NCBI GenBank assembly: GCA_021794835.1
Contig: JAJYQA010000030.1
Span: 1-42,270 of the forward strand
Length of the DNA: 42,270 bases
Source of the DNA: Actinomycetes bacterium
GTDB taxonomy: Bacteria > Actinomycetota > Aquicultoria > Aquicultorales > Aquicultoraceae
Direction: 5' to 3'
The stretch's first letter is position 1. The number at the start of each line of letters is the position of its first letter. Under the pieces are notes generated by a model, which saw only the letters and a list, made by a program, of their open reading frames with translations, had not been told where the DNA came from and searched no databases. A program made the translations under genes and the position numbers. Below are positions 1 to 42,270 of the stretch, one piece after another.

Positions 1-15
1 CTTTTCTTGAGCCAT
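1..15 (-). CDS. 5' end of a leftward gene cut by the window edge
   Basis: Only five codons are visible on the minus strand, reading M-A-Q-E-K from an ATG at 15. The reason to believe it is the strong Shine-Dalgarno AGGAGG (minus strand of 23-28) placed about seven bases upstream of the ATG. The function cannot be told. The gene is transcribed away from the window, in the same direction as the repair operon at 683-5343, but about 650 bases of decayed sequence lie between them. Confidence 0.5.
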
Positions 16-125
16 CGTTATTCCTCCTATAATAGTAGTGTCGTAACTTCTATTCTTGAGGAACGGTGGCTCATTTTCAACCCATCTTTAAATGAACCTT
101 TTTACAGAATTATATGGGCGCGATC

Positions 126-318
126 ATGATAGTTTTTGAAAAAGACAAACGTTACATTACATTGGCGGATATAAAATATGTAGTATCCCATCAAGAAACG
201 TAAGATTATTGACTCTACTATTAAAACTTTAAATATTGATAGGAATAAGGTTGTATTAATATTGATAGATTTTCAAATACAAGCAGAGTTGGCCGGGAAA
301 GATTGGACAGCGATATAA
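126..318 (+). pseudogene. possible decayed ORF, weakly isochorismatase-like
   Basis: An ATG at 126 opens 25 codons (starting MIVFEKDKRY) to a stop at 201. A neighbouring frame then stays open to 316-318 and includes the strand-like stretch NKVVLILIDFQ. The hydrophobic strand ending in ID(F/M)Q recalls the first strand of isochorismatase-family hydrolases, but the match is short and needs a frameshift. There is no convincing ribosome binding site. It may be chance. Confidence 0.15.
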
Positions 319-337
319 GTGATAAAGCTGCTCTAAA

Positions 338-489
338 ATGAAGGCTAGAAAGGAGCAGCAAAATGACAAAATGACCACAAAGAAATCACACCTAGCCACA
401 TTTAAGGCAAAAGTAGCACTGGAGGCCGTCAAGGTAAGCAGACGCTAACAGAGCTCCCACAGAGGTTCCAAGTATATCCCAACCAGTAA
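338..489 (+). pseudogene. remnant of an IS3-family OrfA (transposase N-terminus)
   Basis: From 338 (or the ATG at 371) one frame reads MTTKKSHLATFKAKVALEAVK and then stops. Shifting frame at 432-434 continues as GKQTLTELPQRFQVYPNQ and stops at 487-489. Together these match the helix-turn-helix start of IS3-type OrfA proteins (FKAKVALEA followed by a TLxELxxxFxVxPNQ pattern). One base appears lost after the AAG lysine codon and the frame then ends early, so this is a dead fragment. No OrfB or terminal repeats are visible. A 7-bp inverted pair (GCTGCTC 327-333, GAGCAGC 353-359) lies just upstream. Confidence 0.6.
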
Positions 490-682
490 ACGCTAATTAA
501 AATAATATTTCTCAAAAATGTACTTATTGGTGAAAGATCGTATGATGCTTTTACTTATAAGTGCATTCTTAGTTTGGATGAAATACCAACCTAAGACATA
601 TGGTTTTATTTTGTAAGTTCCTAGCAGTACGCCTTAAGGAAAGCAAATAAAATGAAGAAAGGTAATTTATCAATGAGTGCAA
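490..682. other. A/T-rich intergenic sequence, no gene seen
   Basis: Between the IS3 remnant and the end of the mre11 gene the sequence is A/T-rich with stops in all frames. I see no clear terminator hairpin, repeat or RNA gene here. Confidence 0.4.
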
Positions 683-1951
683 TTAAGAGTCCCACACCTT
701 CAACTCATCCATCAGTTTCTGTCCGTATTCCATTAGCTCTTCTTTGCGCTCAAGCAAGTCGTCGCGGGTCTTGATATACTCGGCAAGGGCGGCTGCCGGG
801 GTTTGGGCCTCGGTTAGGTTTGGGTTTCTGGTTCTTACTTCTTCACCTGTAGCCTCAATGTTGATGTAGGCGACAAAGTAAGCACCGGAGAGGGCATCCA
901 TTATCTCATCTTTTCTTATCTGCTCTTTAAGCTTTGCCGGCGCCTTAACGCGCGCCCGAACCACGGCATCATTTAGATCGGCCCTCTCGCAGGCGGCGCA
1001 CACTTCTGCTGTGGGGTCATCTGTCTTGCACTCGACATCTATCGTGACGAAGCGGCGGGCCGGGGCTTTTATAAACTCGTAGGTGGCTGCGCCGCGCGTA
1101 AGGTTTACCAGGCAAAAGCCCTTATCCTCTTTCTCTTCGCCGAAGTCTACACGGTCTATGCTTCCTGAATAGATAAGGTGGGGGTACATGCCCTGGCTTA
1201 AATCTTGAAATTTATGAATGTGACCTAAGGCGACGTAATCAAATTCGGGCCGCTGCAGGATGCTTGGCAGAACTGTTATCTCATGTCCGGCTAGAATACT
1301 TCTGTCTTCACATCCCACGGTTGCGGTTGAGATGCTCAAATGCGCGGTAAGTATCGCCGGGATGCTTTTATCGACTTGCCTGGCCAGATCATCGATAAAA
1401 GTCTCAACCGTTCTTACCATAAGCTCATTTAGCTCGGTCAAGGTTTTGTCTTTGTATTCGATATCCTGCTCTTTCAGGCTTGCGATAAGTCGGCTTCGCG
1501 AAAAATGGGGGAGGGCTGCTACTTGAACCGTCCCCTGTTTAGTGGTGATGGTAAAAAGTTCGGGCTGGCGCGCAACATAGACGCCGTCGATTTCCAGTGC
1601 ATCATAGACCGCCATCGAATGCGCCTGCGCCTGCATGTTGGGCAGGTCATGGTTTCCAACCAGAAGTACCACTTTAATATCTGCCTTAACCAGGCGGCGG
1701 ATTATCCTGGCAAACTCACGCTGCAGTGTTGGGTTGGGCTTCTGATTGCGGAAGGCATCCCCGGCAAAGACGACCAGGGCGACATCGCGCTTAATCGCAG
1801 TATCTACCATAAAGTTAAGGGATTTTAAAAAATCGATTACCCGTTGGTTAAGCCCCGTCTTGGAATCAATGCGGCCATAATTTTCCATTCCCAGGTGAAG
1901 ATCTGCAAAATGAATGGTTCTTATTGCTTTAGTCAAAGATGATCTCGTCAT
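683..1951 (-). CDS. sbcD: Mre11/SbcD-family DNA repair nuclease
   Basis: Metallophosphoesterase of the Mre11/SbcD family, which processes DNA ends with a Rad50/SbcC ATPase. Near the N-terminus are HFADLHLG (D and H of metal motif I) and VVFAGDAF; then GNHDLP, TAHLS and ALGHIHKFQ supply the remaining metal and catalytic residues. The C-terminal third is the less conserved capping region. About 422 residues, normal for the family. The ATG at 1951 has AAGGG nine bases upstream and is preferred over a TTG at 1957. It overlaps the end of herA by about 20 bases and is the last gene of the nurA-HAS-herA operon. No rad50/sbcC is in the window, so the partner is elsewhere or replaced by HerA. Confidence 0.93.
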   Translation of the reverse strand: MTRSSLTKAIRTIHFADLHLGMENYGRIDSKTGLNQRVIDFLKSLNFMVDTAIKRDVALVVFAGDAFRNQKPNPTLQREFARIIRRLVKADIKVVLLVGNHDLPNMQAQAHSMAVYDALEIDGVYVARQPELFTITTKQGTVQVAALPHFSRSRLIASLKEQDIEYKDKTLTELNELMVRTVETFIDDLARQVDKSIPAILTAHLSISTATVGCEDRSILAGHEITVLPSILQRPEFDYVALGHIHKFQDLSQGMYPHLIYSGSIDRVDFGEEKEDKGFCLVNLTRGAATYEFIKAPARRFVTIDVECKTDDPTAEVCAACERADLNDAVVRARVKAPAKLKEQIRKDEIMDALSGAYFVAYINIEATGEEVRTRNPNLTEAQTPAAALAEYIKTRDDLLERKEELMEYGQKLMDELKVWDS

Positions 1952-3566
1952 CGCCAAACACCCTTGCTTTTAGCCCATCCACGGTTTTTCGCCGTTCGAT
2001 CTCATCTAAGATGATGCCCGAGCCAAGCGAGATCTCGCTGCAGAATTTGCCGTAGTCTTTGGCGTCGATTACAACCGGCATCGGAAGGGCAAAACCGGTC
2101 AGCAAAAACTGCCTTGGCTCAAGGTTGTTTATTAAAACTTTTAGTGTTCCCTGGCTGGGAAGGCCGGTAAGTACTGCGTTGATATCCCGCTCATCGCCAA
2201 GGTCTCCAATAATGCGTGTGCCAACCTGCGAGAGCACCTCGTCGTCTATGCCGCTTGGCCGCTGGTCGATTAAAAGCAGGACCATGTTGTACTTTCGCAT
2301 CTCACGGGCAATCGTGCCAAAGGTTGTTTGCCGGGCAACTTGCGGGTCAAGAAACTTGTGCGCCTCCTCGATGGTCACAACCAGGGGTTTTGGACCATCG
2401 ACTCCTTCGGCTCTCGCACTGTCAGTTTTATCCACATAAAGCTTATGCAGTCTGCGCGTTAGTATATTCGCGACCAGGATATAGGCGAGCATCGAGTTGT
2501 AGCGGCCAAATTGAAAGACGATGTGCTTGCCGTCCTGGATAAAGTCCATAATACGGTTAACTGTGTCGTCGGCGACTTCTTTTCGGATAAAGGGAAGCTT
2601 CTTTAATCTATCCAGACAGCGGCGAAGCTTGTTTAGGGCCTGCTCGTTTACCTTTAAATCCTCGACAACTTGGGGAAAATCATCGATATCCATATCTAAA
2701 AACCTGGCAAGCCACCTGTCCTCGCCCCACTTATCCGAGAGGCGGTACATCGTCTCGATCCCGGCCTGAGTCAAGCCCAGCTCGCCTGCGGCAAGCTCAA
2801 GGTCGGCTATCTCAATTGCGCCGTAGGGAATCTGCACGTCGTAGTCGGCCCGGATTTTTCTATAAAGCGGTGAGTTAGAGTCAACTGTAAAAATTGCAAC
2901 TTTGCTCCCCAGAAGTTGCTTAAGACTCGGGTCATCGATACCGCCCTCGTTGGTTGCACTCCAGCCGTATTCATTGTGCATGTCAAAGACAAGGTTTATC
3001 GCCATGTCGCTTTTAATTAAGTAGCCCAAGACCATGCGCGTCAGGACGCTTTTGCCCGAGCCGCTTTTGCCAAATATCGCGTTGCTTCGTTTGCAGAATC
3101 TCTCCAGGTTAAGGCAAACCGGCACATCCATAAAAATTGGCGAGCCTATCTCGGGGTTGGTAACCGCAGGCGAGCCAAAGATAAGCGAGACGTCTTCAGC
3201 CGATGCCTCGCAGACGGGGGAGAAGTGCGGCGGCACGGTGGTCGAGGGCCGTGGCCTATCTAAGTCGGTCGGGTTTTGCGCGGTGATAAGCATTGGCTGC
3301 ACCGAGAGCTTGTAAAATGTGTTTACCCCGGCGTGCACTTGTCTTGCAAAATCATCGCTTGGCGGGTTAAGAAGAATATCCTCGTTTGTTGCCTCAAGCG
3401 AGACATCTTTCAATAAACAGAAGAACTTGTTCTCCTTACCGTCGACGATGACCAGGCGACCGACCGAGATTCCCTCAACGTTTATGTCTTCGTTTAACTT
3501 TGCCTCAAGGCCGGATAGAAGCGAGCCTGATATGAGTTTTCCGATCTCCTGCACTTTACTCGCCAT
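1929..3566 (-). CDS. herA: HerA-type hexameric DNA translocase ATPase
   Basis: FtsK/HerA-superfamily ATPase that forms a hexamer and drives DNA through, or feeds it to, the NurA nuclease in end resection. Residues 1-100 look like the N-terminal HAS barrel. Walker A is GKSGSGKS at 166-173, Walker B is LVVTIEEAH at 395-403, the DQRPSGID segment is at 434-441, and an arginine-bearing GTRIIGDL follows at 449-456. 545 residues, typical of HerA. The ATG at 3566 has CAGGAGA just upstream and overlaps the HAS-barrel gene by 11 bases, so the genes are translationally coupled. In archaea nurA, rad50, mre11 and herA form one operon; here rad50 is missing and a HAS-barrel gene is present. Confidence 0.93.
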   Translation of the reverse strand: MASKVQEIGKLISGSLLSGLEAKLNEDINVEGISVGRLVIVDGKENKFFCLLKDVSLEATNEDILLNPPSDDFARQVHAGVNTFYKLSVQPMLITAQNPTDLDRPRPSTTVPPHFSPVCEASAEDVSLIFGSPAVTNPEIGSPIFMDVPVCLNLERFCKRSNAIFGKSGSGKSVLTRMVLGYLIKSDMAINLVFDMHNEYGWSATNEGGIDDPSLKQLLGSKVAIFTVDSNSPLYRKIRADYDVQIPYGAIEIADLELAAGELGLTQAGIETMYRLSDKWGEDRWLARFLDMDIDDFPQVVEDLKVNEQALNKLRRCLDRLKKLPFIRKEVADDTVNRIMDFIQDGKHIVFQFGRYNSMLAYILVANILTRRLHKLYVDKTDSARAEGVDGPKPLVVTIEEAHKFLDPQVARQTTFGTIAREMRKYNMVLLLIDQRPSGIDDEVLSQVGTRIIGDLGDERDINAVLTGLPSQGTLKVLINNLEPRQFLLTGFALPMPVVIDAKDYGKFCSEISLGSGIILDEIERRKTVDGLKARVFGDDEIIFD

Positions 3567-4137
3567 CGCTTATTCTCCTGATGATACTTCTTGCCTTCTC
3601 ATACTCGTCTTTTAAAAGCTGCGCTATTTCTTGCCCTGCCCGAACGAGAAACGCTCGGTCGCCTTCACGCTCGGCACAAGCCAGGCGGATTGAAGCCGCG
3701 GCTAGCTCCTCGATAGGTAGCCCGGGTAAAGCATTTATGCTTCGGATAAATTCCAAGTCCTCAGTTAAATCAAGCACCTCTTGTTTTTCGCAAGGATAGA
3801 CGAAGCTGTGAATCCTTGGCGGGAAGGGGGGAAGATATGCTCTGGTATATCCGGCATCGTTAAACCCAATAATTGCTGCCTCGAACTCGATCTTTAAAAA
3901 CTCGGCGATCTGTGGCTGTCTCTTAAAAAGTTCCGTGCGCTCAATCCCAAAGGCTACCGCGCGTCGGCTCGGGTCGATACTCGTCTCATGTACATTGTAG
4001 ACAAGACCGTAGATTGCCATACCCTGGCTTTCGGTTTTAACAAAGCTTCCAAAATGCGGAGGGTTATCAAGGCCATCGGCCTGCGCCAAAAACCTGGTTG
4101 TGTAGACTTCGATTATCTCTCCAATTCGCTCGGACAT
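3556..4137 (-). CDS. stand-alone HAS-barrel protein of the HerA-NurA operon
   Basis: 193 residues. The N-terminus (IGEIIEVYTTRF, then PPHFGSFVKTE and IYGLVYNV) has the beta-rich pattern of a HAS barrel, the small barrel at the N-terminus of HerA and F1-ATPase subunits. A PPFPPRIHSFVYPC segment near residues 103-116 and a C-terminal helical region follow. HerA next door also has its own N-terminal barrel, so this is an extra copy rather than a detached half. Its ATG directly follows the nurA stop (TAA-ATG) and its end overlaps herA, which argues for fixed stoichiometry with both. An adaptor or regulatory subunit of the HerA-NurA complex is my inference; I know no assigned function. Confidence 0.7.
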   Translation of the reverse strand: MSERIGEIIEVYTTRFLAQADGLDNPPHFGSFVKTESQGMAIYGLVYNVHETSIDPSRRAVAFGIERTELFKRQPQIAEFLKIEFEAAIIGFNDAGYTRAYLPPFPPRIHSFVYPCEKQEVLDLTEDLEFIRSINALPGLPIEELAAASIRLACAEREGDRAFLVRAGQEIAQLLKDEYEKARSIIRRISDGE

Positions 4138-5343
4138 TTATACAAAGCCTCCTTTTTTGCGAATGGCTTTGCGGGACTCAATCACCGGGGAACCCTGCCT
4201 TATTAATGCCTGTAAAACTAGTTGGTCAAACATGTTTTTATCTGCCTGCTTTACGACAGCCTGCTCGTGTGCCTCGGCCACCGCGATAGGATAGCCAACT
4301 CCTTTGCTCGCTTGGTCAAGGCAGATGCTATGTACCAGCTCTACCGTAGCCGGGTCATGGGCCACCCAGCCCGGCACCTCGATGCGGGCGATCTCTTTGC
4401 CCATATTTATATAGAAAAAATATATTTTTTCCTCGCCGTAATCCTTCAGGATTTTTGATATACTCCCAAAGAGCGAGGACCGCTCACCGAATTGAAGGAG
4501 CTGGCGGAACAGCCCAGCATCCGTGATTCCATCTATCTTAGCACAGGGAAGGGCCCCATCAAAACCCGCCGCTTTGTACGGGCAGTTATCGCAGTCAACT
4601 GGGTCGCTTGGGCAAAGACTCACCTTTAGCGAGTTTACGACATCGCTGCTCCCCGGCGAGCTTATGTATCCGGCTACCGGCACATTAGATATTTTGCCGG
4701 TGGATATAAGTTGCATGAGAGAAATAAATGATTGAAGCTTTAGGTCATCGGTGCCAAGCCCCTCCAGTATGCCCGGCTCTGTCTCAAGGCTCCAGAGGAT
4801 AAGCGTGCCGTCGATTAGCGCGACCGCCGGCTTTGCTTCACATCCCTCAATCATATTAGTAAGCGCATCGGACTCCATTTTCTGCCGAAGCGCCGCAAGC
4901 ACCCCGCCGGATACCTCGCGTTCCTTGCCGCCGAAACGACGCATGATATCTTTTTCCTCAAAAAAAAGGCTCGGCTCACTTTCAAGGCGGTACCCCAGGT
5001 AATCCCCATAGCTTATCTCAACTTTGCCGATGTTTATCAAAAAAGCGTGGTATGGGCTGTGGCGGTCGGGGTTTATCTGCGAACCATCCGTTGAAAGAAT
5101 TGTATAGGAGCCGGGGCACGCAGTTGGGAGATGCGACGCAAACGGGTGCTCTCCGGTCGGCATGGCAACCAGCCAGGATGTTGATGAGCGGCTAACTTTG
5201 TTTACAAACGCCTCAACGTTATCCGAGACCAGGTTAACCTGCTCGCCGGCAATGCTAAAAGCCTCCGCTATGCCCCGTATCCGGTCTCTTTGATGTTTGC
5301 TAAGTGCTTTTATTTGCAACTGCAATTTGTTTAAATCCAGCAA
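4138..5343 (-). CDS. nurA: NurA-domain 5'-3' nuclease
   Basis: NurA nuclease, partner of HerA in resecting DNA ends. The metal-binding signature is visible: STDGSQ at 84-89 (Asp86), VALIDGTL at 174-181 (Asp178), and a C-terminal YPIAVAEAHE at 351-360 (His359). 401 residues, within the family range. Four cysteines (C244, C251, C254, C267) sit between the conserved blocks, in a region that could hold zinc or an iron-sulfur cluster. The start is TTG at 5343 with AGAGGTGAT upstream. First gene of the repair operon; a LexA box lies 29 bases upstream of its start. Confidence 0.9.
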   Translation of the reverse strand: MLDLNKLQLQIKALSKHQRDRIRGIAEAFSIAGEQVNLVSDNVEAFVNKVSRSSTSWLVAMPTGEHPFASHLPTACPGSYTILSTDGSQINPDRHSPYHAFLINIGKVEISYGDYLGYRLESEPSLFFEEKDIMRRFGGKEREVSGGVLAALRQKMESDALTNMIEGCEAKPAVALIDGTLILWSLETEPGILEGLGTDDLKLQSFISLMQLISTGKISNVPVAGYISSPGSSDVVNSLKVSLCPSDPVDCDNCPYKAAGFDGALPCAKIDGITDAGLFRQLLQFGERSSLFGSISKILKDYGEEKIYFFYINMGKEIARIEVPGWVAHDPATVELVHSICLDQASKGVGYPIAVAEAHEQAVVKQADKNMFDQLVLQALIRQGSPVIESRKAIRKKGGFV

Positions 5344-5371
5344 GCGGTATCACCTCTAATTATTACAAACC

Positions 5372-5385
5372 CGAACAACCGTTCG
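5372..5385 (-). promoter_or_regulatory. LexA (SOS) box upstream of nurA-HAS-herA-mre11
   Basis: CGAACAACCGTTCG is a perfect CGAAC-N4-GTTCG palindrome, the LexA operator of Gram-positive and actinobacterial type. On the minus strand it falls between a possible -35 (TTGTAT) and -10 (TGTAAT, 18-base spacing), where LexA binding would block RNA polymerase. It is 29 bases from the nurA start codon. Confidence 0.8.
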
Positions 5386-5586
5386 ATACAATTGTAACAG
5401 AAGGATTTGTGGATGGGAAGGGCAAAAGGAAAGGATTAGATGGCAGAAGTCGGGAGTCATAATATAATCAAGCTTTTAATATGATACGCCTTGTAGATAA
5501 ATTGGAGTTGTAATAAACAGACTTTTAATTATTCCTAATAGGCTATAAAATAAAGAGCACACACTACTAATTCCCTTAGGAGGATT

Positions 5587-6602
5587 ATGCAGAATTCCAC
5601 TTTGCCAGTTGCGATAAACGAATCACACAAACTTTATCGCTCAAAGCTACTTATTAACACAGCTAAAACTTGTGAATGCCCAGAAAATCATTTAAACTGT
5701 TTGACTGCAAAAGAATGGCTAAAAAGTCAACTTGGTGTTTGGCAGTTTGTCTATGAAGGTCGTGACATCCGAAAGAAAGACTTGCATCCTGCTACCTTTC
5801 CAATTTCCTTAGCAAAGAAAGTTATTCAGTTGTTTAGCCATGAAGGAGAACTTGTACTTGATCCATTTGTAGGTAGTGGTACCACTTTGTTAGCTGCTCA
5901 AGATTTAAATAGAAACGCTGTCGGATTTGACTTGTCTGAAAAATATATTGAACTTTGCAAAGATCGGCTTGGCCTCGAAACCCTTTTTAACACTTCTCAA
6001 CAAATAGCTATTCAAGATGATGCCCTTCATATACCGGATTACCTGGAGCCCGAAAGTGTTAAGCTTATCTGGACCTCGCCACCTTACGCTAATCTATTAA
6101 ATCGGAAACGCAAGAACAAGTCTCGTCGAGTCCGTAATAACGAGCAGTATATGAAGGTTGAGCAATACTATACTCGCAAGACCCCCGTGACCTTGGCACC
6201 ATGCCACTAGAAGAGTATACGCAAGCCATGGGCGATATTTTTGAGGCTCTATTACCACTACTTAAAGTGAAAGGCCATTGTGTTATCAATGTCCCTGATA
6301 TGTGGTGGGAGAACGAAAGAATAACCATTCACGTGGCATTGATTGAAGAACTCAGGCGTCGAGGCTACGAGTTGCGAAATACCATAATATGGGATAGAAC
6401 AAATATTGTAAATCAGATTGGAATTTTTGGCTGGCCTAGCAATTACATCACAATGGGCACAACTTTCGAATATCTGCTTGATTTCTGGCGACCTCCGCTT
6501 ACAAAGGAGACCGACAATAATGGATCAGCCTCAACCCGACATGGCTCGTCTACCACACCCGCGATTTTCGCCACCCCGAAATTTGGGAAAACTATAGGCT
6601 AA
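5587..6602 (+). pseudogene. frameshifted DNA methyltransferase (N4-C/N6-A type)
   Basis: SAM-dependent DNA amino-methyltransferase. Frame one (5587-6210) carries FPISLAKKVI, the SAM-binding motif DPFVGSGTT (residues 92-100) and the catalytic TSPPYANL (163-170). The gene continues in another frame as QDPRDLGTMPLEEYTQAMGD through FEYLLDFWRPP to 6602. The break is explained exactly by a tandem 5-bp duplication, ATACT at 6165-6169 and again at 6170-6174; removing one copy restores EQYSQDPRDLG and one continuous frame. The C-terminal tail after RPPL is low-complexity and another frame there looks more protein-like, so a second lesion near 6500-6530 is possible. The start has a good AGGAGG. No restriction enzyme is adjacent; an orphan methyltransferase, probably inactive. 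Confidence 0.8.
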
Positions 6603-6634
6603 GAGCATTTAATCCGATTTTGGGGGTGATCTTT

Positions 6635-8938
6635 ATGGCATACATTGTTCAGTTTAACCAGGTGGGTAAGGATGATGTACCATTAGCGGGCGGCAAGGGG
6701 GCGAATTTAGGGGAGATGACGAGGGCAGGCCTGCCCGTTCCGCCCGACTTTATCGTGACTTCGGATGCCTATTTTGCCTTTTTGGATGCCGCAGCCCTGC
6801 GCGATAAAATTGCCCAGGTTCTAGCCAGCCTGGACTATAACAACAACCAAGCTCTGGATAGGGTATCTGATACCGTAAAACACCTAATTACCTCAGCGGA
6901 TATGCCAAAAGATATCGCAAATGATATAAAAAAGGCGTACCGGGACCTATCCGGACAGGTGCCGGCTTTTGTCGCCGTTCGCTCCTCAGCGACTGCGGAG
7001 GACCTTCCCAAAGCATCCTTTGCCGGGCAGCAGGTGACGCTTTTAAATGTAAAAGGCGAGGATGCAGTAGTTGATGCGGTAAGGCGGGTATGGGCCTCGC
7101 TTTTTGAGGCGCGGGGTATCTTCTATCGCCACGAGAAAGGGTTCGACCATTTTAAGATCGGCATCGCGGTTCCCATCCAAAGGATGATAGAGTCGCAAGC
7201 AAGTGGCGTCATGTTTACCGTTGAGCCCCTCACAAACAACCCCGACGAGATAGAGATCGAGGCGATCTACGGGCTTGGCGAGGCGGTCGTCTCCGGCGCG
7301 CTTACCCCGGACGTTTACCTTGTAAGAAAGAGCGACCTTAAGATAATCGACAAAAAAATCGAAAGCCAGCCGTGGAAAATTGCTTTAAAAGAGGGTAAAA
7401 ACCAGCACCTGGATGTACCGCCTGAACTTCGGGACAGGCAAAAGATAACCGATGACCAAATAATCCAGCTTGCCAGGTACGGGATTGACCTTGAAAAACA
7501 CTATAACTTTCCGCAGGATGCGGAGTGGGCGGTAGAGGCGGGTAAGGTATACCTTGTGCAGACCCGTCCGGTTACCACACTTGCCCCGGTAAGAGCACCG
7601 GAGGAAAAGGCAGTTGGTGAAGTAATCCTGGAAGGAATTGCCGCCTCAACGGGGATGGCCTCCGGGCCGGTAAAAATTGTCTCCGGCAAGGAGGAGCTGG
7701 ATAAAGTTAAAGAGGGCGATATATTGGTAACGCAGATGACCAACCCGGACTTCGTGCCGGCGATGCGCCGGGCGGTCGCCATTGTGACCGATGCTGGCGG
7801 CAGGACGTCCCATGCGGCAATTGTAAGCCGCGAGCTCGGCACCCCCTCGGTTGTTGGAACAGGAAAGGCAACCCAGATTTTAAAAGACAGTGAGGTCATC
7901 ACAGTTGATGGCGCAAGGGGAATTGTCTACGCGGGTGAGGTTAAGGCAAAACCGTTGCCCGAGAAACGTGCCGAAGAGGCGGTCCCCGTTATAGCAGCGT
8001 CTGCCGGTGTTCCGGTTACCGCAACCAAGATATATGTCAACCTGGCTGAACCGGAGCTTGCCGAGAAAACGGCGGCGCTGCCGGTTGACGGCGTAGGTCT
8101 CTTGCGGGCCGAGTTTATGATTGCAGGCATCGGCGTGCACCCCAGAAAATTTATTGAGGAGGGGCGCCAGCAGGAGTTCATCGATAAACTTGCCGACGGA
8201 CTTCGCACATTTGCTCAAGCCTTTTATCCCCGCCCGGTTGTCTACAGAACATCTGACTTTAAGACCAATGAGTACCGTGGCTTGGAGGGCGGCGAGAAAT
8301 ACGAGCCCCCGGAGGCAAATCCGATGATCGGCTTCCGCGGTGTATCTCGTTACATCAAAGAGTCCGATGAGTTTAAGATGGAGCTTGCCGCAATTAAAAA
8401 AGTTAGAAAAGAATGGGGGCTTAAAAACCTCTGGGTGATGCTTCCCTTTGTGCGCAAAGTATCCGAAGTCGAGGATATTAAAAAGATTATGGAGGAGAAT
8501 GGACTTAAACGCTCGGCAGATTTTAAGCTCTGGATAATGGTTGAGGTTCCCTCAACCGTCTTTTTAATTGACAAGTTCTGCGAGGCGGGTATCGATGGCG
8601 TTTCGATTGGGTCAAATGATTTGACTCAACTTATTTTAGGAATCGACCGCGACTCAGATATCCTTGCCCCCGAATTCGACGAGCGCGACCTGGCGGTGAT
8701 GAAGGCTATGTTCGAAGTGATCGCCGCCTGCCACCGCCACGGGGTGACGTCCTCCATCTGCGGCCAGGCCCCATCGGTCTATCCCGAGATAACTGAGGCG
8801 CTTGTTGAGCATGATATAACATCAGTCTCAGTAAACCCCGACGCGGTTATCCAAACGAGAAGGCTGGTTGCCTCAACCGAGCAGCGGATGATTCTGGGAG
8901 TCTTAGAGAGGCTGAGGGAACAGGGAAGAGCAGCATAG
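6635..8938 (+). CDS. ppsA: phosphoenolpyruvate synthase
   Basis: Converts pyruvate plus ATP to PEP, AMP and phosphate for gluconeogenesis in the cytoplasm. Residues 1-320 form the ATP-grasp nucleotide-binding domain (GGKGANLGEMTRAGLPVPPD near the start; VRSSATAEDLPKASFAGQQ). The swivelling phosphohistidine domain follows, with GGRTSHAAIVSRELG carrying the catalytic His. The C-terminal TIM-barrel PEP domain contains MLPFVRKVSEVE and SIGSNDLTQL. 767 residues, typical. The ATG at 6635 follows GGGGGTGATC, so the upstream TTG at 6620 is not needed. It sits alone between the broken methyltransferase and htpX. Confidence 0.95.
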   Translation: MAYIVQFNQVGKDDVPLAGGKGANLGEMTRAGLPVPPDFIVTSDAYFAFLDAAALRDKIAQVLASLDYNNNQALDRVSDTVKHLITSADMPKDIANDIKKAYRDLSGQVPAFVAVRSSATAEDLPKASFAGQQVTLLNVKGEDAVVDAVRRVWASLFEARGIFYRHEKGFDHFKIGIAVPIQRMIESQASGVMFTVEPLTNNPDEIEIEAIYGLGEAVVSGALTPDVYLVRKSDLKIIDKKIESQPWKIALKEGKNQHLDVPPELRDRQKITDDQIIQLARYGIDLEKHYNFPQDAEWAVEAGKVYLVQTRPVTTLAPVRAPEEKAVGEVILEGIAASTGMASGPVKIVSGKEELDKVKEGDILVTQMTNPDFVPAMRRAVAIVTDAGGRTSHAAIVSRELGTPSVVGTGKATQILKDSEVITVDGARGIVYAGEVKAKPLPEKRAEEAVPVIAASAGVPVTATKIYVNLAEPELAEKTAALPVDGVGLLRAEFMIAGIGVHPRKFIEEGRQQEFIDKLADGLRTFAQAFYPRPVVYRTSDFKTNEYRGLEGGEKYEPPEANPMIGFRGVSRYIKESDEFKMELAAIKKVRKEWGLKNLWVMLPFVRKVSEVEDIKKIMEENGLKRSADFKLWIMVEVPSTVFLIDKFCEAGIDGVSIGSNDLTQLILGIDRDSDILAPEFDERDLAVMKAMFEVIAACHRHGVTSSICGQAPSVYPEITEALVEHDITSVSVNPDAVIQTRRLVASTEQRMILGVLERLREQGRAA

Positions 8939-8943
8939 AAGCA

Positions 8944-8983
8944 GGGTCCAGAGGCCGGGGTCCTGGGTCCAGGGTCCAGGGTT
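8944..8983. repeat. GGGTCCA heptamer repeat cluster
   Basis: Three to four copies of a GGGTCCA-like heptamer follow the ppsA stop. The same motif recurs at 28606-28622 inside the end of cobA-hemD. It is one of several short intergenic repeat families in the window. Confidence 0.6.
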
Positions 8984-9018
8984 AAAACTGGTGGACCGAT
9001 GAGCAGGAAAATGTAGTT

Positions 9019-9034
9019 ACCCGATTTATCGGGT
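9019..9034. terminator. hairpin between convergent ppsA and htpX
   Basis: ACCCGAT and ATCGGGT form a tight inverted repeat just beyond the htpX stop, between two convergent genes. No long T-run follows on either strand, so its role as a terminator is only likely from position. Confidence 0.4.
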
Positions 9035-9037
9035 GCT

Positions 9038-9973
9038 CTACGGTGAACTTTGCTCCCCGCCGGGAGCTTCGCCTAGGCTCATCTCATCGAGCCTTTTTAT
9101 TCGCTCCTCGATTGGCGGGTGGGTCGAGAAAAGCTCACTAAAGCGACCGGCCATGCCATGTTCTTTCCGCAGGGGGTTTATTATATATAGATTGGCGGTT
9201 GCCTCGTTTGCAGTTCGAAGGGTATGTTCATCAGCCGCAATTTTGCGAAGCGCGTTTGCAAGGCCCGGGGGATAGCGGGTGAGCATTGCCCCCTGCGCAT
9301 CGGCCAAGTACTCGCGGTTTCGCGACAGCGCAAGTCGGATAAGCTGTGCGGCAAGTGGGGCAATAATTGCCAGAACAAGCCCGATGATAAGAAGTATCGG
9401 CCCTAAGCCCTCGCGGTCACGTCCCCGTCTAAATCCACCCCAGAAAAAGCTTTGCCTAAGAAGACCGCTTAAGATAAAGACCGCACCTACCAAAACAACG
9501 ACAATTGTTGAAAGTTTGACGTCGTAATCGGCAATATGGCTCATCTCGTGTGCGATAACCCCTTCGAGCTCAAGCCGATCCATCATATTAAGAAGTCCGG
9601 TTGTTACGGCAATTGCCGAGTGCTCAGGGTCACGCCCGGTTGCAAATGCATTGGGTGCCGGGTCATCGATCACGTAGATGCTTGGCACCTTGGGAAGGCC
9701 CGCTGCAATTGTGAGCCCTTCCACTGTATTATAAAGATAAGGGTATTCCTCTTTTTTTGCCGGGTGGGCTCCGCTTATGGTAAGGACAATCTGGTCACTG
9801 TAGTAGTAGCTGGTAAAGCTTAAAAAGGCGGCAATGACAAGTGCGATCACCAGCCCGAAATATCCAAGGCTGGTAAGTGCCCCAAGGATGTATCCCAAAA
9901 GAAGAATAAATATAACAAATCCGGTAAGAATTATCCAGGTGACCCGCCGGTTGCGGGATATTTCCTCGTACAT
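9038..9973 (-). CDS. htpX: HtpX-like membrane zinc metalloprotease (M48)
   Basis: Membrane-bound peptidase of family M48 involved in membrane protein quality control. Two N-terminal membrane segments (about residues 13-35 and 37-58) precede the zinc motif HEMSH at 143-147. Two further membrane segments follow, then NREYLADA, which supplies the glutamate ligand. 311-312 residues, slightly longer than the E. coli enzyme. It begins right after the lemA stop, with GTG at 9976 or ATG at 9973. The lemA-htpX pairing is common in bacteria. Confidence 0.93.
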   Translation of the reverse strand: MYEEISRNRRVTWIILTGFVIFILLLGYILGALTSLGYFGLVIALVIAAFLSFTSYYYSDQIVLTISGAHPAKKEEYPYLYNTVEGLTIAAGLPKVPSIYVIDDPAPNAFATGRDPEHSAIAVTTGLLNMMDRLELEGVIAHEMSHIADYDVKLSTIVVVLVGAVFILSGLLRQSFFWGGFRRGRDREGLGPILLIIGLVLAIIAPLAAQLIRLALSRNREYLADAQGAMLTRYPPGLANALRKIAADEHTLRTANEATANLYIINPLRKEHGMAGRFSELFSTHPPIEERIKRLDEMSLGEAPGGEQSSP

Positions 9974-9976
9974 CAC

Positions 9977-10531
9977 CTAAAACTCGACCTTCACCGGCTG
10001 CCGCGACTCGGCCTCGGCTTCAAAGTACGGCCGCTCTTTAAAACCGAAGATGCCGGCTATGATATTTCTTGGGAAGGTTTCAATTGCCGTGTCATACCGG
10101 TAGACGCTATCGTTATAAAACTGCCTGGCAAAGGCGATTTTACTCTCCGTTCCCGAGAGTTCTTCTTGAAGCATCATGAAGTTCTGATTCGCCTTAAGCT
10201 GCGGGTAGTTCTCGGCGACTGCAAAAAGGCTTCGCAGCGTCTGCGTAAGTTGGTTTTCCGCTTTAGCTTGCTCGGCAACACCCCCTCCTGCTGAGATGGC
10301 ACGCGATCTTGCCTCCGTTACATTCTCGAATACCTCTCGCTCGTGTGCGGCATATCCCTTAACCGTTTCGACCAGGTTTGGGATGAGGTCGTAGCGCCGC
10401 TTAAGCTGTACGTCTATTTGCGACCAGGCGTTATCTACCCGGTTGCGGGACGATATCAGGCTGTTGTAGTAGCCGGCGAATATGAGCACTGCCAGGATTA
10501 CCAATCCAATTATAATAAATAAGGCAATCAT
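9977..10531 (-). CDS. lemA: LemA family protein
   Basis: LemA-family protein: one N-terminal membrane anchor (residues 2-23) followed by a long helical domain. The family signature [20 protein letters not shown] follows the anchor and [10 protein letters not shown] comes next. 184 residues, the usual size. The family's biochemical role is not firmly known; it is very often paired with an HtpX-type protease, as here. The ATG at 10531 has GGAGAGAC upstream. The 285-base gap upstream holds two strong palindromes (10647-10666 and 10721-10742) shared with the divergent SOS-type gene. Confidence 0.92.
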
Positions 10532-10646
10532 AACTGTCTCTCCGTCTATTAGATGTAAGATGTAGTTTACACCAAAACTGCCTTAATTAAAAATAAAACC
10601 GCCTTCGTTGCAATTCAAAAATAAAAATTACTTACCCTTTGGCTAA

Positions 10647-10666
10647 GTATCTATTTAAATAGATAC
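10647..10666. promoter_or_regulatory. perfect 20-bp palindrome, operator-like
   Basis: GTATCTATTTAAATAGATAC is a perfect palindrome with no loop, in the divergent region between lemA (minus) and the LexA-boxed gene (plus). This is the shape of a dimeric repressor site; the binding protein is unknown. Confidence 0.5.
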
Positions 10667-10720
10667 CCAAAATATGAACATATGAATACGAACTCCCTCA
10701 AGCGGTGTATATTAACTGGT

Positions 10721-10742
10721 TACGGTACCTAAAGGTACCGTA
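10721..10742. promoter_or_regulatory. 9-bp inverted repeat upstream of the SOS promoter
   Basis: TACGGTACC and GGTACCGTA are separated by TAAA. It ends five bases before the predicted -35 at 10748. No T-run follows, so an operator is more likely than a terminator. Confidence 0.4.
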
Positions 10743-10747
10743 TGCCG

Positions 10748-10776
10748 TTGCGTATAAATTACCAATATATTACAAT
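10748..10776 (+). promoter_or_regulatory. predicted sigma-70-type promoter
   Basis: TTGCGT (10748-10753), a 17-base spacer, and TACAAT (10771-10776). Transcription would start around 10782-10784, inside the LexA box. Confidence 0.55.
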
Positions 10777-10781
10777 TAGTA

Positions 10782-10795
10782 CGAACAAACGTTCG
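10782..10795 (+). promoter_or_regulatory. LexA (SOS) box, second copy
   Basis: CGAACAAACGTTCG is a perfect CGAAC-N4-GTTCG palindrome. It overlaps the expected transcription start and lies 22 bases before the start codon at 10817, so LexA binding would block initiation. Confidence 0.82.
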
Positions 10796-10816
10796 TTAAC
10801 GGAAGGTGGTAAGAAA

Positions 10817-11473
10817 ATGTCAGAACACAAACTTCCTGCAAAATTCATTAAAAAGATCCAGGGTAAAGACTTTGTTCTTTTTGAGGGTCTCCTGGAGATG
10901 GCCCATGCGGATGGTCTAAAGAGGGTGGAGACTCAACTCCTGCAGGCACCGCATAAAGATAACGGCATGCTCGCAATTGTAAGGGCCGTTATTGAGACGG
11001 ATAAGGGGATATTCTCAGCTCTGGGCGATGCCTCGCCTGAGTCGGCAGAGCGTCCCATGCAGCCACATCTTGTTCGTCTGGCCGATACCCGGGCTATAGC
11101 CCGAGCTATTAGAATAGCGGTAAATGTTGGCATAACCGCGGTCGAGGAGATAAACGAGAGTGAGCCGGTTATGGGAGGAAGTAGTCATAGCTCAAACAGT
11201 GGTAAGAAGTCCCGCAAAGCTAAAGAGGACGTTGAGACAGAGGTAAAATCGGCGTGGCTCGAGAAGCCCGAGTTGGTAGTCCTATCCTTCGGCAAGCATG
11301 CGGACAAAACTCTTGGAGATATCTTTGCCGAGGATCCAACCTATATCGAATGGCTGGCAAAAGAGGCCTATGACTACGTCTTAAGGACCGCGGCAAAGAA
11401 GCTTTTGGAGGCGCATACGCCCGAAGCCGACGACTTCGACCCAACCGGCACCGCCGAGTTATTTTTTGAATAA
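10817..11473 (+). CDS. candidate annealing-type protein with ExoX-like C-terminal domain
   Basis: 218 residues from the ATG at 10817, preceded by GGAAGGTGG; an upstream in-frame ATG at 10742 would place the LexA box inside the gene and is rejected. Residues 8-112 (GKDFVLFEGLLEMAH, then AIVRAVIETDKGIFSALGDAS, PHLVRLADTRAIARAIRIAVNVG) follow the strand-strand-helix layout with an RA-R-A-NVG helix that recalls Rad52/Erf-type annealing proteins. A Ser/Lys-rich linker (120-140) leads to VVLSFGKHADKTLGDIFAEDP-YIEWLAKE (154-183), the ExoX-like C-terminal/DUF3820 pattern. The annealase reading is inference from pattern, not an established assignment. The SOS box supports a repair role. Confidence 0.65.
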   Translation: MSEHKLPAKFIKKIQGKDFVLFEGLLEMAHADGLKRVETQLLQAPHKDNGMLAIVRAVIETDKGIFSALGDASPESAERPMQPHLVRLADTRAIARAIRIAVNVGITAVEEINESEPVMGGSSHSSNSGKKSRKAKEDVETEVKSAWLEKPELVVLSFGKHADKTLGDIFAEDPTYIEWLAKEAYDYVLRTAAKKLLEAHTPEADDFDPTGTAELFFE

Positions 11474-11578
11474 TCCAGCGTGCCAGCGGTTTTTAATGTG
11501 GAACATAAGACGGGAAAGCCTCATAATCTTGTAAACAAGCTTGGTTCTAAAGTCGATAGATAAGCAAAGGTGAGGCAT

Positions 11579-12283
11579 ATGTCACTTACGGCGATTACTC
11601 CGCTATGGGAAGTTATATTAAGGCTGTCGCTTGCCATGATACTTGGCGGTGCTATTGGCTACCAGCGGGAAGTGCGTGAGAAACCTGCTGGTCTTCGTAC
11701 CCATGCGCTGGTGGCGTTGGGCTCGGCGCTTATTATGATCATCTCTATCAACATAGAACCCATACTAGGCCTTCCCCGAACTACCGTAGATCGCATTGCG
11801 GCAAGCGTTGTTACTGGAATAGGCTTTCTTGGCGGAGGCGCGATCATTCGCCAGGGCAGTATTGTGAGAGGTCTTACAACTGCGGCAAGCATTTGGGTGG
11901 TGTCCGGAGTTGGATTGGCAGCTGGTGCCGGGTTTTACCTTGCCGCAACCATCACAACTATCTTCGCCCTTGCCGCGCTGACCGTCTTGGTGTATATCGA
12001 GCTCAGGGCAGTTTCTGGTCACCGGACCATTCAAATGTTGGCAGTGGATCAACCCCAGGAATTAGGGTTAGTGGTATCCGCTCTCGGCGAGCTGGATGTT
12101 GCGGTAAGAAACATCGATGTTGAGCCACTTGAAGGCGAAGGCGCAAATATATTACAGTTAGGTTTACAAATTCCGCGGGATGTTGATCCGTCCACAATTG
12201 TGGCGAAGTTGGCATCCCTAAAAGGTGTAAGTGAAGTACGTTGGCTAACCAGACCTTCAATCCTGGGGAGGACAGGTTTATAG
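11579..12283 (+). CDS. MgtC/SapB family membrane protein
   Basis: Inner-membrane protein of the MgtC/SapB family, linked in other bacteria to magnesium or acid stress and sometimes to ATP synthase control. Residues 8-135 hold four to five membrane segments with the family core GGAIGYQREVREKPAGLRTHALVALGSAL and later GFLGGGAIIRQG-IVRGLTTAASIW (family signatures). The C-terminus (about 150-230) is a soluble ACT-like domain. The ATG at 11579 has AAAGGTG six bases upstream; a GTG at 11570 is less well placed. It is followed by DUF523 with an overlap or near-overlap. Confidence 0.9.
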   Translation: MSLTAITPLWEVILRLSLAMILGGAIGYQREVREKPAGLRTHALVALGSALIMIISINIEPILGLPRTTVDRIAASVVTGIGFLGGGAIIRQGSIVRGLTTAASIWVVSGVGLAAGAGFYLAATITTIFALAALTVLVYIELRAVSGHRTIQMLAVDQPQELGLVVSALGELDVAVRNIDVEPLEGEGANILQLGLQIPRDVDPSTIVAKLASLKGVSEVRWLTRPSILGRTGL

Positions 12284-12723
12284 TAAGCTCTTGCCTAGCC
12301 GGCTTAGATACCAGGTACGACGGTGGCAACAAGCTTTGCGAACCGGTTAAAAAATTAGTTGGACAAGCAATAGCAGTGCCGTTTTGTCCCGAGCAGGGAG
12401 GTGGGCTTGCCACTCCAAGACCTCCTGCCGAAATCACCGGCGGCGACGGCCATGACGTTCTTGCCGGAAGGGCAAGGGTCTTAACCCGAGAAGGCAAAGA
12501 CGTTACGCAAGAATTTATAAGAGGCGCGAGGGAGATGTTAAGGCTTGCGCAAGCCATTGGAGCAGGTAAAGCTATTTTAAAGTCGCTTAGCCCATCCTGT
12601 GGGCATAAGGCTATTTATGACGGGACTTTTTCCGGTAAGATAGTTACGGGCGATGGCGTTACGTCTGCCCTGCTAAAAGAATCCGGTATAGAAGTTATCA
12701 CCGAGGAAGAGTTAGATGATTGA
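12241..12723 (+). CDS. DUF523 family protein (TudS-like)
   Basis: Small Cys-rich protein of the DUF523 family, which includes the 2-thiouracil desulfurase TudS, a [4Fe-4S] enzyme. Visible conserved parts are VSSCLAGLDTRYDGG, VPFCPEQGGGLATPRPPAEI and SPSCGHKAIYDG; the cysteines in these would hold the cluster. The start is unclear. The only standard start in frame is TTG at 12241, which adds 13 unconserved residues and overlaps mgtC by 43 bases. A strong GGGGAGGA (12265-12272) sits seven bases before an ATA at 12280, exactly where the family usually begins. The gene overlaps the next one (PHP) by 8 bases. Confidence 0.85.
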   Translation: MANQTFNPGEDRFIVSSCLAGLDTRYDGGNKLCEPVKKLVGQAIAVPFCPEQGGGLATPRPPAEITGGDGHDVLAGRARVLTREGKDVTQEFIRGAREMLRLAQAIGAGKAILKSLSPSCGHKAIYDGTFSGKIVTGDGVTSALLKESGIEVITEEELDD

Positions 12724-13510
12724 TTACCATATCCACACCGCGCGCTGTGGGCATGCCCAGGGCGAGATGGCCGATTACGTGGAGCGTGCGCGCGAGCTCT
12801 CTTTAAAAGAGGTAGGTTTTGCCGACCACCTGCCGCTTCTTTTCAAGCAGGATCCAACTCTTACCATGCGTATCGACCAGTTGGGTGAGTATATCCAGGC
12901 GGCGGAAAGTCTTAAAAAGGAGTTCCCCGACGTTGAAATTAAAACAGGTATCGAAGCTGACTATCTCCCCGGTTTTGAGGACGAGACGGCGCGCCTTCTA
13001 AAATCTTACGACTTTGACTTTGTCATCGGTTCGGTTCACTTCATCGATGGATGGGGCTTTGACGATAGCCGCTACATCGATGGGTATAAAGATTGGGACA
13101 TTTACAGCCTTTATGCGCGCTATTTTGGGTTGGTTGCCGATGCGGCCAAGACGGGGCTTTTCGACATCATCGGACATTTAGATCTCATCAAAAAATATAA
13201 TTTCAAGCCGGATGCCGATATCACTCCGCTGGTAAAAGGTGTTTTGGATATAATTAAAGGTGCCGGCGTATGCGTAGAGATAAACACGGCGGGCCTGCGC
13301 AAGCCGGTTGGTGAGATGTACCCCGGCACAGATATCTTGCGACTCTGCTTTGAGTCTGACATCCCAATTACGTTTGGTTCGGATGCCCATAAGCCTGAGG
13401 AGGTCGGCAAGGATTTCGACCTGGCAAGGTCAGCCGCAAAAGAAGCGGGATATGATAGGCTTGTGGTTTTTAATAAGCGTGTGCCAGAGTACATCATGTT
13501 GGATACATAA
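12716..13510 (+). CDS. PHP-family phosphatase, histidinol-phosphatase (HisJ) like
   Basis: Metal-dependent phosphoesterase of the PHP superfamily. The N-terminal metal motif DYHIHTARCGHA is followed by VGFADHLP, then the KTGIEADYLPG, GSVHFID, DIIGHLDLIKK, CVEINTAGLRKP and FGSDAHKPEEVG blocks typical of the HisJ group of histidinol-phosphatases. 264 residues, normal. It starts at an ATG inside the last codons of DUF523 (ATGATTGA), so the two are coupled. No other histidine genes are near, so the exact substrate is not proven by context. Confidence 0.88.
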   Translation: MIDYHIHTARCGHAQGEMADYVERARELSLKEVGFADHLPLLFKQDPTLTMRIDQLGEYIQAAESLKKEFPDVEIKTGIEADYLPGFEDETARLLKSYDFDFVIGSVHFIDGWGFDDSRYIDGYKDWDIYSLYARYFGLVADAAKTGLFDIIGHLDLIKKYNFKPDADITPLVKGVLDIIKGAGVCVEINTAGLRKPVGEMYPGTDILRLCFESDIPITFGSDAHKPEEVGKDFDLARSAAKEAGYDRLVVFNKRVPEYIMLDT

Positions 13511-13528
13511 AGCTTATCTTGAATAAGT

Positions 13529-13604
13529 AGCTTTCAGCAGTCAGCACTCAGCTTTTTATTTCTTTTGTTCTAAGGCTGATGGCTGAAAGCTGGAAGCTGA
13601 CGGC
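13529..13604. repeat. paired inverted AGCNNTC/GCTGANN heptamer arrays
   Basis: The left arm (13529-13552) reads AGCTTTC, AGCAGTC, AGCACTC, AGC. After a 22-base spacer the right arm (13575-13604) reads GCTGATG, GCTGAAA, GCTGGAA, GCTGACG, GC. The arms are complementary and can fold into a hairpin. This is the gene-free form of the arrays that bracket the S23 gene at 20302-20699. Confidence 0.75.
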
Positions 13605-13619
13605 TTAAGGGTGGTTAGT

Positions 13620-14630
13620 TTGACCAAAGCGATCGTTCTTATGTCCGGTGGCTTGGATAGCATACTGGCAGCAAAAATACTTCAAGACCAGGGGATTAAA
13701 GTGGAGGCGGTGGCTTTTGTGACGCCCTTTTTTGGCTCGGTCGACGCCCAGAAGGCAGCCAAGTTATTAGGTGTTCCGGTCCATGTCGTAGATATTACCG
13801 AAGAACATTTAAAGATGCTTAAATCCCCGAAGCATGGCTACGGCCGGTTTATGAACCCCTGCATCGATTGCCACGCGCTCATGATTAAGCATGCCGGCGA
13901 GCTTATGAAAAAGTTTGGCGCCGATTTTATAGCGACCGGCGAGGTGCTCGGCGAGCGGCCCAAATCGCAAAACCGCAACGCGCTGCGGGTTGTCGAAAAG
14001 GAGTCGGGCATGGAAGGATACATTTTGCGCCCGCTTTCGGCAAAACTACTTGACGAGACCATCCCTGAGAGAGAAGGCCTTGTCGATAGAAACAAACTTT
14101 TGGCAATACGCGGCCGCTCAAGAAAGCCTCAAATGGCACTTGCCAGACATTACGGGATAGATGAATACCCGTCTCCTGCCGGCGGCTGTATTCTAACCGA
14201 CCCCATGTATTCGGTAAGACTCCGCAATCTCTATAAAATTGAGGCCGAGCCTTCCGCAAGAGATGTTAGCTTAATTAAAATCGGGCGTATCTTTTTATCC
14301 AGCGAGGGCGCAATAATTTTGGTCTCACGAAACGAGCAGGAAAACAAAGCCCTTATGCAGCTTGCCGAGCCAGGAGATTTAATCCTTGAGGTGCAAGAGT
14401 TTCCCGGCCCGCTAACAATAATCCCAAAAAACTCCTTTGGTAAGGAGACGGTTTTTGAGGCGGCTGCCCTTACCGCAAGGTACAGCAAAGCTAAGGGAGA
14501 GTCTAAAGCCGATGTGGCGAGCTGGAAGTTGGGTGAAGAGCCAAGGCTCATCCATGTCGAGAAACCATCTGAGGCGGTCGAGGTAATCTCACCTAAAGGC
14601 GGTGAGTTGGCGAGAGTTGCCAGGAAATAG
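13620..14630 (+). CDS. PP-loop ATPase, tRNA-thiolation-type (MnmA/ThiI-like)
   Basis: Adenylating enzyme with the PP-loop motif SGGLDS at its N-terminus. NPCIDCHALMIKHAGELM and FIATGEVLGERPKSQ follow, the pattern seen in MnmA/ThiI-type tRNA sulfur-transfer enzymes. The CxxC of NPCIDC and a later AGGCILTD cysteine may bind iron-sulfur or carry the sulfur. The C-terminal 110 residues are a small, less conserved domain. The TTG at 13620 after AAGGGTGG is the likely start (a GTG at 13611 is possible). A tRNA thiolation role is inferred; the exact nucleoside modified cannot be told. Confidence 0.75.
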   Translation: MTKAIVLMSGGLDSILAAKILQDQGIKVEAVAFVTPFFGSVDAQKAAKLLGVPVHVVDITEEHLKMLKSPKHGYGRFMNPCIDCHALMIKHAGELMKKFGADFIATGEVLGERPKSQNRNALRVVEKESGMEGYILRPLSAKLLDETIPEREGLVDRNKLLAIRGRSRKPQMALARHYGIDEYPSPAGGCILTDPMYSVRLRNLYKIEAEPSARDVSLIKIGRIFLSSEGAIILVSRNEQENKALMQLAEPGDLILEVQEFPGPLTIIPKNSFGKETVFEAAALTARYSKAKGESKADVASWKLGEEPRLIHVEKPSEAVEVISPKGGELARVARK

Positions 14631-14702
14631 ACGTAAAGCCCACCCAAAACATTCCAATCGAATGTCTCTTCCGGTATATTATTTAGGGAATCGGGAGAAT
14701 TT

Positions 14703-14774
14703 AGCTATCAGTGGTTAGCCATCGGCTATTAATCTCCAATAAGCTGGTAGCTAAAAGCTGACGGCCGAATAGCT
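14703..14774. repeat. paired inverted AGCT heptamer arrays, degenerate copy
   Basis: The left arm (14703-14727) contains AGCTATCAG and GCCATCGGCT. The right arm (14742-14774) contains GCTGGTAGC, AAAAGCTGAC and GGCCGAATAGCT. Same family as 13529-13604, more diverged, just upstream of mtnP. Confidence 0.6.
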
Positions 14775-14798
14775 AATAACGGGAAACAGGAGGCAAAT

Positions 14799-15602
14799 AT
14801 GGCGGAAAAAAGAGCTGAGGTAGGCATATTTGGAGGTTCGGGGTTTTATTCTTTTCTGGACAATATCGAGGAGGTAAATGTTGAGACTCCTTACGGTCCG
14901 CCAAGCGATAAAATCGCAGTAGGCGAGATATCGGGCAAAAAGGTGGCGTTTTTGCCCCGACATGGGCGAGACCACCAGTACCCCCCACACATGGTCAACT
15001 ACCGCGCGAATCTCTGGGCGATGAAGTCGCTTGGAGTTGAGCAGATAATTGGACCATGCGCAAGCGGAAGTCTACAGCCAGAGATTAGGCCAGGCAGCTT
15101 TGTCCTTTGCGACCAGTTTGTCGATCGCACGAGTGGTCGCAAGGATACATTTTATGATGGGCCGATAGCGACCCACGTAAGCTCAGCCGATCCTTACTGC
15201 GCGGCCATGCGTGAAGTGGCTTTTGAGACCGCAAAAGAACTGGATATCCCAGTTATAAACGGCGGTACGGTTGTAGTTGTTCAGGGTCCGCGATTTAGCA
15301 CTCGCTCTGAGAGTAGGTGGTTCTCTTCGATGGGCTGGGAAGTTATTAACATGACCCAGTACCCAGAGGCTTATCTTGCCCGTGAGCTTGAGATGTGTTA
15401 TCTAAATATCTCGCTAATTACCGACTATGACGTTGGCCTTGAAGGCATGCCGGATATTCCACCGGTATCGCATGAGGAGGTAATCAAGGTCTTTAACGAA
15501 AACAACGACAAGTTAAAAAATTTACTATTTTCCCTGGTACCAAAGCTACCCGAGGTCAGGAATTGTTCATGTTATAACGCACTTGAAGGAGCAAGGTTCT
15601 AA
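14799..15602 (+). CDS. mtnP: S-methyl-5'-thioadenosine phosphorylase
   Basis: Cleaves methylthioadenosine with phosphate to adenine and methylthioribose-1-phosphate in methionine salvage. The family core is clear: VGIFGGSGFYSF (phosphate loop), FLPRHGRDHQYPPHMVNYRAN, GPCASGSLQPEIRPGSFVLCDQFVDRT, VVVQGPRFSTRSES and MTQYPEAYLARELEMCY. 267 residues, normal. The ATG at 14799 has CAGGAGG seven bases upstream. No other salvage genes are adjacent. Confidence 0.95.
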   Translation: MAEKRAEVGIFGGSGFYSFLDNIEEVNVETPYGPPSDKIAVGEISGKKVAFLPRHGRDHQYPPHMVNYRANLWAMKSLGVEQIIGPCASGSLQPEIRPGSFVLCDQFVDRTSGRKDTFYDGPIATHVSSADPYCAAMREVAFETAKELDIPVINGGTVVVVQGPRFSTRSESRWFSSMGWEVINMTQYPEAYLARELEMCYLNISLITDYDVGLEGMPDIPPVSHEEVIKVFNENNDKLKNLLFSLVPKLPEVRNCSCYNALEGARF

Positions 15603-15685
15603 GAAATTTAATCCAGCTCTCATATTTACCCCAGCTCTCACTAGAAAAAGTTTGTATCATCAGTTACAATATAAACTTAACCAAC

Positions 15686-15705
15686 TGCTTTTATCCCTAA
15701 AAGCA
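15686..15705. other. hairpin between mtnP and rex
   Basis: TGCTTTTA and TAAAAGCA form an 8-bp stem around TCCC. No T-run follows. It may be a weak mtnP terminator or an operator in the rex promoter region. Confidence 0.35.
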
Positions 15706-15751
15706 ATACGTCGGCATATGCGGGGTTTAGTAATTGGATAAGGGGTTAAAA

Positions 15752-16441
15752 ATGAACGATGTGCCTGAAGGTGTAATTGAACGTCTATCAACTTACCTAA
15801 ACTGCCTGATCAAGTTTCAACAGAGCGGAGTTGAGACGGTTTCATCAGAGCGTCTGGGTGCATCAAGCGGCGTTAATCCAGCGGAGGTGCGCCGAGATTT
15901 TACCTATTTTGGCGCCTTTGGGAAAAAGGGAGTTGGCTATAATGTCAAGACTCTAATACAGCATATCCAGCGAATATTAGGGTCGGATGAACCCCACAAG
16001 ATTGCTCTTGTCGGGGCGGGCAACTTGGGATCCGCTATTGCATCATACGAGGGACTGCTGCGCCACGGTTTTCATATTGCCGCCATATTTGACAAGGACC
16101 CAGATAAAATCGGAAAGAACATCCGGTACCTGGAGGTCTTTGATATCAAAGACCTCCCACATATCACCAGAAGCGCGAAAATCGAGATTGGTATTATAGC
16201 TGTGCCGCCAGCATCGGCCCAGGAAGCAGCCAACCTACTTGTTAAGGGCGGAGTATCGATTATTTTGAATTACACGCCGGCGCTTATAAGCGTTCCGGAA
16301 GGTGTGCAGCTTCATGACACCGATCCCGTACAACAGCTATTACATACCCTCTACTATCTTTCCTCGACCAGTGACAAAGGGCTACCCAGGAGAAAACGCG
16401 GCCCCAACGGAGGCAAGGGTTGTGTAAGGGCAACACACTAA
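15752..16441 (+). CDS. rex: Rex redox-sensing transcriptional repressor
   Basis: NADH/NAD+-sensing repressor that controls fermentation and respiration genes. The N-terminal winged helix contains LSTYLNCLIKF and EVRRDFTYFGAFGKKGVGYNV. The Rossmann domain begins with IALVGAGNLGSAI and includes GIIAVPPASAQEAANLLV and LNYTPA. The ATG at 15752 has AAGGGG six bases upstream; an in-frame TTG at 15734 is less likely. 229 residues with a basic tail (RRKRGPNGGKG). A rho-independent-type terminator follows. It lies upstream of the heme/cytochrome genes, a plausible regulon, but I found no clear Rex operator there. Confidence 0.95.
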   Translation: MNDVPEGVIERLSTYLNCLIKFQQSGVETVSSERLGASSGVNPAEVRRDFTYFGAFGKKGVGYNVKTLIQHIQRILGSDEPHKIALVGAGNLGSAIASYEGLLRHGFHIAAIFDKDPDKIGKNIRYLEVFDIKDLPHITRSAKIEIGIIAVPPASAQEAANLLVKGGVSIILNYTPALISVPEGVQLHDTDPVQQLLHTLYYLSSTSDKGLPRRKRGPNGGKGCVRATH

Positions 16442-16456
16442 AAAGTAAAGTGCGCA

Positions 16457-16479
16457 AAGGGGACGTGGCCTCTTTTTTG
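16457..16479 (+). terminator. rho-independent terminator of rex
   Basis: AAAGGGG, a six-base loop, CCTCTTT, then further T's (six in a row from 16474). One G-T pair occurs in the stem. It lies 16 bases after the rex stop. Confidence 0.7.
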
Positions 16480-16622
16480 TTTACAAGCCTATTAGAATTA
16501 GGTTTTGTTTAGACCTCTTTATTCAACAAATTACTTTTAAATTCTTACGGATAGGGAATTAAAACATAAGAGCTGCATAAACGAGCTATGCCGGCGCGGT
16601 CTCTTGAACTTTACGTGCTAGT

Positions 16623-16934
16623 ATGGAGCAAGAAATGATGAAGACAGATGGTTACCCATTACGAGGGGCGGATTCGGCTTCATGTATTATTGATAACCAG
16701 ACATTAATAATACAAGCAAAACAAAAGAAGCTATTTGTCCTTAATGCAGCAGGAACCAGGATATGGGAACTTGCAGATGGTCGACATGGTATAGAAGATA
16801 TTATCCTGGAAATAATGTCCCACAGCAAAAAGCCGGAAAGCCAAATACGCCAGGAGATAGAGGAATTTATTGAAGAGCTCGTCGAGAGACAGGTTCTCGT
16901 TGTACTGAGCCGTCCCGATAATGCTGCGGCTTAA
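16623..16934 (+). CDS. PqqD-like protein (RiPP recognition element fold)
   Basis: About 100 residues with the PqqD pattern: a beta-hairpin region (ASCIIDNQTLIIQAKQKKLFVLNAAGTRIWELADG) followed by winged-helix helices (IEDIILEIM, IRQEIEEFIEELVERQVLV). PqqD-type proteins bind leader peptides and present them to radical SAM maturases. No maturase or convincing precursor peptide is next to it, so the job here is open. Start: ATG at 16623, or ATGs at 16635/16638, which have GGAG in better position. Confidence 0.75.
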   Translation: MEQEMMKTDGYPLRGADSASCIIDNQTLIIQAKQKKLFVLNAAGTRIWELADGRHGIEDIILEIMSHSKKPESQIRQEIEEFIEELVERQVLVVLSRPDNAAA

Positions 16935-16998
16935 AGAGCGGTAAGAGTTATTAGAGTTATTCCGTATACCAGTTTCTTGAATCTAGGGAGGTTAAGAG

Positions 16999-17075
16999 AT
17001 AAACCGCATTGTAGCCAAATACGGTGTCAAGGTGATCGAGGACGCTTACTAGGCTCATGGCGGGAGCTTTTTATT
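16999..17075 (+). pseudogene. fragment of a DegT/DnrJ/EryC1-type aminotransferase
   Basis: One frame reads NRIVAKYGVKVIEDAY, then a TAG where glutamine would be expected, then AHGGS. This is the conserved IVxKYGxxVIEDAxQAHGA block of DegT/DnrJ/EryC1 sugar aminotransferases. Nothing else of the gene remains. GGGAGG lies before an ATA at 16999, but the family match makes a decayed gene more likely than a real small peptide. Confidence 0.4.
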
Positions 17076-17324
17076 TTTCCTGGTCATAGGTCTACAAATT
17101 CCCCAATTTGCTTGATTTTCCTTGCTATGGCACTAGATTTTTGTTAAGCTGGACTTGTTTAGGTAAGCTGAATGTGCACGCAATACAAAGGTTATACGTT
17201 ACCCTGCCGGTTTCTTGTCTTCTATTTAAATTTTTAGCTCCGTTAATAGGAGACTGGAAGAAAGGAAGAAATAAACAGCAGAAGATGTGCTTCCTGATGG
17301 GGTGTCCTTATTTTGGGTTTTAAC
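17076..17324. other. gap with no supported gene
   Basis: Mostly A/T-rich. A 12-codon ORF at 17285-17323 (MCFLMGCPYFGF) ends one base before the next gene's ATG and could act as a coupled leader, but it has no good ribosome binding site. Nothing else is recognised. Confidence 0.3.
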
Positions 17325-17656
17325 ATGGAATCTAATCCAAAAAGGCAAAAAGTAGCTTTGTTGGCAATTCTTGAGCTAATCACCTTAGCTATAATCTTCA
17401 TACCTGTCTTAATCCGCCTAATGATCGAAAATAAATTACTATGGGCAGCTCTAATTTTTAGCTTGCCTGCTTTAGCGTATCTACTACTTTTGAAGACCGG
17501 CAAGATTTTTCATCTGAACGGTGTCTTTGCAGCGTCCGACTTTTTTGCGATAAAGTTTTTTTTGCCGGCTTTATTACCCTGGTATTTGTTGTTGCTGCGC
17601 TTGCCTTGATGGGCGTGTTTACATCCATGCTGAGGGAGCAAGAAGTTAAGGTCTAG
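17325..17656 (+). pseudogene. small membrane protein with a frameshift at a T8 tract
   Basis: From the ATG at 17325 the frame encodes a short basic N-terminus (MESNPKRQK) and hydrophobic segments LLAILELITLAIIFIPVLI and LLWAALIFSLPALAYLLLL. At the run of eight T's near 17556-17563 the frame ends soon after, while the neighbouring frame continues as FAGFITLVFVVAALALMGVF and closes with SMLREQEVKV before TAG at 17654-17656. The natural protein is thus about 110 residues with three or more membrane segments. One T may have been lost, or the tract may allow slippage. No family recognised. Confidence 0.5.
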
Positions 17657-17693
17657 CCTTTTTAATAAGCCGTACTGTAGCTAGGGTTTATGA

Positions 17694-17737
17694 TTGACCT
17701 GATGGGATTTTGTGCTACATTGCATAGTAGTTGCATA
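17694..17737 (+). promoter_or_regulatory. predicted promoter and direct repeat ahead of ccmE
   Basis: TTGACC (17694-17699), a 16-base spacer and TACATT (17716-17721) form a likely sigma-70-type promoter for the ccm-hem cluster. TTGCATA occurs at 17720-17726 and again at 17731-17737, one helical turn apart, directly over the expected transcription start. That is a possible activator or repressor site. Confidence 0.45.
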
Positions 17738-17830
17738 ATTTATCAGACAGAGTAATTGCCCAATTCATTGGGTGGATTAGATAAAGGTTTAGCCGGTCTT
17801 TCAGGCTATATAATTCAGGGGGAGATTTGA

Positions 17831-18232
17831 GTGGTTGATAGCAAAAGCAAAACGCGGCTACTGGTTGTTACTGTTATTCTAATCGCTGCCATAGGCTACA
17901 TGATCTTCGATTTACTAGGTAATTCCTCTTCATCCTCGCTTTCTTATTATAGAAAGATTAGCGATGTAACGAGCAACCCGGCCTATATCGGCAAAGATGT
18001 GAGGGTGCGTGGTAAGATACTAACAGGCTCGGTTAGCCAAAAGGGGCGCGTGTACACCTTTAAAATCTTTGACAAAAATAAACAGTTAACAATTACCTAC
18101 GACCAGCAACTGCCATCAACATTTGGTGGGGGAGTTCAGGCCATCGTTGAGGGCAAGCTAGTATCGCGGAACTTAATGGAAGCAACAAGCGTTACAACCC
18201 AGTGCCCCACTAAGTACACATCGAAAAAATAG
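17831..18232 (+). CDS. ccmE: CcmE heme chaperone, CxxxY type
   Basis: Periplasm-facing heme chaperone of cytochrome c maturation System I: it binds heme covalently and passes it to CcmF. One membrane anchor (about residues 9-28), then an OB-fold domain (DVRVRGKILTGS, FKIFDKNKQLTITY, GVQAIVEGKL). The heme-binding site near the C-terminus is C125-P-T-K-Y129, a CxxxY in place of the usual HxxxY. That variant is known from Desulfovibrio and some archaea (System I*). 133 residues, GTG start after GGGGGAGA. First gene of the ccm-hem cluster. Confidence 0.92.
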   Translation: MVDSKSKTRLLVVTVILIAAIGYMIFDLLGNSSSSSLSYYRKISDVTSNPAYIGKDVRVRGKILTGSVSQKGRVYTFKIFDKNKQLTITYDQQLPSTFGGGVQAIVEGKLVSRNLMEATSVTTQCPTKYTSKK

Positions 18233-18246
18233 GAGGGAATCAGCCA

Positions 18247-20298
18247 ATGCGTATTATCGGATTACTTGCCCTTATCGTTTCGGTCGCTATATCGGTCTAT
18301 ACGGCCTACAGCTTCTACGTAGGCAATAAGGCTAAGCCGCGTAAAGGTCAAAAGCAGCAAAAGGCGGGCAATTGGGGTATGGTCTGGCAGTTTGTTGCCA
18401 TAACTTTTGCCAGCCTTATTTTGATTGCTGCATTTATAAATAATGACTTTACGTTTGGCTATGTTGCCGAAAACTCGATGTCTCAGTTAGGCTCCTTTTA
18501 TAAGATCTCCGCTTTTTGGGCGGGCCACGAGGGCTCGCTTCTCCTATGGCTTTGGATGTTAACCGGGTATACGGCAGTTCTTGCCTTCTTTAACTTAAAG
18601 AAAGAAAACCGCCTCAACTCTCTTGCCTTATACGTTGCAAACTTTATCCAGCTATTCCTGACGGTGACGATTCTTGTTGCCAGCAATCCGTTTAAGGCAG
18701 CCGACCCACAGATTGCCCTGCTTGGAAACGGTTTGGGATTAAACCCGCTGTTGAAACACTGGGCGATGGTCTTTCATCCGCCCACGCTCTTCATGGGATA
18801 TGCGGGTCTTACCATCCCGTTTGCGTTTGCAATCGCGGCGCTAATTGACAGGAACTCCTCAAGCGAATGGGTTAACCGGGCACGCGGGTGGACCCTTTTT
18901 GCCTGGTTTTTCTTAACCATTGGAATATGGCTGGGCGCGCTTTGGGCTTATGTGGTTCTTGGCTGGGGCGGCTACTGGGGCTGGGACCCGGTGGAAAACG
19001 CATCGATTTTGCCCTGGTTTGCCGGTACCGCGCTTCTTCACACCTTTGCAGTATATCGCAAAAGGGGCGGAATGAAGATTTGGGCGATCTCGCTGGCTTC
19101 GCTCGCCTTTATCATGACTATTATGGCCACGTTTATCACCCGTACGGGGCTTCTCGCTAAGGTGTCGGTACACTCGTACCAGGGCATTGAGGTCAACCTT
19201 ATTGTCTTGTTCGGCGGTCTAATGCTAGCGGCTGCTGGAGCAACGGTTTATCTAGCAAAAACAAGAGCGAAGGAATTTGAAACGCAGGAGTTCTTTAGCG
19301 ACTTTCTATCTAAGCATTTTACCTATTACCTAAACAATGTAATGTTGGTTATGTTTACAGCAATTATTCTTATAACAACCCTGCTTCCGATACTTAGCGG
19401 CACTGAAGTAAAAGCTGATTTTTACAACAATCTGGCCCAGCCAATAGGTTTACTATACTTGCTGCTTGCAACCGTCTGCCCATTTCTTGGATGGACAAAA
19501 ACCGAAGGTAAGAAACTGCTTAGGCAGTTCGTGTTTCCGCTTGTTGTAGCCGCAATTGCAATCATCCCGTTTGTTTTAGGATGGAGCGACACAGATTGGC
19601 TTAGCAAACCATTTGGCATCGCCACCATCTTTGCCGCGTTCTTTTCAATGGCTGCGGTTCTAGAGCTTTTTTATATCAAGGTAAGCACGCGGGCGAAAAA
19701 CCGAAGGGTTGGTTTCTTAGATTCACTTTTTGCTACATTTAAGCACAGCCGCAGCCTAACCGGTGGCTATATAAGCCACCTTGGCATAGCAATTTTGTTT
19801 TTCGGTATAGCCGGCTCCATGCTTTATGTAACGAATGTCCAGTCTGTTCTAAAAAATCAGCCAGGCCAGGTTATCCAGGCTGGCGATTACCAGTTAACCT
19901 ATCAGGGATTAAAGCAAGGACAGGCTCCAGGCGAGACATATTATAGTGCTATTTTCCAGTTGCAGGATAGCAAAACTGGTAAGTCATTGGGTAAGATCGT
20001 CCCTCAGATGGTCTATCATGAGACCCAGCAGCAGCAGACGCTTAAAGCAGCCGTCCACTACGGGCTATTTAGGGACGTCTTTGTCGCATTTAACGGTATA
20101 GATACGCAGGGCAATCTGTCGGTTGACACGAAAATCAATCCACTTATCTCGTTCGTTTGGATTGGCAGTTTAGTTCTGGTGTTTGGCACCCTCATCGCGA
20201 TGTGGCCGAAAGCTATCCCGGCAACTGTGGAAGAAACAGATGAGGCTGAAACCAAAAAAGTGGCCCGCCGCCATAAAGAAGTGCTGGCGACAGATTAA
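18247..20298 (+). CDS. ccmF: CcmF heme lyase (cytochrome c maturation)
   Basis: Large polytopic membrane protein that attaches heme to apocytochrome c. 683 residues with many membrane segments. The WWD heme-handling loop is WGGYWGWDPVENAS at 240-253, and conserved histidines occur in WAGHEGS (His94) and VFHPPT (His177). A periplasmic domain lies near 540-640 (QVIQAGDYQLTYQGL and PQMVYHE), followed by a last membrane segment and a charged tail. It follows ccmE by 14 bases. In a typical operon ccmA or ccmH would come next; here an S23 gene element intervenes. Confidence 0.95.
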   Translation: MRIIGLLALIVSVAISVYTAYSFYVGNKAKPRKGQKQQKAGNWGMVWQFVAITFASLILIAAFINNDFTFGYVAENSMSQLGSFYKISAFWAGHEGSLLLWLWMLTGYTAVLAFFNLKKENRLNSLALYVANFIQLFLTVTILVASNPFKAADPQIALLGNGLGLNPLLKHWAMVFHPPTLFMGYAGLTIPFAFAIAALIDRNSSSEWVNRARGWTLFAWFFLTIGIWLGALWAYVVLGWGGYWGWDPVENASILPWFAGTALLHTFAVYRKRGGMKIWAISLASLAFIMTIMATFITRTGLLAKVSVHSYQGIEVNLIVLFGGLMLAAAGATVYLAKTRAKEFETQEFFSDFLSKHFTYYLNNVMLVMFTAIILITTLLPILSGTEVKADFYNNLAQPIGLLYLLLATVCPFLGWTKTEGKKLLRQFVFPLVVAAIAIIPFVLGWSDTDWLSKPFGIATIFAAFFSMAAVLELFYIKVSTRAKNRRVGFLDSLFATFKHSRSLTGGYISHLGIAILFFGIAGSMLYVTNVQSVLKNQPGQVIQAGDYQLTYQGLKQGQAPGETYYSAIFQLQDSKTGKSLGKIVPQMVYHETQQQQTLKAAVHYGLFRDVFVAFNGIDTQGNLSVDTKINPLISFVWIGSLVLVFGTLIAMWPKAIPATVEETDEAETKKVARRHKEVLATD

Positions 20299-20301
20299 CA
20301 A

Positions 20302-20699
20302 AGCTGTCAGCTATCAGCAAAGGAATATATGAGGGACTTTAAGAACCTGAAGGTCTGGCAAAAAAGCCATAGCTTAACACTAGATATCTATAAAACGACA
20401 TCAACATTTCCCAAAGAGGAAATGTACGGGCTAACGAGTCAGATTAGACGGTCATGTGCTTCTATACCTGCTAATATCGCAGAGGGATGTGGTAGAGATG
20501 GAGAGGCTGAATTAGCACGCTTCTTTCGTATTGGGAGAGGTTCAGCCAGTGAATTGGAGTACCACCTAATACTAGTTCGTGACCTAGGTTGGCTAAAGAT
20601 GTCGGATTATGAGCACCTTGTAGGTGAGGTGCGTGAAGTTAAACGTATGTTAACTTCTTTTATTAAAAAGCTGAAAGCTGAAAGCTGATAGCCGAAAGC
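20302..20699 (+). mobile_element. S23 gene element bounded by inverted heptamer arrays
   Basis: The left arm (20302-20318) reads AGCTGTC, AGCTATC, AGC. The right arm (20670-20699) reads GCTGAAA, GCTGAAA, GCTGATA, GCCGAAA, GC. The arms are inverted relative to each other and enclose one S23 gene, whose last six codons are written by the right arm. Gene-free versions of the same arm pair occur at 13529-13604, 14703-14774 and 25899-25961. S23 proteins are best known from intervening sequences in 23S rRNA, whose ends also pair. The mobile-element reading is my inference. Confidence 0.5.
20329..20688 (+). CDS. S23 / four-helix bundle protein (23S rRNA IVS protein family)
   Basis: 119-residue four-helix bundle protein. 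Family marks are FKNLKVWQKSHSLTLDIY at the start, LTSQIRRSCASIPANIAEGCGR in helix two, and a long last helix ending in KKLKAES. Homologs are encoded in intervening sequences of 23S rRNA genes and at many scattered sites; the fold is also that of Avd from diversity-generating retroelements. Its function is unknown. AAAGGA precedes the ATG. It splits ccmF from ccmA and lies inside inverted repeat arrays. No reverse transcriptase or rRNA is near. Confidence 0.9.
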   Translation: MRDFKNLKVWQKSHSLTLDIYKTTSTFPKEEMYGLTSQIRRSCASIPANIAEGCGRDGEAELARFFRIGRGSASELEYHLILVRDLGWLKMSDYEHLVGEVREVKRMLTSFIKKLKAES

Positions 20700-20719
20700 T
20701 AGATGGTGATAAATCGATA

Positions 20720-21484
20720 GTGAATCGAGCGACAGAGCTCTTAGAAAAAGAAAAAAATGAAAAAGACTTAAATCCGATCCCTGAAGTCGAAGTTAAAAAG
20801 CTCTCTAAGACTTTTGGGAAAAGAAAAGTTCTCAATAAGATATCCTTTGAACTGGAAAAAGGAGGCTTTCTCTCCCTTTTTGGCCCGAACGGGGCGGGAA
20901 AGACCACCCTTATAAAAATCATTGCAACTTTGATCGCACCAACAAGCGGTGAGATCAGGGTCGCCGGTATGGATCCAACCAAAAACTCGGCGGTAATCAG
21001 GGCAAAGCTTGGTCTTATCTCGCACAGTCCCCTACTTTATCTTGATTTAAGCGCCGAGGAGAATCTGCAGTTTTACGGCACAATGTATAGCGTTCCTAAC
21101 CTGAATGAGCGGATCGACGAGCTGCTTGACCAGGTTGAGCTCGGGCATCGGCGCTACGACCTAGTGCGCACTTACTCAAAAGGTATGACCCAGCGTTTAG
21201 CCATAGCGCGCGCGCTTCTTCATAAGCCATCGATATTGTTTTTGGATGAACCGCACTCGGGCCTTGACCCGCATGCAGTCGATATTTTTGAGAGCCTGTT
21301 GGATAATATCCGCGCTGAGCACACGTTTATTATGATAACCCACAACATTGAACGGGGCCTTGCGCTTTGTTCCAAGGCTATGATCTTATATAACGGCCAA
21401 ATCGTCTTTTACCAGGGCAAAGAAGAGCTTGATATTGATATGTTTAAAAGCATTTACCGGCAGCGGGTAAAGGGTGATTCTTAA
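20720..21484 (+). CDS. ccmA: CcmA-like ABC transporter ATP-binding protein
   Basis: ATPase of the CcmAB(C) complex that drives release of heme-loaded CcmE. Walker A is GPNGAGKTT at 55-63. The signature region is YSKGMTQRLAIARAL (a degenerate ABC signature, common for CcmA), Walker B is ILFLDEP, and the switch His is in MITHNIERG. An N-terminal extension of about 20 charged residues precedes the domain. GTG start at 20720. It overlaps ccmB by 11 bases. Confidence 0.92.
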   Translation: MNRATELLEKEKNEKDLNPIPEVEVKKLSKTFGKRKVLNKISFELEKGGFLSLFGPNGAGKTTLIKIIATLIAPTSGEIRVAGMDPTKNSAVIRAKLGLISHSPLLYLDLSAEENLQFYGTMYSVPNLNERIDELLDQVELGHRRYDLVRTYSKGMTQRLAIARALLHKPSILFLDEPHSGLDPHAVDIFESLLDNIRAEHTFIMITHNIERGLALCSKAMILYNGQIVFYQGKEELDIDMFKSIYRQRVKGDS

Positions 21485-22169
21485 AGTGTCCGGTGTAAAG
21501 CAAATTGCAGCAATCATTAAAAAGGATATGATCGCCGAGCTTCGGACCAAAGAGATGGTGGTATCCATGTTTCTCTTTGTCCTTTTGGTTATGGTTGCGT
21601 TTAAATACGCGTTTGGTGATTCGGATAATTTTTCCACTTATGCAGGCGGTTTGCTCTGGGTTGCATTTCTTTTTACCGCATTATTGGGTCTGAACAGGTC
21701 TTTTGTACATGAGAAGGATGAGGGATGTCTAGAGGGTTTGCTCCTTGCGCCGGTTGACCGTCCCAATATATTCTTTGGGAAGATGATCGGCAATATTATA
21801 TTTATTTCAGTTGTCGAAATTATAACCATTCCTATCTATATAGTGCTGTTTAAGCTTTCAATTCAGGGGTCAATTGCGCTGTTTGCCGGCGCGATTATCC
21901 TAAGCAATATCGGGATTTCTACCGTTGGGACACTACTTTCAACGGTATCTATTAATACCAAAATGAGGGACATGTTGCTACCACTGATCTTTTTGCCAGT
22001 AATCCTTCCAGTTCTTGCAGCGGCCGTTGTTTCTACTGGTGGAATTATGGCCGGGGTGACCGGTGAAAAACTTGTAAACGTGTTTAGTGCAATGAAATTA
22101 CTGATTGCGTATGATATACTTTTCTTATTGGTAGCTTATGCTCTTTATGACTTTGTTATAGGGGAGTGA
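21474..22169 (+). CDS. ccmB: CcmB heme exporter membrane subunit
   Basis: Membrane partner of CcmA, 231 residues with six hydrophobic segments. Recognisable features are KKDMIAELRTKEMV at the N-terminus, the FVHEKDEGCLEGLLLAPVDR coupling loop, and LLSTVSINTKMRDMLLPLIFLPV toward the C-terminus. The start is GTG at 21474 inside the end of ccmA; a GTG at 21486 is the alternative. The ccmC start follows directly. Confidence 0.92.
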   Translation: MILKVSGVKQIAAIIKKDMIAELRTKEMVVSMFLFVLLVMVAFKYAFGDSDNFSTYAGGLLWVAFLFTALLGLNRSFVHEKDEGCLEGLLLAPVDRPNIFFGKMIGNIIFISVVEIITIPIYIVLFKLSIQGSIALFAGAIILSNIGISTVGTLLSTVSINTKMRDMLLPLIFLPVILPVLAAAVVSTGGIMAGVTGEKLVNVFSAMKLLIAYDILFLLVAYALYDFVIGE

Positions 22170-22172
22170 AGC

Positions 22173-22865
22173 ATGGAAAAAGCTACAAAGTTGCTATTTG
22201 CTATCGCGGCTATTTTGCTCTTAGCTGGATTAGCTCTGGCCTTTTTTGTTGCGCCACAAATTGTAATCCAGAAAAATGGCCAATATCTTTCTGTTTTCAG
22301 TCAAAAAATCTTTTACTTTCACGTACCGGTTGCCTGGACATCGCTGCTGGCTTTCATTGTCGGGGCCGTGTTTGGCGCGTTGTTCTTAACTAAAAAAGAG
22401 CGCAGATATGATTTCTTAAGCTTTGCTTCAGTTGAACTTGGCTTTTTGTTCGGCGTGCTGGTTATGTGGTCGGGAGATATCTGGACCCGTTCTGAGTGGG
22501 GCACCTGGTGGGAATGGGAGCCGCGACTCACTACTTACCTTATCCTAATGCTTCTTTATTCGGGGTACTTTGTCCTTCGCTCGGCGGTAAGCGAGGAAAG
22601 CTCAAAAGCAAGGCTTTCGGCAGCCTACTCGGTTATTGCCTCGGTTACGGTACCGTTTACCTTTTTTGCTATAAGGATCATCCCGTCCGTTCATCCGGTC
22701 GTTCTTAGCATGGACGGCGTTGCGATGGAGCCGACAATGCTTGTGGCGATGCTTGTCCCAGTGTTTGGGATGACTTGCTTATACATCGCGCTTCTTTTAA
22801 TGCGCTATCAAACACTGCTTATCGGCGAAGAAGTAGATTATTTAAAGAATGAACTTGGAGGTTAA
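22173..22865 (+). CDS. ccmC: CcmC heme handling protein
   Basis: Membrane protein that loads heme onto CcmE. 230 residues and six membrane segments. The WWD-type loop is WGTWWEWEPRLT at 109-120. The two heme-coordinating histidines are in FYFHVP (His50) and IIPSVHPVV. It begins 3 bases after ccmB and is followed by ccmD. Confidence 0.94.
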   Translation: MEKATKLLFAIAAILLLAGLALAFFVAPQIVIQKNGQYLSVFSQKIFYFHVPVAWTSLLAFIVGAVFGALFLTKKERRYDFLSFASVELGFLFGVLVMWSGDIWTRSEWGTWWEWEPRLTTYLILMLLYSGYFVLRSAVSEESSKARLSAAYSVIASVTVPFTFFAIRIIPSVHPVVLSMDGVAMEPTMLVAMLVPVFGMTCLYIALLLMRYQTLLIGEEVDYLKNELGG

Positions 22866-22870
22866 TTGAT

Positions 22871-23026
22871 ATGCAACTTAAACAAGCTGTACCTTATGTC
22901 GTTGCTGCATACATGGGCATATGGGTAGTGCTTTTTGTATATATGTTCATTGTTAACAACAGATTATCGAGGCTTAAGAAAGAGTTAAGCGTGCTCAGTA
23001 AAGCTTTTGAAAAGAAGGGCGAGTAA
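22871..23026 (+). CDS. ccmD: CcmD small membrane protein
   Basis: 51 residues: one membrane segment (YVVAAYMGIWVVLFVYMFIV, about residues 9-28) followed by a basic, helical cytoplasmic tail (NNRLSRLKKELSVL). This is the CcmD pattern, a small partner of CcmABC needed to release holo-CcmE. ATG at 22871, five bases after the ccmC stop; the AGGTTAATTG upstream is a weak binding site. Confidence 0.85.
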   Translation: MQLKQAVPYVVAAYMGIWVVLFVYMFIVNNRLSRLKKELSVLSKAFEKKGE

Positions 23027-23069
23027 TTATCTATGTTGATAGACTTGCTTTTGGCCAGGGGCGAGTGAC

Positions 23070-23942
23070 TTGGAGAAGCTAACTATTGTATTGTTTTGGC
23101 TGGCTCTAGTATGTGGAGTCACCAGTAGTTTGGCCTATATCGGGAACTTTGCGGCAAAGGCAGATCGACGCGTACATACCTACACGGCGGTCGGTTCCGC
23201 GCTTGGCGCATTTACTCTTTTAATGGCAGTTATATTTGTCCGTGCGAACACTTTAGGTGTTGACAAGACCGCTGGTCCCTTTACCATGCGTATCATCTTT
23301 TCTGCATTTATAATCGGTGTTTTCCTTTTAATCGAGTCGATTTATGCGGGGAGAAACTCTAAGGTTAAAGCGTTTGGCATGATTGTTCTACCAATATCGG
23401 TTATCCTGCAGTTTCTTGCTTGGCATGACTATGGGTTGACTGAGAAACTATCTAACCAGCTCAGAAGCTACTGGGTCGGGATACATGTTACTTTTGCAGT
23501 TTTAGCTTATGCTTCGATGACCGTGGCCCTTGCGATGGCGATAGCCTATATATTGCAGGAGAGGCAGCTTCGCGCTATGCGCGAGAAAAAGCCAGGCAGA
23601 ATATTCCGCAAATTGCCGTCGCTTGAGATATCGGATGACCTATGCCACAAGGCAATCGCTTTTAGCTTTACGTTTCTAACCCTGGTCGTTGTAACCGGCA
23701 TAATCAGGGCCGAGATGCTTCCTCAATGGTCGATGTGGTATAGGGATTCTAAAATTATAATGGCGATAACAACATGGTTGGTTTACGGGAGCTATCTCAT
23801 TGTAAGGACGGCTTTTGGCTGGCAGGGTAAAAGAGCTAGTATGTTTGCAGTTGTTGGGTTTATTGTAGCCATCGTAACATATTTAATTGGAAACACCGGT
23901 CTTCTCCCAAGCATTCATAGTTATGGTGGAGGTCTGGGTTAG
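23070..23942 (+). CDS. CcsA/HemX-like cytochrome c assembly membrane protein
   Basis: 290-residue polytopic membrane protein of the CcsA/CcmC/HemX family. It has eight hydrophobic segments; conserved positions include YWVGIHVTFAVLAYASM and LGWHD-like QFLAWHDYG. B. subtilis HemX has this size and sits in the hemAXCDBL operon, where it influences HemA level. Here the gene likewise lies directly before sirC-hemA, so HemX-like is the better reading, though a cytochrome c assembly role fits the ccm genes upstream. TTG start at 23070. Confidence 0.8.
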   Translation: MEKLTIVLFWLALVCGVTSSLAYIGNFAAKADRRVHTYTAVGSALGAFTLLMAVIFVRANTLGVDKTAGPFTMRIIFSAFIIGVFLLIESIYAGRNSKVKAFGMIVLPISVILQFLAWHDYGLTEKLSNQLRSYWVGIHVTFAVLAYASMTVALAMAIAYILQERQLRAMREKKPGRIFRKLPSLEISDDLCHKAIAFSFTFLTLVVVTGIIRAEMLPQWSMWYRDSKIIMAITTWLVYGSYLIVRTAFGWQGKRASMFAVVGFIVAIVTYLIGNTGLLPSIHSYGGGLG

Positions 23943-23945
23943 TTA

Positions 23946-24569
23946 ATGGCTTTTTATCCTTTATATATAGATATTGAAAGCAAGAAGTGTGTTGTTGTAG
24001 GCGGAGGGGATGTTGCCGAGAGAAAAGTTATCTCGCTAATTGAATGCGGGGCCGATGTTAAGGTTGTGAGTCCGCAGTTTACTTCGGGGCTCACCCGGCT
24101 TGCGGAGGAGGGCCGTATCGATGCGATTAAGCGCGGCTATGAACCTGGTGACCTAGAAGGCGCAACACTGGCGATAGTTGCAACTGACAATCATGAGTTA
24201 AACAGAGAGGTTTACCAAGAAGCAACTAACAACAACATACTGGTTAACGTGGTAGATACACCTGAGCTTTGTTCCTTCATCGTACCCTCTACGGTTCGTC
24301 GCGGAGACCTCGTTATTAGTATCTCAACAAGTGGAAGTTGCCCAGCCCTAGCAAAGAACATCCGAAAACAATTGCAGCAATTATTTGGCGGTGAATATGC
24401 AGCATACTGCGATATCTTGAGGGATTTCCGTGCGAAAGTTACCGAGCTGTATGATGATCCAGAGGAAAGGAAGCGGGCTTTAAATAGATTAATTGATTCG
24501 GATGTTGTTAAGCTACTAAAAGAGGGCAAGAACCAAGAGGTAGAGGAAAGAGTAAGATCATGCATATAA
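23946..24569 (+). CDS. sirC: precorrin-2 dehydrogenase / sirohydrochlorin ferrochelatase-type
   Basis: Oxidises precorrin-2 to sirohydrochlorin with NAD+ (SirC/Met8p/CysG N-terminal family). FYPLYIDIESKKCVVVGGGDVAERKV is the classic start with the GGGDVAxRK nucleotide loop. LAIVATDN, VNVVDTPELCSFIVPS and GDLVISISTSGSCPALAKNIR follow. 207 residues, so the NAD-binding and dimer domains only, with no methyltransferase fused. It overlaps hemA by 10 bases. Its place between hemX-like and hemA ties siroheme formation to the heme genes. Confidence 0.93.
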   Translation: MAFYPLYIDIESKKCVVVGGGDVAERKVISLIECGADVKVVSPQFTSGLTRLAEEGRIDAIKRGYEPGDLEGATLAIVATDNHELNREVYQEATNNNILVNVVDTPELCSFIVPSTVRRGDLVISISTSGSCPALAKNIRKQLQQLFGGEYAAYCDILRDFRAKVTELYDDPEERKRALNRLIDSDVVKLLKEGKNQEVEERVRSCI

Positions 24570-25900
24570 TTGTTGCTGGTCTCAGCCATAAAACGGCTCC
24601 TATTGAGATTAGAGAAAAGGTGACTTTCCCGGAGCAGGTCTTATCAGATGCTTTGCATATGCTGACTGGATACCCCAGTATCAACGAGGCGGTTATTCTA
24701 TCGACCTGCAATCGCATGGAGATATACGTTATTGCCAATGATCTGGATAAGGGAAAAGACAATGTAGTCCAGTTCATAAGCGATTATCACCAGATTATCC
24801 GCAATGAGCTCGAGAAATACCTGTACTTCCGCGAGGGCAAAAACGCGGTCCTTCACCTTTTCCGGGTGGCCTCAAGCCTTGACTCGATGGTTATTGGCGA
24901 GGCGCAGATACAAGGCCAGGTGAAAAACGCTTACGATAGGGCTTTTGGGGCCGAAGCAACTTCAGCAATTCTAAACCGCCTCTTCCGTCACGCGCTGCTT
25001 GCGGGGAAAAGGGTAAGGACCGAGACGGAGATCGGCGAAAGCGCGGTCTCTGTAAGCTATGCCGCGGTTGAGCTAGCCAAGAAGGTTTTTGAGACGCTTC
25101 AGGGGCGAACCGCAATGCTGATCGGTGCGGGCGAGATGATCGAGCTTACTGCAACTCACTTGGTAGCAAACGGTGTAAGCAAGGTGATTGTTACCAACCG
25201 TACATTTAAGAGGGCCGAGAGCTTAGCCGTAAAATACGGCGGTACGGCGGTACCGTTTAGCGACTTCGTCGACCACATGGTCCATGCCGACATTGTTATA
25301 AGCTCGACTGGGGCTCCCCATTACATAGTAAGCAAAGGCCATATATCTAAAGTCATGCAAAGGAGAAAGAACCGGCCGATATTTTTCATCGATATTGCAG
25401 TGCCTAGAGATATCGACCCCGAGGTTGCCACCCTCTATAATGTGTTTGCCTACGACATCGACGATCTTGACTCGGTTGTGCAAACCAATCTTGAGGAGAG
25501 AAAGAAAGCGGGCCAAATTGCCGAGGGAATTGTGGAGGCCGAGGTTGCGAATTTTAGCTCCTGGCTGGCCTCACTTGAGGTAACGCCGACGATTGCGATA
25601 CTTAGGCGCCAGGCCGAGGAGGTAAGAGTAAAAGAGCTTGAGAAACACTTAAGAAAGTTGCCGAATCTATCCGACTCCGATATAAATACGTTAAATGCCT
25701 TAACGAGTGCAATCATAAACAAAATACTTCATAAACCAATCGTAAAAGCCAAAGAAAGTGCCAATAGAAAAGATGGCTATCTTTATGTAGAATCATTAAG
25801 GTATCTTTTTGACCTCGAAGATGAGAACGGGCAAGAGGACGAAGAATCAGAGACCGCCGCTTCCTTCATAGCAAACCCCGAGCTCAATCAGATAAAATAG
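24560..25900 (+). CDS. hemA: glutamyl-tRNA reductase
   Basis: First committed enzyme of the C5 route to 5-aminolevulinate: reduces glutamyl-tRNA to glutamate-1-semialdehyde. Catalytic Cys50 is in STCNRMEIY. GEAQIQGQVKNAY, the NADPH loop LIGAGEM and TNRTFKRAESLA follow, and a C-terminal dimer helix region carries an acidic tail (EDENGQEDEESE). 446 residues, normal. ATG at 24560 overlapping sirC. A heptamer repeat pair begins right at its stop. Confidence 0.96.
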   Translation: MHIIVAGLSHKTAPIEIREKVTFPEQVLSDALHMLTGYPSINEAVILSTCNRMEIYVIANDLDKGKDNVVQFISDYHQIIRNELEKYLYFREGKNAVLHLFRVASSLDSMVIGEAQIQGQVKNAYDRAFGAEATSAILNRLFRHALLAGKRVRTETEIGESAVSVSYAAVELAKKVFETLQGRTAMLIGAGEMIELTATHLVANGVSKVIVTNRTFKRAESLAVKYGGTAVPFSDFVDHMVHADIVISSTGAPHYIVSKGHISKVMQRRKNRPIFFIDIAVPRDIDPEVATLYNVFAYDIDDLDSVVQTNLEERKKAGQIAEGIVEAEVANFSSWLASLEVTPTIAILRRQAEEVRVKELEKHLRKLPNLSDSDINTLNALTSAIINKILHKPIVKAKESANRKDGYLYVESLRYLFDLEDENGQEDEESETAASFIANPELNQIK

Positions 25901-25961
25901 CAGTCAGCTATCAGCCATCAGCTGTCAGCAAGAGTAGTTTAAAAAGCTGAAAGCTGATAGC
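25899..25961. repeat. paired inverted heptamer arrays between hemA and hemC
   Basis: The left arm (25899-25929) reads AGCAGTC, AGCTATC, AGCCATC, AGCTGTC, AGC. The right arm (25946-25961) reads GCTGAAA, GCTGATA, GC. It can fold into a hairpin with a 16-base loop. Same family as the arms of the S23 element. Confidence 0.75.
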
Positions 25962-25977
25962 TTTAAAAGGTGATTAA

Positions 25978-26940
25978 ATGACAAAAAAGAAATTTATACT
26001 TGGAACACGGGGGAGTAAACTGGCTCTTTGGCAATCTGAGCATGTGGCCTCGATGCTTGCCGGGAAGGCCGGTGTTGAGATTAAGCTTAAGATAATTAAA
26101 ACACACGGAGATAAAATTCTTGATGTGGCGTTGGCTAAAATCGGGGATAAGGGGCTTTTTGTAAAAGAGATAGAGACCGCCCTCTTGGAGGGAGAAGTTG
26201 ACTTAGCTGTCCACAGCAGCAAAGATGTCCCGACGCAAATTCCCGAGGGGTTAACACTTGGGGCTTTCTTAAAGAGAGTTGATCCAAGAGATGTCATTAT
26301 ATCCAAAAGCGGAAAAGGTTTGGATGATTTGCCAATCGGCTCGATTGTTGGAACGAGCTCATTGCGAAGGCGGGCTCAGATTCTAAACCGTAGGCCCGAT
26401 TTAAAAATCGAGGATGTGCGCGGCAACCTTGATACCCGACTCCGCAAGATGGACGAGGGGTTATTTGATGCGATTATTCTTGCCGCGGCTGGTCTTGATA
26501 GGATGGGATGGGCCGAAGGAGTAACCGAGCGAATTCCATCAGATATTATGCTCTCTGCTGTCGGTCAGGGAGCTATCGCTGTTGAGATAAGACGCGATGA
26601 TGCAGATATGCTGGAGCTTATGGGCTACCTTGAGGATGTTAAGACTCGAGCGGCGGTTACTGCTGAGCGGGCACTTTTGCGAGAGCTTGAGGGCGGCTGC
26701 CAAATTCCAATCGGTGCATTAGGCGTAGTTGAGGATGGCAAGTTGCGTCTAGACGGCATGGTTGCGAGCCTAAATGGTTCGAAGCTTGTTCGCGACTTTA
26801 CGGTAGGCGATTCCGATGACGCCGATATGCTTGGCGTTACCCTTGCAAACAAACTAAAAAACATGGGTGCAGATGAGATATTGGCCGAAGTAAGGTCCGA
26901 AGTAGCTTATGTACCAAAGCCGATGCATACGAACGGATAA
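25978..26940 (+). CDS. hemC: porphobilinogen deaminase (hydroxymethylbilane synthase)
   Basis: Polymerises four porphobilinogens to hydroxymethylbilane. The N-terminus has LGTRGSKLALWQ and VHSSKDVPTQIPEGL; the middle has GTSSLRRRAQ and EDVRGNLDTRLRK. Cys241 in LEGGCQIPIGALG carries the dipyrromethane cofactor. 320 residues, normal. ATG at 25978 with AAAAGGTG upstream, right after a heptamer repeat pair. Confidence 0.96.
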   Translation: MTKKKFILGTRGSKLALWQSEHVASMLAGKAGVEIKLKIIKTHGDKILDVALAKIGDKGLFVKEIETALLEGEVDLAVHSSKDVPTQIPEGLTLGAFLKRVDPRDVIISKSGKGLDDLPIGSIVGTSSLRRRAQILNRRPDLKIEDVRGNLDTRLRKMDEGLFDAIILAAAGLDRMGWAEGVTERIPSDIMLSAVGQGAIAVEIRRDDADMLELMGYLEDVKTRAAVTAERALLRELEGGCQIPIGALGVVEDGKLRLDGMVASLNGSKLVRDFTVGDSDDADMLGVTLANKLKNMGADEILAEVRSEVAYVPKPMHTNG

Positions 26941-26993
26941 CCAGTGAACCAGTGAACCGGAAAGACCGGTGAATCGGTGAACGGGTGAGCTGG
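26941..26993. repeat. CCNGTGAA octamer repeat cluster
   Basis: Five to six copies of an octamer of the form CCAGTGAA / CCGGTGAA / TCGGTGAA, starting CCAG and ending CTGG, follow the hemC stop. A related set (CCGGTGAG, TCGGTGAA, CTGGTGAA, CCGG) is at about 41321-41352. Confidence 0.65.
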
Positions 26994-27000
26994 CTCTTAT

Positions 27001-27036
27001 ATATCAAAAGTTATTGCCCTCATCTCTTACCCTCAC
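27001..27036 (+). repeat. 36-bp direct repeat, copy 1 (upstream of cobA-hemD)
   Basis: Begins ATATCAAAAGTTATTGCCCT and ends CCTCAC. It matches 29862-29897 (upstream of the radical SAM gene) at 31 of 36 positions. Related TGCCCTCAT...TAC cores occur at 28663-28685, 38181-38196 and 41394-41414. Confidence 0.7.
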
Positions 27037-27067
27037 GCTGACAGCTGTGAGCTGAGAGCTGAGAGCT
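27037..27067 (+). repeat. GCTGANN heptamer array, right arm only
   Basis: GCTGACA, GCTGTGA, GCTGAGA, GCTGAGA, GCT: four heptamers in the orientation of the right arm of the S23-type arrays, without a left arm. Confidence 0.65.
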
Positions 27068-27090
27068 AATTCCGAGGAACGAGGAATTAG
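27066..27090 (+). promoter_or_regulatory. hairpin that can cover the cobA-hemD ribosome binding site
   Basis: CTAATTCC (27066-27073) pairs perfectly with GGAATTAG (27083-27090). The GAGG at 27081-27084 is the likely Shine-Dalgarno of the TTG start at 27094, so folding would hide part of it. A similar CGAGGAATTGAGA string lies ahead of hemB. Confidence 0.45.
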
Positions 27091-27093
27091 AAA

Positions 27094-28641
27094 TTGAACG
27101 GTAAAGTATATCTTGTCGGGGCGGGTCCCGGCGATCCGAAATTAATAACCCTAAGGGGACTTGAGTGTATCGCTCAAGCTGATGTTATAATCTACGACCG
27201 GCTGGCAACCAATCTACTCTTTGAGCACGCCAAGCCGGACGCCGAGTTTATCTACGTCGGTAAAGCCGATGGCAAGCACTCTGTTAAACAGGAAGACATA
27301 AACCGCATGTTGGTTGAAAAGGCAAAAGAAGGCAAAATAGTAACTCGCCTTAAGGGAGGGGATCCTTTGATCTTCGGACGGGGCGGTGAAGAGGCACTTG
27401 TTTTGTTTGAAAACGGAATTAAATTTGAATTCGTCCCCGGGGTATCTGCCGGAAACGCTGTTCCAGCATACGCCGGCATCCCGGTAACGCATCGTGGCGT
27501 GACGTCAACAGTCGCCTATGTCACCGGGCATGAGGACCCCTCAAAGCCAAGCACCGACATTGATTGGAAAAGCCTTGTCGGTATCGGCACGATTATCTTT
27601 TACATGGGGATGAGAAACCTCCCCTCGATTGTTGATCAGCTTATTAAAAACGGGCGTAATAAAAACACGCCGGTTGCAATTGTCAGATGGGGAACAACTC
27701 CGCAACAGCAAACGGTTATTGGTACACTTGAAGATATCGTCGGCAGGGTCACTGAGGCAGGGCTAAAGGCTCCGTGCATCATAATCGTCGGTGATGTCAT
27801 AAGACTTCGCGAGAAGCTTTGCTGGTATGAGAAAAAGCCGCTTTTTGGAAAGCGCATTCTTGTTACACGGGCGAAAGAGCAGGCAGGTGCCTTCTCAGAC
27901 CTACTTGCCGAGTTAGGTGGGCAGGCAATCGAGGTCCCAACTATAAAGATTGCCGACCCGAATAGCTTTGATAACATAGACCGTGCGCTTGGTCGCTTAG
28001 AGGACGGTCCGGGCTACGACTGGATCATTTTTACCAGCGCCAACGGCGTACGCTATTTCGTAAAGCGTATGAAGGCACTTAACAAAGATATCCGGGTACT
28101 GGCTGGCGCAAAGGTTGCCGTTATCGGGCCTGCAACGGCCAAGGCGATCAAAAAACTTTTAATAAACATCGATGTAACCCCGAAGGAGTTCGTCGCTGAG
28201 GGACTTATCGAGGAGTTCAAGAGGGTTGGGGTAGCAGGCAGCAGCATTCTTATCCCGCGGGCAAAAGTCGCCCGCGATGTCTTGCCCGATACCTTGCGTG
28301 GGATGGGAGCAGAGGTCGATGTTGCCGAAGTGTACCAGACGGTTCTTGATGAGTCAGCTGCGCTTCGGATAAAAAACATGCTTGTTGAAAAAAATATTGA
28401 TGTAGCAACATTTACCAGTCCATCGACAGTTAACAACTTAGCCAAGTTAATCGGCCCCGAGTTAAAAGAGCTTATGCGGGATGTTGCGGTTGCCGTTATC
28501 GGACCGGTTACCGCTGAGGCTGTAGAAAAGCTCGGGCTTAAAGTCGATATAATAGCCGAGGAATACACGATTCCCGGCCTGGTCGGTGCGATAGTAAGTA
28601 GGGTAGGGTCCAGGGGCCAGGGTTTTATCCCCCTCCCTTGA
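27094..28641 (+). CDS. cobA-hemD: fused uroporphyrinogen-III C-methyltransferase / uroporphyrinogen-III synthase
   Basis: Two enzymes in one chain. Residues 1-245 are the SAM-dependent methyltransferase that makes precorrin-2 (VGAGPGDPKLITLRG at 7-21; RLKGGDPLIFGRGGEEA; GVSAGNAVPAYAGIPVTHRG). Residues about 250-505 are uroporphyrinogen-III synthase (RILVTRAKEQAGAFSDLLAE, DWIIFTSANGVRYF, LIPRAKVARDVLPDTLR, TFTSPSTVNNLAKL). Fusion of these is common in anaerobes that make siroheme or cobalamin. TTG start at 27094. The last residues (VGSRGQGFIPLP) are written by intergenic-type repeats, so the natural stop may have been lost or extended. Confidence 0.95.
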   Translation: MNGKVYLVGAGPGDPKLITLRGLECIAQADVIIYDRLATNLLFEHAKPDAEFIYVGKADGKHSVKQEDINRMLVEKAKEGKIVTRLKGGDPLIFGRGGEEALVLFENGIKFEFVPGVSAGNAVPAYAGIPVTHRGVTSTVAYVTGHEDPSKPSTDIDWKSLVGIGTIIFYMGMRNLPSIVDQLIKNGRNKNTPVAIVRWGTTPQQQTVIGTLEDIVGRVTEAGLKAPCIIIVGDVIRLREKLCWYEKKPLFGKRILVTRAKEQAGAFSDLLAELGGQAIEVPTIKIADPNSFDNIDRALGRLEDGPGYDWIIFTSANGVRYFVKRMKALNKDIRVLAGAKVAVIGPATAKAIKKLLINIDVTPKEFVAEGLIEEFKRVGVAGSSILIPRAKVARDVLPDTLRGMGAEVDVAEVYQTVLDESAALRIKNMLVEKNIDVATFTSPSTVNNLAKLIGPELKELMRDVAVAVIGPVTAEAVEKLGLKVDIIAEEYTIPGLVGAIVSRVGSRGQGFIPLP

Positions 28642-28685
28642 TGGGAGGGGCTAGGGGAGGGTGAATACCCTCGTTACTTGCTTTC
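28606..28685. repeat. GGGTCCA repeat plus G-rich hairpin element
   Basis: GGGTCCAGGGGCCAGGG (28606-28622) lies inside the 3' end of cobA-hemD. It is followed by CCCCTCCC-TTGAT-GGGAGGGG, CTAGGGGAGGGTGA and TACCCTCGTTACTTGCTTTC. The latter part (28629-28685) aligns along its length with 41360-41414. The hairpin could also end the cobA-hemD transcript. Confidence 0.65.
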
Positions 28686-28754
28686 TCCTACGAGCCATGA
28701 ACAATAAAATTATGAACAGTTCTCAGCGCGAGGAATTGAGAGGATTGATGCTAG

Positions 28755-29729
28755 ATGAATTTCCCAAGTTACAGACCGCGCAGGCTGCGCAAGAACGAAA
28801 ACTTAAGAAGGATGGTAAGGGAGACCGACTTAAGCGTCGATGACTTTATATATCCGCTTTTTGCTGCGCCAGGAGAGGGGTTTAAAAAAGAAATATCCTC
28901 AATGCCCGGCAACTACCAGCTGTCAGTCGACCTTCTTATCGAGGAGGCAAAAGAGGTTAAAGACTTGGGTATCCCGGCAATCATCCTATTCGGAATACCG
29001 GAGGTTAAAGACGAAGTGGGTTCCGAGGCCTATGCCGAGGACGGCATAGTGCAGCGGGCTATTCGGGCGATTAAAAAAGAAGTCCCGGGTCTTCTAGTTG
29101 TGACCGATGTTTGTCTGTGCGAGTACACCAGCCACGGCCACTGCGGCATAGTAAGGGATGGCGAGATATTAAACGACATCACCCTTGAGCTTTTGGCAAA
29201 AGAAGCTCTCACCCATGTCGAGGCTGGGGCAGATATGGTTGCGCCGTCTGATATGATGGACGGCCGCGTTGCGGCAATCCGGTCAAACCTTGACGAGAAC
29301 GGCTTTCAGGATACTCCAATTATGGCTTACTCGGCTAAGCAGGCCTCTGCGTTTTACGGGCCGTTTAGAGAGGCTGCCGAGTCAACACCGCAGTTTGGCG
29401 ACCGCAGGTCGTATCAGATGGATGCTGCAAACTCACTTGAGGCGCTTCGCGAAGTCGCTCTTGATATCGAGGAAGGCGCAGATATTGTCATGGTAAAGCC
29501 GGCGTTAAGTTGTCTCGACTTAGTTTATACGGTAAAGCAGGAGTTTGGCTATCCCACGGCAGCATATAATGTAAGCGGGGAGTTTTCAATGGTAAAGGCT
29601 GCGGCAGAAAAAGGCTGGATAGATGAGAGACAGGTTGTACTAGAAATACTTACCGGCATCAAACGGGCCGGTGCAGATATCATTATTACCTATCACGCAA
29701 AAGATGCTACAAAGTGGCTCAATGAGTAG
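28755..29729 (+). CDS. hemB: porphobilinogen synthase (ALA dehydratase), zinc type
   Basis: Condenses two 5-aminolevulinates to porphobilinogen. The zinc motif [14 protein letters not shown] (Cys120, Cys122, Cys130) marks the zinc-dependent class. Schiff-base lysines are in [18 protein letters not shown] and [11 protein letters not shown]. The N-terminus ([20 protein letters not shown]) is typical. 324 residues. ATG at 28755 after GAGAGG. It follows cobA-hemD across a 113-base repeat-filled gap. Confidence 0.96.
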
Positions 29730-29740
29730 TTAAAGGAAGG

Positions 29741-29917
29741 GTTCATCGTTCATAGTTCATGGATAAGACGGGGTCTAGACAGAGGGATTGTCATTCTGGT
29801 GAGCCGAAGCCCTGAGCGAGGTCGAAGGGGAAGCCGAAGGCGGAGTCGAAGAATCTAAATAATATCAAAAGTTACTGCCCGCACCTCGTACCTTCACTTC
29901 CATGAACCATGAACCAT
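29741..29917. repeat. inverted GTTCATN / CATGAAC heptamer arrays enclosing another repeat
   Basis: The left arm is GTTCATC, GTTCATA, GTTCATG, G (29741-29762). The right arm is CCATGAAC, CATGAAC, CAT (29900-29917), complementary to the left. Between them, 29788-29857 starts TTGTCATTCTG and ends GAAGAATCT, with several GAAG/GCCGAAG units in between. That resembles the TGTCATTCTGAGCGAAG-type intergenic repeats scattered in many bacterial genomes. Confidence 0.6.
29862..29897 (+). repeat. 36-bp direct repeat, copy 2 (upstream of the radical SAM gene)
   Basis: Begins ATATCAAAAGTTACTGCCCG and ends CCTTCAC; 31 of 36 positions match 27001-27036. It lies 39 bases before the next start codon. Confidence 0.7.
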
Positions 29918-29936
29918 AAAACCGGAGGTTTTATAA

Positions 29937-31082
29937 ATGAAGGCCGAAGTAAAAGATTTAAATGGGCAAGTGCCGCTGCCGAGAATGATCGCGTGGGAGA
30001 TAACGCGAAGCTGCAACCTTGCTTGTATCCACTGCCGGGCATCGGCTCTGCATGGCCCGTACGAGGGCGAACTCTCAACCGATGAGGCAAAGGCACTTCT
30101 TGATAATATAAAGTCGTTTAGCAACCCGATTATAATCCTTACTGGCGGTGAGCCGCTGGCAAGAGCTGATTTCTACGAGATTGCAAAATACGGCCACGAC
30201 ATTGGCTTAAGGATGGTTCTTGGGACAAATTCGACCCTTATGACTCCGGAGATTGCCGCCAAAGTTAAAGAAGTTGGTATCCCGAGGATGAGTGTTAGCA
30301 TTGATTTTCCAATCGCCGAGAAACACGACGAGTTTAGGGGACATCCCGGCGCATTCGACGCGGCGGTTAGGGGAATCAAAATCGCCCAGGAGGCGGGCAT
30401 AGAGGTTCAGATAAACTCCACGATTACCAAGTTAAATGTAGCCTATCTTGACGATCTTTTAAAGTTTGCAAAAGATATCGGGGCGGTTGCGTTTCACCCG
30501 TTCCTTTTAGTTCCAACTGGAAGGGGCAAGGAACTAGAGGAGCAGGAGCTTCCACCAGAAGAATATGAGAGGACGCTGAACTGGGTTTACGACAAGCAAA
30601 AAGAAGAAAAAGATATCTTTTTTAAGCCAACTGATGCACCGCATTACTTCAGAATCATGCGGCAGAGGGCAAAGGAAGACGGAGAGAAGGCTTCAGCCAT
30701 GATGTCCGGGCACCCGCACGCTGCACGTGGCCTTGAGACAATGACGAGAGGCTGCCTTGGCGGCATAGGCTTTTGCTTCATAAGCCATGTGGGCCAGGTC
30801 CAGCCATGCGGCTACTTTGAGAAGGCCGCCGGCGATGTTAAGAAGCAGCCCTTCAAAGACATTTGGGAAACTTCTAAGCTTTTTGCGGACTTGAGAGACT
30901 ATGATAAGCTCAAGGGCAAATGCGGCATCTGTGAGTTTAAGCGGGTCTGCGGCGGCTGCCGTGCTCGCGCCTATGAGGTTACGGGAGACTACCTTGCGGA
31001 AGAACCCTACTGCGTGTATGAGCCCAAGTCTGGAAAAGTATCTTCTAGGCAAAGTCATGGATGTACGGCACCAGGTTGCTAA
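29937..31082 (+). CDS. ahbD: radical SAM heme-synthesis protein, AhbD/NirJ-like
   Basis: Radical SAM enzyme with Cys26-x3-Cys30-x2-Cys33 in [12 protein letters not shown], GGEP in [13 protein letters not shown], and a C-terminal SPASM-like cysteine set ([23 protein letters not shown] and [21 protein letters not shown]). In siroheme-dependent heme synthesis AhbD decarboxylates Fe-coproporphyrin III to heme, and AhbC/NirJ act on related intermediates. The C-terminal pattern ([25 protein letters not shown]) is closest in my memory to AhbD, but AhbC cannot be excluded. GGAGG precedes the ATG. Odd: the chain ends in a small cysteine tail, HGCTAPGC. Its place between hemB and hemL supports the heme role. 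Confidence 0.85.
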   Translation: [381 protein letters not shown]

Positions 31083-31124
31083 GAGCTCGATTATCGGGCA
31101 CAACTGCGTTATTCTACCAGCGTT

Positions 31125-31185
31125 GTTAATTAATAATTAACAATTGTTAAGATACGATGGACAGATGTTAACTAATGATTAACAA
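31125..31185 (+). promoter_or_regulatory. two GTTAA-N7-TTAAC operator-like copies upstream of hemL
   Basis: GTTAATTAATAATTAACAA (31125-31143) and GTTAACTAATGATTAACAA (31167-31185) differ at two positions. Their starts are 42 bases apart, about four helical turns. The first is nearly self-complementary, and a further perfect palindrome TTAACAATTGTTAA (31137-31150) overlaps its end. The pair lies 41-101 bases before the hemL ATG. Confidence 0.55.
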
Positions 31186-31225
31186 CCAAAAGTTTGTTCC
31201 TAAGTCAATTTATTGGAGGTATGGC

Positions 31226-32521
31226 ATGAACACAAAAAAGTCCCAGGAGCTCTTTGCTGAGGCACAGAAGTATATCCCGGGCGGTGTAAACAGTCCGGTA
31301 AGGGCTTTCAAATCGGTTGGTTTAAATCCTCTCTTTATTGCAAAAGCCAAGGGGTCAAAGATCTACGATGTGGACGGTAACGAGTATATCGACTATGTTG
31401 CATCCTGGGGACCGATGATTTTAGGCCATGCTAGCGATGAGATAAATGCAGCGGTAAAAGCTGCCTTAGAAAACGGTACAAGCTACGGCGCGCCAACCGA
31501 GCTTGAGGTCGAGATGGCCAAACTAGTGGTTGAGGCAATGCCGTCAGTTGAAAAGGTTAGAATGGTAAGCTCCGGTACCGAGGCAGTCATGAGTGCAATT
31601 CGCCTGGCTCGCGGTTATACCGGCCGCTCGAAGTTTATTAAATTTGAGGGATGCTACCACGGGCACTCTGACGCACTTTTGGTGCAGGCAGGATCAGGTG
31701 TGACTACTCTGGGTCTACCTGATAGCCCTGGCGTTACGAAAGGCGCCGCGCAAGATACGATAAATCTCCCGCATAACGACCTTGAGGCGGTTGATAGAGC
31801 AATCCGCGAGCAGTATAAAGATATCGCCGCAGTAATTATTGAACCGGTGGCCGGAAACGCGGGGGTTATCCCACCTAAGGAAGGTTTTCTAGAGGGCTTG
31901 CGCAAAATCACGAAAGAATATGGTATTCTGTTAATCTTTGACGAGGTTATAACCGGCTTTCGTGTTTCCTACGGCGGCGCGCAAGCATACTATAACGTCA
32001 TGCCTGATCTTACTACGATGGGCAAGATTATCGGCGGCGGCTTTCCGGTCGGTGCATTCGGCGGGCGTGCCGAAATCATGGATTACATAGCGCCGGTCGG
32101 CTCAGTATACCAAGCCGGAACGCTTTCCGGCAATCCAATTGCGATGACTGCCGGCATTACGCTTCTTAACATCCTTAAAGACCCGAAGGTGTATGAGGAA
32201 CTTGATCGCAAAGGTAAGATGTTTGCCGATGGACTAAAAGAGGCGGCAGCTGAGGCCGGAGTCAATGCTCAGTTTACCCGTGTGGGATCGCTCTCTTGCA
32301 TGTTCTTCACCGACAAGCCAGTCTATGATTACCAGAGCGCAAAAATGTCCGACACCGCCAAGTACGCCGCGTATTTTAAGACAATGCTTGAACAGGGAAT
32401 CTACCTCGCGCCGTCACAGTTTGAGGCGACGTTCATGTCACTTGCACATACCGACGAGGATATTGAACGCACAATTAACGCCGCTAAGAAGGCACTGAAG
32501 AGCCTTACTATTAAAGCGTAG
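31226..32521 (+). CDS. hemL: glutamate-1-semialdehyde 2,1-aminomutase
   Basis: PLP enzyme converting glutamate-1-semialdehyde to 5-aminolevulinate. [44 protein letters not shown] and the PLP lysine in [16 protein letters not shown] are all present, with [13 protein letters not shown] after it. The ATG at 31226 has TTGGAGG six bases upstream; an earlier in-frame ATG at 31175 would put one operator inside the gene and is rejected. 431 residues, normal. Last gene of the cluster, with a strong hairpin after it. Confidence 0.96.
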
Positions 32522-32572
32522 GTAATGTCGAATTTCGAATTGCAAATATAGAATTATTAAAACACCCTAGTA

Positions 32573-32597
32573 AAGGGCGGGTTTTGGCTCCGCCCTT
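32573..32597 (+). terminator. terminator hairpin after hemL
   Basis: AAGGGCGG and CCGCCCTT form an 8-bp GC-rich stem, followed by CTTGCTTTT. It is nested in larger diverged inverted arms (AATTTCGAATT near 32531 and AATTCGAAATT near 32613). It ends the ccm-hem cluster and may serve the convergent GPI gene as well. Confidence 0.65.
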
Positions 32598-32643
32598 CTT
32601 GCTTTTAACTCGTAATTCGAAATTAGCCCTCGTTCTAGGCCCA

Positions 32644-33441
32644 CTATCCCAACAAATCTCCCGTCATCTTCAGCGCTTTAGCAAACGTATCCATATACTT
32701 CTGTGGGTTTAAGAGGAAATCAAACTTTTCTGGGTTTTGCGTAATCGAGGTATAAAGCGGCACCACCTCGGTCAGTCCAAAATCTGGCACTTCATTTGTC
32801 TGCGCCCACTTGGGCGATCCAAGTACATCATAGTTTTCATTTTTCAACCAGGTAAAGTTGGCTAGCTCGTAATATGCCCCGCCATGTAGCTCTTCTAGCG
32901 GCTTGTAGATCGACTTGAAGCCATCTGCTGTGACATTGCTCATCACCAGAGGTTCGTCTTCCGGGTTAATCGTGATATGTCCGTAACCCGGCGGTATGAC
33001 GACCTTCTGCCCCGGAAGTGCCTCAACGACGAAGAACTCAAGTACCTGGTTTCCATCAACTTTCTGGCACACATAGTGCGCCCGCCCGCTTATCACCTCG
33101 TAGACTTCTGGGTAGGTGACGTTAGTGCCTGGTACAAGGGGGTGGTAATGTCCGACGGTTTTTAGAAGCTCTCGCCCGACCACTCTCGCCCGCAAGGTCG
33201 TGATGTCATAGCGATAGTTCATCCGGCGAAACATGTTTTTGTCGTCTGGCCAGCCGACATCGCGGTACATAAAGTAAGCATCCTCTGGCCCTTCCAGAAG
33301 TGAGTTTGGTGCCAGAACTTCCTTGTAATCTTGAAGATGTCGGATATCCGGCTCAACTGTTGGTAGATTATCCTCAAAAACCAAACGGGGGCCCTCAAGC
33401 CCCAACGGCAGACCTGAAACAGCTTCGAGCTTTTTTGCCAT
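32644..33441 (-). CDS. glucose-6-phosphate isomerase, cupin type
   Basis: Metal-dependent cupin phosphoglucose isomerase (cPGI), unrelated to the usual PGI and best known from Euryarchaeota. Metal ligands fit TVGHYHP (His98, His100), Glu112 in YPEVYE and His155 in PGYGHITIN. 265 residues, longer than the roughly 190-residue archaeal enzymes, with extra N- and C-terminal parts. The ATG at 33441 has GAGGTGGG upstream. It is the last gene of a leftward run after rfbACB and would supply or drain hexose phosphate. Confidence 0.9.
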   Translation of the reverse strand: MAKKLEAVSGLPLGLEGPRLVFEDNLPTVEPDIRHLQDYKEVLAPNSLLEGPEDAYFMYRDVGWPDDKNMFRRMNYRYDITTLRARVVGRELLKTVGHYHPLVPGTNVTYPEVYEVISGRAHYVCQKVDGNQVLEFFVVEALPGQKVVIPPGYGHITINPEDEPLVMSNVTADGFKSIYKPLEELHGGAYYELANFTWLKNENYDVLGSPKWAQTNEVPDFGLTEVVPLYTSITQNPEKFDFLLNPQKYMDTFAKALKMTGDLLG

Positions 33442-33533
33442 TATCCCACCTCAACTTTTATGTGTACTTAAATTTATATAAATGCATAACTAAAGGATTC
33501 TTCCACTCAAGATACCCATTTCCTTCTTAAATA

Positions 33534-34517
33534 TTATTTTGCTGTGGTTTCGATTTTGGATGGTTGTTTAAGCGGTCGCCACCACCACTCGTTGTTCTTG
33601 TACCAGTCGATTGTGATAGCGATGGCGGTTTCAAAGTCGTGTAGGGGCTTCCACCCTAAAGCTGCCACCTTAGAGGTCTCAATAGAATATCTGCGGTCAT
33701 GTCCTAGACGGTCTTCAACAAACTGCATTAGTGATTTTGGCTTGTTTAGGTGATTTAAGATGGTCTCGGTTATCGTAAGGTTTGCTTTTTCGTTTCCGCC
33801 GCCGATGTTATAGATCTCACCGATTTGCCCCTGATGAAGAACAGCATCGATGCCGCGGCAGTTATCCTCTACAAAGCACCAGTCACGCACGTTCATTCCA
33901 TCCCCATAAACTGGGACTGGGATATCCTCCAGCAGGTTGGTTACAAAAAATGGGATCAACTTCTCCGGATACTGGTATGGCCCAAAATTGTTTGAGCTGC
34001 GGGTTATAATAACCGGTGTGCCGAATGTGGTGTAGTGGGCATGGCAAAGCAAATCGGCTGAGGCTTTACTTGCCGAGTAGGGGCTGCTTGGGGTAAGAGA
34101 GTCGGTCTCTTTAAACGAACCTTTCTCAATGCTTCCGTAAACCTCGTCGGTGCTGACCTGCAGATATTTCGGTATACCAAAGTCCCTTATGGCCTCAAGT
34201 AAGACCTCTGTACCCATAATGTTTGTAGTTATAAACTCTTTGGCTGAGGTGATCGAGCGATCCACATGGCTTTCCGCCGCGAAGTTGACAACGGCGTCGC
34301 ATCCTTTGATGGATTCTGATACGGCAGCGGGATCGCAGATATCCCCCTTTATAAAAGTATATCTTGGGTTACCCTCGATATCCTTTAGGTTGTCTAAGTT
34401 TCCGGCATAGGTTAGCTTGTCGAAGTTTATGATCTCATAATCTGGATGTACCTCCAGCATGTGGTGTATGAAATTAGAACCAATAAACCCGGCTCCGCCG
34501 GTAACCATTATTCTCAA
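33534..34517 (-). CDS. rfbB: dTDP-glucose 4,6-dehydratase
   Basis: Second step of dTDP-L-rhamnose synthesis. Short-chain dehydrogenase with GGAGFIGSNFIHHML, NFAAESHVDRSI, the catalytic STDEVYG, and the YSASK tyrosine-lysine pair. RSSNNFGPYQYPEKLIP and GDGMNVRDWCFVEDN are subfamily marks. 327 residues. TTG start at 34517 (or ATG 34508) with GGGAGG upstream; that binding site lies at the edge of a G-rich repeat hairpin. Confidence 0.95.
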   Translation of the reverse strand: MRIMVTGGAGFIGSNFIHHMLEVHPDYEIINFDKLTYAGNLDNLKDIEGNPRYTFIKGDICDPAAVSESIKGCDAVVNFAAESHVDRSITSAKEFITTNIMGTEVLLEAIRDFGIPKYLQVSTDEVYGSIEKGSFKETDSLTPSSPYSASKASADLLCHAHYTTFGTPVIITRSSNNFGPYQYPEKLIPFFVTNLLEDIPVPVYGDGMNVRDWCFVEDNCRGIDAVLHQGQIGEIYNIGGGNEKANLTITETILNHLNKPKSLMQFVEDRLGHDRRYSIETSKVAALGWKPLHDFETAIAITIDWYKNNEWWWRPLKQPSKIETTAK

Positions 34518-34523
34518 GTTTCA

Positions 34524-34553
34524 TCCTCCCTAGCCCCTCCCTTAAGGAAGGGG
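34524..34553. repeat. G-rich hairpin element, inverted copy
   Basis: On the minus strand it reads CCCCTTCC-TTAA-GGGAGGGG then CTAGGGAGG, matching the first part of 28629-28685. It supplies the Shine-Dalgarno region of rfbB. Confidence 0.6.
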
Positions 34554-34595
34554 ATATATTAACCGACAATCGACAGTCGAAAACCGTAAATCTCT

Positions 34596-35051
34596 TTACC
34601 CGTGCTTTACGCTCCAGTCGTAAGGAATCTTGTCTGTGTCATAGGGAAGCCGGTGCTCATCCGGTTCCTTATAGTTATATACATGTGTTGGGATGTTTAG
34701 TACTACTGCCTCGGTCTCGCTTATGCACTTCCAGCCATGATACACATCCTTTGGAACCTGTACCAATACTGGGTTGTGCTCACCGATAAAGAACTCGTTA
34801 ACCTCGCCTTTTGTGGGTGAGCCCTCGCGGTCGTCATAAAGCGCGAGCTTTAACATTCCTTTTACCACGGCGATATTATCTGTCTGCAGCTTATGCAGGT
34901 GCCATGCCTTGATTATCCCGGGATAGGTGGTTGTCATATACACTTGCCCGAACTGATCAAATAACTCTTCATCATTTCTAAGGATTTCCATTAACCGACC
35001 ACGCTCATCTGGAATAACTTTAAGATTCTTTACCTTAACGCCATCAATCAA
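34596..35051 (-). CDS. rfbC: dTDP-4-dehydrorhamnose 3,5-epimerase-like cupin
   Basis: 151-residue RmlC-family cupin, shorter than the 180-residue E. coli enzyme. VIPDERGRLMEILR at the start, AWHLHKLQTDNIAVVKGMLKLALYDDR in the core and VPKDVYHGWKCI toward the end contain the usual catalytic and binding residues. PDEHRLPYDTDKIPYDW closes it. TTG start at 35051 with GGAGG eight bases upstream. Between rfbA and rfbB in the same leftward operon. Confidence 0.9.
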   Translation of the reverse strand: MIDGVKVKNLKVIPDERGRLMEILRNDEELFDQFGQVYMTTTYPGIIKAWHLHKLQTDNIAVVKGMLKLALYDDREGSPTKGEVNEFFIGEHNPVLVQVPKDVYHGWKCISETEAVVLNIPTHVYNYKEPDEHRLPYDTDKIPYDWSVKHG

Positions 35052-35066
35052 CTTATAACCTCCATT

Positions 35067-36131
35067 TTAAAGGACTTCAACCTCACTATTATCGCCAACC
35101 ATTAGCCGGTATGCTTTTGGCTTTCTCTCGCTTCTCCGGACCTTTACGTTTCTACCTAAAAGGCTATCCTCAATGCGGCTACCAATGCCTTCAATAACGC
35201 ATTCCGCTAAGATTATACTATGCTCAATTTCGCTTTCGGTTATCGTCGCGTTATCGTGAATCGAGGTAAATGGACCAATGTAGGAGCGAAGTATTTTGCT
35301 CCTTTTGCCGATGATCGCTGGTCCTCTAATTACCGAATCATGTATTTCGGCGTCTTTTTCGACGATAACCTTACCGTGGATTTTTGTTGTCTCATCGACG
35401 AATCCTTCAATTCGTGTTTCGATACCTTCGAGCATAATACGGTTGGCTTCGAGCATGTCTTCGAGCTTTCCCGTATCTTTCCACCATCCCGATATGATAT
35501 GCGGATGGACATCATATCCTTTGTCCACGAGGTATTGTATTGCATCGGTGATCTCAAGCTCACCTCGCCAGGACGGCTCAATAGCATTTACGGCCTCAAA
35601 GACGTTTTTATCAAACATATACACGCCAACCAAAGCAAGATTTGATAGCGGCTCCTTCGGTTTTTCGACCAACCTTTTTATCCGGCCATCCTCAAGCTCA
35701 GCAACGCCAAATTGCTGAGGATTTGCAACGCGGGCAAGAAGTATTTGGCAATTAGGTTTGTTCTGCCTAAACTCATTGATCAGGCTATTAATCCCATCTT
35801 TTATCAGGTTGTCACCTAAAAACATGACGAAGCTATCGTCACCGATGAAATCCTGGGAGATTTTTACCGCATGTGCAAGCCCAAGCGGGGCCTCTTGCTC
35901 AACATAAGTAACCTTGACTCCAAACGCACCGCCATCGCCAACTGCTTTTTTAACCTCTTCTTTTGTGTCTCCCACAACCACGCCAATGTCGGTGATACCG
36001 GCATTTTTGATTGTTTCAATTGCATAAAAAAGGATCGGTTTATTGGCAACTGGAACCAGCTGTTTAGCGCTAGTAAAGGTGATAGGCCTAAGCCGAGTAC
36101 CGGTTCCACCACTTAGAATCAAGCCTTTCAT
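35067..36131 (-). CDS. rfbA: glucose-1-phosphate thymidylyltransferase, long form
   Basis: Makes dTDP-glucose. The nucleotidyltransferase domain (1-235) begins LSGGTGTRLRPITFTSAKQLVPVANKPI and contains FVMFLGDNLI and GDVKT-like WKDTGKLEDML. The C-terminal 110 residues form a left-handed beta-helix (hexapeptide pattern DAEIHDSVIRGPAIIGKRSKI), as in the long-form enzymes of archaea and actinobacteria. 354 residues. The ATG at 36131 has GGGGGA upstream. Divergent from rfbD. Confidence 0.94.
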   Translation of the reverse strand: MKGLILSGGTGTRLRPITFTSAKQLVPVANKPILFYAIETIKNAGITDIGVVVGDTKEEVKKAVGDGGAFGVKVTYVEQEAPLGLAHAVKISQDFIGDDSFVMFLGDNLIKDGINSLINEFRQNKPNCQILLARVANPQQFGVAELEDGRIKRLVEKPKEPLSNLALVGVYMFDKNVFEAVNAIEPSWRGELEITDAIQYLVDKGYDVHPHIISGWWKDTGKLEDMLEANRIMLEGIETRIEGFVDETTKIHGKVIVEKDAEIHDSVIRGPAIIGKRSKILRSYIGPFTSIHDNATITESEIEHSIILAECVIEGIGSRIEDSLLGRNVKVRRSERKPKAYRLMVGDNSEVEVL

Positions 36132-36403
36132 TTGCTATCCCCCGGTATTCTTATTCTTAATCTATATAATTAACTGGTAATAATATATCTTAAATGTAAA
36201 TATTATGCTATCGCTAATACCTTATCAATTTACCGCCGCAAGCTGTTAGATAAACATATTGGTAGCTAATCAATAGCCCGCCCAGCAATAACAGCTTGCG
36301 GCGAGGTAAGCAAGCAGGTATGTTAATTTTTGAAGTTTCACCGTTAAATATGCTACGCTAGGATTATTACGATGTCTAGGTTTAGGGAGAGGGAGGCTTG
36401 CTT
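36132..36403. other. divergent rfbA/rfbD control region with a 15-bp inverted repeat
   Basis: CGCCGCAAGCTGTTA (36234-36248) and TAACAGCTTGCGGCG (36289-36303) are perfect inverted copies around a 40-base loop; TTAC and GTAA extend them after a two-base gap. The rest of the region is A/T-rich and should hold both promoters. The stem could be a structured leader or a small MITE-like insertion. Confidence 0.6.
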
Positions 36404-37264
36404 TTGAAAGTATTGATAACAGGCGCTAAGGGAATGCTCGGTACCGATCTTATGGATATCTTATCACGGGATAATAAGGCTATCGGGGTAGATATTAATG
36501 ATTTCGACATAACCGATGCCACAAAGACTAAGGAAAATATCCTTAAAATCGCCCCACAGCTTGTTGTTCACTCGGCTGCTTATACAGATGTGGATGGCTG
36601 TGAAACCAATATTGAGTTAGCATATCGGGTAAATGCAGTCGGCACCCAGAGTGTTTCTTTAGCTTGCCAGGCAGCCGATATTCCCATGCTTTACCTAAGC
36701 ACCGATTTCATCTTTGATGGTGAGAAGAAATCTCCCTACCTGGAGTGGGATCATGCAAATCCCTTAAGTGTTTACGGTGCCTCAAAATACGCAGGTGAGT
36801 ACTTCGTGTCGCACCTTCTTAAGAAATATTACATTGTAAGAATTGCCTGGCTATATGGGGAAAACGGGAAAAATTTCGTCAAGACTATCCTTAGATTGGC
36901 GGATGAGCGAGACGAACTCCAGATCGTAGATGACCAGGTGGGATCCCCAACCTATACCGTGGACGTTGCCAACGGGATTTCACAACTTATAAAAAGCGAA
37001 AATTATGGTATATACCATATGGTCAACAAAGGGGAGGCCTCCTGGTACGGATTTGCTAAAAAGATACTTGAGCTTAGTGGAAAAAGCAAAGTTGTTGTTG
37101 AACCAATTACAACTGAAGAGCTAAGCCGCCCGGCAAGAAGGCCGGCATACTCGGTTTTAAGAAACCTCGCCCTTGAGCTTACTATCGGTGATCCCATGCG
37201 CAATTGGGAAGATGCTTTGGAGGAGTTCGTACAGCAGAAGATTCTTAAGGGGAGTAAAGTCTAA
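36404..37264 (+). CDS. rfbD: dTDP-4-dehydrorhamnose reductase
   Basis: Last step of dTDP-L-rhamnose synthesis. Reductase with VLITGAKGMLGTDLMDIL (nucleotide loop), HSAAYTDVDGCE, the STDFIFDGEK segment and the YGASKYAGE catalytic pair. AWLYGENGKNFVKTI and PTYTVDVA follow. About 286 residues. A TTG at 36404, nine bases after GGGAGG, is preferred over a TTG at 36398, which is too close to it. The ATG of galU follows the stop directly. Confidence 0.94.
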   Translation: MKVLITGAKGMLGTDLMDILSRDNKAIGVDINDFDITDATKTKENILKIAPQLVVHSAAYTDVDGCETNIELAYRVNAVGTQSVSLACQAADIPMLYLSTDFIFDGEKKSPYLEWDHANPLSVYGASKYAGEYFVSHLLKKYYIVRIAWLYGENGKNFVKTILRLADERDELQIVDDQVGSPTYTVDVANGISQLIKSENYGIYHMVNKGEASWYGFAKKILELSGKSKVVVEPITTEELSRPARRPAYSVLRNLALELTIGDPMRNWEDALEEFVQQKILKGSKV

Positions 37265-38146
37265 ATGTCTAACACGGAACATCCTACAGTAAAGAAGGCA
37301 GTAATTCCGGCGGCAGGATTGGGGACGCGGTTTCTGCCTATTACAAAGTCGCAGCCTAAAGAGATGATACCGGTGGTCGATAAACCCACTATCCAATATG
37401 TCGTTGAAGAAGCTGTCGCCTCGGGCGTAAACGACATCTTAATAATTACCGGCCGTGGAAAGAGGGCAATCGAAGATCATTTTGATCGCTCGTTTGAGTT
37501 GGAGTCGGTTTTAAAGAAGAAAAACGACTACAATGCGGTTGCCAAGCTTGAGGAGATTGCCAAGCTTGCAGATATACACTACATAAGGCAAAAGATTGCT
37601 GCTGGGCTAGGTCATGCGGTGCTGTGTGCTGAGAAACATATTGGAAACAACCCTTTTGTCGTACTCTTAGGTGATGCCATAACTTTAAGCAACAATCCCT
37701 GCACCAGGAACCTAATAGAGCATTACAACAAGTTCGGAGCCTCGATGGTTGCCGTCGAGCGGGTGCCAAGGCAAGAGGTTAAAAACTACGGAATCATACA
37801 GGCCGAGAAAGTTGGCGATTACTTGTATAAAGTCATCGACTTGGTTGAAAAGCCTTCCCCGAAGGATGCTCCGTCCGATCTTGCCATGCTTGGCAGATAC
37901 GTGTTAACCCCCGGCATCTTTAAGGCCCTTGCGCAAACTAAGCCGGGCCTTGGCGGTGAGGTACAGCTAACCGATGCGTTAAAACATCTCCTGAAAAATG
38001 AGGAGATATACGCATTTGAAGTCACCGGTCCGCGCTATGATATCGGGAATAAGCTAAGCTGGATAAAAGCAACGATTGAACTTGCCTTACTCAACGAAGA
38101 ATTTGGCCCGGAACTTAGAAAGTACTTGAAAGAGCTTCTTAAATAA
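37265..38146 (+). CDS. galU: UTP-glucose-1-phosphate uridylyltransferase
   Basis: Makes UDP-glucose for cell-surface polymers. PAAGLGTRFLPITKSQPKEMIPVVDKPTIQYVVEEAV is the nucleotide-binding start; GLGHAVLCAEKHIGN, FVVLLGDAI and LGRYVLTPGIF follow, and TGPRYDIGNKLSWIKA is near the end. 293 residues, normal. It begins right after the rfbD stop (TAA-ATG), so the pair is coupled. An A/T-rich tract follows the stop. Confidence 0.96.
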   Translation: MSNTEHPTVKKAVIPAAGLGTRFLPITKSQPKEMIPVVDKPTIQYVVEEAVASGVNDILIITGRGKRAIEDHFDRSFELESVLKKKNDYNAVAKLEEIAKLADIHYIRQKIAAGLGHAVLCAEKHIGNNPFVVLLGDAITLSNNPCTRNLIEHYNKFGASMVAVERVPRQEVKNYGIIQAEKVGDYLYKVIDLVEKPSPKDAPSDLAMLGRYVLTPGIFKALAQTKPGLGGEVQLTDALKHLLKNEEIYAFEVTGPRYDIGNKLSWIKATIELALLNEEFGPELRKYLKELLK

Positions 38147-38220
38147 TCTAAAAAAATTTTTAAAAATATTTTGCACTAAGCTATTGCCCTCATCATACGA
38201 TTATTATATTGTAATATTCC

Positions 38221-38694
38221 ATGGAGAGTATACGACCGTTAGTTGAAAAAACGGAAGGTAATTTGGAGGTAGTCCAGTTGCCTCTCGCTTACCACCTGGT
38301 TCTTTCAACACATGATAGCGAGCCGCTGTTCGAATTGGTTAATAATTGCAATAGCTTAGCCTATCTGATGTTTGAAACATCGGTTCTTCATAAATACAAC
38401 CTTTTTGCTTTTTGCATAATGCCTGATCACGTTCATATCCTCTGCCAGCCGGGCAACATCCTTGTCCCACACTTTGTAAACCTCTTACGGTTTAGGTTTG
38501 AGTATATTCTTGCTAGGGACGGACGCATGCAACCAGTCTGGCAATCGGATTTTAGGGAGCAATCCTTACCTGAAGAAGAGATAAAAAACACCGCCATGTT
38601 TATTTTTGAGAATCCGGTGCGAAACGGTTTAGTAAACGATGCTTTTGATTATCCGTTCTCGTTTGTGGTTGGCGGGAAGGCATATAGTCCATAG
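38221..38694 (+). CDS. REP-associated tyrosine transposase (RAYT)-like HUH protein
   Basis: 157-residue Y1/IS200-like HUH domain protein. The HUH pair is His70-Val-His72 in MPDHVHIL. The PVWQSDFREQSL and FENPVRNGLVND blocks match RAYT proteins (xxYIxxNPVRxGLV). Where the catalytic tyrosine is expected, before the xxNPV block, the chain reads AMFIFENPV, so Phe127 or Met126 stands in its place and nicking may be lost. No good ribosome binding site precedes the ATG. No flanking IS ends are seen; RAYTs are usually single copy and linked to palindromic repeats. Confidence 0.8.
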   Translation: MESIRPLVEKTEGNLEVVQLPLAYHLVLSTHDSEPLFELVNNCNSLAYLMFETSVLHKYNLFAFCIMPDHVHILCQPGNILVPHFVNLLRFRFEYILARDGRMQPVWQSDFREQSLPEEEIKNTAMFIFENPVRNGLVNDAFDYPFSFVVGGKAYSP

Positions 38695-38697
38695 CAG

Positions 38698-38940
38698 TTA
38701 TTTTGTTAGTAGTGACCGGGAAAGGCTCCCGGCATACTGGCCGATTGCAAAGGCGGGAACGGTAAGAAGGAGCGCCCACCAGCCAAAGCCGAATAACAGG
38801 CGAAGCAGGATAACCGCTGGCACGGGAAGGTGCACGGCTAAAAACCAGTCTCTAGAAAACTTTTTTACCCCTGCCCTCCAGTAGCCAAAGGGAAAGGTTA
38901 TAATAAAAATAAGAACCAATAGAAGGGCTAATTTTGCCAT
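38698..38940 (-). CDS. small membrane protein, function unknown
   Basis: 80 residues with two or three hydrophobic stretches (LALLLVLIFIITFPFGYW, FLAVHLPVPAVILLRLLFGFGWWALLLTV). The start is well supported by AGGAGGAGAG before the ATG at 38940. I do not recognise a family. It is convergent with the RAYT-like gene, their stops three bases apart. An IS110 element is inserted directly at its ribosome binding site, so its native promoter has been cut off. Confidence 0.65.
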   Translation of the reverse strand: MAKLALLLVLIFIITFPFGYWRAGVKKFSRDWFLAVHLPVPAVILLRLLFGFGWWALLLTVPAFAIGQYAGSLSRSLLTK

Positions 38941-38983
38941 CTATCTCTCCTCCTATGAAAGAAATCTACTCCAATTTACATAT

Positions 38984-39998
38984 TTATGTTGATCTCAGCA
39001 CGAAATTGCCGAAATCCTCAAACACCCACTTGTTCTTTAAGGTCTGATAAATGATACCAAGCAGCTTTTTTGCTGTGGCAATGATGGCCTTTCCTGAGCC
39101 CTTCTTGGCTTTGAGCTTGTCGTAAAACGCTTTAAGGTATGCTGAATAGCGGATGGCAACCAGCGTGCACTGCACGAGCGTGGTTCTACCGAGCTTTGAG
39201 CCCTGCTTGGTTATGCGCCCCTGGTGGTTCGTCTCGTTTGAGTTGGAAACCCGCGGCACGATGCCAAAGTAGGCGGCCAGTTTCTTTTCATCCTCAAAGT
39301 CGTTGATGTTGCCGATTACGCTTAAGAGAATAGTGCCGCTTTTGTCGCCGATACCTTTAACGCTTGTTATACCCTCGTGACCATCCAAATCCTTGCCCCT
39401 GTCTGTAAGTTCGGCATCTATCTTTGCAATCCCGGCATTTAAGCCTTTGATCTCATCAATGATTACTTCAAGCTCGATATGGGCAACCGGATTTACTTTG
39501 TACTCTAAAACTTTTTCTAAAGCTTTATCACTCGAGAAGCATTCTTTCTTGGTTACGATCCCCTGGGCAGAAAGGATGTTGTGGATCTTGTTCTTTAACG
39601 CGCTTTTGAGCTGCACCAGCTTGTGCCTGGTACCCGCAAGGCTTTCAATTTCCGCATATCGCTCGTCTTTTAATCGCACTTCCGGCAACATCCCTTTGCT
39701 TAAAAATAGCGCCATCGTCTCGGCGTCATTCGCATCGGTCTTTTTCACCGACTGGCTTACCACCTTAAACTGCTTGGTGCTGATCACGTGGACCTTCCCG
39801 ACATGATCTTGTATCGTTCGCACAAAGTGCCGGGTGTTCGTCGTGGCCTCTACCGCCACCTCATCATCCGCCTTGAGTTCAGCGCAAAACCACTTGAATT
39901 TCACCGATCTTGTACGTAACAAAGCGCTTCTCTTCACCTTCCATAAAGCAGACGGTGAACGCGCTCTTGTGAAGGTCAACCCCGATGAACCTGCCCAT
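38984..39998 (-). pseudogene. IS110-family transposase, frameshifted near the N-terminus
   Basis: DEDD-type recombinase of IS110 elements. From the ATG at 39998 (AGGAGTGGAGAG upstream) the frame reads MGRFIGVDLHKSAFTVCFME, with the first catalytic Asp, and stops after about 40 codons. The neighbouring frame continues as KFKWFCAELKADDEVAVEAT, then KKTDANDAETMALFL (further acidic residues) and the C-terminal HhH/serine domain with VKGIGDKSGTILLSVIG, AYFGIVPRVSNSNETNHQGRITKQGSKLGR. One base lost near 39895-39905, in the GAAATTC stretch, would explain it. Most of the protein is intact, so the lesion is recent or a sequencing error. Confidence 0.8.
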
Positions 39999-40019
39999 CT
40001 CTCCACTCCTCTCGGTTTA

Positions 40020-40200
40020 AGGGAGTAGATGTAATGCCGGTGACCACCATTCTCCTATCCAGGGTCTTTAAGCCCCATGGTGCCGTTTCAGCTATAGGCA
40101 AGACCAATCTCCTAATCAGGGTCATACGCCCCAGAACAAAATCCAGCCTATAGCCTATCTACTCCAGGTAACTCTAACTATACGTTACCTGGAGCGGTCA
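40020..40200 (-). ncRNA. candidate IS110 bridge RNA
   Basis: Reading the minus strand from 40200 to 40020 gives: a perfect 11-bp stem-loop (CTCCAGGTAAC/GTTACCTGGAG, 40194-40162); a first loop (40133-40104) with GGGGC, GACCCTG, ATTAGGAGATTGG; and a second, very similar loop (40080-40047) with GGGGC, GACCCTG, GATAGGAGAATGG. Outer GGAGTAGAT/ATCTACTCC-type arms close the region. A 5' stem followed by two alike loops is the layout of the IS621 bridge RNA, in the same size range. TTAGGAG in the first loop matches the reconstructed target and ATAGGAG in the second matches the element end. Confidence 0.6.
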
Positions 40201-40229
40201 GCGACTTTCTTCTTTCATAGCATCTCCTA

Positions 40230-40348
40230 AGTTGAAACCAAATGCGCGTTTATTATATCAAAAGTAGCCAAAATATTCTCACCAAACAAGAAGTTAAAAT
40301 ATGATAAGCTATATAAAAACCTGCTTGAACAACTAAAGGTGGTATCAT
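40230..40348. other. promoter gap before the epimerase gene
   Basis: A/T-rich, with TATCAAAAGTAGCC at 40257-40270 echoing the start of the 36-bp repeat. No gene seen. Confidence 0.3.
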
Positions 40349-41284
40349 TTGAAGATTTTAGTGACCGGAGGCGCCGGCTTTATCGGATCAAATATCGTCG
40401 ATGCTTACATAGATGCCGGCCATGAAGTTGCCGTTATCGATAATCTATCAAACGGAAAAGAAGAGAACCTTAACCCGAAGGCACGGTTTTATAAAATAGA
40501 TATACGCTCACCCGAGATAGACCTGGTTTTTGCTAAGGAGAAGCCGGATATCCTGAACCACCACGCCGCTCAAATCGATGTTAGAAAATCGGTTGCCGAC
40601 CCCATTTATGATGCAGGCGTAAACATCACAGGCATGATCGGGCTTTTGCAAAGCTCGGTAAAACATGCGGTTAAAAAAGTTATTTTTGCCTCTTCGGGGG
40701 GAGCAATCTACGGGGAGCCAAAGATTCTGCCCGCCGGCGAGGACACTCCATTAGACCCACTTGCGCCATATGCGGCATCCAAGATCGTTGGGGAGTACTA
40801 TCTAAAATGTTTCAGTAACCTGCACGGGCTAAAATATACGGCTCTTCGCTATGGCAACGTCTACGGGCCAAGGCAAGACCCGCATGGCGAAGCAGGAGTT
40901 ATCGCAATATTTTGTAATGCCATGCATGAAGACAAAGAGGTTAAGATTTTTGGCACCGGCGAGCAGCTTCGAGACTACATATATGTGGGAGACGTTGTGC
41001 GGGCCAACTTACTTGCTCTGGGTAGGGCGGACAACGAGGAAGTTAACATCGGCACGGGTATCGGCACATCCGTTAATGAGCTATATACACGTCTTAAAGA
41101 TATCATCGGTTATCAGAAGGATGCGATATATCATCCTCCAAGGCAAGGTGAGCTTGAAAAAACTTATCTTACCAACGCCAAGGCTAAGGAAGTCCTTGGC
41201 TGGGAGCCACTGGTTGATATACAGCATGGACTCGAGCTTACCGCCGAGTTTTTTAGAGAGAAGCTTGCGAGGGAGAAGGTCTAG
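40349..41284 (+). CDS. NAD-dependent sugar epimerase (GalE-like)
   Basis: Extended short-chain dehydrogenase acting on nucleotide sugars. VTGGAGFIGSNIVDAYI is the NAD loop, NHHAAQIDVRKSV and FASSGGAIYGEP follow, and the catalytic pair is in PYAASKIVGEYYLK. YGNVYGPRQDPHGEAGVIAIF and LRDYIYVGDVVRA are typical of UDP-glucose 4-epimerase-like enzymes. 311 residues. TTG start at 40349 with AAAGGTGG upstream. It is probably part of the same surface-sugar region as rfb and galU, now separated by the IS110 insertion. Confidence 0.9.
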   Translation: MKILVTGGAGFIGSNIVDAYIDAGHEVAVIDNLSNGKEENLNPKARFYKIDIRSPEIDLVFAKEKPDILNHHAAQIDVRKSVADPIYDAGVNITGMIGLLQSSVKHAVKKVIFASSGGAIYGEPKILPAGEDTPLDPLAPYAASKIVGEYYLKCFSNLHGLKYTALRYGNVYGPRQDPHGEAGVIAIFCNAMHEDKEVKIFGTGEQLRDYIYVGDVVRANLLALGRADNEEVNIGTGIGTSVNELYTRLKDIIGYQKDAIYHPPRQGELEKTYLTNAKAKEVLGWEPLVDIQHGLELTAEFFREKLAREKV

Positions 41285-41285
41285 G

Positions 41286-41414
41286 AAATGTCGATTTACG
41301 AATTTTTAAATGGCGAATTAAAGACCGGTGAGTCGGTGAACTGGTGAACCGGATAAGTTCCTCCCCTTGGTGGGGAAGGTTGGGTAGAGGTGATTGCCCT
41401 CATTACTTACTTTC
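41286..41414. repeat. composite of three intergenic repeat families
   Basis: In order: GTCGATTTACGAATTTT (TTCGAAT-like, compare 32526-32545); CCGGTGAG, TCGGTGAA, CTGGTGAA, CCGG (octamer family of 26941-26993); and CTCCCCTTGGTGGGGAAGG through ACTTACTTTC (41360-41414, same as 28629-28685). It lies directly after the epimerase gene. Confidence 0.6.
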
Positions 41415-41603
41415 ATTCTGTGACCTATGACCAAATATACTGATTTATTGGATAATTCAGAAACTAGAAACAATAAATAAGAGAACAGGCAGTTAGTCTC
41501 TAAGATGTAGTTTATATCTTGTTTCGGGTCTCTGAGCGGGCATATACTTTTTTTGAGATTTTTTAGTAGCTCAATATTTATAAAGCAAATATAAGAGGAG
41601 TAT
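41415..41603. other. A/T-rich gap before the SMR-like gene
   Basis: No gene or strong palindrome seen. It should hold the promoter of the following gene. Confidence 0.3.
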
Positions 41604-41978
41604 ATGATGTTAAAATCTATTGCTTTGATATTATTTAGTATAGTACTTGCCCTTGGCGGCCAGTTTTTGCTTAAATCAGGAATGAACCAGGTTGGGCAGA
41701 TTGGTGGGGGAAGTATTGCTTACTATAAGGCTATGCTTTTTAAAACATTTATTAATCCCTATGTAATCGTAGGGTTATTGCTTTATGCACTTTCATCGGT
41801 TTTCTGGCTTATTGTACTTTCCAGAGTTGATTTGAGCTTTGCTTACCCTTTTTTGGGGATCGGCTATTTAATCATTATGTTTATTTCCTGGCGCTATCTA
41901 CACGAGCCGATGAGCGCACTTCGCATTGCGGGGGCCGCATTAATAGGTCTTGGCGTAGTTTTAATCTCGCGAGGGTAG
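41604..41978 (+). CDS. SMR/EamA-like four-helix membrane protein
   Basis: 124 residues with four membrane segments (ALILFSIVLALGGQFLLK, PYVIVGLLLYALSSVFWLIVLS, LSFAYPFLGIGYLIIMFISW, LRIAGAALIGLGVVLIS). This is the small multidrug resistance / EamA half-unit fold, also seen in ArnE/ArnF lipid-sugar flippases. The conserved membrane glutamate of true SMR pumps is not at its usual place in helix one (LALGGQ instead). LSRVDLSFAYPF matches the ArnE-like branch, which fits the sugar genes next door. ATGATG at 41604 with GAGGAG upstream. Confidence 0.8.
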   Translation: MMLKSIALILFSIVLALGGQFLLKSGMNQVGQIGGGSIAYYKAMLFKTFINPYVIVGLLLYALSSVFWLIVLSRVDLSFAYPFLGIGYLIIMFISWRYLHEPMSALRIAGAALIGLGVVLISRG

Positions 41979-41995
41979 TTTCCGTAAAAGCAAAA

Positions 41996-42015
41996 GGCTA
42001 GCCTCTTGGCTAGCC
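41996..42015 (-). terminator. terminator between convergent SMR-like and ferredoxin genes
   Basis: GGCTAGCC, a TCTT loop, then GGCTAGCC form an 8-bp stem. On the minus strand it is followed by TTTTGCTTTT, so it is a rho-independent-type terminator for the ferredoxin gene and may also act on the plus strand. Confidence 0.75.
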
Positions 42016-42030
42016 ATAAAAGCGGGATTT

Positions 42031-42225
42031 TTACTCCTCCCAGGAGATTGCGCCAGTTGGACACTCCTCGATAGCCTCATCGACTTTATCCTGGAGTGGC
42101 TCGTCCGGCCCCTCATTAATGACGTGAGCAAGACCGTCATCTCTGAGCTCGAAGACCTCTGGGCAAACCTGCTCGCAGATACCATCCCCGATACACTCAT
42201 CGTGATCAACAGTTGGTTTTCTCAT
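42031..42225 (-). CDS. single-cluster ferredoxin with Asp ligand position
   Basis: 64-residue electron carrier with one Fe-S cluster. Cys11, Cys17, Cys21 and remote Cys55 (EECPTGAI) are conserved. The second ligand position holds Asp14 (CIGDGICEQVCP), as in Pyrococcus furiosus ferredoxin, so a 3Fe/4Fe-convertible or Asp-ligated cluster is likely. Acidic throughout. The ATG at 42225 has AAAGGAG upstream. Single-gene unit ending in the hairpin at 41996-42015. Confidence 0.92.
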   Translation of the reverse strand: MRKPTVDHDECIGDGICEQVCPEVFELRDDGLAHVINEGPDEPLQDKVDEAIEECPTGAISWEE

Positions 42226-42270
42226 TACACAACTCCTTTTGCTAAATTCTCTTTTATTTTTAGCAGGTTT

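Follow-up and report, generated by a model that had tools for sequence, protein, structure and literature searches.

The locus raises the question of whether a bacterium keeps a HerA-NurA-Mre11 end-resection machine of the archaeal type under the control of LexA, and whether that machine works without Rad50. It lies in the window, by which we mean the whole 42,270-nucleotide stretch that was analysed, and belongs to a genome of 2.04 Mb that is 98% complete and comes from a little-known actinobacterial lineage with kinship to Candidatus Aquicultor. We favor, at a probability of roughly 0.8, the reading that the window carries a LexA-repressed, DNA-damage-inducible operon for double-strand-break resection by HerA-NurA-Mre11(-Rad50).

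Operon layout and protein motifs

On the minus strand, nurA, a gene for a stand-alone HAS-barrel protein, herA, and mre11 follow one another without intergenic gaps (Table 1). The nurA and HAS genes meet at a 0-bp junction, the HAS gene and herA overlap by 11 bp, and herA and mre11 overlap by 29 bp (counted from the listed TTG). The first-pass annotation had described four tightly coupled genes behind a perfect CGAAC-N4-GTTCG box, and both observations are borne out: these junctions leave no space between the genes, and the site, CGAACAACCGTTCG at 5372-5385, has 0 mismatches and lies 29 bp upstream of nurA. The operon extends to position 683; the interval 3556-5385 marked earlier comprises the box, nurA, and the HAS gene only. 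Divergent from nurA is a DNA methyltransferase gene (5587-6602), which a frameshift splits into two overlapping frames.

Table 1. Position, strand, and supporting evidence of features in the window.
Feature	Position	Strand	Evidence
LexA (SOS) box CGAACGGTTGTTCG (minus-strand reading)	5372..5385	-	exact match
putative extended -10 promoter element TGTTACAAT	5391..5399	-	box-anchored alignment of 12 promoters
nurA, 401 aa, TTG start at 5343	4138..5343	-	Pfam NurA PF09376 E 1.2e-26; 17-sequence alignment
stand-alone HAS-barrel protein, 193 aa; N-terminal barrel and C-terminal helices	3556..4137	-	Pfam HAS-barrel E 2.9e-4; predicted fold
herA, 545 aa, hexameric DNA translocase family	1929..3566	-	DUF87 PF01935 E 1.3e-28
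mre11/sbcD-like nuclease, 424 aa	683..1957	-	Metallophos PF00149 E 3.5e-12; TIGR00619
frame-broken stretch downstream of mre11, where rad50 stands in relatives	340..480	+	six-frame translation
second perfect LexA box, upstream of gene at 10817	10782..10795	+	exact match
second SOS-box gene, 218 aa, ExoX-like C-terminal domain (putative function)	10817..11473	+	PF20600 E 9e-10

The catalytic motifs of NurA, Mre11, and HerA do not vary in alignments that cover up to 17 genomes, and the enzyme activities considered below are those predicted from these sequences. NurA contains the invariant motifs D86-G-S-Q and D178-G-T, and residues D86, E157, and D178, which are invariant across the 17-sequence alignment, are the candidate catalytic residues. 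The NurA proteins of this group also share four invariant cysteines (C244, C251, C254, and C267) that likely form a metal site; sequence searches detect no solved structure that matches the protein. HerA, whose best match in the PDB is the Sulfolobus solfataricus enzyme (4d2i), retains an invariant Walker A motif (G166..GKS173) and the Walker B residues E400/E401. Its N-terminal HAS barrel is matched by profile in 14 of 15 orthologues, the match in the window's copy being weak (E 0.006). Mre11 carries the full phosphoesterase motif set (D19xH21, G66D67, G101NHD, H206, and G245HIH) and scores 136 bits against the NCBIfam sbcd model TIGR00619 (cut-off 78).

Conservation of the LexA-type box

Each of the order's 12 genomes, drawn from seven genera and two families, retains the box upstream of nurA, as it should if the box serves the orthologous nurA genes. 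When the 12 nurA promoters are aligned on the box, the sequence TGnTAnAAT is found just upstream of it in most or all rows. This -10 element is 5 bp upstream of the box in the window, so that the box would sit over the expected start of transcription and bound LexA would cover it. Among the seven genera (one genome each), conservation is 0.96 in the box arms vs 0.61 in other columns. Between the box and the start codon the sequence has diverged and the distance varies: in the order genomes, the box begins 26-94 bp before the start codon. The genes upstream of nurA differ from genome to genome, which assigns the box to nurA and rules out the divergent methyltransferase gene as its true target. 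Part of this order-wide conservation reflects shared ancestry.

The genome also encodes the expected repressor. Its single LexA match (contig C43, E 8.6e-31) retains an Ala-Gly site and the GNSM serine, motifs that were read by eye, and boxes of the same motif precede lexA itself (CGAACCTATGTTTG) and recA (CAAACGTACGTTCG). Across the order, lexA is boxed in 12 of 12 genomes and recA in 10 of the 11 whose recA upstream DNA could be read; the recA gene of G006 has no box within 250 bp. A stop flagged in the lexA of G001 falls upstream of the coding part. Two tandem boxes precede lexA in G011 (L109), and a second, weaker box is seen in several other genomes. The SOS control proposed in the first-pass annotation is strongly supported by the conservation of the nurA box and by the lexA and recA boxes; binding by LexA and induction by damage are predicted from these sites. 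The operon thus probably stands behind a conserved LexA (SOS) switch, and its products would be made upon DNA damage.

Two other explanations of the boxed operon were weighed. The site could be a chance palindrome, or the target of another regulator, in front of a HerA-NurA resection module that is expressed constitutively. Genome-wide, the degenerate motif CGAACN4GTTYG shows no excess over its reversed control (9/8 vs 10/7), so many of its matches are due to chance; counting was therefore discarded as evidence, and the case for the box is positional rather than numerical. A box with at most one mismatch is expected by chance in 0.1-1% of 120-bp upstream regions, yet 12 of 12 genomes have one at nurA, each time closely following a -10 element of one type, and the recA and lexA boxes share its motif; an accidental or unrelated site is therefore improbable. 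It is still harder to sustain the view that the operon is a damage-induced anti-phage or anti-plasmid defence of the HerA family, comparable to SIR2-HerA or DUF4297-HerA, that destroys invading DNA. HerA does match PADLOC HerA profiles (best E 4.5e-26), and a broken DNA methyltransferase gene adjoins the operon, but the HerA score is far below the antiphage NCBIfam cut-offs and the methyltransferase gene is not beside nurA in the two same-genus relatives. Moreover, the partners are NurA, Mre11, and Rad50 rather than a defence effector, the operon is retained across an order, and the neighbors of rad50 are conserved, so that we consider a defence function very improbable.

Outside the order, five more distant relatives encode nurA-HAS-herA, followed directly by mre11 and then rad50 in two of them (G058 and G072). 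None of the five has a box at nurA, and a perfect recA box is present in all four whose recA promoter is readable, which indicates that capture by the SOS system is specific to a lineage. A survey of 80 named public-genome loci agrees: the eight of the Aquicultor lineage have the box at nurA, and the Chloroflexota, Entotheonella, and other public loci with readable DNA upstream of nurA have no LexA-type box. Either the SOS regulon gained the operon in the Aquicultor lineage or the box was lost elsewhere. Operons with and without the box, set beside the same LexA motif at recA, offer a clean evolutionary comparison. The Chloroflexota and Entotheonella loci resemble the present one in that the HAS gene is followed by herA within 1 kb (63 of 78 loci, the Aquicultor lineage included), with nurA upstream in 54 of the 78. 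They differ in the unboxed nurA, where upstream DNA is readable, and in the rarity of mre11 (12 loci of the 78).

Rad50 and the stand-alone HAS-barrel protein

The first-pass annotation described the operon as lacking Rad50 and proposed that the HAS-barrel protein takes its place. Absence holds for the window only. A search with AAA_23, together with orthologue comparison, led us to reject absence from the genome: a full-length Rad50 of 857 aa is encoded on contig C34 (L062:2859-5429), with matches to three Pfam families over cut-off, namely AAA_23, the zinc hook, and the SbcC Walker B motif; it is 63% identical to its operonic counterpart in G003. Nine relatives in the order belong to other genera, and in eight of them (G003-G008, G010, and G011) a rad50 frame directly follows mre11 as the fifth gene of the operon; the frame in G008 is read as part of a longer one, and in G009 the stretch of contig analysed ends inside mre11. 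Both same-genus genomes also have rad50, again detached. The detached gene still keeps company with the Hsp20-like and aminotransferase-like genes that come after rad50 in relatives with an operonic copy: in G001 it is their immediate neighbor, and in G002 a few genes intervene. We take the frame-broken stretch downstream of mre11 to resemble an IS3-type transposase OrfA, and fragments that are presumably of mobile-element origin are found both in the window, past the end of mre11, and on C34, ahead of rad50. Within 250 bp of the detached rad50 there is no box. In the window's genus, rad50 thus appears to be uncoupled from the SOS promoter, and the full machine would not be induced as one unit.

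The substitution of Rad50 by the HAS-barrel protein is refuted, because HerA has a HAS barrel of its own and the stand-alone protein coexists with Rad50 in relatives. The Pfam HAS-barrel match of the window's copy is below the curated cut-off, the best family member reaching 4e-8. A model predicted from 48 sequences (pLDDT 92.9) returned HerA family chains as the top PDB matches in Foldseek (probability 1.00, best E 1.8e-7), the alignment being partial (TMq 0.44). The model therefore suggests a barrel of the HerA/ATP-synthase type; the idea that the protein simply duplicates the barrel of HerA was rejected, as the similarity is one of fold only and no sequence-profile similarity is seen. HAS barrels of HerA bind NurA in Deinococcus radiodurans (PMC9960219), and by analogy the likeliest role for the extra protein is that of an adaptor or a competitor at the HerA/NurA interface. 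Since HerA already has such a NurA-binding barrel, a free one could compete with it, and the protein might block or gate HerA-NurA instead of aiding assembly, with SOS setting the dosage of resection and not simply switching it on or off. This variant of the resection reading is rather unlikely, given that the HAS gene is coupled to the enzyme genes and equally conserved, and that the proposed action is conjectural. Whichever role it has, the stand-alone HAS-barrel protein would be a widespread HerA partner without an assigned role.

A possible resection pathway and a second boxed gene

In the resection pathway that we propose, LexA bound to the box over the nurA transcription start would keep the operon repressed. 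Upon formation of RecA filaments, LexA would cleave itself and nurA-HAS-herA-mre11 would be transcribed. Mre11 and the separately encoded Rad50 would then open blocked or hairpin ends, and the HerA hexamer would pump duplex DNA into NurA, which would degrade the 5′ strand, so that RecA is left with a 3′ tail. For the extra HAS protein, the most likely part in this scheme is that of an adaptor docked where HerA and NurA meet. Single-stranded DNA made by damage would, if this is correct, induce a machine that makes more of it.

A survey for helicase-nucleases of the AddAB/RecBCD/AdnAB type revealed no AddA/AddB/RecB-type protein (a long UvrD helicase with a PDDEXK nuclease) in the window's genome, its two same-genus relatives, G005, or G011. 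The longest PDDEXK_1 frame in the window's genome is 423 aa and the UvrD frames are 721 and 737 aa; in G004 and G006-G009, long frames of the AddAB/RecB type lie side by side. With no AddAB/RecBCD detected, the operon and Rad50 may constitute the main helicase-nuclease for break resection in this genome. More tentatively, at somewhat less than even odds in our judgment, HerA-NurA-Mre11 with its extra HAS subunit is the main SOS-inducible resection enzyme, replacing AddAB/RecBCD in genera without it.

The archaeal operon, ordered nurA-rad50-mre11-herA (Constantinesco, 2004, as cited in PMC9960219; PMC2288612), likewise links NurA, HerA, and Mre11 and, as in relatives of the window's genome, Rad50. 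The present order is instead nurA-HAS-herA-mre11-(rad50), with an additional HAS protein, a LexA box, and, in this genus, a detached rad50. The bacterial HerA-NurA pair of D. radiodurans and Thermus, likewise found in genomes without RecBCD/AddAB, differs, as far as the available text of PMC9960219 goes, in having neither Mre11 nor a stand-alone HAS protein in the unit. LexA control of Mre11/Rad50 homologues is known from Staphylococcus aureus, in which sbcD-sbcC has the near-identical box CGAACAAATGTTCT; that organism is stated to lack NurA-HerA (PMC11442139), and its unit has no HAS protein. A literature search, with most subscription journals outside its coverage, found no report of LexA control of HerA-NurA, which is not proof of novelty, and the extra HAS-barrel subunit is not described in the literature found. 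What would be new is the LexA regulation; the HerA-NurA-Mre11 machine itself was already known. Such regulation would wire an archaeal-type end-resection machine into the bacterial SOS circuit and provide a bacterial setting in which the contested function of HerA-NurA could be tested. Strains of D. radiodurans and T. thermophilus that lost nurA or herA are reported to show modest effects or even improved resistance (PMC9960219), and hence induction may not mean benefit.

The window contains a second perfect box (Table 1), on which the first-pass annotation of the operon is silent and which has identical spacing to the ATG in all seven genomes with an orthologue of the gene downstream. The 218-aa product is possibly a new SOS repair protein, its N-terminal domain possibly a strand-annealing protein. 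A single-sequence fold prediction (pLDDT 50) was discarded, and no relatives of the gene were found in viral contigs. A paralogue on contig C32 has no box. Further perfect boxes occur at L225:1860 and L226:295 (contigs C31 and C35), in the regions of an HD-hydrolase-like gene and of restriction-modification-like genes.
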